A stretch of DNA of 43,792 nt from an uncultured Synergistales bacterium (GCA_905235735.1 CAJOMU010000013.1:1-43792), one strand, 5' to 3'. Positions 1-43,792 are shown, numbered from the stretch's first letter. Numbers and translations: made by a program. Notes: a model not told the origin generated them from the letters alone.

Positions 1-2087
1 GTCTTGAACCATGACGGCAGTGGATCATTCAGAATCTTGTAACGCCATATATGCTGCCTCGCTGAATACGATAGCAGTCTGTCCCAGATAAGAGCATCCA
101 TAGTTTCGGCTACTTTAGTCTGATTACTCTCCTTCGTTGCGTTCGTTGTCGTCTTGTCAACCTTGTCCGTGAAAAAATCCAGTATGCTATTCGTAACACT
201 TGCCGCAGTTTTGATTCTCGCATCGAAGTTTCCTAAGATATTAGCTCCCATTGTCTGGAACTTCAGATAGCCGTGAACGAAATCACCTGCACCTCCAAGA
301 ATCGATATTGTCTCTGTCGTTGAGGCCATTCCGAATGATACATCTTTGGTCGTTAAGATACTGCCCGCTTTCGAGTAGGCGACTTTCATTTTACCGTTGC
401 CTTCATCACCTTCAAATCCGCTGAAAGTATAATTTATAGGGCCAGTAGTCAGATTTCCATCGATGCTTACGTTATCGATGTGATAGGGCATTGCCTGAAG
501 TGCCACTGTGTAACTCACATCATGATCATCGAATGTGTGCGTAGGCTTTTCGAGCATTAAGGATTCATTAGCGAAATCAGCCGTTATAACCGCAGCTCTC
601 GCATATTTCCCGCTGATTCCTACAGGCTGATCATAAATCGTCTTGCTTGCTCCGAATCCTGCAAACTGTTTATTGCTGTCTAACTGCGTTGGGACAACAT
701 ATACTCTTCTATCCGTATCTGTCCAGCTTATTGCAACATCATCAACAAGTTTCACAGTGCCTTTTGTGCCTGTCAGAGGGCCTGCTGTGATTGATATTCT
801 TTCATCGAAAAAATAAGGGGTATTTACGGGATATACTATTTCTATTCCGTCTAAGTCACTCACATAATCACGTTTGGGGTTTATGCTTCCGTAATCGCAG
901 TACACTCTTCCGAGTCGCGCCCGATATCTGTTTCCGCTTCCTCCGATATAAACGAAATTAAGAAGCGCAATCTCATCTTTACCATCGCCGTCCAAATCTG
1001 CCCTTGCAGCTTTACATGTTAGGTCTGAACGATCATAGAAGAAGTTATCACCACGAACACTCCAGTTTTTGGAAGAAGCATCATACTTGAAGATGTTGAT
1101 TCTGATTCTATCATCAAGAAGAATACGATTCCCTCTGGTCAGTGTTGCAATTTCTGTCTTGCCATCGCCGTCAAAATCTCCCGCAATCACATTAAAGCCG
1201 ACATGGCTGTTGAAAAGTCCATCAATGAGGCTGTCATTAAAGCTATAATTATATTTTTCCTCAAATCTGAAATCGCCTACCCCGTGATACGTTAACGTGT
1301 AAACACGAAGCCAAACGTTATTAAGGTAGCCTCTGAAGCATACAGCGAGGTCATTCCTGTATCCGTCGCCGTCAAAATCTCCTGCCGCAATTTCAACTCC
1401 GCGAATACCGTTAGAGAAAGTAAAAAGGTTACTATACCAAGAACCATATACGCTATATTCGGTTTTAGCGTGCATGCCAATCCTGACAAAACCATTGTAC
1501 CCAATTGTATCTGTTACAGCCGTAACAAAATATTCTTTGTACGGAGCACCCTTGACTGTCATAGTATCAAGACCCCAGATAATTTTCTCAATCAGGTTAT
1601 TTCCTGTTAAGTCCTTAGCTGTAATATTGCCATTCTTGAAATCCAAATCCTGAGCCATATACGGAATTTGATTTGCCTGGCTTCCTCCCGCAAAATATAC
1701 AGCAGTGCGTGCTGTACCAGAAGGCTGAGAGACCGCGACCTTCATCATCTTCACGACAATACTGTCATTACCTGTTTGCATCTCCCCGACGTTGTTGATT
1801 TGAGGCAGAGTATATTCCTTTGCGCGTGAACCGTCATTGTTGATCGTGAATACATGAGGCAAAATGTAACTGTTGTTGTCGCTGGTTGGAAGTCTCTCCA
1901 CAAACATCAGTGAATGCTTCGGTATCTCCGGGAACTCTGAACCTGTCGCCTCCTTCACTATATCTGAAATTGATCCCAGACTTTTACCCTTAATCTGAAC
2001 ATCTCCAGATGCAGGGCTTCCAATGATAATATTAAAGAAACATGAAACTACAAACGCGAAAAATAAAAACGCTTTTATCTTTTTCAA
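1..2087 (-). CDS. Secreted FG-GAP/VCBS-repeat protein, 3' end outside the window
   Basis: The frame is open for 695 codons from a TTG start at 2087 to the left edge; I checked every codon and found no stop. An AGGAGGG site lies about 8 bases before the TTG, and the product starts with a lysine-rich, hydrophobic signal peptide (MKKIKAFLFFAFVV). Three repeats carry the calcium-binding FG-GAP signature: GDFDGDG near residues 238 and 303, and ADLDGDG near 362, each followed by an acidic/hydrophobic stretch. Such repeats form beta-propeller blades in exported or surface proteins. The C-terminal part is soluble-looking and not recognised. It is divergent from uvrB. The substrate or ligand cannot be told from sequence; adhesion or surface-layer roles are guesses. 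Confidence 0.8.
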   Translation of the reverse strand, partial: MKKIKAFLFFAFVVSCFFNIIIGSPASGDVQIKGKSLGSISDIVKEATGSEFPEIPKHSLMFVERLPTSDNNSYILPHVFTINNDGSRAKEYTLPQINNVGEMQTGNDSIVVKMMKVAVSQPSGTARTAVYFAGGSQANQIPYMAQDLDFKNGNITAKDLTGNNLIEKIIWGLDTMTVKGAPYKEYFVTAVTDTIGYNGFVRIGMHAKTEYSVYGSWYSNLFTFSNGIRGVEIAAGDFDGDGYRNDLAVCFRGYLNNVWLRVYTLTYHGVGDFRFEEKYNYSFNDSLIDGLFNSHVGFNVIAGDFDGDGKTEIATLTRGNRILLDDRIRINIFKYDASSKNWSVRGDNFFYDRSDLTCKAARADLDGDGKDEIALLNFVYIGGSGNRYRARLGRVYCDYGSINPKRDYVSDLDGIEIVYPVNTPYFFDERISITAGPLTGTKGTVKLVDDVAISWTDTDRRVYVVPTQLDSNKQFAGFGASKTIYDQPVGISGKYARAAVITADFANESLMLEKPTHTFDDHDVSYTVALQAMPYHIDNVSIDGNLTTGPINYTFSGFEGDEGNGKMKVAYSKAGSILTTKDVSFGMASTTETISILGGAGDFVHGYLKFQTMGANILGNFDARIKTAASVTNSILDFFTDKVDKTTTNATKESNQTKVAETMDALIWDRLLSYSARQHIWRYKILNDPLPSWFK

Positions 2088-2195
2088 AATGTTTCCCTCC
2101 TTGATATATTATTGATAATAATGTTAATACAAAAAAAAACATTTTGCAAGTGATATAGAATAATTCAAACTAATTCGGAAAGGTCGAAGCATTTC

Positions 2196-4193
2196 ATGAA
2201 TACCTCGAAAAATTTTGTGCTTCATTCTCAGTGGCCGCCTTCTGGTGATCAGACTGAAGCAATTGAAACGTTAACTCAAAGCCTCATTAATAAGAATCGA
2301 TTCCAAACGTTAATGGGCGTTACTGGAAGCGGAAAAACTTTCACAATCGCAAACGTAATCGCTAATCTCAATCGTCCCGCTTTAGTCCTCGCTCACAATA
2401 AAACTTTAGCCGCTCAGTTATATTCCGAGTTCAAGAATTTCTTCCCTGAAAATGCAGTCCGCTATTTCGTCAGCTATTACGATTACTATCAGCCCGAAGC
2501 ATATATCCCTCAGAGTGATACTTACATCGAGAAGGACGCTTCAATCAATGAACGCATTGAACGTTTGAGACTTGCGGCAACGAAAGCTCTCATTGAACGC
2601 AGAGATGTTATTGTCGTCGCAAGTGTCTCATGCATATACGGACTTGGCCAGAAAAAAGCATACGAGGACGCAATAATCTCATTCGCAGTTCATGACACAA
2701 TAGACATGCGGGATTTCCTTGAACGTCTCGTTATGAATTACTATGAACGCAGCGACTTCACTCTTGAACCTGGAAAGTTCCGCGTCAGAGGCGACACAAT
2801 AGAAATATTTCCGGCATATGAAGAGGACTTCTGCATTCGAATCACCTTCTTTGATGATGAAATCGAACGCATAGACATAGTTCACCCTTTAACAGGCCAT
2901 CTCATTGAACGCGTTAATAAGGCATCAATATTCCCTGCACAGCATTATGTTACTCAGAATGACGCAATTGAAAGGTCTGTACCATTAATTGAGACTGAAC
3001 TTTCAAAAATAGAGAATGAGTTCAAAGCTCAGGGAAAAGTTGTTGAAGCTCAGAGAATCAGAATGAGAACATTATACGATTTAGAGATGTTACAGGAAGC
3101 AGGATACTGTTCAGGCATTGAGAATTATTCCGTGTATCTCGATGGAAGAAAACACGGTGATCCTCCGGGAACATTGGTTGATTTCTTCCCTGAAGATTAC
3201 ATCTGTGTAGTCGATGAATCACACATCACTCTCCCGCAGGTCAGGGGAATGTTCAACGGAGACAGGGCACGAAAGAAAGTACTCGTTGAGAATGGATTCA
3301 GATTACCGTCATGCATGGATAACCGTCCGCTTGAATGGAGTGAATTTGAAGCTAGAATGCGTCAGGCAATCTTCGTCTCTGCAACTCCCGGAGACTATGA
3401 GCTTAAAGCCTCGTCAGTAATCGCTGAACAGATTATACGACCTACAGGCATTCCTGACCCTGAGGTTGAAGTTCTTCCTGCAAAGACACAAATTGATGAC
3501 CTCATCGACAAACTCAGAGACATAACAGAAAAAGGTGAACGTGCATTAGTGCTCACACTCACAAAGAGAGGTTCTGAGGATTTAGCTGACTATCTGAGGG
3601 ATTTGAAGTTCAAGGTGAAGTACATTCATTCGGAGCTGAATACATTTGAACGTGCAGAACTGATTCGTGATTTGAGATCCGGGAGCGTTGATGTTCTCGT
3701 TGGAATTAATTTATTGCGTGAGGGAATGGACTTGCCTGAAGTTACTTTCGTTGCGATTCTCGACGCTGATCGTGAAGGCTATCTGCGTTCTTATCGTTCA
3801 CTGATTCAGATTATGGGACGTGCCGCAAGGAATATCAACAGTCATATAATACTGTATGCAGATGAAATGACTGACAGCATAAGCAAGGCAGTTAATGAGA
3901 CCAAACGAAGACGCGATAAACAGCTTGCATTCAATAAGGAACATAATATAACTCCCAGAAGCATACGCAAAGAAGTAGCTGACTTACTGCCTCCTGAACT
4001 CGCAGATGCATTCGGAGATGATACACATGATGATTCACCGAAGGCCAAGACAAAGAAGACGAAGCAGAAATCACGAGGAAAGATGAGCATAGAGGAACTT
4101 GAACGTGCAATGTGGGAAGCAGTTGAAGAATTGAACTTTGAGAGGGCAGCAGCAATCAGAGATACAATCGCGGAAATTAAATCGTTAGGCTGA
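2196..4193 (+). CDS. uvrB: UvrABC system protein B (excinuclease helicase subunit)
   Basis: UvrB is the damage-verifying helicase of nucleotide excision repair: UvrA loads it at a lesion and it then recruits UvrC. At 665 residues it has the usual family length. Visible motifs are Walker A GVTGSGKT at residues 41-48, the YYDYYQPEAYIP beta-hairpin that clamps DNA, a DESH motif II, the helicase motif with QIMGRAARN, and a C-terminal UVR domain at about 631-665 that contacts UvrC. Before it is a lysine/serine-rich linker. The ATG at 2196 has a GGAAAGG site about 12 bases upstream. It is followed after 39 bases by def and fmt on the same strand. uvrA and uvrC are not in the window. Confidence 0.97.
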   Translation: MNTSKNFVLHSQWPPSGDQTEAIETLTQSLINKNRFQTLMGVTGSGKTFTIANVIANLNRPALVLAHNKTLAAQLYSEFKNFFPENAVRYFVSYYDYYQPEAYIPQSDTYIEKDASINERIERLRLAATKALIERRDVIVVASVSCIYGLGQKKAYEDAIISFAVHDTIDMRDFLERLVMNYYERSDFTLEPGKFRVRGDTIEIFPAYEEDFCIRITFFDDEIERIDIVHPLTGHLIERVNKASIFPAQHYVTQNDAIERSVPLIETELSKIENEFKAQGKVVEAQRIRMRTLYDLEMLQEAGYCSGIENYSVYLDGRKHGDPPGTLVDFFPEDYICVVDESHITLPQVRGMFNGDRARKKVLVENGFRLPSCMDNRPLEWSEFEARMRQAIFVSATPGDYELKASSVIAEQIIRPTGIPDPEVEVLPAKTQIDDLIDKLRDITEKGERALVLTLTKRGSEDLADYLRDLKFKVKYIHSELNTFERAELIRDLRSGSVDVLVGINLLREGMDLPEVTFVAILDADREGYLRSYRSLIQIMGRAARNINSHIILYADEMTDSISKAVNETKRRRDKQLAFNKEHNITPRSIRKEVADLLPPELADAFGDDTHDDSPKAKTKKTKQKSRGKMSIEELERAMWEAVEELNFERAAAIRDTIAEIKSLG

Positions 4194-4232
4194 TACAATT
4201 ATACGCAAATGAAAAAGGGAGCGTGAAATATA

Positions 4233-4748
4233 TTGTCTGAAAATGAAAACGTAACAGGTGTTCTCGAAATTCTTCATTATCCGAATCCTATCCTGAAGAA
4301 ACAATCAGAAGAAGTGAAAGTTTTCGATGATGAACTTGAAGACTTCGTGAAGAAACTCTTTGCAACAATGCGTTCACATGACGGTGTTGGTCTCGCTGCA
4401 CCACAGGTAGGAGTACTGAAGAAGATAGCAGTTATTGAATATGAAGAGAAGAGTTATGTGCTGATTAATCCGAAAGTAGTTGACCAGCACGGCATACAGG
4501 AAGGTGAAGAAGGCTGTCTGAGTTTTCCGGGACTTTATGCGAATGTAACCCGTCCTGAATGGGTCAAGATTGAGACTTATGATTTGCATGGTGAGAAGAC
4601 ATTCATTGAGGCAAATGGATATACAGCACGTGCATTCCTTCATGAAATGGATCATCTGAACGGAAAATTATTCATCGATCATTTATCGAGCATAAAGCGC
4701 AATGCAATCAAGAAGAAGGCAGCGAAACATACAGGAGGACATTTCTAA
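4233..4748 (+). CDS. def: Peptide deformylase
   Basis: This cytoplasmic metalloenzyme removes the formyl group from the N-terminal methionine of nascent proteins. All three family motifs are present: GVGLAAPQ from residue 51, EGCLSFPG with metal ligand Cys95, and HEMDH with ligands His137 and His141 and catalytic Glu138. Length (171 aa) is normal for a type 1 enzyme. The start is TTG at 4233, preceded by a GGGAG site. The stop is directly followed, with no spacer, by the TTG start of fmt, the enzyme that adds the formyl group, so the two opposing activities are probably translationally coupled. The pairing of def and fmt is common in bacteria. Confidence 0.97.
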   Translation: MSENENVTGVLEILHYPNPILKKQSEEVKVFDDELEDFVKKLFATMRSHDGVGLAAPQVGVLKKIAVIEYEEKSYVLINPKVVDQHGIQEGEEGCLSFPGLYANVTRPEWVKIETYDLHGEKTFIEANGYTARAFLHEMDHLNGKLFIDHLSSIKRNAIKKKAAKHTGGHF

Positions 4749-5669
4749 TTGAATATCTGGTTTATCGGTACAGGCCCGTTTGCTGCATTATGTCTTGAAG
4801 GACTGACCAAACGAGGCGTAACCTTCACTCGAATCATCACAGGACTTCCGACACGTTCAGGCAGAAACGGAAAAGAAAACCCTTCACCTGTTGAACTCAA
4901 AGCCATATCACTTGGCCTCAGTGTATCACGAACAGGAAAGCTCAATGATAATCACGAACTGATTCAGGAACTCGAAGTGAATAACCCTGACGTAATTTTT
5001 GTGATTGATTTCGGCCAGATAATCCGTGAACCTTTCTTATCGCGTATGTGTCTCAATATTCACCCGTCATTACTGCCTGAGTATCGCGGTGCAGCACCAA
5101 TTCAGAGAGCACTAATTGAAGGCCATTCGAGGACAGGAGTTAGTGTGTTCCGTCTGGTTAAGGCAATGGATGCAGGTGATGTGATTGCACAGCGTGAGAT
5201 TGAAATTTCACCCGAAGATAATGCTTCTGATTTATATGTTCGTCTCGCAGACATCGGAAGTGAACTCGCATATGAATCGCTGAAGCACATTCATGAACTC
5301 AGATTCACACATCAAGATGAAACACTTGCGACCTATGCACATAAACTCGATAAGAAGGAATTTGAAGTTTCATTTGATATGACGGCAGACAGAATCATAA
5401 ACACTGTGAGAGCACTGGCCATGTCAGGTGGAGCATATATAATGATTCGGAAGAAACGGGTTAAATTATGGCGTGTATCATTGCGTGATGATATGAGAGC
5501 TTCAGAATGCGGACGTGTAATGAAACTTGATGATTCACTTGTGGTTTCGTGTGCCGATTATGCGATTGAGATTCATGAAGTTCAAAGCGAGGGTAAAAAT
5601 GTAATGTCCGGAATAGAATGGTCAAGGGGATTACGGCTCAAAGAGGGCAATGCATTGAATTGTGTGTAA
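4749..5669 (+). CDS. fmt: Methionyl-tRNA formyltransferase
   Basis: Fmt formylates methionyl-tRNA(fMet) using 10-formyltetrahydrofolate to make the initiator tRNA. The N-terminal Rossmann region begins MNIWFIGTGPFA, and the cofactor-binding and catalytic segment LNIHPSLLPEYRGAAPIQ lies near residue 100, followed by the TGVS and MDAGDV motifs. A smaller C-terminal tRNA-binding OB-like domain follows. Length (306 aa) is typical. The TTG start at 4749 abuts the def stop codon, and an AGGAGG site sits within the last def codons about 10 bases upstream. It is the last gene of the uvrB-def-fmt run; a short AT-rich gap separates it from the NUDIX gene. Confidence 0.96.
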   Translation: MNIWFIGTGPFAALCLEGLTKRGVTFTRIITGLPTRSGRNGKENPSPVELKAISLGLSVSRTGKLNDNHELIQELEVNNPDVIFVIDFGQIIREPFLSRMCLNIHPSLLPEYRGAAPIQRALIEGHSRTGVSVFRLVKAMDAGDVIAQREIEISPEDNASDLYVRLADIGSELAYESLKHIHELRFTHQDETLATYAHKLDKKEFEVSFDMTADRIINTVRALAMSGGAYIMIRKKRVKLWRVSLRDDMRASECGRVMKLDDSLVVSCADYAIEIHEVQSEGKNVMSGIEWSRGLRLKEGNALNCV

Positions 5670-5685
5670 ATTAAGATTTATGCGT

Positions 5686-5717
5686 TATAATTAACGAAAT
5701 TCATGTAGACATATAAT
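5686..5717 (+). promoter_or_regulatory. Candidate -10 boxes upstream of the NUDIX gene
   Basis: Two TATAAT hexamers lie at 5686-5691 and 5712-5717 in the gap after fmt. Neither has a convincing -35 at normal spacing, so a separate promoter here is only a possibility. The second hexamer overlaps the ATG at 5716, which argues that translation starts at the later ATG at 5737. Confidence 0.3.
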
Positions 5718-5736
5718 GAAAAGGGCAGGTGTTCTT

Positions 5737-6312
5737 ATGCCGCAGGAAAAAGAAAAAACACTTGAGGAACTTCAAGAGGTCTGCGTAAAAGAGAACAGAG
5801 TATTTGACGGTAAGATTCTCAGTGTTCGAAGTGATGATGTACGCACTCCGTCAGGGCATATTGCAAAGCGTGAAGTCGTTGAACACAAAGCCGCAGTAGG
5901 AATGATTGCACTCACTGAACGAAAGACAGTGCTGCTCGTCAGACAGTACCGCTATGCAGTGAATGAGATCATGCTCGAAGTATGCGCAGGTCTGATTGAA
6001 GCAGGGGAAGACCCAGTGCAGGCAGCAGAACGTGAAATGCAGGAAGAGCTTGGGGTGAAGGCAAAAACTCTTCAGCGTGTCGGAGAATTTTACGCTTCAC
6101 CTGGTTTCTGCACGGAGATGTTCACGTTGTTCCTTGCCACAGGTCTTGAAAAATCATCGTTGCCACAGGACGAAGACGAAAACGTTTCGGTAATTGAACT
6201 TGCATTAAGCGACATACCGAAAATGATTCGTGAAGGAAAAATACGAGACTCGAAGACATTTGCAGCTCTTTCGTGGCTTATGGCAAAGGAGGGGATTCTG
6301 ATTGACCCCTGA
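5737..6312 (+). CDS. NUDIX hydrolase, ADP-ribose pyrophosphatase type
   Basis: The NUDIX box (G-x5-E-x7-REMQEELG) begins at the segment GLIEAGEDPVQAAEREMQ; it binds the divalent cations used to cleave nucleoside diphosphate derivatives. The upstream ALTERKTVLLVRQYRYAV stretch and overall layout match the NudF/ADP-ribose pyrophosphatase subgroup, which is the likely but unproven substrate class. I prefer the ATG at 5737 (191 aa), which has a GGCAGGTG site 5 bases upstream, to the in-frame ATG at 5716, which has none and overlaps a possible -10 box. It lies between fmt and a chemotaxis receptor, with no strong functional link to either. Confidence 0.88.
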   Translation: MPQEKEKTLEELQEVCVKENRVFDGKILSVRSDDVRTPSGHIAKREVVEHKAAVGMIALTERKTVLLVRQYRYAVNEIMLEVCAGLIEAGEDPVQAAEREMQEELGVKAKTLQRVGEFYASPGFCTEMFTLFLATGLEKSSLPQDEDENVSVIELALSDIPKMIREGKIRDSKTFAALSWLMAKEGILIDP

Positions 6313-6402
6313 GAGATAAAAGCTGTAAGTGCGCAATAAGGGTTAGTTTTAGTTTCAATCACAGTTCAAATCTATTCAAACAAACAGGAGAGAGTATTCA
6401 CA

Positions 6403-8571
6403 ATGTTAAACAATTTCAAAATTACGGGTAAACTCACAATAGGCTTCGGGATAGTTCTTGCACTTTTCGGAGTCGCAGTCTTCTTTTCATGGACGAGCAT
6501 ATCAGGAGTACAGCAGGATGTAAGGTTCCTTCAGGACGTAGCGGGCGGAACGGTGAAGATCGCCAACGAACTCAATCTTACGGTTAGCTGGATACGAGCG
6601 GGAGTAAGAGACCTTAGGTACTCAGAGAGTGATGAGGACATGGACAAGTTAGCGGGATACATCACTACGCTGAGGACATCGATTGAGAAGGGCAAGAGGC
6701 TTTACGCGGAACAGCCCAGACTGACGAGCCTTTCAAATCTTGCTGAAATGGAAAATATTCTGAGGAACATCGAGACCACGATGAACAGGACATTCCAGAT
6801 GATACGCACGAAGCGAACAGTTTCAGCGACACTCATCAAAGAAATCGACAAGATGATTGCACTGCTGGAAAGCGTAATCGACATGCAGTACAAGATAACG
6901 ATTCAGAATCTCAAGACGAATCTTGAAGGGCATGATTACGAGACGGACATTAACCGCATAAGGGCAGTTGAGTCATTACAGCTTGCTTTCTGCAACACAG
7001 CCAAAAATTATGCTGTTGCAATGTGGTACAGAGATGCGAAGATGATGAATGACACGACACAGCTGATAGTTGACGGAGAGAATGCGTACAACAGGTTCTA
7101 TGAGAATACGACCTACAAGGAAGTGAAGGATCTGATGAACGCAGGACGAGGCTCATTCGGGACTCTGAAGTCAGGATTTGCTGATGTTCTGAATTCATTC
7201 ACGCAGACGGATCCGGCATTCCAGGCACTGCTTGCTGATGCCCTAAACCTGGTTAATATCTCCGACAAAATCACAGAATCTGGAATTGAGACTATCGTAA
7301 CGCTTTCACAGAATGCATTTGATGCGCTTGGAAGCACAATGACACTGGTGATAGCACTTGCAGTTGTAGCAATAGTAATCGGCGTTGGAATAGCACTCTA
7401 CATAGCGAAATCAATTTCAACTCCTCTCGGACGTGTTGTAGAACTCTGCAAGGAAGCCAGCAACGGAGAAATGGCAATTACACGAGGGGACTTCAATTAT
7501 GAGGGTAAAGACGAACTTGGCAACTTAGGCGATGCACTTACAGAGATGTTCGCTGCATTGAGCACTGCAATCGGAGACATTCGCGGTCTTGCAATACAGA
7601 GCCATGAAACATCAGCCAACATGAAGGAAGATGCGACGAAGAACACCGATTATGCGAACAATGTACGTTCGAACGTTGCCAATGTCGTGAAGCTGATGGA
7701 AGGCAATGCATCATCACTTCAGGAGAGTAACGCAGGAACAGAGGAAATGTCAGCGGCATCAATGACGAGTGCACAGGCTGCAACGGACTGCGCGGAATTC
7801 ATCTCGAACATGACGACAGTAACGAACAAGGCAGTCGAGACGGTGAAAGAAGCGATTGCGAACATAGTAATCCTTCAGAAGAAGACGCAGGAGAGCGGAG
7901 AAAAGTTACAGGAACTTGTTGAAAGCGTAAACAAGATAAGCGAATTCATCGGAGATATTACATCGATAGCAGATCAGACGAACCTGTTAGCACTGAACGC
8001 CGCAATAGAGGCCGCAAGAGCAGGAGAAGCAGGCAGAGGATTTGCAGTTGTTGCGGAGAGTGTACGTAAACTCGCAGAAGAATCCAGCCGTGCCGCAGAG
8101 AATGTCAGAGGGTTAATCGAATCACTTCAGACAAGTGCGAGAGAGACCAAGACATCGAGTGATGAGACGGCAGAGATTCTCACTGAGACGACCGGAAAGG
8201 CAAACAATGCGCAGGATTCACTTGCTGAGGCAATCGGACAGATCGACAAGGCGAATGACAGAATTCAGAACATAGCGGCAGTTGCACAGGAACAGGCAGC
8301 ATCAAGCCGAGAGATAGCGGCAGGGATCGACAATGTAACGAAGGCGACTACGGAGATTCTGGAGAACCTTGAGAGCATAAAGAACGATATGGACGAGACA
8401 GCAATGATAGCTGAACGAGCGGCTCAGGGTGCAGTTGATCAGACGGGGCTTGTTGAATCAATCACGGAAGCGTTATCGCAGTTCCATATTGAGGATGAAG
8501 GCTCGGCACCGAAGAAGGGCGGTTCATCACGGAAGGCACTTCCTGCGAAGGCACCAGCGAAGAAGAAGTAA
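6403..8571 (+). CDS. Methyl-accepting chemotaxis protein
   Basis: This is a transmembrane chemoreceptor. A first membrane helix at about residues 13-31, a mostly helical extracytoplasmic sensor region of some 280 residues, and a second helix at about 313-336 are followed by a HAMP linker and a long coiled-coil signalling domain. The highly conserved hairpin tip that binds CheW and CheA is at about 513-555 ([20 protein letters not shown]). The C-terminus is a lysine/alanine/proline tail with no visible CheR-binding pentapeptide. The sensor region looks like a four-helix type; its ligand is unknown. The ATG at 6403 has an AGGAGAG site. A terminator follows, so it is probably monocistronic. Confidence 0.95.
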
Positions 8572-8587
8572 TTTAGCACGAGAACTC

Positions 8588-8624
8588 ATGAGGGGAAGCA
8601 GTTTTATGTTTCTCCTCATTTTTT
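8588..8624 (+). terminator. Intrinsic terminator of the chemoreceptor gene
   Basis: A 10-bp stem with one G-U pair (ATGAGGGGAA 8588-8597 with TTCTCCTCAT 8610-8619) and a 12-base loop is followed by six T residues. The T tract ends at the base immediately before the ATG of the next gene. Confidence 0.85.
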
Positions 8625-10559
8625 ATGGCCATGTACAATAAATACGAATCAAACTTTGACATCTACATTCATGATTTGCTGAAGGAAGCAGGAATCGAAT
8701 CAGAATATCAGCATACGGATACAGCACAGCTTAACGAGGCACTGAATACCGCATCTAAATCTCAGACAGGGAAAAACGGAATGCCTGATTTTATTGCTGT
8801 CGTTGATGAATATCTTCTTGTGATTGAGGACAAAGCCGACCGTGATAAATTATGCCTGAAGGATTCAAACGGAGAAATATCACAGACAATCGAAGCAACC
8901 AGAGATTATGCGGTGAACGGTGCAGTATGGTACGCAAGAAAAATTCTTGAGCATGTATCATTCAGAAAGATATTTGCGTTCGGGAATGCAGGAGACTCTA
9001 AGCATCATACATTGAAGCCCGTATTTGTCGGTGAAGAATGTGTGAAGGAACTTGCAGAGGTTGAGACGTTTGAAAATTTTTCACATTCAAATATCGATAG
9101 CTATTATCATCATGCAGTGCTTGGAGAAGAATCACCCGAAGAGTTACAGCTTGATGAACTTATCACTAAGGCAAAGACACTTCATGAACATTTGCGGAAT
9201 TACGGTAAACTTGGCGACACAGAGAAACCTTTAGTTGTCTCTGCGATTTTACTTGCACTGAGTGAACGCAAACACGGATTCAGTCTTGACCTTCTGAAGG
9301 GTGATACAGTAGAAGGGAACACTGACGGTGATCTATTATACAGGTATCTTGTAAACAGCATGACCCGCGCGAAAGTCCGTCCTGAAGTGAAACGCGATAA
9401 AGTTCTGAATCAGTTCACAATCATAAAAGACAGGCCGGTACTCAACACCATACGGTCGGATTTGAAAATGACTCCGCTGAAATTTTTTGCTGATTACCTG
9501 AACAGGGAAATATATAATGCAATCGAACTCAACAATTCATCAGAGGATTATCTTGGAAGATTCTACGGTGAATTTGTGAGGTATTCAGGAGGAGACGGTC
9601 AGACATTAGGGGTTGTGCTTACTCCCTCACACATAACGGAATTGTTCTGCGACCTCGTGAATCTGAAACCTGATGATGTTATCTTTGATCCATGCTGCGG
9701 GACTGGAGGCTTCCTCATTGCGGGAATGCACAGAATGCTTAATGAAGCAGAATCAGAATCACAGCGCAGACATATCAGGGAGCATCAGATTTTCGGAACG
9801 GAGATTCGCAATGACATGTTTGCGATTGCAACTACGAATATGATTCTCAGAGGGGACGGTCAAAGTAACCTGACGTGTGAAGATTTTCTTGCGAAGACTC
9901 CCGATGAGTTACAGCTTCAGGGAATAACTGTAGGCTTTATGAACCCTCCGTACTCACAGGCCAAGAATAAGGCAACGCAGAATCTTTCGGAATTGAATTT
10001 CATATATCACCTGTTAGAGAGCGTATTGGAAGGCGGACGTGTAGCAGTGATTGTGCCTGTATCCGCGATGATAGGGAAGACGAAAGATGATAAGCAGCTC
10101 AAGGCGGATATTCTGAATCATCATACGTTAGAAGGAGTAATCAGCCTGAACAGGCAGACGTTCTACGGAATCGGAACTGTTCCGTGTATTGCTGTCTTCA
10201 CTGCCGGAGTGCCGCATGAATCTGAAAAGCTAGTTAAGTTCATCAACTTTGAGGATGACGGCTACGAAGTGAAAATGCATCGTGGACTTGTCGAAGATGA
10301 ATCACGTTCAAAGGACAGAAGGCAGTATCTTCTTGACTGCTGGAGGGGAGAACGTAAAGATTACCCTTCAAGGTTTATGGTTGAGTCTACAGTTGAGGCA
10401 TCTGATGAATGGCTTCACTCATTCTATTACTACAATGATGAATTGCCTGCTGAAGAAAATTTCGTTGAGAGTGTTGCGGACTATCTGACATTTGAGGCGA
10501 ACATGATATTTCACGGTCGAGGATATTTATTCGAGGGGAAGAAGGAAGAGTGCGGTTGA
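8625..10559 (+). CDS. Type IIB (BcgI A-like) restriction-methylation subunit
   Basis: The protein fuses a nuclease to an N6-adenine methyltransferase. An N-terminal PD-(D/E)XK site is visible as P54-D55 and E68-D-K70. The methyltransferase has the SAM-binding motif DPCCGTGG from residue 355 and catalytic NPPY at 440-443. At 644 aa, with a 342-aa specificity partner next door, sizes and order match the two BcgI subunits (A about 637, B about 341 aa, from memory), enzymes that cut on both sides of a bipartite site. A lone type IIG or unusual type I enzyme is the alternative. There is no ribosome binding site before the ATG at 8625 or the one at 8631, and an intrinsic terminator ends right at the start codon. 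Confidence 0.85.
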   Translation: MAMYNKYESNFDIYIHDLLKEAGIESEYQHTDTAQLNEALNTASKSQTGKNGMPDFIAVVDEYLLVIEDKADRDKLCLKDSNGEISQTIEATRDYAVNGAVWYARKILEHVSFRKIFAFGNAGDSKHHTLKPVFVGEECVKELAEVETFENFSHSNIDSYYHHAVLGEESPEELQLDELITKAKTLHEHLRNYGKLGDTEKPLVVSAILLALSERKHGFSLDLLKGDTVEGNTDGDLLYRYLVNSMTRAKVRPEVKRDKVLNQFTIIKDRPVLNTIRSDLKMTPLKFFADYLNREIYNAIELNNSSEDYLGRFYGEFVRYSGGDGQTLGVVLTPSHITELFCDLVNLKPDDVIFDPCCGTGGFLIAGMHRMLNEAESESQRRHIREHQIFGTEIRNDMFAIATTNMILRGDGQSNLTCEDFLAKTPDELQLQGITVGFMNPPYSQAKNKATQNLSELNFIYHLLESVLEGGRVAVIVPVSAMIGKTKDDKQLKADILNHHTLEGVISLNRQTFYGIGTVPCIAVFTAGVPHESEKLVKFINFEDDGYEVKMHRGLVEDESRSKDRRQYLLDCWRGERKDYPSRFMVESTVEASDEWLHSFYYYNDELPAEENFVESVADYLTFEANMIFHGRGYLFEGKKEECG

Positions 10560-10577
10560 ATATCTAATGAGGAAGAT

Positions 10578-11606
10578 TTGACGCTTGAAGGTAAACGCTG
10601 GGGTAAGTTTGCGATTGGTGATTTGTTCCATATTTCGCCTGGTAAACGTCTGCGTAAGGAAGATATGACGGAAGGCAATACTCCGTTCATAGGCGCATCT
10701 GATTCCAATAATGGGGTAACAGCTTTTGTCTCGAATACCAACACATCAGAAGACAGTAATATTTTAGGAGTGAACTACAACGGAAGCGTAGTAGAGAGTT
10801 TCTATCATCCGTACAGGTCTATTTTTTCCGATGATGTTAAACGCTTCAGGCTCAAGGTATACGAAGGTAATAAGCATATATACATTTTCATGAAGACAGT
10901 GATAACTCAACAGAAAGAGAAATATACATACGGCTACAAGTTCAACGAAGAGAGAATGAAGAAACAAACGATAATGCTTCCCGTTGATGAAAATGGCCAG
11001 CCGGATTATGAATTCATGGAGAGCTTCATTCGCCAGAGAGAGCAGAGAATGCTTCATGATTACATAGAGTACATCTCCGCGAAGATTGAACAAAACAAAC
11101 GTGAAGTTCTCAGTCTCTCATGTGTAAAATGGTCGTCATTTTTCATTAGTGATGTTGCAGAAATTCTTTCAGGACGGGACATTTACGAAGATGAAAGAGT
11201 TCCAGGTCTTACGCCATACATCGGAGCTTCAGCATTCAATAACGGCATAACTCATTTCATCAACAACACAAACGAGACTAAAGAAGCAGAATGTATCTCA
11301 GTCAACCGCAACGGCTCTGTAGGTTATGCATTCTATCATCCATATGAGGCTCTTTACTCTAACGATTGCAGGAAGATACGCCCCAAAGTAAACAACAGGT
11401 ACATAGCTATGTTCCTTGCGCATCAAATTACAGTTCAAAGAGGAAAATACAACTATGGCTACAAAATGGGAACTGAAAGATTAAAACGGCAAATGATACA
11501 GCTTCCAGTTGATGAATCAGGTCAACCAGACTGGGAATTTATGACACAATACATGAAATCAATCGAATATGAATTGCTTCTGCGTTACCTTAAAAGCAGA
11601 ACATAA
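10578..11606 (+). CDS. Specificity subunit (BcgI B / HsdS-like)
   Basis: This 342-aa protein has two tandem target-recognition half-modules. Each begins with a W-x-x-F-x-I motif and a TPFIGAS or TPYIGAS segment and ends with a GYK...LPVDE.GQPD segment; the two halves align along their whole length. This arrangement recognises the two halves of a split DNA site. The start is TTG at 10578 with GAGG 5 bases upstream, 18 bases after the A-subunit stop; the nearby ATG at 10564-10566 is out of frame and soon stops. It should form a complex with the upstream subunit. The recognition sequence cannot be read from the protein. Confidence 0.85.
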   Translation: MTLEGKRWGKFAIGDLFHISPGKRLRKEDMTEGNTPFIGASDSNNGVTAFVSNTNTSEDSNILGVNYNGSVVESFYHPYRSIFSDDVKRFRLKVYEGNKHIYIFMKTVITQQKEKYTYGYKFNEERMKKQTIMLPVDENGQPDYEFMESFIRQREQRMLHDYIEYISAKIEQNKREVLSLSCVKWSSFFISDVAEILSGRDIYEDERVPGLTPYIGASAFNNGITHFINNTNETKEAECISVNRNGSVGYAFYHPYEALYSNDCRKIRPKVNNRYIAMFLAHQITVQRGKYNYGYKMGTERLKRQMIQLPVDESGQPDWEFMTQYMKSIEYELLLRYLKSRT

Positions 11607-11640
11607 AAAAATCGGCCGGGCATTAATCTATACCCGGTCG
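11605..11640. terminator. Bidirectional terminator between the R-M operon and codY
   Basis: An 8-bp GC-rich stem (11613-11620 with 11633-11640, one G-U pair) has a 12-base loop. On the minus strand it is followed by seven U residues, an ideal terminator for the codY operon; on the plus strand the T-rich tail is interrupted, so it may work less well for the restriction genes. Confidence 0.85.
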
Positions 11641-11662
11641 TTTCTCCCTTTTTCTTCATGAA

Positions 11663-12499
11663 TCAATTTTTTTCTGATGGCTTGCCGTCAAGATACTCAA
11701 GCAATAACGGACTTAATATCTTTATGTACGTTCCCTTCATGCCCAAGCTCCTGCTCTCAATCAATCCGGCACTCTCAAGTTTACGTAACGCATTCACAAT
11801 TACACTCCTCGTTACTCCTACCCTGTCAGCTACCCTCGATGCTATTGCTACACCTTCAGGCCCATTAAGCTCGGCGATGATATGCTTCATACTCTCAAGC
11901 TCCGAATAAGACAGTGCACGTATTGCCATCTGAACGCTCAGTCTGTTTCTTGCCGTATCTTCGAGAACCTTTGCACGCTCATTCAGAATCTCAATTCCCG
12001 CAAGCATACCAAGATATTCAGCGAGCAATACATCATCAACTATGAACGGAGTGTGAAACCTCACAAGCATAATCGTACCCAGTCTCTCAGCACTCGCTCC
12101 CGTTATCGGAACATACATTAAGTGCTTCTCTGGTTTCTTTCCTGAATACGCATCATCGAACAGAAACGCATCCTCATCATGAATCTCTGAATCACGGCAA
12201 CGATTCATGCGTATAACGAACTCTTCAGGCATAACTCCATCACGGAAACTTTCGGACAATGCTTTTGATTTATATTCAGGCAGCCAGTAATAGCCCAGCA
12301 AATGCCCTAACTTATCAACAATATAGACATTTGCGGTTGAAAATTCAGAGAGCAGTTCCGAAAGATGAAAATAATTCAGAGGTTCACCTTCATGTTTTGC
12401 CTGAAGTGCACGACCTACCTTACGCGTCTTTTCGAGGAGCTTTCGTAATCTCTTCCCTGTATTTGATTCCTGCTGCTCCTGCGATAATATCTCACTCAT
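11663..12499 (-). CDS. codY: GTP- and branched-chain amino acid-sensing regulator CodY
   Basis: CodY is a global repressor that binds DNA when GTP and branched-chain amino acids are plentiful. The N-terminal two thirds is a GAF-type ligand domain; the C-terminal winged helix-turn-helix is strongly conserved and recognisable by VADRVGVTRSVIVNALRKLE and SAGLIESRSLGMKGTYIK. Length (278 aa) is slightly above the Bacillus protein. The ATG at 12499 has an AGGAGG site about 8 bases upstream. It lies 18 bases after hslU in the order hslV-hslU-codY, the same core order as clpQ-clpY-codY of Bacillus. It is followed by a strong terminator. Finding it beside outer-membrane secretin genes suggests a diderm host. 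Confidence 0.95.
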   Translation of the reverse strand: MSEILSQEQQESNTGKRLRKLLEKTRKVGRALQAKHEGEPLNYFHLSELLSEFSTANVYIVDKLGHLLGYYWLPEYKSKALSESFRDGVMPEEFVIRMNRCRDSEIHDEDAFLFDDAYSGKKPEKHLMYVPITGASAERLGTIMLVRFHTPFIVDDVLLAEYLGMLAGIEILNERAKVLEDTARNRLSVQMAIRALSYSELESMKHIIAELNGPEGVAIASRVADRVGVTRSVIVNALRKLESAGLIESRSLGMKGTYIKILSPLLLEYLDGKPSEKN

Positions 12500-12517
12500 A
12501 ATTCACTGCCTCCTGTC

Positions 12518-13948
12518 TTAGAGCAGATATCGCCGAATATCTCTGTTCTCCACAAGTCCGCTTAACTTCTCGCGTACCATTTCGGGAGTGATTGTTATCT
12601 TCTCTGTTTCCATATCGCTGACGTTAAAGCTGATTTCCTCTAACAGCTGTTCCATCATCGTATGAAGTCTTCTTGCACCGATGTCTTCCATTTCTGAATT
12701 CATTTTGTGTGCAAGACGTGCAATTTCTTCTGTAGCTTCCTTCGTGAATTCTAATTCTGTTCCTTCAGTCGAAATTAACGCCTCATACTGTCGAATCAAA
12801 CTGTTCTCAGGCTCTGTGAGAATCTGCTGCAAGTTCTCAATCGTCAATGGCTCAAGCTCAACGCGAATCGGGAATCGTCCTTGCAGTTCTGGAATCAAAT
12901 CTGACGGTTTAACTCCGCTGAATGCCCCTGCTGCTATGAACAGAATATGATCCGTCTTCACAGGGCCGTATCTGGTCTGCACAACTGAACCTTCAACAAT
13001 CGGTAACAGATCTCTCTGTACACCTTCTCTGCTTACGTCTGGGCCGTGAGAACTTCCTCCCTTCACTACAACTTTGTCTATCTCATCGAGAAACACTATG
13101 CCGTCCTCCTGAGCCATTTCTAATGCCTCTTTGCCCATTGCATCAGAATCAATCAACTTCTCTGCTTCTTCCTGCTGAAGGATTCGCAATGCCTCTTTCA
13201 CTTTCATGTGTCGTTTCTTGGTCTTCTTGGGCATTATTCCTCCAATCATCTCCGTTATGTTTATCCCAATAACATCCATTCCCGGAGTGCCGAACATCGG
13301 AAGTGAATTCATGCTGTCGTTAATCTCAATCTCAATATCTCTTCCGTCGAGTTTCCCGCTTCTGAGCATTTCAAGTAATCTCTGACGCGTCTTGTTATTC
13401 TCTTCAGCTTTTGGTTCATAGTCTTCTTCGGGTTCATCTTCATTCTTGTTATCGTCTTCGCGGTTCGTGAAGGCTTTCATGAGGTCAGGCATTGAGAATT
13501 TCCGTTCTGGTCTCGGAAGCATTGCATCAAGCAGTCTTTGTTCTGCACGTTCGAGCGCGGGTTTCTGAACATCTGCGAGCATTCTTTTGCGTACCATTGA
13601 GGCGGCAAATTCTGTTAAGTCTCGTATGATCGTCTCAACATCACGCCCAACGTAACCCACTTCGGTGAACTTCGTCGCTTCAACTTTGACGAACGGAGCG
13701 TTTGATAGTGTTGCGAGCCTTCGTGCAATTTCAGTTTTACCTACACCTGTTGGCCCAACCATGAGAATATTCTTCGGCATAATCTCATGTGCAATCTCTG
13801 GTGGAAGTGCGCGTCTTCGCAATCTGTTTCGCAATGCAATAGCTACAGAACGTTTAGCTTTGTCCTGTCCTACGATGTATCGGTTCAAGTGTTCGATTAT
13901 CTTCGATGGTGTTAATTCCGATTTTACTCTGTGCTGTGTGTTGTTCAT
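12518..13948 (-). CDS. hslU: ATP-dependent protease ATPase subunit HslU (ClpY)
   Basis: HslU is the AAA+ unfoldase that feeds substrates into the HslV peptidase. Walker A is GPTGVGKT at residues 65-72 and Walker B is GIVFLDEIDK; an acidic, charged insertion around residues 150-215 corresponds to the I domain. The C-terminal residues RRYLL correspond to the tail that docks into HslV. Length (476 aa) is typical. It starts 2 bases after the hslV stop codon, so expression is probably coupled, and codY follows 18 bases downstream. Confidence 0.97.
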   Translation of the reverse strand: MNNTQHRVKSELTPSKIIEHLNRYIVGQDKAKRSVAIALRNRLRRRALPPEIAHEIMPKNILMVGPTGVGKTEIARRLATLSNAPFVKVEATKFTEVGYVGRDVETIIRDLTEFAASMVRKRMLADVQKPALERAEQRLLDAMLPRPERKFSMPDLMKAFTNREDDNKNEDEPEEDYEPKAEENNKTRQRLLEMLRSGKLDGRDIEIEINDSMNSLPMFGTPGMDVIGINITEMIGGIMPKKTKKRHMKVKEALRILQQEEAEKLIDSDAMGKEALEMAQEDGIVFLDEIDKVVVKGGSSHGPDVSREGVQRDLLPIVEGSVVQTRYGPVKTDHILFIAAGAFSGVKPSDLIPELQGRFPIRVELEPLTIENLQQILTEPENSLIRQYEALISTEGTELEFTKEATEEIARLAHKMNSEMEDIGARRLHTMMEQLLEEISFNVSDMETEKITITPEMVREKLSGLVENRDIRRYLL

Positions 13949-13950
13949 GA

Positions 13951-14481
13951 TTATTCAAGTACCTCAACGATTATGTTTTTGTTCGTGTAAATGCATATCT
14001 CCGATGCAAGTTCTATTGACCGTCTTGCAATGTCTTCAGGGTTCATGTCAGTGCTCTCACGCAATGCTCTTCCTGCGGCAAGTGCAAATCCTCCTCCTGA
14101 TCCTATTGCTGCAACATCACCTTCGGGTTCAAGTACATCACCTGCACCGCTTAATAGTAATGTCATTTCGTGATTGGCGGCTAACATCATGGCCTCAAGT
14201 CTTCGGAGTGCCTTATCGAGTCTCCATTCACGGACAAGTTTCACTGCACCCTTCATGAGATCACCTTTCTCCTGTTCGAGACAGTCTTCGAATTTCTCAA
14301 GGAGTGTCATTGCATCGGCTGTACTTCCTGCAAAACCTGTTAGAATTTTTCCGCGAAGAAGTGTACGTACTTTCCTCGCGCCTGACTTTATGACCTGAGA
14401 ACCTAATGTTACCTGACCGTCTCCTGCCATTGCGACGCGTGAACCTTTACGCACACATATAATTGTAGTTCCTTCAAACAT
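13951..14481 (-). CDS. hslV: ATP-dependent protease peptidase subunit HslV (ClpQ)
   Basis: HslV is an N-terminal-nucleophile threonine peptidase that forms a double hexamer capped by HslU. The product begins [10 protein letters not shown], so cleavage of a four-residue propeptide would expose the catalytic Thr5, followed by the conserved [11 protein letters not shown] segment. Proteobacterial enzymes lose only Met, whereas a short propeptide of this kind is known in some other bacteria; Bacillus uses serine, so this is the threonine type. Length is 176 aa. An AGGAAGG site lies about 10 bases upstream. It heads the hslV-hslU-codY operon, divergent from an acetyltransferase gene. Confidence 0.96.
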
Positions 14482-14580
14482 GAATTGATTTATCCTTCCT
14501 TTCGTAAGTTTATGATATTCTTTCTGCTTGTGAATATTATCTCATTTGCATACATTTTTGAAATAATTCGATTAAGTTAA

Positions 14581-14595
14581 AATTTTCTGTGTAAT
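14581..14595. promoter_or_regulatory. Candidate CodY-binding site
   Basis: AATTTTCTG followed by TGTAAT matches the CodY consensus AATTTTCWGAAAATT at 11 of 15 positions, with the left half perfect. It lies in the 141-base divergent gap between hslV (of the codY operon) and the acetyltransferase gene. The region is AT-rich, so chance matches are easy. Confidence 0.3.
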
Positions 14596-14622
14596 TATTT
14601 TTCGAGGAGGCACAATAGAATC

Positions 14623-15264
14623 ATGTTACCGAATCCTGAACTCATGCATCCATTAGCGAACTTTGAGAATCTAATCTATGCTAAACCTTCAATCACTAAC
14701 CCGGATATCATTGTCGGAGATTTCACATACATCACTGATTCGGATTTTGAGTCTCACGTTCTGCATCACTATCCCTTCATCGGAGATAAACTCATCATAG
14801 GTAAATTCTGTCAGATTGCCGCAGGTGTGAAATTCATCATGAACGGTGCAAATCATCAAATGAATTGTGTATCAACATTTCCGTTTTACATCTTCGAGGG
14901 CTGGAAAGAACATGCACATGAACCTGAACTCTCTGAACTGCCTCTTAAAGGTGATACTGTCATCGCAAATGATGTGTGGATAGGTGAGAATGCAACGATA
15001 TTGCCTGGTGTTCACATTGGGGACGGAGCAATTATCGGAATGAACAGCACAGTAGGAAGCGATATAGACGCGTATTCAATTGCTGTTGGGAATCCTGCGA
15101 GGGTTATACGAAAACGCTTTGATGACGAAATGATTGCTCTGCTGGAAAAATTATGCTGGTGGGATAAGAGCATTGATGAGATTCTGAATCTGATTCCAAT
15201 TCTTACATGCAGTGATACAGAATACGTAAAGAATGAACTTAAACTTTCTCTCGGAATGATATAA
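14623..15264 (+). CDS. Xenobiotic acetyltransferase (Vat/CatB family, left-handed beta helix)
   Basis: The protein carries the hexapeptide-repeat beta-helix of the XAT subfamily of acetyl-CoA-dependent acyltransferases. The catalytic histidine is in NGANHQM (His78), followed by STFPF, and later come NDVWIG, ATILPGVHIGDGAIIG and the AVGNPARVI turn. These are shared by streptogramin A (Vat) and chloramphenicol (CatB) acetyltransferases and by many uncharacterised relatives, so antibiotic modification is possible but not shown. Length (213 aa) is normal. The ATG at 14623 has a GAGGAGG site. It is flanked by housekeeping genes, with no mobile element beside it. Confidence 0.9.
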   Translation: MLPNPELMHPLANFENLIYAKPSITNPDIIVGDFTYITDSDFESHVLHHYPFIGDKLIIGKFCQIAAGVKFIMNGANHQMNCVSTFPFYIFEGWKEHAHEPELSELPLKGDTVIANDVWIGENATILPGVHIGDGAIIGMNSTVGSDIDAYSIAVGNPARVIRKRFDDEMIALLEKLCWWDKSIDEILNLIPILTCSDTEYVKNELKLSLGMI

Positions 15265-15346
15265 TCCCAAATATAAAAGCACACACAGCAATTATATTTA
15301 TATATTGGCATTTATGTTTTGAATCCAAGTTGTGCTTTGACTTTTA

Positions 15347-15402
15347 AAGGCGCGTACAGCAAATCATTCATAGGGCTCTAAACTTTATGTATTTTGCGCC
15401 TT
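15347..15402 (+). other. Possible RNA hairpin in the leader of the DUF2828 gene
   Basis: A perfect 7-bp pairing, AAGGCGC (15347-15353) with GCGCCTT (15396-15402), plus a G-U pair, encloses about 40 bases in an otherwise AT-rich 186-base gap. It could be a leader structure or part of a small RNA. Evidence is the inverted repeat only. A TTGACT at 15337-15342 might be a -35 box but no good -10 follows. Confidence 0.3.
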
Positions 15403-15450
15403 GTCTCTTCTTCAAATATATCAAGAAATATATCAAGGAGGAAATATTTC

Positions 15451-16896
15451 ATGCTTGAACATCTCAAGAACGAAGCTAACAGAACCCTCACCGAAAATCT
15501 TGCGGCAACACATAAATCAACTCTCTCATTCTGTCTGGATTTATTCGCCACAATCGGAGCATTGAGAAACCAGACCGATGACGAAATCATAAATCGATTC
15601 ATACATGCATTCACAGAAGACCCTGACATTGCAATGAAGATTTTGTTTTATGCGCGCGATATTCGGGGAGGAATTGGTGAACGGAGAGTTTTCAGAGTAA
15701 TCTTGAACTGGCTTGCGGATAATCATTCTCCTTCTGTCATCAAGAATCTCTCAAGAATTCCTGAGTATGGACGCTACGATGACCTTCTTGTGCTCATGGA
15801 TACGAAGTGCGAAGACTTAATGCTTGGCCTCGTGAAATCACAGCTCGAACAGGATATAACTTCCGAAAATCCTTCACTGCTTGCAAAATGGCTTCCTTCA
15901 GTGAACGCATCGAATAAGCTCGTCAGACGTAAAGCTAAACATGTCGCATGGTTCTTAGGCATGAATGATAAAGCATACAGGCAGATGTTATCACGCTTAC
16001 GAAAGAAGATAAGCATAATCGAGAACAATTTACGCATGAGAGATTACACGTTCGACTACTCAAAGCAACCGTCAAAGGCTATGTTCAAATACAGGCAGGC
16101 ATTCATACTCAACGACAACGAACGCTACAGGAAATTTCTTCAGGATGTTTCAGAGGGTAAAGCGAAACTTCATACCGGGGCATTAGCACCGTATGAAATA
16201 ATCATGCCGATATTTGAAGGAAATCCTGACGAAGAAGCAAAGAAGGCACTTAATGTAACATGGAATGCCCTTGAGGATTTCACGAACAATGAGAATGCAC
16301 TTGCTGTTGTTGACGGTTCAGGCTCAATGTACAGCGGCGTAGTGATTTACCCGATAGCAGTTGCAGTTTCACTCGGAATATATTTCGCTGAACGTAATAC
16401 GGGAATGTTCAGGAATCATTTCATCACGTTCTCTGCATCTCCTCAGCTTGTTGAGATTAAGGGTGATAACATTTTCGATAAGGTTCAATACTGTGCATCA
16501 TTCAATGAAATTGCCAACACGAACATTCAGAAAGTATTCGAGCTTATACTGAACACCGCAGTGAAGCATAACGTTCCTCAAGATGAAATGCCTTCACGGA
16601 TATATATTATCTCTGACATGGAATTTGATTCATGCACTAAAGATTCAGACATGACTAACTTCGAATACGCAAAGAAAATCTTCGCCGAACATAACTACAC
16701 ACTTCCTGAAGTCATATTCTGGAACGTGGACAGCAGGAATAATCAGCAGCCCGTAACGATGAATGAACAAGGGGTATGTCTCATCAGCGGAGTATCACCT
16801 CGAATATTCTCAATGATAAAGTCAGGGAGATTCTCGCCGTTAGAATATATGCTTGATATTCTGAACAGTGAAAGATATGCGGACATAAGAGCATGA
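15451..16896 (+). CDS. DUF2828-type protein: TROVE-like helical domain plus vWA
   Basis: The N-terminal half is alpha-helical and resembles the HEAT-like TROVE module (FCLDLFATIGALRN, FYARDIRGGIGERR, IPEYGRYDDLL). The C-terminal half is a von Willebrand factor A domain with a metal-ion site VVDGSGSM near residue 285. The arrangement matches DUF2828 and, more distantly, the RNA-binding Ro60/Rsr proteins. Function is unknown; RNA binding is an inference from the fold. I start at the ATG at 15451 (481 aa) because of the AAGGAGG site 8-9 bases upstream; the longer frame from 15394 crosses that site. It is followed at once by a tRNA cluster whose promoter lies just after its stop codon. Confidence 0.8.
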   Translation: MLEHLKNEANRTLTENLAATHKSTLSFCLDLFATIGALRNQTDDEIINRFIHAFTEDPDIAMKILFYARDIRGGIGERRVFRVILNWLADNHSPSVIKNLSRIPEYGRYDDLLVLMDTKCEDLMLGLVKSQLEQDITSENPSLLAKWLPSVNASNKLVRRKAKHVAWFLGMNDKAYRQMLSRLRKKISIIENNLRMRDYTFDYSKQPSKAMFKYRQAFILNDNERYRKFLQDVSEGKAKLHTGALAPYEIIMPIFEGNPDEEAKKALNVTWNALEDFTNNENALAVVDGSGSMYSGVVIYPIAVAVSLGIYFAERNTGMFRNHFITFSASPQLVEIKGDNIFDKVQYCASFNEIANTNIQKVFELILNTAVKHNVPQDEMPSRIYIISDMEFDSCTKDSDMTNFEYAKKIFAEHNYTLPEVIFWNVDSRNNQQPVTMNEQGVCLISGVSPRIFSMIKSGRFSPLEYMLDILNSERYADIRA

Positions 16897-16900
16897 GAGC

Positions 16901-16929
16901 TTGACAGAATAAATCATCGCATGTAAAAT
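16901..16929 (+). promoter_or_regulatory. Sigma-70 promoter of the tRNA cluster
   Basis: TTGACA (16901-16906), a 17-base spacer and TAAAAT (16924-16929) form a near-consensus promoter 4 bases after the stop codon of the DUF2828 gene and about 23 bases before tRNA-Thr. Confidence 0.85.
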
Positions 16930-16951
16930 CATTCTTCGTTGAAATATTGAA

Positions 16952-17027
16952 GCCGGTGTAGCTCAGTCGGTAGAGCAGCTGACTTGTAATCAGCAGGTCG
17001 GAGGTTCGAATCCCCTTGCCGGCTCCA
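16952..17027 (+). tRNA. tRNA-Thr(UGU)
   Basis: A complete cloverleaf: acceptor GCCGGTG pairs with TGCCGGC, D arm GCTCAGTCGGTAGAGC, anticodon loop CTTGTAA with anticodon TGT inside a GCTGA/TCAGC stem, and T loop GTTCGAATCC. The discriminator T and the CCA end are encoded. It reads ACA and similar threonine codons. Confidence 0.97.
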
Positions 17028-17047
17028 GTAAATTGAAAACGTAGTAT

Positions 17048-17130
17048 GGTGGAATGGCCGAGTGGTCAATGGCAACAGACTGTAAATCTGTCGACGGGAG
17101 TCTACCATGGTTCAAATCCATGTTCCACCA
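17048..17130 (+). tRNA. tRNA-Tyr(GUA)
   Basis: Acceptor GGTGGAA pairs with TTCCACC. The anticodon loop is CTGTAAA with anticodon GTA between ACAGA and TCTGT. A long variable arm (type II) and T loop GTTCAAATCC are present. The CCA end is not encoded. It lies 20 bases after tRNA-Thr(UGU). Confidence 0.97.
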
Positions 17131-17140
17131 CTTAAATTTT

Positions 17141-17213
17141 GCCGATTTAGCTCAGCCGGCAGAGCACATCCATGGTAAGGATGGGGTCTTCGGTTCAAAT
17201 CCGAAAATCGGCT
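17141..17213 (+). tRNA. tRNA-Thr(GGU)
   Basis: Acceptor GCCGATT pairs with AATCGGC; the anticodon loop ATGGTAA carries GGT between CATCC and GGATG; the T loop is GTTCAAATCC. CCA is not encoded (TCA follows the discriminator). It is a second threonine isoacceptor, reading ACC and ACU. Confidence 0.96.
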
Positions 17214-17231
17214 TCACGAACGAAAATAATA

Positions 17232-17263
17232 GTCTCGGAGGGAAAATACTTCGAGGCTTTTTT
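17232..17263 (+). terminator. Terminator of the tRNA cluster
   Basis: A 9-bp stem with two G-U pairs (GTCTCGGAG 17232-17240 with CTTCGAGGC 17249-17257) and an 8-base loop is followed by six T residues. Confidence 0.85.
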
Positions 17264-17286
17264 GATTCAAATTCTAATCCTCAAAA

Positions 17287-17295
17287 TGATATAAT
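17287..17295 (+). promoter_or_regulatory. Extended -10 promoter of the pilO-like gene
   Basis: TGATATAAT is a perfect extended -10 element. A weak -35 (TTCAAA, 17266-17271) lies 18 bases upstream. Transcription would begin near 17302, leaving a leader of under 40 bases before the ATG at 17339. Confidence 0.65.
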
Positions 17296-17338
17296 CACAC
17301 GAAAATTAAATCTCACATCACAATATACAGATAACATT

Positions 17339-17842
17339 ATGAACAGAAATTTATATATGGTCTTTGCAGGAATATTTTTCACTTCGTGTTTCGCATTAAT
17401 GTTCGCTGTCTGGTATTCAATTCATGTCCTCTATGAATACAGAACTGAATATGAAACCCTCGAAGCAGAACGAAATCACTATGCTGGCATGATTGAAAGT
17501 CTCGAAGAACGTAACAGAACACTCTCGCAGATAGCACGTCTCAATATTAACCGAACAGCTACAGCTTCAGATACAGTTGCGTTTTATTCGCAGGTACGTC
17601 TTGCAATCGAGACTACAGGAATGAATCTGTTATCGATGTCGTCAGGACAGAACGAAAAAGATTTAAGATTATCATTAAGTCTTCAGGGGAGTTATTATTC
17701 ACTTGCACATTTACTCGCATCATGGAAAACTATGCCTGTCGCCGCACGAATCGTATCACTGAGACTTAAACGCGATAAAGATGCTCCCGAAGATTTCATT
17801 GACGCAGAAGTTACGATTGAGGGGATGAGCAATGCTGAATAA
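17339..17842 (+). CDS. PilO/GspM-like type IV pilus alignment protein
   Basis: A 167-aa bitopic inner-membrane protein: a short cytoplasmic N-terminus, a membrane helix at about residues 6-27, a coiled coil (YRTEYETLEAERNHYAG) and a small C-terminal ferredoxin-like region. This is the layout of PilO, which links the inner-membrane platform to the secretin through PilP. The call rests on architecture and on the adjacent pilP- and pilQ-like genes. The ATG at 17339 lies just after a good promoter; the frame stays open upstream through two tRNA genes but that part cannot be coding. There is no clear ribosome binding site. It overlaps the next gene by 11 bases. Confidence 0.7.
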   Translation: MNRNLYMVFAGIFFTSCFALMFAVWYSIHVLYEYRTEYETLEAERNHYAGMIESLEERNRTLSQIARLNINRTATASDTVAFYSQVRLAIETTGMNLLSMSSGQNEKDLRLSLSLQGSYYSLAHLLASWKTMPVAARIVSLRLKRDKDAPEDFIDAEVTIEGMSNAE

Positions 17843-18494
17843 TATTCATGATTCGTTCATGTACTTTTGGGAATGCATTACAGGAGTTCTTGAGGACAAC
17901 AGAGCACGTTTGCTTCGTCTTGCAGCATTCGTTACACTCCTTATTGGGATAATGTGGGCAGCATGGAATTACTTTAGAGCCACTACAATCGGAAATACCA
18001 GCGAAGAAGGCAATTATCTTGAAGCAGAAATGAGAGCACAGAGAGCAATTGCAGAACGTGAAAACCAAACACTCAAGGAGATTGCAGAACTAGCTGCCAC
18101 AGTTAATGTCATGAGGAACGGAGGATTTGCAATCGCAGAATCAATGAACGGAATGAACCGCAGACTCTTCAATATTGACGGCTTCAATGAGTTAGGCATG
18201 GAAGATTTATCAGGGACAGATGATGCTTTCGTTGATGCAATGAATGCTACAGCTTCACACCCTGCACTTGGCCATAAAGAAAAACATGAAGTTCATCAAG
18301 TTTCAGTACGTGCGATAATGCTCTCTGAGAAATCGAAACTTGCTGTCGTTGATGCTGGTGGCAAGAAGGGAATGATTATTCGTGTAGGCTCAGAGCTTCC
18401 CGGAGGAGCTGGCCGTGTAGTGAGAATCAAATCTAATAGTCTGACTGTGAGAAATCAAGTTACTAAGCAGGACGTTGAATATTTTATTAAGTAG
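17832..18494 (+). CDS. PilP-like type IV pilus assembly protein
   Basis: This 220-aa protein has an N-terminal cytoplasmic stretch, one membrane helix at about residues 28-47, a coiled-coil region (EAEMRAQRAIAERENQ), and a C-terminal beta domain (about 150-220) ending SLTVRNQVTKQDVEYFIK. That C-terminal domain resembles PilP/GspC homology regions that bind the secretin. Unlike classical PilP it has a transmembrane helix rather than a lipobox, closer to GspC. It overlaps the pilO-like gene by 11 bases and is followed by the secretin gene after a 77-base gap. Confidence 0.65.
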   Translation: MLNNIHDSFMYFWECITGVLEDNRARLLRLAAFVTLLIGIMWAAWNYFRATTIGNTSEEGNYLEAEMRAQRAIAERENQTLKEIAELAATVNVMRNGGFAIAESMNGMNRRLFNIDGFNELGMEDLSGTDDAFVDAMNATASHPALGHKEKHEVHQVSVRAIMLSEKSKLAVVDAGGKKGMIIRVGSELPGGAGRVVRIKSNSLTVRNQVTKQDVEYFIK

Positions 18495-18520
18495 AATTCT
18501 TGAGAGTAAAATCGTATAAT
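18492..18520 (+). promoter_or_regulatory. Possible promoter of the secretin gene
   Basis: TAGAAT (18492-18497), 17 bases, then TATAAT (18515-18520). The -35 is weak. It lies just after the pilP-like stop codon, about 50 bases before the pilQ start. Confidence 0.5.
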
Positions 18521-18571
18521 TAAATCTACGTAAAATCCTTCCAAAAATCTACATTGCAAGGAGAATAGATC

Positions 18572-20230
18572 TTGTCAAAGAAATTCTGTTTTGTGTGTAT
18601 GATGCTGCTTATGCTTCTTTCATGTTCATCTTCTTGTGCCTCTGCAAAAAAGCATACCAGAGATGTCGTGCCTCTTCTGACTAATTGCAGTTTCTATCAG
18701 CTTGGTACAGATGAATTTGTCATGAAATTATCCGGCAGAAAATTATCCGACCCTGAGACAGAATTCATTGACGACATCATACAGATAACACTTAACGGAA
18801 CTAAAGCACAAAATCCTGCGGGCATAAACGCATCTGCACTCCTTCTTGCAGAGACTACACCGCTGATTTATCACTTTAAAGCTGAAAATGTATCTGAGGA
18901 TAAAAATCACTTCCGCACAGTTATGACAATGAAGACTAATAAACCCATGAAACTTGATTCGATTCTCAGGTCATCAGATGGATATACGCTCAGAATGAAG
19001 ACGCTTGAAGCTCAAAGTTCATTCATCAATGCAAATATTATTCCTAAGAGAACAGCAACTGCACCTGATAATATTCTTCCGTTCAAAGTAGACGCGAAAG
19101 TTAGTGTTGAATTCAGAGATGCGGAACTCAGAGATGTATTCAGGCTGTTAATGGCTCAGATAGAACGCAATATTATAATTGATTCATCATTCCCAAAAGA
19201 TGTTTTTGTAACAATGTCCATTGAGAATATTCGCATAGATGAAGTTCTGAATCATCTGCTAAGGACATATGACATTGCATGTTTCCCCGCAGGAAAGAAC
19301 ACTACAGTATTCGGAACAAAGGAAGGATTATATAAGCTCTCTGGTGCTAATGAGATGAAAGCCTTCAAGATAAAGTATGCGGAAGCCTCACATGTAAAAT
19401 CTCTTTTGGTGAACCTAGCAAATATTCCTGATGCAAATATCACTGTTGATGAAAGAACCAGAATACTCTATGTGAAAACTAATCCGGCAAAAATGGAAGA
19501 AGCAGAAGAATTCATAAACCGTGTAGACCTTCCGATGAAACAGGTTATGATTCGTGCAAGCATATTCGAGTTCACAGATGATGATTCAGAGCTAGTACAG
19601 AATGAACTGGACATAGCATATGATGAATGGCAAATATCACTCAGCGGAGGATTAGGCATCGGATTAATCAATATCGATTATGCAAGAGATACTTCACCTG
19701 TAAACAGTAATCCGAGAACAGCAAGAACGTTTCAGAATGTATTCTCTGCACTTGAGGCTCGCGGCAAGGGAAGGATTATAGCAAATCCATCTGTAACAGC
19801 AATAGACGGACAGCAGGCATCAATTACACTGAAGCAGGAGATAATGTATTCTGCCGGAATGGACGACAATAAAAATCCTAAATGGGACACAAAGAGTGTA
19901 GGCCCTGAATTAAGATTCACTCCTCGCATTGAAGATGAAGGGTACATAAATCTCGATATAAACATTAAGACAGGAGATTATATCGGAAAGGACGATGACG
20001 GAAATATACGCACGACAGACAGAACAGTAACGACAAAAGTGCGCGTGAAAGACGGAATGCCGTTTGTTATCGGCGGATTATTCTCAGAAAATACAGTAAG
20101 ACAGACAAACAGAATTCCCATATTAGGAAACATACCGTTATTAGGACAGCTTTTCACATACAGGTCAACAGATAAGAACAATACGCAGGCTGTAATGGTC
20201 ATCACACCGTATATTCTTGACAGCAAATAA
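18572..20230 (+). CDS. pilQ: PilQ-type secretin (outer-membrane channel)
   Basis: Secretins form the gated outer-membrane pore of type IV pili or type II secretion. The 552-aa protein has a signal peptide with a possible lipobox (LLSC, Cys18), an STN/N0-like domain from about residue 173 (VEFRDAELRDVFRLLM), a secretin N domain at about 260-325 (VDERTRILYVKTN), and the C-terminal secretin barrel at about 390-550 with ANPSVTAIDGQQA, the VGPELRFTPRI segment and IPILGNIPLLGQLF. The start is TTG at 18572 with an AAGGAG site. Its presence shows that the host has an outer membrane. The genes for PilM, PilN and the motor ATPases are not in the window. Confidence 0.9.
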   Translation: MSKKFCFVCMMLLMLLSCSSSCASAKKHTRDVVPLLTNCSFYQLGTDEFVMKLSGRKLSDPETEFIDDIIQITLNGTKAQNPAGINASALLLAETTPLIYHFKAENVSEDKNHFRTVMTMKTNKPMKLDSILRSSDGYTLRMKTLEAQSSFINANIIPKRTATAPDNILPFKVDAKVSVEFRDAELRDVFRLLMAQIERNIIIDSSFPKDVFVTMSIENIRIDEVLNHLLRTYDIACFPAGKNTTVFGTKEGLYKLSGANEMKAFKIKYAEASHVKSLLVNLANIPDANITVDERTRILYVKTNPAKMEEAEEFINRVDLPMKQVMIRASIFEFTDDDSELVQNELDIAYDEWQISLSGGLGIGLINIDYARDTSPVNSNPRTARTFQNVFSALEARGKGRIIANPSVTAIDGQQASITLKQEIMYSAGMDDNKNPKWDTKSVGPELRFTPRIEDEGYINLDINIKTGDYIGKDDDGNIRTTDRTVTTKVRVKDGMPFVIGGLFSENTVRQTNRIPILGNIPLLGQLFTYRSTDKNNTQAVMVITPYILDSK

Positions 20231-20247
20231 TCGCGATAATATATAAT
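20217..20247 (+). promoter_or_regulatory. Promoter of the efp-asp23-nusB operon
   Basis: A consensus TTGACA (20217-20222) and consensus TATAAT (20242-20247) are 19 bases apart. The -35 lies inside the last codons of pilQ, so the promoter overlaps the end of that gene. Confidence 0.6.
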
Positions 20248-20289
20248 TAGCAGGCAAAACGCAAAAAAATTCTTAGGAGGTTTATATTT

Positions 20290-20865
20290 ATGGCTCAGGT
20301 AGCAGATACCACTACGTTCTACGTTGGCCTGAAACTGCGCTGGCAGGACGGAATATGGGAAATAGTTGATTACGATCATCACAAAATGGGCAGAGGCGGA
20401 GCAGTCGTAAGAACGAAATTAAGAAACGTTGAGACAGGATCAATCGTTGAGAATTCATTCAAGCCCGGCGAAAAATTTGAACGCATAATATATGAAGATA
20501 AACCCGCACAGTATTCGTATCGTGACGGCGAAGATTATGTGTTCATGGATCTCGCAACATATGAAGAGATGAGATTGTCTCCGCAGGTTCTGGGTGATGC
20601 AGCAAAGTATCTCGTTGATGACATTGAGATTCAACTTGAGTTCTTCGAGGGGAAAGTTATGGGGATTGAATTGCCCAAGAGCGTAACAATGAAGGTCGTA
20701 GATACACCGCCTGCATTCAAAGGCGACACAGTAACAGGTGGAGGCAAACCCGCAACTCTTGAGACAGGTCTTGTTGTAACCGTACCTGTATTCGTTGAAC
20801 CTGGAGAAGACATCGTAGTAGACACGAGAACAGGTGCATATCTCGAACGGGCAAAGAAGCAGTGA
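20290..20865 (+). CDS. efp: Translation elongation factor P
   Basis: EF-P relieves ribosome stalling at consecutive prolines. The protein has the usual three beta-barrel domains, including YSYRDGEDYVFMD and the C-terminal VVTVPVFVEPGEDIVVDTRTG signature. Length is 191 aa. The domain I loop that reaches the peptidyl-transferase centre reads HHKMGRGGAV, so the tip residue is Arg35 where Escherichia coli and Bacillus subtilis have a modified lysine. The ATG at 20290 has an AGGAGG site about 9 bases upstream. It begins an operon with an Asp23 protein, a membrane protein and nusB. Confidence 0.97.
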   Translation: MAQVADTTTFYVGLKLRWQDGIWEIVDYDHHKMGRGGAVVRTKLRNVETGSIVENSFKPGEKFERIIYEDKPAQYSYRDGEDYVFMDLATYEEMRLSPQVLGDAAKYLVDDIEIQLEFFEGKVMGIELPKSVTMKVVDTPPAFKGDTVTGGGKPATLETGLVVTVPVFVEPGEDIVVDTRTGAYLERAKKQ

Positions 20866-20868
20866 TAA

Positions 20869-21291
20869 ATGCCTGAGAATAATAACAGTCATGAAGAATC
20901 TGCGAACGGCGGAGCGATTCATATCTCAGAGGACGTAATTGCAGAACTTGCCAGAAAAACGATTCAGGGAATCCAGAACATAAAAGTTGCCGGAAAACTG
21001 CCGTCGAGATTTACGATAGGGCGCAAGTCAGGAGGAATTCGTGTATCAGTTGAACACAAGCAGAGAATGATAGCTGTTGATGCTAATATTCTAGTGAAAT
21101 ACGGTCAGAGGATTCCAGATCTTGCATGGGACGTTCAGGAGAAGATAAAAGACAATCTTGAACGCTACACAGGCTATGACGTTAAAGCGGTCAATGTAAA
21201 CGTTCAGGGAATATACGCGGGTGCAGGAGATGACTTTCAGCTGAAGATTGCAGATTCAGAAACACCTGACCCAGATAATGAGGCAGACTAG
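20869..21291 (+). CDS. Asp23/Gls24 family envelope stress protein
   Basis: The 140-aa product carries the Asp23 domain: HISEDVIAELARKTIQGI near the N-terminus and an IRVSVEHKQRMIAVDANILVKYGQ core, ending VKAVNVNVQGIY. These small alpha/beta proteins associate with the membrane through partner proteins in Gram-positive bacteria and respond to envelope stress; their molecular role is not well defined. The gene begins 3 bases after efp and ends 1 base before a small membrane protein gene. The efp-asp23-nusB neighbourhood is common in Firmicutes and some related diderms. Confidence 0.9.
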   Translation: MPENNNSHEESANGGAIHISEDVIAELARKTIQGIQNIKVAGKLPSRFTIGRKSGGIRVSVEHKQRMIAVDANILVKYGQRIPDLAWDVQEKIKDNLERYTGYDVKAVNVNVQGIYAGAGDDFQLKIADSETPDPDNEAD

Positions 21292-21292
21292 C

Positions 21293-21739
21293 ATGTATTT
21301 CTTATGGAAGAATACGCCTTACGGAATAATCAGAATATCATGCGAAGGTCTCTATGACTTTGCTGGCGACATGCTGAAGCCAAAATTAAAGCTCTTCAGT
21401 GTAACTCTTATGCCTTCAGGAAAGAAAGATCATGCTGATTTAACTATTGTGTTCTCTGATGATGATTTGAATCCCGAAAGCCGGAAGAAGATTGAGAAAC
21501 ATTTTGATGCTGTAATGAGGCCAATGGGATTAAAGCCTTCAGTTGTATGGGCAATGCCTGAACGAGGAATTATGCAGGTTCTGAGCAATTCGTATGTATG
21601 GGCAGGAATAGCGTCATCAAGTGCAATAATCATAACGGCAGGTTTCGCAGGATTCTTCTGGACTGTTTTCTGGGGTACATCTGCATGGTTTTTCATGCGG
21701 GGAATATCGCTGATTTCAAAACGCTTTAGGAGAGTATAA
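21293..21739 (+). CDS. Small membrane protein between asp23 and nusB
   Basis: I do not recognise this family. The 148-aa product has a soluble N-terminal region with charged and hydrophobic alternation (about residues 1-95) and one or two membrane helices near the C-terminus (IASSSAIIITAGFAGFFWTVFW and following), ending in basic residues. The ATG at 21293 follows the asp23 stop by 1 base, with GAGG just upstream; a longer frame from 21248 would overlap asp23. By position it could be a membrane partner of the Asp23 protein, similar in role to AmaP but with the helices at the other end; that is inference only. Confidence 0.7.
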   Translation: MYFLWKNTPYGIIRISCEGLYDFAGDMLKPKLKLFSVTLMPSGKKDHADLTIVFSDDDLNPESRKKIEKHFDAVMRPMGLKPSVVWAMPERGIMQVLSNSYVWAGIASSSAIIITAGFAGFFWTVFWGTSAWFFMRGISLISKRFRRV

Positions 21740-21743
21740 ATAC

Positions 21744-22244
21744 ATGGCCAGACTTCAAAAACAGAAACAGAAACCGAAAAAATATATTGGCCGGAAATTT
21801 GGAGCTATTCACAGATCAAGGGAGCTTGCAATTCAATTCCTGTATTCACTTGATGTATACCCTGATCAAGATTTTGATGAGTCTCTTGAACTCTTCATGA
21901 ATATCGATGAAATTGCGAAGGACGATAAGCCGGAAGTAAAGGAACGCTGCCGAAAACTTGCGGCTGATGTCTGGAATCACAGGAATGATATTGACGGCCT
22001 GCTTCTCAGAATCGTTACGGGCTGGAGACCTGAACGCATGGTTAGTGTTGACAGGACAATATTGCGTCTTATGGTGCTTGAAGGATTCATCATGAAGACA
22101 TTGCCGGTTAAGTCTGCGATTTCTGAGGCGACGACATTAGCAAGTGATTTCGGGACGAAGGACTCGTCGAGATTTGTGAATGGAGTAATGCACAAGTTAT
22201 CGGAGTATTTCAATGATAAGAAAGAACAAATCCCCCTCGCATAA
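21744..22244 (+). CDS. nusB: Transcription antitermination factor NusB
   Basis: NusB binds boxA RNA with NusE (ribosomal protein S10) during rRNA antitermination. The all-helical protein shows SRELAIQFLYSLDVYPDQDF at the N-terminus, then VSVDRTILRLMVLEGF and VKSAISEATTLASDFGTKDSSRFVNGVMHKL, the family core. It has a basic N-terminal extension and is 166 aa, a little longer than usual. It ends the efp operon, and its stop codon lies in the loop of the terminator that follows. Confidence 0.95.
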   Translation: MARLQKQKQKPKKYIGRKFGAIHRSRELAIQFLYSLDVYPDQDFDESLELFMNIDEIAKDDKPEVKERCRKLAADVWNHRNDIDGLLLRIVTGWRPERMVSVDRTILRLMVLEGFIMKTLPVKSAISEATTLASDFGTKDSSRFVNGVMHKLSEYFNDKKEQIPLA

Positions 22245-22263
22245 TTACAAGGGGGAAATTTTT
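22231..22263 (+). terminator. Terminator of the efp-nusB operon
   Basis: TCCCCCT (22231-22237) pairs with AGGGGGA (22250-22256), then AA and five T residues. The nusB stop codon is in the loop. On the opposite strand the U tract is poor, so it mainly serves the plus strand, although gatB converges on it. Confidence 0.75.
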
Positions 22264-22269
22264 ATGTTC

Positions 22270-23733
22270 TTACTGTTTCAATGCCGCTGTTAATGCTTCA
22301 ACTACTTCCTGAGGTTTTGCCTGACCCTTTGATTCTTTCATGACCAATCCCTGAAGGAATTTGAATTTTTTCCCTTTCGTGTCTTTGCCCGATTGAATTT
22401 CAGCTAAGACATCAGGATTTGCTTTTATCACGTTCGCTATTATCTCAACAAGTGCATTGCCTGCTACTCCGCCTTCAGTTATGCCGAGTTTCTTCACTGC
22501 ATCATCAAGACCTGAATCATTCGCACACATGTAATCGAATACTTCTTTTGCCTGTGTAGTTGATAGCTTCCTATCATCAACACGTCTCACAATCTCCGCA
22601 AGAACTTCGGGTTTAATGCTGAACTCTGAAATCTTCTTCTGCATCTCATTCAGAACTCTCAATACTTCCGTTCGTACCCAGTTTGCAGCCCTCACAGGAT
22701 TTGCTCCTGCTTTCACACATGCTTCAAAATAGTCTGCCGTGTTCTTGTCGTCAGTAAGAATATCTGCGGCCTCCTGCGTAAGCCCCATATCGTGAACATA
22801 ACGATTCGCTCTAACGTCAGGCATCTCTGGCATCATTGCTGTTACACGGTCAATCCATTCCTGATTTACGATTAAAGGAGGCAAATCAGGCTCAACGATG
22901 AATTTCCGATAGAACTCTTTCACTCTTGAGGCAGTCGTTACACCTTTCGCATCGTTCCAATGCCGCGTCTCCTGCAAAACTTCTCCGCCTGACTGCAATA
23001 TCTTTTTCTGACGCTTAATCTCGAATTCAATTGCACGTTCAAGCGCACGGAATGAATTCATGTTCTTCACTTCAACCTTACGTCCCCATCTGCCGTCTGA
23101 ACATTTGAGTGATACGTTCGCGTCAAATCTCATCATGCCCTTGTCCAAATCAGCATCACTTGCTCCGGCATAACGCACACGTCTCTGAAGGTTCATTGCG
23201 TATTCGACTGCTTCAGCCGATGATGATATATCAGGTTCACTCACTATTTCTCCTAATGGCATTCCTGCTCTGTTATAGTCAACGTATGATGTCGATGCTC
23301 CCTCAAGCCTTCCGTCTGATGCACTGTGATGCATTGCTGCTGCGTCTTCCTCAAGGTGAAGGTGATTCACTCGAATCTTCTTGAGCTTGCCTTCTGCGTC
23401 ATGTACCTCTATGTATCCGTCAGCTACAACTGGTAAATCACACTGGCTAATCTGGTGTCCTTTTGGCAGATCAGGATAGAAGTATGACTTTCTGAAGAAC
23501 AATGAGCGAGGCTGAACCGTGCAATGAAGTGCCATACCCGCGAGCATTCCCTTTTCGACGACATTATGATTCAGTCTTGGGAGTGAACCGGGCAGTCCCA
23601 TGCATACAGGACATATATTAGTGTTTGCAGGTGCGTCTGTGTCCGTTGAACATGCACAGAATATCTTTGTGTCTGTTTTCAGACGAATGTGTATCTCTAT
23701 TCCTATTACGGGTGTAAATGTTAATTCTGACAT
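22270..23733 (-). CDS. gatB: Asp/Glu-tRNA amidotransferase subunit B
   Basis: GatB binds the misacylated Glu-tRNA(Gln) or Asp-tRNA(Asn) and activates the acyl group with ATP. The N-terminus carries VIGIEIHIRLKTDTKIFCACS, followed by the zinc-site cysteines (CAC and CPVC) and the cradle domain; the C-terminal YqeY-like tail binds the tRNA elbow. Length (487 aa) is normal. It starts 1 base after gatA and ends the gatC-gatA-gatB run. It implies that Gln-tRNA and/or Asn-tRNA is made by the indirect route. Confidence 0.97.
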   Translation of the reverse strand: MSELTFTPVIGIEIHIRLKTDTKIFCACSTDTDAPANTNICPVCMGLPGSLPRLNHNVVEKGMLAGMALHCTVQPRSLFFRKSYFYPDLPKGHQISQCDLPVVADGYIEVHDAEGKLKKIRVNHLHLEEDAAAMHHSASDGRLEGASTSYVDYNRAGMPLGEIVSEPDISSSAEAVEYAMNLQRRVRYAGASDADLDKGMMRFDANVSLKCSDGRWGRKVEVKNMNSFRALERAIEFEIKRQKKILQSGGEVLQETRHWNDAKGVTTASRVKEFYRKFIVEPDLPPLIVNQEWIDRVTAMMPEMPDVRANRYVHDMGLTQEAADILTDDKNTADYFEACVKAGANPVRAANWVRTEVLRVLNEMQKKISEFSIKPEVLAEIVRRVDDRKLSTTQAKEVFDYMCANDSGLDDAVKKLGITEGGVAGNALVEIIANVIKANPDVLAEIQSGKDTKGKKFKFLQGLVMKESKGQAKPQEVVEALTAALKQ

Positions 23734-23734
23734 G

Positions 23735-25177
23735 TTATTTCACTCCTCCATTCGCGATTTTAGGTGAGCCTAAATGACGTTCAAGTATCATTCCTGCATT
23801 CAGAATTTCAGAATCACTCCAGCGAGGCCCAATTAACTGCAAGCCTACAGGAAGTTTCGTTGCGTCATCATAGCCCGTGAAGAATGATAATCCAGGAAGT
23901 CCGGCCAGGTTCACAGGTAATGTGTAGAGGTCAGTCTCATAACCTTTCATTGCATCTTCGTCCTCTTCGCCTATCTTGTGAGGCAGTGAAGGCGTAACAG
24001 GCTGAAGAATGAAATCGCACTCACCGAATGCACGAATGAATTCCTGAGCAATCAATGTACGTACCTTCGTGGCGGCAACATAATATTCATCGCATCTTGA
24101 CGGTTCAGTTAAGCATGTCCCCGCTATGATTCGTGATTTCACTTCGCTTCCAAATCCGTATGACCGAACACGTTCAAACATCTCCTTGATTCCTGCGGCA
24201 TCATTCACAGTGTAACCGTAACGAACTCCGTCATAACGTTCAAGGTTCGTATGTGCTTCACTCATTGCGAGTGCGTAATAACATGCGACCGCGTATTTCG
24301 ATACTACAGGCAATGATACTTCTGTTATGACTGCTCCGTTATTCTCAAGGACTTTCTGAGTTTTCTTCATGGCCTCAGCTATAGGTGCGTCTAACGTGAA
24401 GTTCTGAAATTCTTTCACAAGTGCGATTCGTTTTCCCTTTATGCTTGCGTCTTCATTGTGCGTAAAGTCGGGGTTCTTCTCGCGGAAACAACTTGAATCC
24501 ATTGGGTCATACTGTGCGAGTACACTCATCACTAGCTGAAGGTCTCTGATTGTCCGTGCGAATGGCCCAATCTGATCTAATGATGAGCCGTATGATATTA
24601 ATCCGTATCTGCTGACCATTCCGTATGTGGGTTTCATTCCGTAGACACCGCAGTAACTTGCAGGCTGACGAATTGAACCGCCAGTATCACTTCCCAATGA
24701 GAAGGGTACATATCCTGCACTAACTGCCGCCGCACTTCCTCCTGAACTTCCGCCGGGAACACGTGATATGTCATTTGGGTTATGTGTTGGCCCAAAAGCA
24801 GAATTTCCGCATGTATTTCCCATTGCGAACTCGTCCATGTTCACTTTTCCCATTAAGACAGCTCCTGCCTCACGAAGATACTTCCATGCTGTAGCGTCAT
24901 ACGGAGGCTTCCAGTTTCCGAGAATTTTACTTGCGGCTGTAGTTCTGATTCCGTTGGTACACAGGTTATCCTTCAGGACTGTAGGAACTCCGGCAAATAT
25001 TCCGTTGGGATTCTCGGTTACGGGTGCTGTACCATCTGTACGTGTGATGAATGCATGTATCTTATCCTCGCATGAATCGATTCTCTTCTTGCATGATTCA
25101 AATAGTTCTTTGGGGGAAAATTTCTTGTCTTTGATTCCCTTTGAGGCTTCGTATAAATCAAGCTCATATAATTCCAT
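23735..25177 (-). CDS. gatA: Asp/Glu-tRNA amidotransferase subunit A
   Basis: GatA is the amidase that releases ammonia from glutamine for transfer to the tRNA-bound Glu or Asp. The Ser-cisSer-Lys triad is visible as Lys69 (VLKDN), Ser144 (PGGSSGGSAAAV) and Ser168 (GSDTGGSIR), with the same spacing as in characterised GatA proteins. Length is 480 aa. It lies 4 bases after gatC and 1 base before gatB. Confidence 0.97.
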   Translation of the reverse strand: MELYELDLYEASKGIKDKKFSPKELFESCKKRIDSCEDKIHAFITRTDGTAPVTENPNGIFAGVPTVLKDNLCTNGIRTTAASKILGNWKPPYDATAWKYLREAGAVLMGKVNMDEFAMGNTCGNSAFGPTHNPNDISRVPGGSSGGSAAAVSAGYVPFSLGSDTGGSIRQPASYCGVYGMKPTYGMVSRYGLISYGSSLDQIGPFARTIRDLQLVMSVLAQYDPMDSSCFREKNPDFTHNEDASIKGKRIALVKEFQNFTLDAPIAEAMKKTQKVLENNGAVITEVSLPVVSKYAVACYYALAMSEAHTNLERYDGVRYGYTVNDAAGIKEMFERVRSYGFGSEVKSRIIAGTCLTEPSRCDEYYVAATKVRTLIAQEFIRAFGECDFILQPVTPSLPHKIGEEDEDAMKGYETDLYTLPVNLAGLPGLSFFTGYDDATKLPVGLQLIGPRWSDSEILNAGMILERHLGSPKIANGGVK

Positions 25178-25181
25178 TAAG

Positions 25182-25472
25182 CTAATCCTCCATTATTCGC
25201 GGCACTTTGAAATATGATCCGTCTACATGTTCACTCTCATTGAATATCCCCTGCGTATTCGTGAATGCATTCACTTTATCTTCTCTCAATGGACATTCAA
25301 GAGCTTCCGCAAAACTGAAAGGTTCAACGTTCGTCAAATCAAGTTCCTTGAAGCTGTCAAGAATATCAAGAAAGTTATTGATGTACTTAACAGCTCCGTC
25401 TAACTCTTTTTCTGTGAGAAGCAAACGTGATTCCAATGCAATATCATTTACTTCTTCTCTACTGAGTTTCAC
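25182..25472 (-). CDS. gatC: Asp/Glu-tRNA amidotransferase subunit C
   Basis: This 96-aa protein wraps around GatA and stabilises the GatCAB complex. It shows the family pattern of two N-terminal helices (REEVNDIALESRLLLTEKEL), the FLDILDSFKELDLTNVEPF segment and a C-terminal extended tail with FNESEHVDGSYFKVPRIM. The start is GTG at 25472; an ATG eight bases upstream is out of frame and stops at once. AAGGAGAG lies about 11 bases upstream. It follows the DUF815 ATPase by 36 bases with no obvious terminator, so it may belong to the same transcript. Confidence 0.93.
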   Translation of the reverse strand: MKLSREEVNDIALESRLLLTEKELDGAVKYINNFLDILDSFKELDLTNVEPFSFAEALECPLREDKVNAFTNTQGIFNESEHVDGSYFKVPRIMED

Positions 25473-25508
25473 TGCTCATTTACTCTCCTTTATATTGTAG
25501 TATCTGTA

Positions 25509-26741
25509 TTATATTACGGCATTGCGGCCAAGAAGATAATCTATATACTGACGCGCTGCTCTTCCTGACATTCCTCCGTGTCTTATCTCCCATGCATCAG
25601 AACCTTTCAGAAGCTCTTTGTCATTCACATCAAGCCCTGCATTTTTCGCTAGCGTCAGAACAATCTCATGATACGTTTTCCGTGATGGGCTGGAATAATT
25701 TATCGCAACTCCGAAACGTGATGCCAGTGATAATTTTTCTTCAACCGTATCTGACCTGTGAATATCTCCATCATGTTCCATGTCTGCACGATCCTTCCAG
25801 ACCTCGCGCACTATGTGCCTGCGGTTTGATGTCGCATATATAAGCACGTTATCAGGACGCGATTCGATTCCGCCTTCGATTACTGCCTTCAGATATTTAT
25901 ATTCGCTCTCGTTCTCCTCAAATGATAAGTCATCAATGAACAGGACAAAGTAATAGTTCCTTCGTCTTAACCTCTCCGTGATGTGCAATATATCCCTGAA
26001 CTGATGCCTGAAGATTTCAACTGCACGCAGTCCTCTCGATGCATATTCATTCAGGAGTGCCTTTATGCTCGTTGATTTTCCTGTGCCTCCATCACCGTAA
26101 AGCAGAACGTTATTTGCTGGTCTTCCTGAGATGAAAGCCTCAGTGTTAGCTGTGAGTTCTTTCTTCTGAACCTCATAGCCAATGATGTCTGATAGTTTTA
26201 CATCGCCAACGTTCTCGTCAGGTACGGGTACAAATTCATCTTCATCACTGTCAAACCTGAAAGCCTTATTGAATGCTAGGTTGCCTGCACCATGACGCTT
26301 ATAGAAGTTCGTAACGATGTCATAGATTTTCTGCGATGAATGAACTTCTGCTATTGCCTTGCTGATTTCACATATGGGTGAACCGTTCTCCTCATTACCA
26401 GTGAAGTTATTGACATAATGCATGTGTTCGTTTTTCAGGTTGAAGAGTTTCAGGAACGCTTCAAAGTCATGTAACGCTACATCCTTTAGTGATCCTGAAG
26501 GTGAATCTCTTCGTTCGCATGAGAGCGAGAAGAAATTTTCATTTGTGAGCATGAAGTGTGTCAGGTAATTCTGCCAGATATTTCCCGATGCATAATTATG
26601 TTTGTACGCCTGAGATATTAATTCGTGAAAGAGTATGTGAATCTCAAGCACATCATTATTGCTGAATGCCGTGCTCAATCTTACAATGAGGCTGTCTGCC
26701 GGAGCTTCATATGCGAGAAGTACACACATGTAATGAATCAA
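25509..26741 (-). CDS. DUF815 family AAA+ ATPase
   Basis: The C-terminal half (about residues 180-405) is an ATPase with Walker A GDGGTGKST at 216-224 and Walker B FVLFIDDLSF near 263, then an arginine-bearing NVLIYATSNRRHIV segment and HGGMSGRAARQYIDYL near the end; these match DUF815. The N-terminal half is helical and unrecognised. DUF815 proteins are uncharacterised. The start is uncertain: TTG at 26741 lies only 1 base from GGAGG, and ATG at 26729 is 13 bases from it. It begins 27 bases after the stop of the upstream secreted-protein gene. Confidence 0.85.
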   Translation of the reverse strand: MIHYMCVLLAYEAPADSLIVRLSTAFSNNDVLEIHILFHELISQAYKHNYASGNIWQNYLTHFMLTNENFFSLSCERRDSPSGSLKDVALHDFEAFLKLFNLKNEHMHYVNNFTGNEENGSPICEISKAIAEVHSSQKIYDIVTNFYKRHGAGNLAFNKAFRFDSDEDEFVPVPDENVGDVKLSDIIGYEVQKKELTANTEAFISGRPANNVLLYGDGGTGKSTSIKALLNEYASRGLRAVEIFRHQFRDILHITERLRRRNYYFVLFIDDLSFEENESEYKYLKAVIEGGIESRPDNVLIYATSNRRHIVREVWKDRADMEHDGDIHRSDTVEEKLSLASRFGVAINYSSPSRKTYHEIVLTLAKNAGLDVNDKELLKGSDAWEIRHGGMSGRAARQYIDYLLGRNAVI

Positions 26742-26768
26742 TCCTCCATAAAAATTTTTTTCGTTATT

Positions 26769-27518
26769 CTATTTCGTGATTCTAATTTCACCAAGCCAGT
26801 AATATCCCCATGCTTTTGCCTGCTGTGCAAGTATCGGCATGTCCTGTTCGTACCATTTGAAGCCTGAGCCGCGTATGAATCTTCTGATGTTCGTGTATTC
26901 CCGTCTGATTGCGTTTACGGGTGTATGTGATTCCTGAACGTCCAGCTGATACCATGTTCTGCCTGTCCATATGTAAAGTACTTTCGGATTATTTCCTTTC
27001 CATGCAATCGGTGCAGTTGGGTTATTCAGCACTCCTATTCTGTCGACACTTCCCTTCCAGTTTCCTATGGCCATGAATGCATGGTTATATGTCCAGTCGG
27101 GAATATATGTTGAATGAGTTTGACCTTGTGCCAACTGTGAACGCGAAAGTCCGTTTTGACGTACAGCAAACATCTCTTCTGTTGGAAGTTTACGAAGCTC
27201 CGAAATCTGAACATCTGAAATCCATTTCGTTATGCCCGCCATTGAAGGCACAATTGATCCGACAACATAATTCGTTGCAACGAGATTAGGCCCTTCTGCA
27301 TTGCCGTATACCCACATTCCATCGTGATTCTTCTTCACTGGATAACCGTCTAATGTAACGTACCAGCCTTTAGGCATATTGTATGGTTTGTAGACATAGA
27401 AAGTCATTCCAGAATATGCAGAGTTCGGAACGAGGAGAGGTTCAGTAACATAAAGTTTAGCTTCCGATTCGTTGCATACGAGACATAACACAACTGCGAA
27501 TAAAAATATTTTCTTCAT
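26769..27518 (-). CDS. Secreted protein of unrecognised family, paralogue 2
   Basis: No family recognised. The 249-aa product has a signal peptide (cleavage likely after SEA, residue 20). The N-terminal part shares with its neighbour the pattern FYV.KP.N.P..(W/F)YVT.DGY.V and WxYGxAE; the C-terminal part shares FMAIG.W..SVDRIGV, AWKG..P.V.Y.WTG..W.QLD and a WGY.W.G end. The conserved aromatic residues and glycines suggest two small beta-rich modules. It overlaps the stop of the upstream paralogue by one base (TAATG), so translation is coupled. A periplasmic or surface location is inferred. Confidence 0.8.
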   Translation of the reverse strand: MKKIFLFAVVLCLVCNESEAKLYVTEPLLVPNSAYSGMTFYVYKPYNMPKGWYVTLDGYPVKKNHDGMWVYGNAEGPNLVATNYVVGSIVPSMAGITKWISDVQISELRKLPTEEMFAVRQNGLSRSQLAQGQTHSTYIPDWTYNHAFMAIGNWKGSVDRIGVLNNPTAPIAWKGNNPKVLYIWTGRTWYQLDVQESHTPVNAIRREYTNIRRFIRGSGFKWYEQDMPILAQQAKAWGYYWLGEIRITK

Positions 27519-28279
27519 TATCGTAACCTCCCGTTAGGTATCACGAGACCAATCCATTGATAGCCCCATTGATGTGCGTATTGTGCGAGAACTCTCGAAT
27601 CATCATCAGTCCAGTGAAGTGCATTCGTTCGGTTAATCTCAATCGTCAAATCATAGAGTTCACGTCTTAATGTGCTTATTGCTGTAATGTGCTTGCCCTG
27701 TGAATCAAGCTGTTTCCATCGCATACCAGTCCAAGCATAAATCACTTCAGGATAATCACCCTTCCACGCAACTGGTATTGAAGGTTTGCTAGTTACACCG
27801 ATTCTATCTACGCTCTTCTGCCATCGTCCAATTGCCATGAAGTTTGTGTTACCGCTCCAGTTAGGCGCAACTGGCTCTCTGTATATCGGTGATTCAGGAG
27901 GGATATAGACTATCGTATTTCGGTCAACAGGTCTTCCGCTAACGCTAGCAGGAGATGTATTGAGTATTGGAGCAACTGAAGATATTTTCGTGTTATATGG
28001 CTTCAGTCTCACTACAGAAGGAATCACTGAACCCACAACATAACCTGTCCTTATTATGCCGTTTGATTCCGCAGAGCCATAATGCCATATGCCTCTTTCA
28101 TCCTTGTAGACTAGATAACCGTCGTAAGTAACATAGAAGTCGCGGGGAACATTGACGGGTTTGTGAACGTAAAAGTTCATCGAGTGATAAGCAGGCTGAT
28201 TGACGAGCATAGATTCAGCTCCGAAAGATGAATCACAAATCATCATGGCCAGGAATAACAGAGCAAATATTTTCTTCAT
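27518..28279 (-). CDS. Secreted protein of unrecognised family, paralogue 1
   Basis: No family recognised. The 253-aa product has a signal peptide (cleavage likely after SFG, near residue 20). It aligns with paralogue 2 over both ends: FYVHKPVNVPRDFYVTYDGY near residue 35, WHYGSAE near 65, FMAIGRWQKSVDRIGV and WKGDYPEVIYAWTGMRWKQLD in the second half. The middle (about residues 100-140) is less conserved and proline/serine-rich. It starts 16 bases after the TPR protein gene and shares its stop codon with the start of paralogue 2. A tandem duplication is the simplest origin. Confidence 0.8.
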   Translation of the reverse strand: MKKIFALLFLAMMICDSSFGAESMLVNQPAYHSMNFYVHKPVNVPRDFYVTYDGYLVYKDERGIWHYGSAESNGIIRTGYVVGSVIPSVVRLKPYNTKISSVAPILNTSPASVSGRPVDRNTIVYIPPESPIYREPVAPNWSGNTNFMAIGRWQKSVDRIGVTSKPSIPVAWKGDYPEVIYAWTGMRWKQLDSQGKHITAISTLRRELYDLTIEINRTNALHWTDDDSRVLAQYAHQWGYQWIGLVIPNGRLR

Positions 28280-28295
28280 GTCGAATCACCTCGCA

Positions 28296-29645
28296 TTAAT
28301 CTTGATTTCCTTGCCCTACAGGCGGAATTGATGTCTCAGATATAGTTCCCGGATCAGGTGCAAATTGTCCGACCGGCGGCAAATATTCCTGTCTCGGTAT
28401 TTGCCTCTGAGGTTCACGTTCAGGCTGTCTCTCAGGTTCTCTTTGTGTCTGCTGTATTGGCTGAGTTTCCTGCTGTCTTGAAGGCTGTCTTTGAGGCTCT
28501 CTCCGTACCTGCGGCTGCACTGGTCTAATATCAGTCGATGTAGTTCGAGTAGTTGTTGAACTTCGTCTTTGTACCTGAGTTCGTATCTGTGTTCTAGGCT
28601 GTGTTGATACCTTTGCAGTCGTAGTCTTCTTCTGCTGACGTACAACTCTTCTCGGTACTTCCGGCTGTTTCTTGGGCTGTGGTGTAGCTGAAGATTTCTT
28701 CGGCTGTTCTGATACTTTCGGTGCAGGAGGAGTTGTAACCCTCTGGCCAGGTGCAGGAGGAGTATACAGAGGCAAATCAACACGAATAATTCTGTCGCGG
28801 TCATTGTTTGATGATATATCGCGTACATCTGGTTCTCTATGTGCAATCTCAATATCTATGCTCTCTCTGCGTTCTGCATCAAGCGGCCCTTGAGGAGGCA
28901 CGTACACGAGGGATGTTCCGTCTTGCACATAAGGATCATTCGGTGAAGGAGGAACATACACGGCGGGATTCCATGAATCGCCATCAAGCGGAGTGCTTCC
29001 AGGTTCAGGAGGTGTGTACACTGGCACTCTGGGGATCACTGGGTCATTCGGTGCATCAGGAAAATTCGTGCTGTCCCGTCCAAACGGAGGAACTCTCGTA
29101 AAATTTCTGTCGCCTGTATCAACAGGATATACCCTCGCAGGACGTTTAGGATCCCATAACGGAGTCTTGTCGGGGTCATTAGGATAGTATGCAACTCTCG
29201 ATAAAGGTTCAAATGAAGGATTAATCTTCAGTGCCTTTGTGTAATAATACTGCGCCTCATGGAAACACCCTAACTTCTCATGCCACACACCATACCAGTA
29301 CCATACGTTTGCGTCATTCTTATCCGTGTTAATTGCATTGAGCAAATACGGTTTCGCCTCATTGTACCGTCCCTGATTGATCAGCGTTATTGCCTGCTGA
29401 AGTGAATTCGGTTTAGAAGGTGCTCTTGGTGTCGTCTTCTTTGGAGCAGGTTTCTTCGCTGGAGTTCTCTTCTTTGGAGCAGGTTTCTTCGCGGGAGTTT
29501 TCTTCTTGGGGGCGGGCTTCGATGGCTTAGGTTGAGTTTGAGACTGTTCGGGGTATGGCATGTACGGTGTACTGTCGTCATCTGCTGAGTATGACGGCGT
29601 TGCGAACATGGCCAGAAGCATAATAATCACTGCAATTCGTTTCAT
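28296..29645 (-). CDS. Secreted TPR protein with proline/lysine and proline/glutamine-rich regions
   Basis: The 449-aa product has a signal peptide (cleavage after SYS, about residue 20), then a basic region with an 11-residue repeat based on KKxTPAKKPAP, then about two TPR units (residues 80-150; YNEAKPYLLNAINTDKNDAN and YYYTKALKINPSFEP). The rest is low complexity: recurring VYTPPEPG, VYVPPSPN, VYVPPQG and LYTPPAPG boxes, then a long Pro/Gln/Arg-rich tail. This suggests an extended envelope-spanning or cell-wall-contacting protein with a TPR protein-binding module. A 178-aa open frame on the same strand is a shadow of the repeat-rich tail. Confidence 0.8.
   Translation of the reverse strand: MKRIAVIIMLLAMFATPSYSADDDSTPYMPYPEQSQTQPKPSKPAPKKKTPAKKPAPKKRTPAKKPAPKKTTPRAPSKPNSLQQAITLINQGRYNEAKPYLLNAINTDKNDANVWYWYGVWHEKLGCFHEAQYYYTKALKINPSFEPLSRVAYYPNDPDKTPLWDPKRPARVYPVDTGDRNFTRVPPFGRDSTNFPDAPNDPVIPRVPVYTPPEPGSTPLDGDSWNPAVYVPPSPNDPYVQDGTSLVYVPPQGPLDAERRESIDIEIAHREPDVRDISSNNDRDRIIRVDLPLYTPPAPGQRVTTPPAPKVSEQPKKSSATPQPKKQPEVPRRVVRQQKKTTTAKVSTQPRTQIRTQVQRRSSTTTRTTSTDIRPVQPQVRREPQRQPSRQQETQPIQQTQREPERQPEREPQRQIPRQEYLPPVGQFAPDPGTISETSIPPVGQGNQD
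29437..29520 (-). repeat. 33-base coding repeats (11-residue Lys/Pro unit)
   Basis: About two and a half tandem 33-base units in the TPR gene encode KKxTPAKKPAP, with copies nearly identical at the DNA level. Such repeats can change in number by slippage or recombination. Confidence 0.75.
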
Positions 29646-29652
29646 TCTAATA

Positions 29653-30696
29653 TCACTTCCCTGCTATTTTCTTCGTCTTCACTACCAAATCCTGAAGCGT
29701 TACAGGTTCTTTCCTGTTATCCTTAATCACTCTCACTACCGCGTTATCATCATAGACCTTAATCACTTTCACTTTGCCTATCGTCTTAGGCAGGACTGCA
29801 ATCGGATTCTCAGGGTCAACTGTAACATATGTATCCGAACGAATGACATCGAGAACTTCACCCACACGTACAGCATCACGATGACCGTTAGCGTATCTTC
29901 CAAGCGATATAATGTAGTCGCGCCGTCTGCGTGTAGAGTTTGCTGTTGGAGCGAGTATTCTTCCGACAGTCCGATATGAATCCGAAAAGTTATCGCGGGC
30001 TGTTAGTTCTGCATTCGGATCATTGCTTCGGATTGCATTGCGTACTTGTTCTATTGACTGACGATATGCTTCATTGATTGCATTCTTCAATGCCTGCCAG
30101 TAAGGAGTGCCTTGAAACTGTGCCCACGTTAAGCGGCTCATCTTCTGACCTGTGTATTTCCTATTCGTGAGGCCGAAAAGGTCTAAGCCTTCCTCAAATG
30201 GTATTCCTAAACCTGCAACTGCCGCATCAAAGAAGAACACATCCTCTGCTGAATCCAATGTGAAACGTCTATCTGTCCCTTTGACTGTACGAACCGCAAG
30301 CTCCTGAACACGTCTTGTGTCAAAAACTCTGAGACGAACAAGAAATTTCGCAGATTCCATTGTGCCGATAACATGCTTGTCCTTCATTGTCGCAGAATAC
30401 AATTCAAGCTGTAACGCCATATCATCACCGCGTCTTGAACCTGATAACCATCGATTCATTGCTGCCTCATCGAGAACACGTGCATCAATCATCGGTGATT
30501 TCTTGCAGACTTCCTCAAGGTAATTCGACATCTTCTGTTCAAGAACGTTATACGGATAATATTTGCTCTCCCATATCTGAAGTTCCGTTGAATTTATCGT
30601 CGGGAATATCACCACCGAAATCCGACGCTGATTACCTGCCTCTGAAACTCCCAATGAGAGAAGCAGAATCAAAATTGCATACAGAAACTTCTTCAT
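29653..30696 (-). CDS. Secreted FlgT/CsgG-like protein
   Basis: The 347-aa product has a signal peptide (cleavage after SEA, about residue 20), followed by RRISVVIFPTINST, which resembles the start of CsgG/FlgT-type periplasmic domains. The C-terminal part (about 260-347: RVGEVLDVIRSDTYVTVDPE, then TIGKVKVIKVYDDNAVVRVI) resembles the C-terminal beta domain of FlgT-like proteins. The match is by eye only and moderate. It may anchor or assemble an envelope complex. Its ATG overlaps the TGA of the upstream gene by 4 bases (ATGA), and the TPR gene follows 7 bases downstream. Confidence 0.7.
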   Translation of the reverse strand: MKKFLYAILILLLSLGVSEAGNQRRISVVIFPTINSTELQIWESKYYPYNVLEQKMSNYLEEVCKKSPMIDARVLDEAAMNRWLSGSRRGDDMALQLELYSATMKDKHVIGTMESAKFLVRLRVFDTRRVQELAVRTVKGTDRRFTLDSAEDVFFFDAAVAGLGIPFEEGLDLFGLTNRKYTGQKMSRLTWAQFQGTPYWQALKNAINEAYRQSIEQVRNAIRSNDPNAELTARDNFSDSYRTVGRILAPTANSTRRRRDYIISLGRYANGHRDAVRVGEVLDVIRSDTYVTVDPENPIAVLPKTIGKVKVIKVYDDNAVVRVIKDNRKEPVTLQDLVVKTKKIAGK

Positions 30697-31865
30697 GCCT
30701 TCAGCCCCGCAAATTTATTCACGTACACTTTGATTGTCTCGTACCATTCCTTGAACTGTTTCGCCCACAACAAACGCGTAATCGTGAAGAAATCATCTTC
30801 TGTTCCGAACGTATCACTCTTCAAAGCCTTCTTGTATGTCTCAGTCGGAAGCATGATTATCATATGTCCTGTATGTCTTGCAGTCTGCATTCTCGGATCA
30901 CATCCGAAAGCCGTCATTCCCTCATCAGGATTCTCAAAGAATGTTACTCTGTAGGGTACATCTCCTAAAGTGCCTGTGTTGAAATCAATTCGTCTTGAAC
31001 GTGCAAATCCTCTCTCCTGTAATTCCTTCTCACTGTCCATAACGTAAAGTATCTCTATGTCATCGAGTATGTAATAATGTCTCACGTATGCGGTCATCTT
31101 GTGGCCAAGTTTGAGCAAATCTGCATCATGAAGTGAAATTTTCTTCACGGGAACTTTCATTGCTGTCTGTCCGATTTCCTTCGGTGGTTTCTTCTCGCCT
31201 TCACTCCATATTTCATCGGAGGTCTTTGTTCCGTCAGCACCGCAGAATGAAAATCCCAATAGCATTGCCGCAGCTGTAACTCGAATCGTATTGTGCCAGC
31301 GTTCAGGGTTCACTTCCTTCAATGCAACCGTTACACCTGTCTTCAGCAAACCGTCTGTGCTTCTCATTGCGGGACTTGTAATTTTCAGCTTATCCTCTGA
31401 AATAACCGCCGCTTCCTCATCGCTGACCTGAAAGAACGGCAGGAATTTATTTTTGTCTTTGACGGAACAATCTGCAATCCACAATGACGAACGTTTTTCT
31501 TCGGACATCAATGCAAGCTCTGAAGGTGTCATTATGGTCTCAGGTCGTGCGAGTGCTTTTTCGAGGTCGAGTGCGAGTTTCAGAAATTTGAGCTTGAAGT
31601 TCGTGCGTGCGTAATATTCCGTGAGTATCTTCTGGATTGCTGGTTCAAAGTCCTTCACTGTGTACGTGAAAGTCTCGCCTCTATCCTTGCCATTAATCGC
31701 AAGTGTTCGGTCTTGCTTCTCGACCCACGAAATATGAATCAATTTTCGTGAATTCTTGTTCTTATTCATGACTGAAAGACGCGGAGTTTTTCCTCTTGTC
31801 CACATTTGAAGTGCGAGATTTGAATCTACATCGCATGTACTGATTATCTTTCCTTGTTCTTCCAT
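30693..31865 (-). CDS. Conserved-looking cytoplasmic protein, first gene of the envelope cluster
   Basis: No family recognised. The 390-aa product has no signal peptide or clear membrane helix (one mildly hydrophobic stretch near 205, TAAAMLLGFSFCGADG). It has charged N- and C-terminal parts and a KFKEWYETIKVYVNKF helix at the C-terminus. The ATG at 31865 has an AAAGGAG site about 12 bases upstream. It overlaps the FlgT/CsgG-like gene by 4 bases, so the two are probably translationally coupled. As the only apparent cytoplasmic member before the DUF815 ATPase it could regulate or assemble the secreted proteins; this is speculation. Confidence 0.75.
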   Translation of the reverse strand: MEEQGKIISTCDVDSNLALQMWTRGKTPRLSVMNKNKNSRKLIHISWVEKQDRTLAINGKDRGETFTYTVKDFEPAIQKILTEYYARTNFKLKFLKLALDLEKALARPETIMTPSELALMSEEKRSSLWIADCSVKDKNKFLPFFQVSDEEAAVISEDKLKITSPAMRSTDGLLKTGVTVALKEVNPERWHNTIRVTAAAMLLGFSFCGADGTKTSDEIWSEGEKKPPKEIGQTAMKVPVKKISLHDADLLKLGHKMTAYVRHYYILDDIEILYVMDSEKELQERGFARSRRIDFNTGTLGDVPYRVTFFENPDEGMTAFGCDPRMQTARHTGHMIIMLPTETYKKALKSDTFGTEDDFFTITRLLWAKQFKEWYETIKVYVNKFAGLKA

Positions 31866-31917
31866 TTTTCGGGTATACTCCTTTGACTGTGAATTTGTTT
31901 CTTCATGACTGTTTGAA

Positions 31918-31943
31918 ATTATATCTCACAATTAATTTCGCAA
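31918..31943 (-). promoter_or_regulatory. Possible promoter of the envelope cluster
   Basis: On the minus strand TATAAT lies at 31923-31918, about 50 bases before the ATG. The nearest -35-like hexamer (TTGCGA, 31943-31938) is only 14 bases away, so the -35 is doubtful. Confidence 0.45.
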
Positions 31944-31953
31944 ATATTCTGTA

Positions 31954-31982
31954 TTGTCTTTAACACAAAAAATTTTTACAAT
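31954..31982 (+). promoter_or_regulatory. Promoter of the thioredoxin-like gene
   Basis: TTGTCT (31954-31959), a 17-base spacer and TACAAT (31977-31982) form a good sigma-70 promoter 35 bases before the ATG at 32017. Confidence 0.7.
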
Positions 31983-32016
31983 GCAATTATCAAAATCAAA
32001 AAGGGAGTGTGTAAAT

Positions 32017-32364
32017 ATGAAACAGTCTGCAAAAATCATTTTCGCGTTCGTTCTTGTGTTCGTGTTATGCTCATCTGCATTTGCTGCTCTTCCTTCGATT
32101 ACCATGCTGTCAACTAAAACGTGTCCTGCATGTGAACAGATGATGAGGGTTCTTGATGAATTGAAAACGAAATATGGTAATTCAATTGAAGCGAGCCTTA
32201 TATATCTTGAGGAGCATCCAGACATCGCGAAGAAATATGATGTTCGTTATGTTCCGATGCTGATTTTCAAGAATGCCAACGGACAAGAGATTGCGCGTGA
32301 AATTGGGTACAAACCATTGAAGAACGTTCTTGAAGTATTCAGGAAAGCAGGAGTAAAGATTTAG
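32017..32364 (+). CDS. Secreted thioredoxin-like protein
   Basis: The 115-aa product has a signal peptide (cleavage after AFA, residue 23) and a thioredoxin fold with a CPAC active site (Cys36 and Cys39), then the cis-proline segment RYVPMLIFKNANG and IGYKP. It probably reduces or exchanges disulfides outside the cytoplasm. The CPAC centre differs from the CGPC of cytoplasmic thioredoxin. The ATG at 32017 has an AAGGGAG site 8 bases upstream; a longer frame from 31954 would begin inside the promoter. It is divergent from the envelope cluster, whose secreted proteins contain few cysteines, so a direct link is not obvious. Confidence 0.85.
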   Translation: MKQSAKIIFAFVLVFVLCSSAFAALPSITMLSTKTCPACEQMMRVLDELKTKYGNSIEASLIYLEEHPDIAKKYDVRYVPMLIFKNANGQEIAREIGYKPLKNVLEVFRKAGVKI

Positions 32365-32384
32365 GGTTTAGTGAATTGCGAATC

Positions 32385-32423
32385 AAAAAGCCGGAGATGT
32401 CGTTATGATATTCCCGGCCTTTT
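32385..32423. terminator. Bidirectional terminator
   Basis: AAAAAGCCGG (32385-32394) pairs with CCGGCCTTTT (32414-32423) apart from one bulged C. Both strands end in a short U run. It serves the thioredoxin-like gene on the plus strand and the small ORFs downstream of the sugar kinase on the minus strand. Confidence 0.75.
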
Positions 32424-32431
32424 GCTTTCTG

Positions 32432-32566
32432 TTATTTCTTTTTAATTCCGATGTCTATCCGCATGTTATAGTATCCATTTTCGTAACGTGTAAAACTGAT
32501 TTCAAAATCAACGTATGATATTGCGATGAGTATTGCGATGTTGAGAATGATTGCGACTAATGTCAT
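32432..32566 (-). CDS. Small membrane protein, 44 aa
   Basis: This short ORF, checked codon by codon, begins with a hydrophobic helix MTLVAIILNIAILIAISYV and ends with an acidic/aromatic then lysine-rich tail (IGIKKK). A GGAG site lies about 11 bases before the ATG. A promoter-like TTGCAT-N18-TATAAT sits about 40-70 bases upstream and a terminator starts 9 bases after the stop, so it looks like a complete small gene. No family recognised; it could be a single-span membrane peptide. Confidence 0.6.
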   Translation of the reverse strand: MTLVAIILNIAILIAISYVDFEISFTRYENGYYNMRIDIGIKKK

Positions 32567-32608
32567 TTACAACACATCTCCATTTCTAAGTTGATAAAAA
32601 GCTGGGAG

Positions 32609-32638
32609 ATTATACACCTTACTAAAAAGGGAATGCAA
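32609..32638 (-). promoter_or_regulatory. Possible promoter of the 44-aa small gene
   Basis: On the minus strand TTGCAT (32638-32633), 18 bases, then TATAAT (32614-32609). It overlaps the end of the 30-aa ORF. Transcription would start near 32602, some 36 bases before the ATG at 32566. Confidence 0.55.
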
Positions 32639-32714
32639 ATGCAAATGACGGCCAGGCAACGAACACCCAGCCGCCGCAAAAATTATCAGTTTTTCTCTGT
32701 GAAGTCTCAATCAT
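32622..32714 (-). CDS. Possible micro-ORF, 30 aa
   Basis: An ORF of 30 codons starts 11 bases after the sugar kinase stop codon, with AGAGGTG about 6 bases before its ATG. The product has a polar start and a hydrophobic, phenylalanine- and tryptophan-rich end (FCGGWVFVAWPSFAFAFPF). No family recognised. The good ribosome binding site and position in the kinase transcript support it, but at this length it could be chance. Confidence 0.35.
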   Translation of the reverse strand: MIETSQRKTDNFCGGWVFVAWPSFAFAFPF

Positions 32715-32725
32715 CACATACACCT

Positions 32726-34015
32726 CTAATTCTCAGATGTTTTCATCATAGCACACATCGCCGCACCACAAGCTGCCTCCTCTGTATAGTCTGGTATGTG
32801 CACTTCCATTCTGAACATTTCAGACGCAATCTTCTGCATTAATCTGTTCTTCCGCAGTCCATTCCCTGAACCTGCAAGATATTTCGCCTCTCTTCCTGTC
32901 ATAGCTTTCATTCTCGTATAGTATCCGTGAAGTTCATCTATGATTCCCCGAATCACTCCTACAGTAAATGCGCCGACACAGAAATTTTCAACTCTTATTC
33001 CCGATATACTTCCGCATTTCGTTGGGTCTGACCTCGTTCCCGAAAACGTGGTTTCAACTTTCCATGCGTCATTCATTCCATGCGTCTCAATGAAACTCTC
33101 TGCATTCGTCTGCATCATGCTGTAACATTCATAGCCGCACAGTGATTCGTAGAACCCTTGAAGCATTGCATACGCACGTCCTCCGCATAATCCTGCTCCC
33201 GATAGAATGTATTTGTCTTCTCCGAATGGACGCGTCTCAATGTCCCCTTCCGAATCATAGTATTCATTCGTTACGAGTGAAATCTGTGAACCTGTTCCGA
33301 CATTCAACAGAACAGAATCATCTTTCGTGTCCTTCAATGATCCCATAACCGCCGCCTGATTGTCCCCAACTGAACTCACAACAGGCACATTCTCTTTCGT
33401 GTGTCCGATTACGTGATAGCCCCTCACAACTTCAGGAAGATATGAGACATCAACACCTGCATTTCTGAGACTGTCATACATGAATTCGTGAGTGCGAAGA
33501 TTGAAACATCCCCAGCTTGCGGCCATGTCGGACGATAGAACAGGCGAATTCTTTCCGCATAACTTCATCGCTATGTAGTCGCTGATTGTCGTCATCTTCA
33601 CTGCATCATTCGGAATCTTTCCGGCCTTCTGAAGATATAAATGCGTCGAAAGTCCATAACCTACAGAACATTTCATGCCATGTTCACGAAGAATTTTCAC
33701 CGTCTCACTTCCGCTCTGATCCTGCCATGTGTAGAGAGGACTGACCGAATCACCTTTAGCATTCACGTAAAGCATTCCATGCATTTGTCCTGTGAAACCT
33801 ATTCCTGAAGGAGTGCCGAGAGTTTTCATTATGTCATCGAGAATCTCATTCACGAAATTCAATATGCGTTCGGGATTCTGAATCTTATTGAACGATTCGC
33901 CTTTTATAAATGAAGAATGATTCAGTGTTCTGTGTTCGAGTAATTGCCCTGATGAATCAATTGCCGCTATGCTTATCGATGTAGTGCCGGTATCAATGCC
34001 TAAATAATATTTCAT
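32726..34015 (-). CDS. FGGY family carbohydrate kinase
   Basis: The 429-aa protein has the actin-like ATPase fold of sugar kinases: phosphate-1 loop YLGIDTGTTSIS at the N-terminus, the substrate-site segment FTGQMHGMLYV and LYTWQDQ, a DNQAAVMG segment, and a C-terminal LAGSGNGLRKN adenosine-binding motif. The GQMHG and TWQDQ segments are like xylulokinase and sedoheptulokinase; the sugar is unknown. I start at the ATG at 34015, which has CAGGAGGTG 8 bases upstream; the longer frame from 34069 lacks this. It is divergent from a ribose-type ABC transporter that probably imports its substrate. Confidence 0.9.
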   Translation of the reverse strand: MKYYLGIDTGTTSISIAAIDSSGQLLEHRTLNHSSFIKGESFNKIQNPERILNFVNEILDDIMKTLGTPSGIGFTGQMHGMLYVNAKGDSVSPLYTWQDQSGSETVKILREHGMKCSVGYGLSTHLYLQKAGKIPNDAVKMTTISDYIAMKLCGKNSPVLSSDMAASWGCFNLRTHEFMYDSLRNAGVDVSYLPEVVRGYHVIGHTKENVPVVSSVGDNQAAVMGSLKDTKDDSVLLNVGTGSQISLVTNEYYDSEGDIETRPFGEDKYILSGAGLCGGRAYAMLQGFYESLCGYECYSMMQTNAESFIETHGMNDAWKVETTFSGTRSDPTKCGSISGIRVENFCVGAFTVGVIRGIIDELHGYYTRMKAMTGREAKYLAGSGNGLRKNRLMQKIASEMFRMEVHIPDYTEEAACGAAMCAMMKTSEN

Positions 34016-34029
34016 TATGAAACACCTCC

Positions 34030-34058
34030 TGAAATTTTTTATTTTGTGGTATATAATC
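34030..34058 (+). promoter_or_regulatory. Promoter of the sugar ABC transporter
   Basis: A consensus TATAAT (34053-34058) has a weak CTGAAA -35 (34030-34035) at 17 bases. The -35 overlaps the ribosome binding site region of the divergent kinase gene, so expression of the two may be mutually influenced. Confidence 0.55.
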
Positions 34059-34118
34059 TTAACATCCAAATTGTTTTATCAGTTTCAAAATTTATTTTCA
34101 CAGGAGGTCTTCTATATC

Positions 34119-35042
34119 ATGAAGAAACTTTTTATTCTTTTCCTCGCTGTTGTTGTAGTTGTATGTTCATTCAGTGCCGCAGGTGCTCAGGGCAAGAAGT
34201 TCGGAGCTACCTACATGACAATGAATAACCCGTTCTTCGGAGTCATGAATGACGCAATCAAAGCAGCAGTTGAAGCAAATGGTGATACACTCATCACATT
34301 AGACCCTGCACTCGATGCAGTGAAGCAGATTTCGCAGATTGAGGACTTGGTTGCTCAGGGAGTAGACGCAATCTTCCTTAATCCCGTAGACTGGCAGGCA
34401 GTTGCACCCGGACTTATGGCGGCTCATGAAGCAGGTATCCCAATTATCAACGTTGACGCGGCAGTCTATGATGAAGATTACGTTGCTTGCATCGTTGCAT
34501 CAGATAACCTCGCAGCAGGTCAGGTATGCGGTGAAGACATGCTGAAGAGATTACCCAAAGGCGGAAAGGCAATCATTCTCGGACATCCCACAACGAAGAC
34601 AGGAATCGACAGAATTGCAAACTTCAAGAAGGTTGTAGCAGAGAACCCGCAGTTCACTATTGCAGTAGAGGACAGCTCAGAAGGTCAGCTTGAAATCGCA
34701 ATGCCAAAAATGGAGAACATCATTCAGGCTCACCCTGACATGGCCGTTGTAATGTGCGTAAATGACCCCACAGCACGCGGAGTAATTCAGGCACTCAAAG
34801 CAGCAGACATGAAAGGCGTATTGATTTACGGAGTTGACGGTTCACCTGATGCCAAGAAGGCAATCAAGGAAGGCGACATGACAGGAACAGCAGCACAGTC
34901 CCCGATAAACATCGGCAAGATTGGTGTCGAAATGGCATATAAGATTCTTGCAGGTGAAAAAGTAGACAAACACATTCCTGTACCCGTTCAGCTAATCACG
35001 ATTGAGAACGTTGACCAGTTTGGTGTAGACGGCTGGCAGTAG
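34119..35042 (+). CDS. Sugar ABC transporter substrate-binding protein (RbsB-like)
   Basis: The 307-aa periplasmic binding protein has a signal peptide (cleavage around AGA, residue 23) and the two-lobe fold of the ribose/galactose class: ATYMTMNNPFFGVMNDAIKA, DLVAQGVDAIFLNPVDW, VIQALKAADMKGVLIYGVDGS and the C-terminal NIGKIGVEMAYKILAGE. The ATG at 34119 has CAGGAGGT 10 bases upstream; a longer frame from 34017 overlaps the promoter. It is followed by an intrinsic terminator, then the ATPase and permease genes. The ligand is probably a pentose or related sugar. Confidence 0.95.
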   Translation: MKKLFILFLAVVVVVCSFSAAGAQGKKFGATYMTMNNPFFGVMNDAIKAAVEANGDTLITLDPALDAVKQISQIEDLVAQGVDAIFLNPVDWQAVAPGLMAAHEAGIPIINVDAAVYDEDYVACIVASDNLAAGQVCGEDMLKRLPKGGKAIILGHPTTKTGIDRIANFKKVVAENPQFTIAVEDSSEGQLEIAMPKMENIIQAHPDMAVVMCVNDPTARGVIQALKAADMKGVLIYGVDGSPDAKKAIKEGDMTGTAAQSPINIGKIGVEMAYKILAGEKVDKHIPVPVQLITIENVDQFGVDGWQ

Positions 35043-35054
35043 ACATTGAAACAA

Positions 35055-35093
35055 TAAGGCAGGAGCAACAAAAACTCTTGCCTTAATTTTTTT
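35055..35093 (+). terminator. Intercistronic terminator after the binding-protein gene
   Basis: An 11-bp stem with one G-U pair (TAAGGCAGGAG 35055-35065 with CTCTTGCCTTA 35075-35085) and a 9-base loop is followed by ATTTTTTT. It should allow partial read-through into the ATPase and permease genes, raising the ratio of binding protein to transporter. Confidence 0.85.
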
Positions 35094-35112
35094 GCGGAGG
35101 TGAAAAATTTTC

Positions 35113-36630
35113 ATGGCAGAACAAGGAAAAATTTTGCTTCAAATGAAGAACATTCACAAGAAATTTCCAGGTGTGTATGCTCTCAAAGATGTAAACTTTG
35201 AACTCAAAGCCGGAGAAGTTCACGCGCTTTTAGGTGAGAATGGAGCAGGTAAATCGACACTCATAAAATGCCTCGCAGGAATATATATCCCTGAAGAAGG
35301 AGAAGTGATCGTAAACGGAAAATCTCACATCATGACGAGTGTCGCAGATTCACAGGCTCATGGAATAAGCGTAATACATCAGGAGTTATGTTTAGTTCCG
35401 TATCTTTCAATCGCGGAGAATATGTTCTTAGGTCGTGAACGAAATGTAGGAGGCATCATCAAACGTGCTCAGGAAAACGAAGAGGCCAGGAAGATGCTTT
35501 CAAGGTTAGGATTGGATTTTGATCCGAACACGCTCATTAAGGATTTGAGTATCGCACAGCAGCAAATGGTTGAAATTGCAAAAGCACTCTCGGTTAAAGC
35601 AGACATTCTCGTAATGGATGAACCTACAGCATCACTCACGGACAAAGAAACCGAAGTATTGTTCGAGACGATGAGACAGCTCAAGGCTGAGGGAATCGGA
35701 ATCATATACATATCTCACAGAATGAGTGAGCTGTTTGCAATCACAGACCGCGTAACAGTCATGCGAGACGGTCAGTATGTAGGCACAGTGAACACAAGAG
35801 AGACCACGAATGACCAGCTGATTGCTATGATGGTTGGAAGAGAACTTACGCAGTTATACTTCAAAGATGAAGTGAAGCCCGGAAAGGTTGTTCTTGAGGT
35901 TAAAGACTTAGTGAGTCCGCCATTCGTGAACGGAGTATCATTTGCAATCCGTGAAGGTGAAATTGTAGGCATGTCTGGTCTTGTCGGTGCAGGAAGAAGC
36001 GAAACATCACATTGCATCTTCGGACTTGATGACAGATACACCGGTGAAATTTTCGTTGAGGGAAAGCCTGTGCATATACGTTCAGTGAGGCAGGCAATGG
36101 AAAACGGAATTGCACTTGTACCTGAAAACAGAAAAGAAGAAGGTCTCGTGCTGGTTAATTCCGTAGGCTACAATCTGACACTCACAATTCTTCATGAAAT
36201 CTTCAGGGGGCATCCTCTCGGCAATCCTGCAAGAGAAGAAGAAGAAATCGCAAGACATATAAAGGAACTTGCAATCAAGACACCGTCAGCCGACCAGTTA
36301 GCGGAAAATCTTTCGGGAGGAAATCAACAGAAGATAGTTATCGCGAAATGGCTCGCAACGAAACCGAAATTACTCATTCTCGATGAACCTACACGAGGCG
36401 TTGATGTAGGAGCAAGGGCAGAGATTTACGGATTCATGAATGAACTTGCGAAACAGGGAGTAGCAATATTAATGATAAGCTCAGACCTTCCTGAAGTGAT
36501 CAACATGTCAGACAGGGTATTAGTCATGCATGAGGGAAGGATAACGGCGAATCTTGGGAAGAATGAACTCAGTCAGGAAATAATAATGCGTTACGCAACA
36601 GGAAACGGAGGAACTAGAAATGTCGCTTGA
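35113..36630 (+). CDS. Sugar ABC transporter ATP-binding protein (RbsA-like)
   Basis: A 505-aa protein with two fused ABC domains, typical of ribose-class importers. The first half has Walker A GENGAGKST, signature LSIAQQQMVEIAKAL and Walker B VMDEPTASLT. The second has a degenerate Walker A (GLVGAGRSE) with signature LSGGNQQKIVIAKWL and DEPTRGVDVGA, the usual pattern for this family, so probably only the first site is fully active. GGAGGTG lies 10 bases before the ATG. It overlaps the permease gene by 11 bases. Confidence 0.96.
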   Translation: MAEQGKILLQMKNIHKKFPGVYALKDVNFELKAGEVHALLGENGAGKSTLIKCLAGIYIPEEGEVIVNGKSHIMTSVADSQAHGISVIHQELCLVPYLSIAENMFLGRERNVGGIIKRAQENEEARKMLSRLGLDFDPNTLIKDLSIAQQQMVEIAKALSVKADILVMDEPTASLTDKETEVLFETMRQLKAEGIGIIYISHRMSELFAITDRVTVMRDGQYVGTVNTRETTNDQLIAMMVGRELTQLYFKDEVKPGKVVLEVKDLVSPPFVNGVSFAIREGEIVGMSGLVGAGRSETSHCIFGLDDRYTGEIFVEGKPVHIRSVRQAMENGIALVPENRKEEGLVLVNSVGYNLTLTILHEIFRGHPLGNPAREEEEIARHIKELAIKTPSADQLAENLSGGNQQKIVIAKWLATKPKLLILDEPTRGVDVGARAEIYGFMNELAKQGVAILMISSDLPEVINMSDRVLVMHEGRITANLGKNELSQEIIMRYATGNGGTRNVA

Positions 36631-37591
36631 GACGAACATAAAATCACAGAATGCGGTAATGCGATACCTAAAGGAAAATATGGGAACGTTAATCGGACTG
36701 TTCGCAATGTGCATACTCTTATCATTCACGACGAATGGAGTATTTTATTCACAGCGAAACTTAATCAACGTTCTTCGTCAGGTATCATCGAATGCATGTT
36801 TAGCGTTCGGAATGACATTTGCAATCATCACGGGCGGAATTGATTTATCAGTTGGTTCAATTCTCGCAATTTCAGGAACTCTCAGCGCAGGTTTAATCGT
36901 AAAGAGCGGTTTCAGTGTTCCCGGTGCAGTTGCAACATCAATCATAATCGGTACAGCACTTGGATTATTCAACGGATTTGTGATTGCGAAGACGACAATC
37001 CCTCCGTTTATCGTAACGCTTGCAATGATGCAAATGGCAAGAGGTGCGGCATACATATACTCGAATGGTCAGCCAATACGTGCAATGATTCCTGAATATC
37101 AGATTATAGGAACTGGTTATCTTGGGCCTATACCGTTACCAGTCATCTATATGCTTGTGTTCCTGATAATATCGATAATTCTTCTGAGTAAGACGAGGTT
37201 CGGGCGACATGTTTACGCAGTTGGAGGCAATGACAAGGCAGCAATATTCTCAGGTGTCAACGTTGCACGCACAAAGATGATGGTCTACACGATGAGTGGA
37301 TTCCTTGCGGCATTCACAGGTGTAGTTCTCTGTGCAAGAATGGCATCGGGTCAGCCTACAGCAGGTCAGAGTTTCGAGATGGACGCAATTGCTGCTACGG
37401 TTCTGGGTGGAACATCAATGTCAGGCGGAGTTGGTAAGATTGGTTCAACGATGATAGGCGTACTGATTATTGGAGTTCTGAACAACGGATTGAACTTGCT
37501 CGGATTGAATTCATTCTGGCAGCAGATAGCTAAAGGTATAGTTATATTGCTTGCAGTGTATGTAGATATGCTGAAGAAGCGCAGAAAATAA
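36620..37591 (+). CDS. Sugar ABC transporter permease (RbsC-like)
   Basis: The 323-aa membrane protein has about eight to ten hydrophobic segments and the family signatures ITGGIDLSVGSILA (coupling region) and TVLGGTSMSGGVGKI. It forms the channel as a homodimer with the ATPase. The start overlaps the ATPase gene by 11 bases, with GGAGG upstream. A terminator follows. Confidence 0.95.
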   Translation: MSLETNIKSQNAVMRYLKENMGTLIGLFAMCILLSFTTNGVFYSQRNLINVLRQVSSNACLAFGMTFAIITGGIDLSVGSILAISGTLSAGLIVKSGFSVPGAVATSIIIGTALGLFNGFVIAKTTIPPFIVTLAMMQMARGAAYIYSNGQPIRAMIPEYQIIGTGYLGPIPLPVIYMLVFLIISIILLSKTRFGRHVYAVGGNDKAAIFSGVNVARTKMMVYTMSGFLAAFTGVVLCARMASGQPTAGQSFEMDAIAATVLGGTSMSGGVGKIGSTMIGVLIIGVLNNGLNLLGLNSFWQQIAKGIVILLAVYVDMLKKRRK

Positions 37592-37605
37592 TACGAAGAT
37601 AAATT

Positions 37606-37641
37606 AAGCCCCCCAGCTAAAAACTGAGGGGTTAATTTTTT
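37606..37641 (+). terminator. Terminator of the sugar transporter operon
   Basis: CCCC.CAG (37609-37616) pairs with CTG.GGGG (37624-37631) around one mismatch, with flanking G-U and A-T pairs, followed by six T residues at 37636-37641. Confidence 0.75.
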
Positions 37642-37643
37642 GC

Positions 37644-37931
37644 CTAAAGTCTTAATGCTTCACTGTGAGTGTTAAGCCTGTCGAGATAGAGAACATCATC
37701 ACCTTCAAGCCTGTACACAAGCAGAAGATCGAACAATATATGACATTCACGCCTTCCTTGCATATCACCGATAAGAGCATGGTCATGATAGGAATAATCG
37801 AGCGGTTCATCATTCGCAAGAGCAATAACAGCAGGTATAAATCTTTTCTGAATAGCCTCACCATATTTTCCGCTTCGTTCTATGCGTTTCTTATCACGTT
37901 TGAATTTACTTGTCTCTTCAATTCTCCTCAT
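37644..37931 (-). CDS. YafQ family mRNA interferase toxin
   Basis: The 95-aa protein belongs to the RelE superfamily, which cleaves mRNA in the ribosome A site. Key YafQ-type residues align as His51 (HDHALIG), His64 and Asp68 (GRRECHILFD) and His89 (RLNTHSEAL), with the LLLVYR core strand. All look intact, so it is probably active. Its ATG overlaps the stop codon of the upstream antitoxin gene by 4 bases (ATGA), the usual antitoxin-first order. It ends 3 bases before the transporter terminator. Confidence 0.92.
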   Translation of the reverse strand: MRRIEETSKFKRDKKRIERSGKYGEAIQKRFIPAVIALANDEPLDYSYHDHALIGDMQGRRECHILFDLLLVYRLEGDDVLYLDRLNTHSEALRL

Positions 37932-38188
37932 TTCAAGTTATCCGCCCATGCTATAAGTTCTTCAAGGTTTACAGGAGTAGTAAGTCCGTGCAAGTCTTCA
38001 TACAAAGACGCTAATGTATCTCTCGTAGGGTTACCGTATCTGTCGTAAACAGGTTCAGGGTCAGCATCTTCATCGAAATCTTCAAGATATGCATCGTAAT
38101 CAAAATTCTCTACAAGCTCTTGAATCTCTTCATCAGTCAGCTTCCTTGTCGGTTTCTCCCACGCCTTACGCGTTAATAGTGTCTTCAT
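37928..38188 (-). CDS. Antitoxin partner of the YafQ-type toxin
   Basis: The 86-aa product is small and acidic, as expected of a labile toxin-neutralising protein. A basic N-terminus is followed by an acidic middle (DYDAYLEDFDEDADPEP) and a C-terminal helix pair (LEELIAWADNLK). It does not clearly show the ribbon-helix-helix of DinJ or RelB, so it may be a different antitoxin type with the same toxin. I start at the ATG at 38188 with GGAGG 8 bases upstream, not the GTG at 38203 inside that site. It lies 19 bases after a DUF1275 gene. Confidence 0.8.
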   Translation of the reverse strand: MKTLLTRKAWEKPTRKLTDEEIQELVENFDYDAYLEDFDEDADPEPVYDRYGNPTRDTLASLYEDLHGLTTPVNLEELIAWADNLK

Positions 38189-38207
38189 GTTTCTCACCTC
38201 CACTCTT

Positions 38208-38957
38208 CTAATGTCCGTGAGGCTTTAAATCTAACATGGCCTTTTCGTAAATCAAATCAGATCTCAGCATTACTATGAAACATATACTCAATGGGATAAC
38301 AGCTAACCATATCGTATATTCCTGAAGATATGAACTTGCCGCTGTCATTATTGCTCCTCCGGTGAAGAATGCGAGTATGATATTTCCATGCCTTGATATT
38401 TTCCGTTCAGCTTCTGATTCGTCTTTATGCTGAATTCGTTTCGCAATATTTATCCCTATCTGACGCACATGATTCGTTACGAATGTAGTTGCCATTGGGA
38501 TGCCTTCTGCCTGCCTGAACGTGTTGAACTGCATCGAACACAGAAAGCATATTATGACCTGAACAATCTGATGAGGCCATGTAAGCGGAATGAATCCTAT
38601 TGCGAGGAGAACGATAATCTCAATTCCGACAAGCATAGTATCCCAGCGTATAAAATGTGCCTTACGTACTTTCTCCGGCAATATCTCAGATACAACTGTT
38701 CCTGCTATATAGGCCATAAATGGAATGAGATAGTATATGCATTCTCTGAAATTCCCGCGTCCGAATTCGAGAGCCATCTTCACAACGTTTCCTGTCTGGG
38801 CATTGCAGAAGACTTCACCGCGAAGAATGTACGTGTACAATCCCATCATACCGGCTGCAACAGTGAGAAGTTCAAAGATGTAATATTTCTCGCAGGTCAG
38901 ATAGAATTCACGGTGCAGTTCTTTATGAAGCTCTTCTTTCTTCAGGTTACCCTTCAT
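38208..38957 (-). CDS. DUF1275 (YoaK) family membrane protein
   Basis: The 249-aa product has about six hydrophobic segments and the family features: GLYTYILRGEVFCNAQTGNVV near the start, CSMQFNTFRQAEGIPMATTFVTNH, and GNIILAFFTGGAIMTA. DUF1275 proteins are membrane proteins of unknown function. It overlaps the 3' end of the helicase-nuclease gene by 11 bases and is followed by the toxin-antitoxin pair, so the four genes are probably transcribed together. Confidence 0.88.
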   Translation of the reverse strand: MKGNLKKEELHKELHREFYLTCEKYYIFELLTVAAGMMGLYTYILRGEVFCNAQTGNVVKMALEFGRGNFRECIYYLIPFMAYIAGTVVSEILPEKVRKAHFIRWDTMLVGIEIIVLLAIGFIPLTWPHQIVQVIICFLCSMQFNTFRQAEGIPMATTFVTNHVRQIGINIAKRIQHKDESEAERKISRHGNIILAFFTGGAIMTAASSYLQEYTIWLAVIPLSICFIVMLRSDLIYEKAMLDLKPHGH

Positions 38958-41900
38958 ATTTCACACAACCTTTCCTGAACGGACATACTCCGCAGTTTTT
39001 GATGTCCGCATTATACGGCCCTGATGCACATACTTCAGATACATTTGTGATTCGTTCCCTTATTGCGTCAAAATTATCGCAGGCTCTCTGAGATATTATG
39101 CCTTCCCTGAGAAATACGACTGAGATATTCACGCTCTCATGACCGAATAGTTCATGCATGACGAGAGCGTAAAAGTCTAACTGTGATTCGTAGAGGCCAG
39201 GAGGCACATCATCAAATCTTGTTATCTTGTAGTCGATGATGTTGTTCCCGTAAAATGCATCTATTGCTCCGGCAAGTGCAGTAGACTCATTGAGCTTCAA
39301 TCTGAATCTGAATTCACGCCTCACGTTTTCATTTCTGAGCCTACGGAATAATTCTGTCTCCGAAAATTTCATCAGCCAGTCATAAAGTTTCTTCCTGCCT
39401 TGCTTATTGCGCCATGCACCTCTCAGTCTCACAGGCAGACGTTCATATGTGCCGCTCCTTTCATTGAGAAGCGTAGCAAGCTCCGAAGCATAATCATCAC
39501 CTTTAGGCCATTGCGATAATACCCAGTGTGCTAAACTCCCTAAATCTGCTCCTCCTGAATAATCATCGTTATCATCACTCCGAACATCAAGCTCCCATTC
39601 AAGATTTATGCCCTGTCGGTAGCTTCGTCTCCATGCGAACGGACAGAACTCAAATAATGCAAATGATGTAGCTGAAATCTGACGAAGTGCATTCTTCACA
39701 CTCACAACATCAAGAACATGTTTTGATTCATTCGATTCATCAGGTGCGAGTTCAGGCATATCCGAATCATCAAACTCATCTGTGAATTCGGGCTTAATAT
39801 CCTTCATGTTTTCGAGCATTAACTTAGTCCATGTGTCTTTATACGCCGAATTATCTTTTGCGTTCACCAGTCCGCAGAATATCAAACTGTCCTGTGCTCT
39901 TGTCGCGGCAACATAGAATAATCGTGTTTCCTCTTCAGCATCTCCCTGTTCGGACAGCAATTTTTCCCACAATATGCCCTGTGCTTCGATTGATTTACCC
40001 TTCGTTATTTCATCAGGCATATCTCTGAACACTACGCCGAGTTCTTTCGAGGGTCTGAGATTATCGCGGTCAACATTCTTGCTTGTTCTGTGCTCAAAGA
40101 TCACCGTAACGGGGTATTCGAGACCTTTTGCTGAATGAACTGCACCGAGCCTCACAGCATTTTCATCTTTATCATGCCATGCAGGTTCTTCTATGCTGAG
40201 TTCATTTCTCACTGCACGTGTGAGCCATTCTGCACACGCAATCAAACCTGAAGTTCCTGTGCTCTGAAAATCTCTTGCGATTGAGATTGCATATCTGAAG
40301 TTACGCAGTACACGTATTCTGTCATTGATGCTGTAAGATGATAACCAGCTCCGATTTCTGTCGTATACATAGAGTAATCCTGTAGGGCCTTCAAGTTCAC
40401 CGATGATAGATAGCTTTTCAAGTCGTGCATATGCATCGGGAAGTTTAGATTTGAGAATCTCTGAAGGTTTTTGTTCGTGATGATTCAGTTCCTCAAGGAA
40501 TGACTTCACTGCGTCTTCTTCCTTCACATATGAGAACGGAGACATCACCCAGCCTGCAAGAGCAAAAGAGTCATTCATATCTGCGGCGGCTCTGAGCATA
40601 CACACAATATCATTGATTTCACCTCTGCTGAAATATTCATCGCTCTTATCACGAACGGATTTAATTCCGTATTTCACGAATGCATCTTCAAGAATGTCAA
40701 AGCACGAACGTGAACGCGACAATACAGCAAAGTCTGAAAATTTAACCGGCCTTATTCGTTTTTCTTCCTTGTCCCATATCGTGAAGCCTTCATTAACGTA
40801 TCTTGCTATTTCACGTGCTAATACATCAGCTAATTTCTTTCTGGCATTGTCTGATGATTTTGATTCCCTATGAGACAATATGATTCTGAAGTCCGGCATA
40901 GTTCCTTTGTCGCGTTCTGATTCATTCATGGCTGCTCTTAATGGTTCAAACTTCAAATTCTTCATTCTCTCGGATATTCCGTCAGGCCAGATTGATGCAA
41001 AGAGTTGATTGATTCGATTCAGTAACCGCTCTCGTGTTCTGAAACTCGTATCAAGATTTACGTTTGTGTCTGCATGGTCTATCATATCTGAGAACAATGA
41101 AGGTTCCGCATGTCTGAACTTGTAGATTGACTGCTTTGGATCTCCAACTGCGAACATCACGGTATCTTCTGACTTATGCGATAATGTTTCTATCATCTCA
41201 TACTGCAATGGGTCTGTATCCTGAAATTCATCAACGAGAATGTGTTTGAAGTTTCTGTTTATGCCTCCTGAATCGATTATCGTTTTTGCGTGGCTTATCA
41301 TGTCTGAGAACGAGAGAAAACCTCTTCGCTGTTTCATCATTGACCACATTCCCCAAGACAGTGCACAGAATTTCATCAAGACTTTACGCATTCGCAGTTC
41401 TTGTTCCGAAAAATCGTTTTCATAGCTGGAAGTTATTTTCTGAATCGATTCCGGTCGTTTTTTTCTCCATGTTCCGAGTGTCATCTTCAGAATCGATACC
41501 AGCGTTACAAATGGTTCTGTCTGTTTTCCTCCGGGTGTCTTTATGTTATTGCTGTCCATTATGCTGCTATAGAAATATTTCAACGCTTCCCTGTCTGGTG
41601 AATTCGATTTCTGCCACGATAGTAAATCGTTCAGTCTTCCTCCCGGCCCTTTTGGATTTTTAGCTTTGGGAAGATTGATTTTATTCCAGATGTCCCAGAC
41701 TGCCCGCCATTCTTCACACAGTATCTTCTCAACATCCGGCCTCGTACTGTCAATCAGCGTATCATTCTCTGCCCATTCAAGCATATCTTCCCAGTCTGAA
41801 TCCGAAGACGCATGAAGCTCCGAAACTCTCTTTGCGAACAAACTTAGATTACTGGACTTCCATTTACTTACTGCCGCACTGAAATCTTCATCAGCATCAA

Positions 41901-42405
41901 GTTCATTTGCAAGTTTCTTCAGCTTTTCATCTCCGTATGCCCTCGCAAGCATTCTGAGATTCGCAAACTCTGCCGCATTCTTTACGTCCTCCCAGAAGTT
42001 TTGTTCCGTGTGCATACTGATTACTGATGCCATTGGATCAATATCGAGTTTCAACCCAGACTCGCGAATCAATCTCGACGAGAATGAATGTATAGTCGAA
42101 ATCCATAAATCAGAAAGCCCGTCTTCAATCTCACGTCTTCGTTCATCATCGAATCTATCAAGCTCTTTCTCAATTAGATTCTGTATTCTCTCTTTCATTT
42201 CCTCCGCAGCAGCTTCAGTATACGTTAGCGTGAGAATATCCTGCGGCAGAACATCATCATTCTCAACCAGAAGACGCAAATATCTCTGTGCCAATACCCA
42301 CGTTTTACCCGTTCCTGCTCCTGCTCCTACCGTTATTAATTTCTCATTCGCATTCACTGCATCTCTTTGACCTTTGGGTGTTTCAGGTGGCAATAAATAT
42401 TTCAA
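38947..42405 (-). CDS. UvrD-type helicase with Fe-S PD-(D/E)XK nuclease (AddA/AdnB-like)
   Basis: The 1152-aa protein joins a superfamily 1 helicase to a nuclease, as in RecBCD, AddAB and AdnAB enzymes that process DNA double-strand breaks. Helicase motifs are GAGAGTGKT, LVDEFQDTDPLQ, GDPKQSIYKFRHAEP and ETRLFYVAATRAQD. The nuclease has His960, Asp1049, D1058-Y-K1060 and Q1075-x3-Y1079. Cys921 (FEFCPFAW) with Cys1138, Cys1141 and Cys1147 (C-x2-C-x5-C) forms an iron-sulphur site of the AddB/Cas4 type, unlike usual AddA. The start is TTG at 42405 with AGGAGGG about 10 bases upstream. No partner subunit gene is in the window. Confidence 0.92.
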   Translation of the reverse strand: MKYLLPPETPKGQRDAVNANEKLITVGAGAGTGKTWVLAQRYLRLLVENDDVLPQDILTLTYTEAAAEEMKERIQNLIEKELDRFDDERRREIEDGLSDLWISTIHSFSSRLIRESGLKLDIDPMASVISMHTEQNFWEDVKNAAEFANLRMLARAYGDEKLKKLANELDADEDFSAAVSKWKSSNLSLFAKRVSELHASSDSDWEDMLEWAENDTLIDSTRPDVEKILCEEWRAVWDIWNKINLPKAKNPKGPGGRLNDLLSWQKSNSPDREALKYFYSSIMDSNNIKTPGGKQTEPFVTLVSILKMTLGTWRKKRPESIQKITSSYENDFSEQELRMRKVLMKFCALSWGMWSMMKQRRGFLSFSDMISHAKTIIDSGGINRNFKHILVDEFQDTDPLQYEMIETLSHKSEDTVMFAVGDPKQSIYKFRHAEPSLFSDMIDHADTNVNLDTSFRTRERLLNRINQLFASIWPDGISERMKNLKFEPLRAAMNESERDKGTMPDFRIILSHRESKSSDNARKKLADVLAREIARYVNEGFTIWDKEEKRIRPVKFSDFAVLSRSRSCFDILEDAFVKYGIKSVRDKSDEYFSRGEINDIVCMLRAAADMNDSFALAGWVMSPFSYVKEEDAVKSFLEELNHHEQKPSEILKSKLPDAYARLEKLSIIGELEGPTGLLYVYDRNRSWLSSYSINDRIRVLRNFRYAISIARDFQSTGTSGLIACAEWLTRAVRNELSIEEPAWHDKDENAVRLGAVHSAKGLEYPVTVIFEHRTSKNVDRDNLRPSKELGVVFRDMPDEITKGKSIEAQGILWEKLLSEQGDAEEETRLFYVAATRAQDSLIFCGLVNAKDNSAYKDTWTKLMLENMKDIKPEFTDEFDDSDMPELAPDESNESKHVLDVVSVKNALRQISATSFALFEFCPFAWRRSYRQGINLEWELDVRSDDNDDYSGGADLGSLAHWVLSQWPKGDDYASELATLLNERSGTYERLPVRLRGAWRNKQGRKKLYDWLMKFSETELFRRLRNENVRREFRFRLKLNESTALAGAIDAFYGNNIIDYKITRFDDVPPGLYESQLDFYALVMHELFGHESVNISVVFLREGIISQRACDNFDAIRERITNVSEVCASGPYNADIKNCGVCPFRKGCVKYEG

Positions 42406-42429
42406 TGTATAATTCCCTCCTTTGGATAT

Positions 42430-42466
42430 AAAAAAACTGACAGGGTTTTATAGTTTTCCCTGCCAG
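42430..42466 (-). terminator. Terminator of the ferredoxin gene
   Basis: On the minus strand a 9-bp stem with one G-U pair (42466-42458 with 42445-42437) and a 12-base loop is followed by seven U residues. It lies 24 bases before the TTG start of the helicase gene, leaving almost no room for a separate promoter. Confidence 0.85.
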
Positions 42467-42494
42467 CATAAAATTCTGAAGTTATTTTCTGTTC

Positions 42495-42668
42495 TTACTG
42501 TGAGATTGCGCCTACCGGGCATGTTGATACGCAGCTTCCACACTCTACGCATGTACCTGCATCAACGGTTGCTTTGCCGTCATTAACGGAGATAGCTGAA
42601 ACTGGACATGCGCCTACGCATGATTCACATCCTACGCACGCATCCTGATTGACTACTGCCTTTGCCAT
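42495..42668 (-). CDS. 2[4Fe-4S] ferredoxin
   Basis: A 57-aa clostridial-type ferredoxin with two C-x2-C-x2-C-x3-CP clusters (ACVGCESCVGACPV and TCVECGSCVSTCPV), an electron carrier typical of anaerobes. I start at the ATG at 42668 (MAKAVVNQDAC); a longer frame from 42719 adds 17 unrelated residues. GGGGAGG lies 12 bases upstream of the ATG. An extended -10 promoter precedes it and a strong terminator follows, so it is monocistronic. Confidence 0.95.
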   Translation of the reverse strand: MAKAVVNQDACVGCESCVGACPVSAISVNDGKATVDAGTCVECGSCVSTCPVGAISQ

Positions 42669-42747
42669 AATTTTATATGTCCTCCCCTCGTGTAATCTTG
42701 CCTCGAATCGTTTTATCACAAAGCCCCTCTCGCTTTATGATGAAATG

Positions 42748-42756
42748 ATTATACCA
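42748..42756 (-). promoter_or_regulatory. Extended -10 promoter of the ferredoxin gene
   Basis: On the minus strand TGGTATAAT (42756-42748) is a perfect extended -10 element about 80 bases before the ATG. A TTGATA lies 20 bases upstream of the hexamer, rather far for a -35. Confidence 0.65.
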
Positions 42757-42775
42757 TAACAACCGCAAAAAAATA

Positions 42776-43522
42776 TCAAGTATAAACCCGCCACGTTAAT
42801 CCATCACATAACCACGTGCTTCCTCCAGCAGATATATGAGCCTCAATGCTTCGTGAATCAGATTTGTGATTGATGACTGGAGCAACGAGATGAGTTATTC
42901 CCATTCGCGAAAATATTTCAGGCACTGCTGGTATGCCCGGTCCTTGAAGAAAGCATCCCTTCTTCTCACGCAGTATATTCTGTGTTGATAGGAGCCAGCG
43001 GTCTCTGATTGCTTCAGGAGAGAGCCATACCCATTCAGCTTCACATACTCCTCTTGAGAATTCATCTTGAGAATAACATTCATTTCTGCCTGCACATCTG
43101 TCATCGAATACTGCGATTCTCCATCCCCATTCACGCATGAAGGGAAGCAGATCACGTTCGTAACCCAGAACTGCAACCTTATCACCTCTTGCAGAAGTCA
43201 TGACTGCATCAAGAGGCATTCCTGAATCATTCATGAATGGCACGAGAAGGGAACATGCAGCACTTGCGGCGGCGAATTCCTGCGGGAAAGGTGAGACATA
43301 CAGACCGGCTAATTCCTTCAATGTTGAAGTCAATAATGCTTCCGTGTGAATTGGTCTTGCTGTGTGAGGTTCCTTCATTGAATCGGGAACGAATCCTGTA
43401 TTGAATCTTCCATCATCAGTTAGAATGAAGCTCGCGTGCCAACCGAGAATTAAGCGTGAGATGTGCGAGTCTGTTTTTGTGTTAATGACATTCGATAAAT
43501 CCTCGAAAAAATTATTATTCAA
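42776..43522 (-). CDS. DUF364/DUF4213-type protein
   Basis: The 248-aa product resembles the two-part DUF4213 plus DUF364 proteins, Rossmann-like and sometimes described as putative heavy-metal chelation proteins. Visible segments are LGWHASFILTDDGRFNTGFV near the start, a KVAVLGYERDLLPFMREWGW strand-helix unit near 115, and a GPGIPAVPEIFSRMGITHLV unit near 195. The assignment is by eye and moderate. The TTG start at 43522 overlaps the TGA of the upstream gene (TTGA), which suggests coupling; there is no strong ribosome binding site. Confidence 0.6.
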   Translation of the reverse strand: MNNNFFEDLSNVINTKTDSHISRLILGWHASFILTDDGRFNTGFVPDSMKEPHTARPIHTEALLTSTLKELAGLYVSPFPQEFAAASAACSLLVPFMNDSGMPLDAVMTSARGDKVAVLGYERDLLPFMREWGWRIAVFDDRCAGRNECYSQDEFSRGVCEAEWVWLSPEAIRDRWLLSTQNILREKKGCFLQGPGIPAVPEIFSRMGITHLVAPVINHKSDSRSIEAHISAGGSTWLCDGLTWRVYT

Positions 43523-43792
43523 CGTAAAATTCTTTTGATTGTGTCATATAGCTTCAACTTCTTGAGAATTCGGCTTATAAAACCTCGAAAGCTCATGTAT
43601 ACATGATACCTCATATATGAAGCAGTGTGAAGGAAATCTGTCTTTGAAGCAGTGCACGTAGTAGCCACAAACGGGAAATGTTTTGCATAATGCCTGCATA
43701 ACTTATAGAAGTTGTAATGAAATGAAAGAGACACAGAACCAGAAGACATATGGAGCAACTTTGCATCGCAGATATATACGTAATTATGCCCC
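43519..43792 (-). CDS. C-terminal end of a probable glycosyltransferase, 5' end outside the window
   Basis: The frame is open from the right edge (43792) to a TGA at 43519, 90 codons. The first residues YVYICDAKLLHMSSGSVSLS then FHYNFYKLCRHYAKHFPF resemble the end of family 2 glycosyltransferases, where an H-x-G-S-S-like segment is followed by a YY-x-x-RN-like helix; a basic amphipathic tail follows. No internal start is convincing, so I read it as the truncated 3' part of a larger gene. Its stop overlaps the start of the DUF364-type gene. Confidence 0.5.
   Translation of the reverse strand, partial: GHNYVYICDAKLLHMSSGSVSLSFHYNFYKLCRHYAKHFPFVATTCTASKTDFLHTASYMRYHVYMSFRGFISRILKKLKLYDTIKRILR

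Follow-up and report, generated by a model that had tools for sequence, protein, structure and literature searches.

A conserved Synergistota gene cluster with a FlgT homologue and its co-occurrence with flagella

Five minus-strand genes that mostly encode secreted proteins lie packed together in a 43,792-nucleotide stretch of DNA from an uncultured Synergistales bacterium (GCA_905235735.1, CAJOMU010000013.1:1-43792; hereafter the window), and the question that they raise is what they build. The genome (Synergistota) comprises 2.1 Mb in 41 contigs, and its closest named relatives are Synergistaceae/Fretibacterium metagenome-assembled genomes (MAGs) from rumen and gut. A preliminary description of the window had read these genes, together with a neighbouring DUF815 ATPase, as a dedicated envelope assembly without a known match. 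The labels cytA, csgB, tprC, secD and secE are provisional; csgB is not a curli gene, and secD and secE are not the translocon genes.

Cluster layout and conservation of gene order

The five open reading frames (ORFs) were found where the preliminary description had placed them (Table 1), with the same junctions, which in gene order are a 4-base ATGA overlap (30693-30696), gaps of 7 and 16 bases and a 1-base TAATG overlap (27518); a further 27 bases separate secE from the DUF815 gene. Its count of four signal peptides among the five proteins is likewise supported, as genes 2-5 present hydrophobic, signal-peptide-like N-termini when read by eye, with no evident lipobox, and its recognition of two secreted paralogues agrees with the 39% identity shared by secD and secE. 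The cluster genes are under purifying selection, with dN/dS values of ~0.07-0.20 against the nearest relative.

Table 1 Features of the cluster and its surroundings, in window coordinates
Feature	Position	Strand	Description
Gene 1, cytA	30693-31865	-	390 aa, no signal peptide, no known family
Gene 2, csgB	29653-30696	-	347 aa, secreted FlgT homologue; N-terminal CsgG/TolB-like region and FlgT_C (residues ~271-340)
Gene 3, tprC	28296-29645	-	449 aa, secreted TPR protein; long Pro/Gln/Arg-rich tail
Gene 4, secD	27518-28279	-	253 aa, secreted; paralogue of gene 5
Gene 5, secE	26769-27518	-	249 aa, secreted; N-terminal beta domain and Trp-rich C-terminal alpha/beta domain, new family
DUF815 gene	25509-26741	-	PF05673, E 7.7e-88; 36 bases before gatC-gatA-gatB
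Candidate operon promoter, -10 element TATAAT	31918..31923	-	~55 bases upstream of cytA
Thioredoxin-like gene	31954-32364	+	Secreted; divergent upstream of cytA, retained in much of the genus

Conservation of gene order, a check proposed with the preliminary description, was found both within the genus, where the five-gene order is repeated in the loci of genus-mates wherever the contig or flank is long enough, and beyond it, where a csgB-tprC-secE core is kept through much of the order at varying chromosomal sites. Genes 2, 3 and 5 are an old conserved core, in which tprC comes after csgB through most of the order. cytA lies next to csgB in 36 of the 38 genomes of the genus and in 0 of the 34 outside genomes checked, where it sits elsewhere in the genome; it joined the operon late, and in this genus alone. 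secD evolves faster than secE and looks like a lineage-specific duplicate. In family f2 (L070, L074 and L093), the TPR protein and the secE C-terminal domain form one polypeptide, and this fusion points to a functional link between tprC and secE. A weak FlgT_C match (6e-4 to 7e-4) is present in the TPR protein encoded next to csgB in family f11. An ORF downstream of the TPR-secE fusion at another locus (L072:5892-7124, minus strand) combines a signal-peptide-like segment, a FlgT_C match and TPR-like repeats, and many genomes across the phylum have similar additional FlgT_C ORFs, ~480-520 aa long.

Neighbours of csgB and cytA in distant families are ordinary and varying (sir2, a permease, a PEP-utilising enzyme, a chaperonin, typA, DUF72), and gene neighbourhood was therefore set aside there as an uninformative guide to function. 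In several families (L059, L069, L128, L129 and L130), the FlgT-like gene directly adjoins one for a sir2 deacetylase, also where the surroundings otherwise differ. Upstream of cytA, a TGnGnTATAAT-like, sigma-70-like sequence is common to the genus, and no sigma-28 promoter was seen at this position. A generic promoter scan performed no better than chance, so that the candidate -10 element owes its status solely to this conservation.

Protein families and the relationship of csgB to FlgT

The product of gene 2 is homologous to FlgT. A Pfam search found FlgT_C (PF16538) in all 38 csgB orthologues (best E 1e-17), and this domain exceeded the cut-off of 27 bits in 87 of 151 Synergistota genomes, reaching 67.6 bits in a distant family, while the window's own csgB is marginal (25.7 bits in one search and 28.4 in another). 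An AlphaFold2 model of csgB (pLDDT 82.8), in which the N-terminal KK and following hydrophobic stretch coincide with a helix at residues 2-15, was compared by Foldseek with 350,542 PDB chains. Its two best matches were the flagellar LPHT ring (8z5n, 5e-13) and FlgT (3w1e, E 1.8e-12), with alignments of 340-344 columns that cover nearly the full length; the third-ranked match trails by ~five orders of magnitude. The global TM-score against FlgT is just 0.34, so the homology is seen domain by domain along the chain, without the domain arrangement being reproduced. A csgB profile gave no significant match among PDB sequences. The domain and predicted fold together give good support to the FlgT/CsgG-like character that the preliminary description had noted for this gene.

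The CsgG side of that remark admits another reading, in which the cluster would be a CsgG- or PelC-like outer-membrane station for export or assembly, curli-like or for polysaccharide secretion, in which the TPR protein acts as adaptor and the secreted proteins are substrates. The csgB model does match CsgG, PelC and GNA1162 (E ~1e-6 to 1e-5), lipoproteins whose fold recurs in part of the gene 2 protein, and such export systems commonly include TPR partners and small secreted proteins. However, the FlgT match is ~six orders of magnitude better than that to CsgG, gene 2 has no visible lipobox, and its orthologues uniformly carry FlgT_C, a flagellar Pfam family, with a CsgG Pfam match in 0 of 38; neither CsgG nor curli or Pel genes were seen by Pfam in the loci examined, and presence of the cluster tracks flagella (see below). 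Fold ranking, FlgT_C and flagellar co-occurrence led us to reject secretion of the CsgG/curli or Pel type, which we regard as improbable.

The other members of the cluster are less readily placed. cytA, predicted from its sequence to be soluble and cytoplasmic, found no relative in Pfam or the PDB, whether queried singly or as a 24-member profile, and a Pfam scan of all its members returned stray matches only. tprC has a TPR_2 match (1.1e-10) and roughly two TPRs, and secD matched no Pfam family. The secE model is confident (pLDDT 82.9, with ~90-98 in the C-terminal domain), but its fold search of the PDB gave nothing below E 1.5, and a secE profile had no significant match among PDB sequences. 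Residues W154, D159, W173, W184, W189 and W241 are invariant in the secE family, and the invariant Trp and Asp of the C-terminal domain suggest a putative binding surface.

Relatives of secE were also seen apart from the cluster. The window's genome encodes a third, divergent secE-like secreted protein (L140:9478-10305; G000:C26:14477-15304, plus strand), whose gene lies beside one for a LonB-like protease and one for a 297-aa product that matches no family, with weaker copies in other family members. In family f4 (L122-L126), a secE-like protein is found with a half-length relative away from csgB, and this pair adjoins a PDZ protein, a REC-GGDEF response-regulator diguanylate cyclase and two Band-7 proteins.

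Co-occurrence with flagella and the DUF815 neighbour

The genes were sought, along with flagellar markers, in the same 151 Synergistota genomes, and those in which flagellin (PF00669) or FlgH (PF02107) was found were taken as flagellated (112 flagellated, 39 not). Counts cover cytA, csgB, secE and DUF815; tprC was left out, as TPRs are too general. Among these genomes, cytA, csgB and secE occur only in flagellated ones. csgB is present in 104/112 flagellated and 0/39 non-flagellated genomes (Fisher p 1.5e-28, relatedness ignored), with corresponding values of 94/112 and 0/39 for cytA and of 86/112 and 0/39 for the secE family; outside the genus, csgB was found in 66 flagellated genomes and no non-flagellated one. 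DUF815, which served as a control, was present in 53 flagellated and 18 non-flagellated genomes (p=1, relatedness again ignored). Eight flagellated genomes lack csgB. Five of them, from four families (f5, f8, f10 and f12), are without genes 1, 2 and 5, and the module is therefore not required for every Synergistota flagellum; the other three still have cytA or secE, and their MAGs may be incomplete. Flagellin-type genes are numerous in individual genomes, with 6 matches in the window's genome (G000) and 20 in G088, and in both the flagellin domain often lies within open frames of ~800-1000 aa, indicating unusually long flagellins.

A pattern of this kind could also arise if the genes formed a general envelope-maintenance module and their link with flagella merely reflected shared ancestry, with reduced, non-flagellated lineages having lost both independently. 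The genomes are related, the co-occurrence counts take no account of the tree, and the cluster genes are unlinked to flagellar operons. Yet the non-flagellated genomes fall in at least five families (f1, f2, f3, f4 and f8), some of them inside genera with flagellated members (g2, g4 and g25), and none retains cytA, csgB or secE, whereas the DUF815 control lacks any such pattern. Two pairs of genomes illustrate the loss. Neighbouring genes are 93-98% identical between non-flagellated G015 and flagellated G018, and in G015 these neighbours are intact, with csgB reduced to its two ends by a 589-base deletion; in non-flagellated G023, on one contig, the flanks are as in flagellated G047 and csgB is absent. 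FlgT homology adds evidence independent of these distributions, and we consider a general maintenance role unlikely.

The preliminary description had counted the DUF815 ATPase as part of the cluster, and in its strongest form this would make the six genes one machine, with the AAA+ ATPase powering assembly of the secreted proteins. The short interval after gene 5 holds no predicted terminator, and in most loci from the genus DUF815 comes next after the cluster. However, L046, L051, L090 and L091 showed no DUF815 gene after secE, another ORF intervenes in L053, no DUF815 gene was found at the cluster outside the genus, and the 18 non-flagellated genomes that carry DUF815 do so without the cluster. 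With linkage inconstant and presence uncorrelated with flagella, DUF815 was excluded as a cluster part and is best described as a neighbour; a six-gene machine is very improbable. Within the genus, DUF815 is a usual neighbour of the cluster and of gatCAB alike.

What ties the cluster to the flagellum is the FlgT homologue in gene 2 together with presence in flagellated genomes only. The earlier view of a dedicated envelope assembly without a known match therefore holds in part: the set is conserved and mostly secreted, and as a whole it matches no single described system, but it is tied to a known machine. We consider it likely that the cluster encodes accessory, H-ring-like parts of the Synergistota flagellar basal body, including a FlgT homologue, a role inferred from homology and co-occurrence. 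Against this reading, no core flagellar gene was seen beside any cluster gene in the loci examined and, combined with the sigma-70-like element upstream of cytA, this does not support regulation within the flagellar hierarchy.

A possible H-ring-like structure in Synergistota

FlgT is a Sec-exported periplasmic protein that makes up the H-ring around the L/P rings and is needed for T-ring stability in Vibrio and Aeromonas (PMC4960245). As in the H-ring of Vibrio, Aeromonas and Shewanella, which is formed by FlgO, FlgP and FlgT (PMC4960245, PMC6375700), the Synergistota protein is a secreted FlgT with a CsgG/TolB-like part and FlgT_C, it occurs only with flagella, and the L ring is present. Unlike that system, it is accompanied by a TPR protein and a new secreted family; FlgO (PF17680) gave weak matches in 2 of the 151 genomes and is absent from the window's genome, and the loci examined showed no FlgP. 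A homologue outside Gammaproteobacteria has a precedent in the distant FlgT of Rhodobacter (Cereibacter) sphaeroides Fla1, which assembles into an H-ring, interacts with FlgH, FliL and MotB and is required for rotation (PMC7277832), but that flagellum is proteobacterial and its partners are FlgP and MotF, whereas here the phylum is another and the partners are unrelated. Periplasmic TPR motor scaffolds are known from PflA/PflB, which accompany the FlgP basal disk of Campylobacter (PMC12222027), and from MotC/MotK (PMC13023049), and these systems resemble the present one in having periplasmic TPR proteins and concentric rings of secreted proteins on the motor. tprC differs in its small number of TPRs and its Pro-rich tail, and its sequence was compared with these scaffolds at the level of Pfam TPR.

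Given the role of FlgT in the literature, the presence of FlgH in the window's genome and the absence of FlgO, the FlgT homologue would be expected to form a ring at the L ring, partnered by the TPR protein and secD/secE. After export by Sec, this homologue would assemble into a ring encircling the L ring (FlgH) beneath the outer membrane, as the H-ring does in Vibrio, Aeromonas and Rhodobacter. Its binding partners may be the TPR protein and secD/secE, which would extend the ring or connect it to stators or peptidoglycan, thereby occupying the place taken in Vibrio by FlgO/FlgP and MotX/MotY. cytA may be a separate flagellum-linked factor that was later brought under the cluster's promoter in this genus; as a guess, it could be a regulator, a chaperone or a motor modifier. 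Going further, we incline slightly towards the view that Synergistota flagella bear a phylum-specific outer ring or disk, with a FlgT homologue as its base and otherwise new parts (the TPR protein, secD/secE with no similar solved structure, and cytA).

In the literature consulted, FlgT and the H-ring have been described from Gammaproteobacteria and Rhodobacteraceae (PMC4960245, PMC7277832), and our literature search found no paper connecting FlgT with Synergistota. A FlgT homologue with new partners in another diderm phylum supplies named genes for a little-studied motor, gives the unannotated families of cytA and secD/secE a testable function and bears on the age of periplasmic flagellar rings. 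If the phylum-specific ring exists, FlgT-type rings would be older or more mobile than the proteobacterial record suggests.
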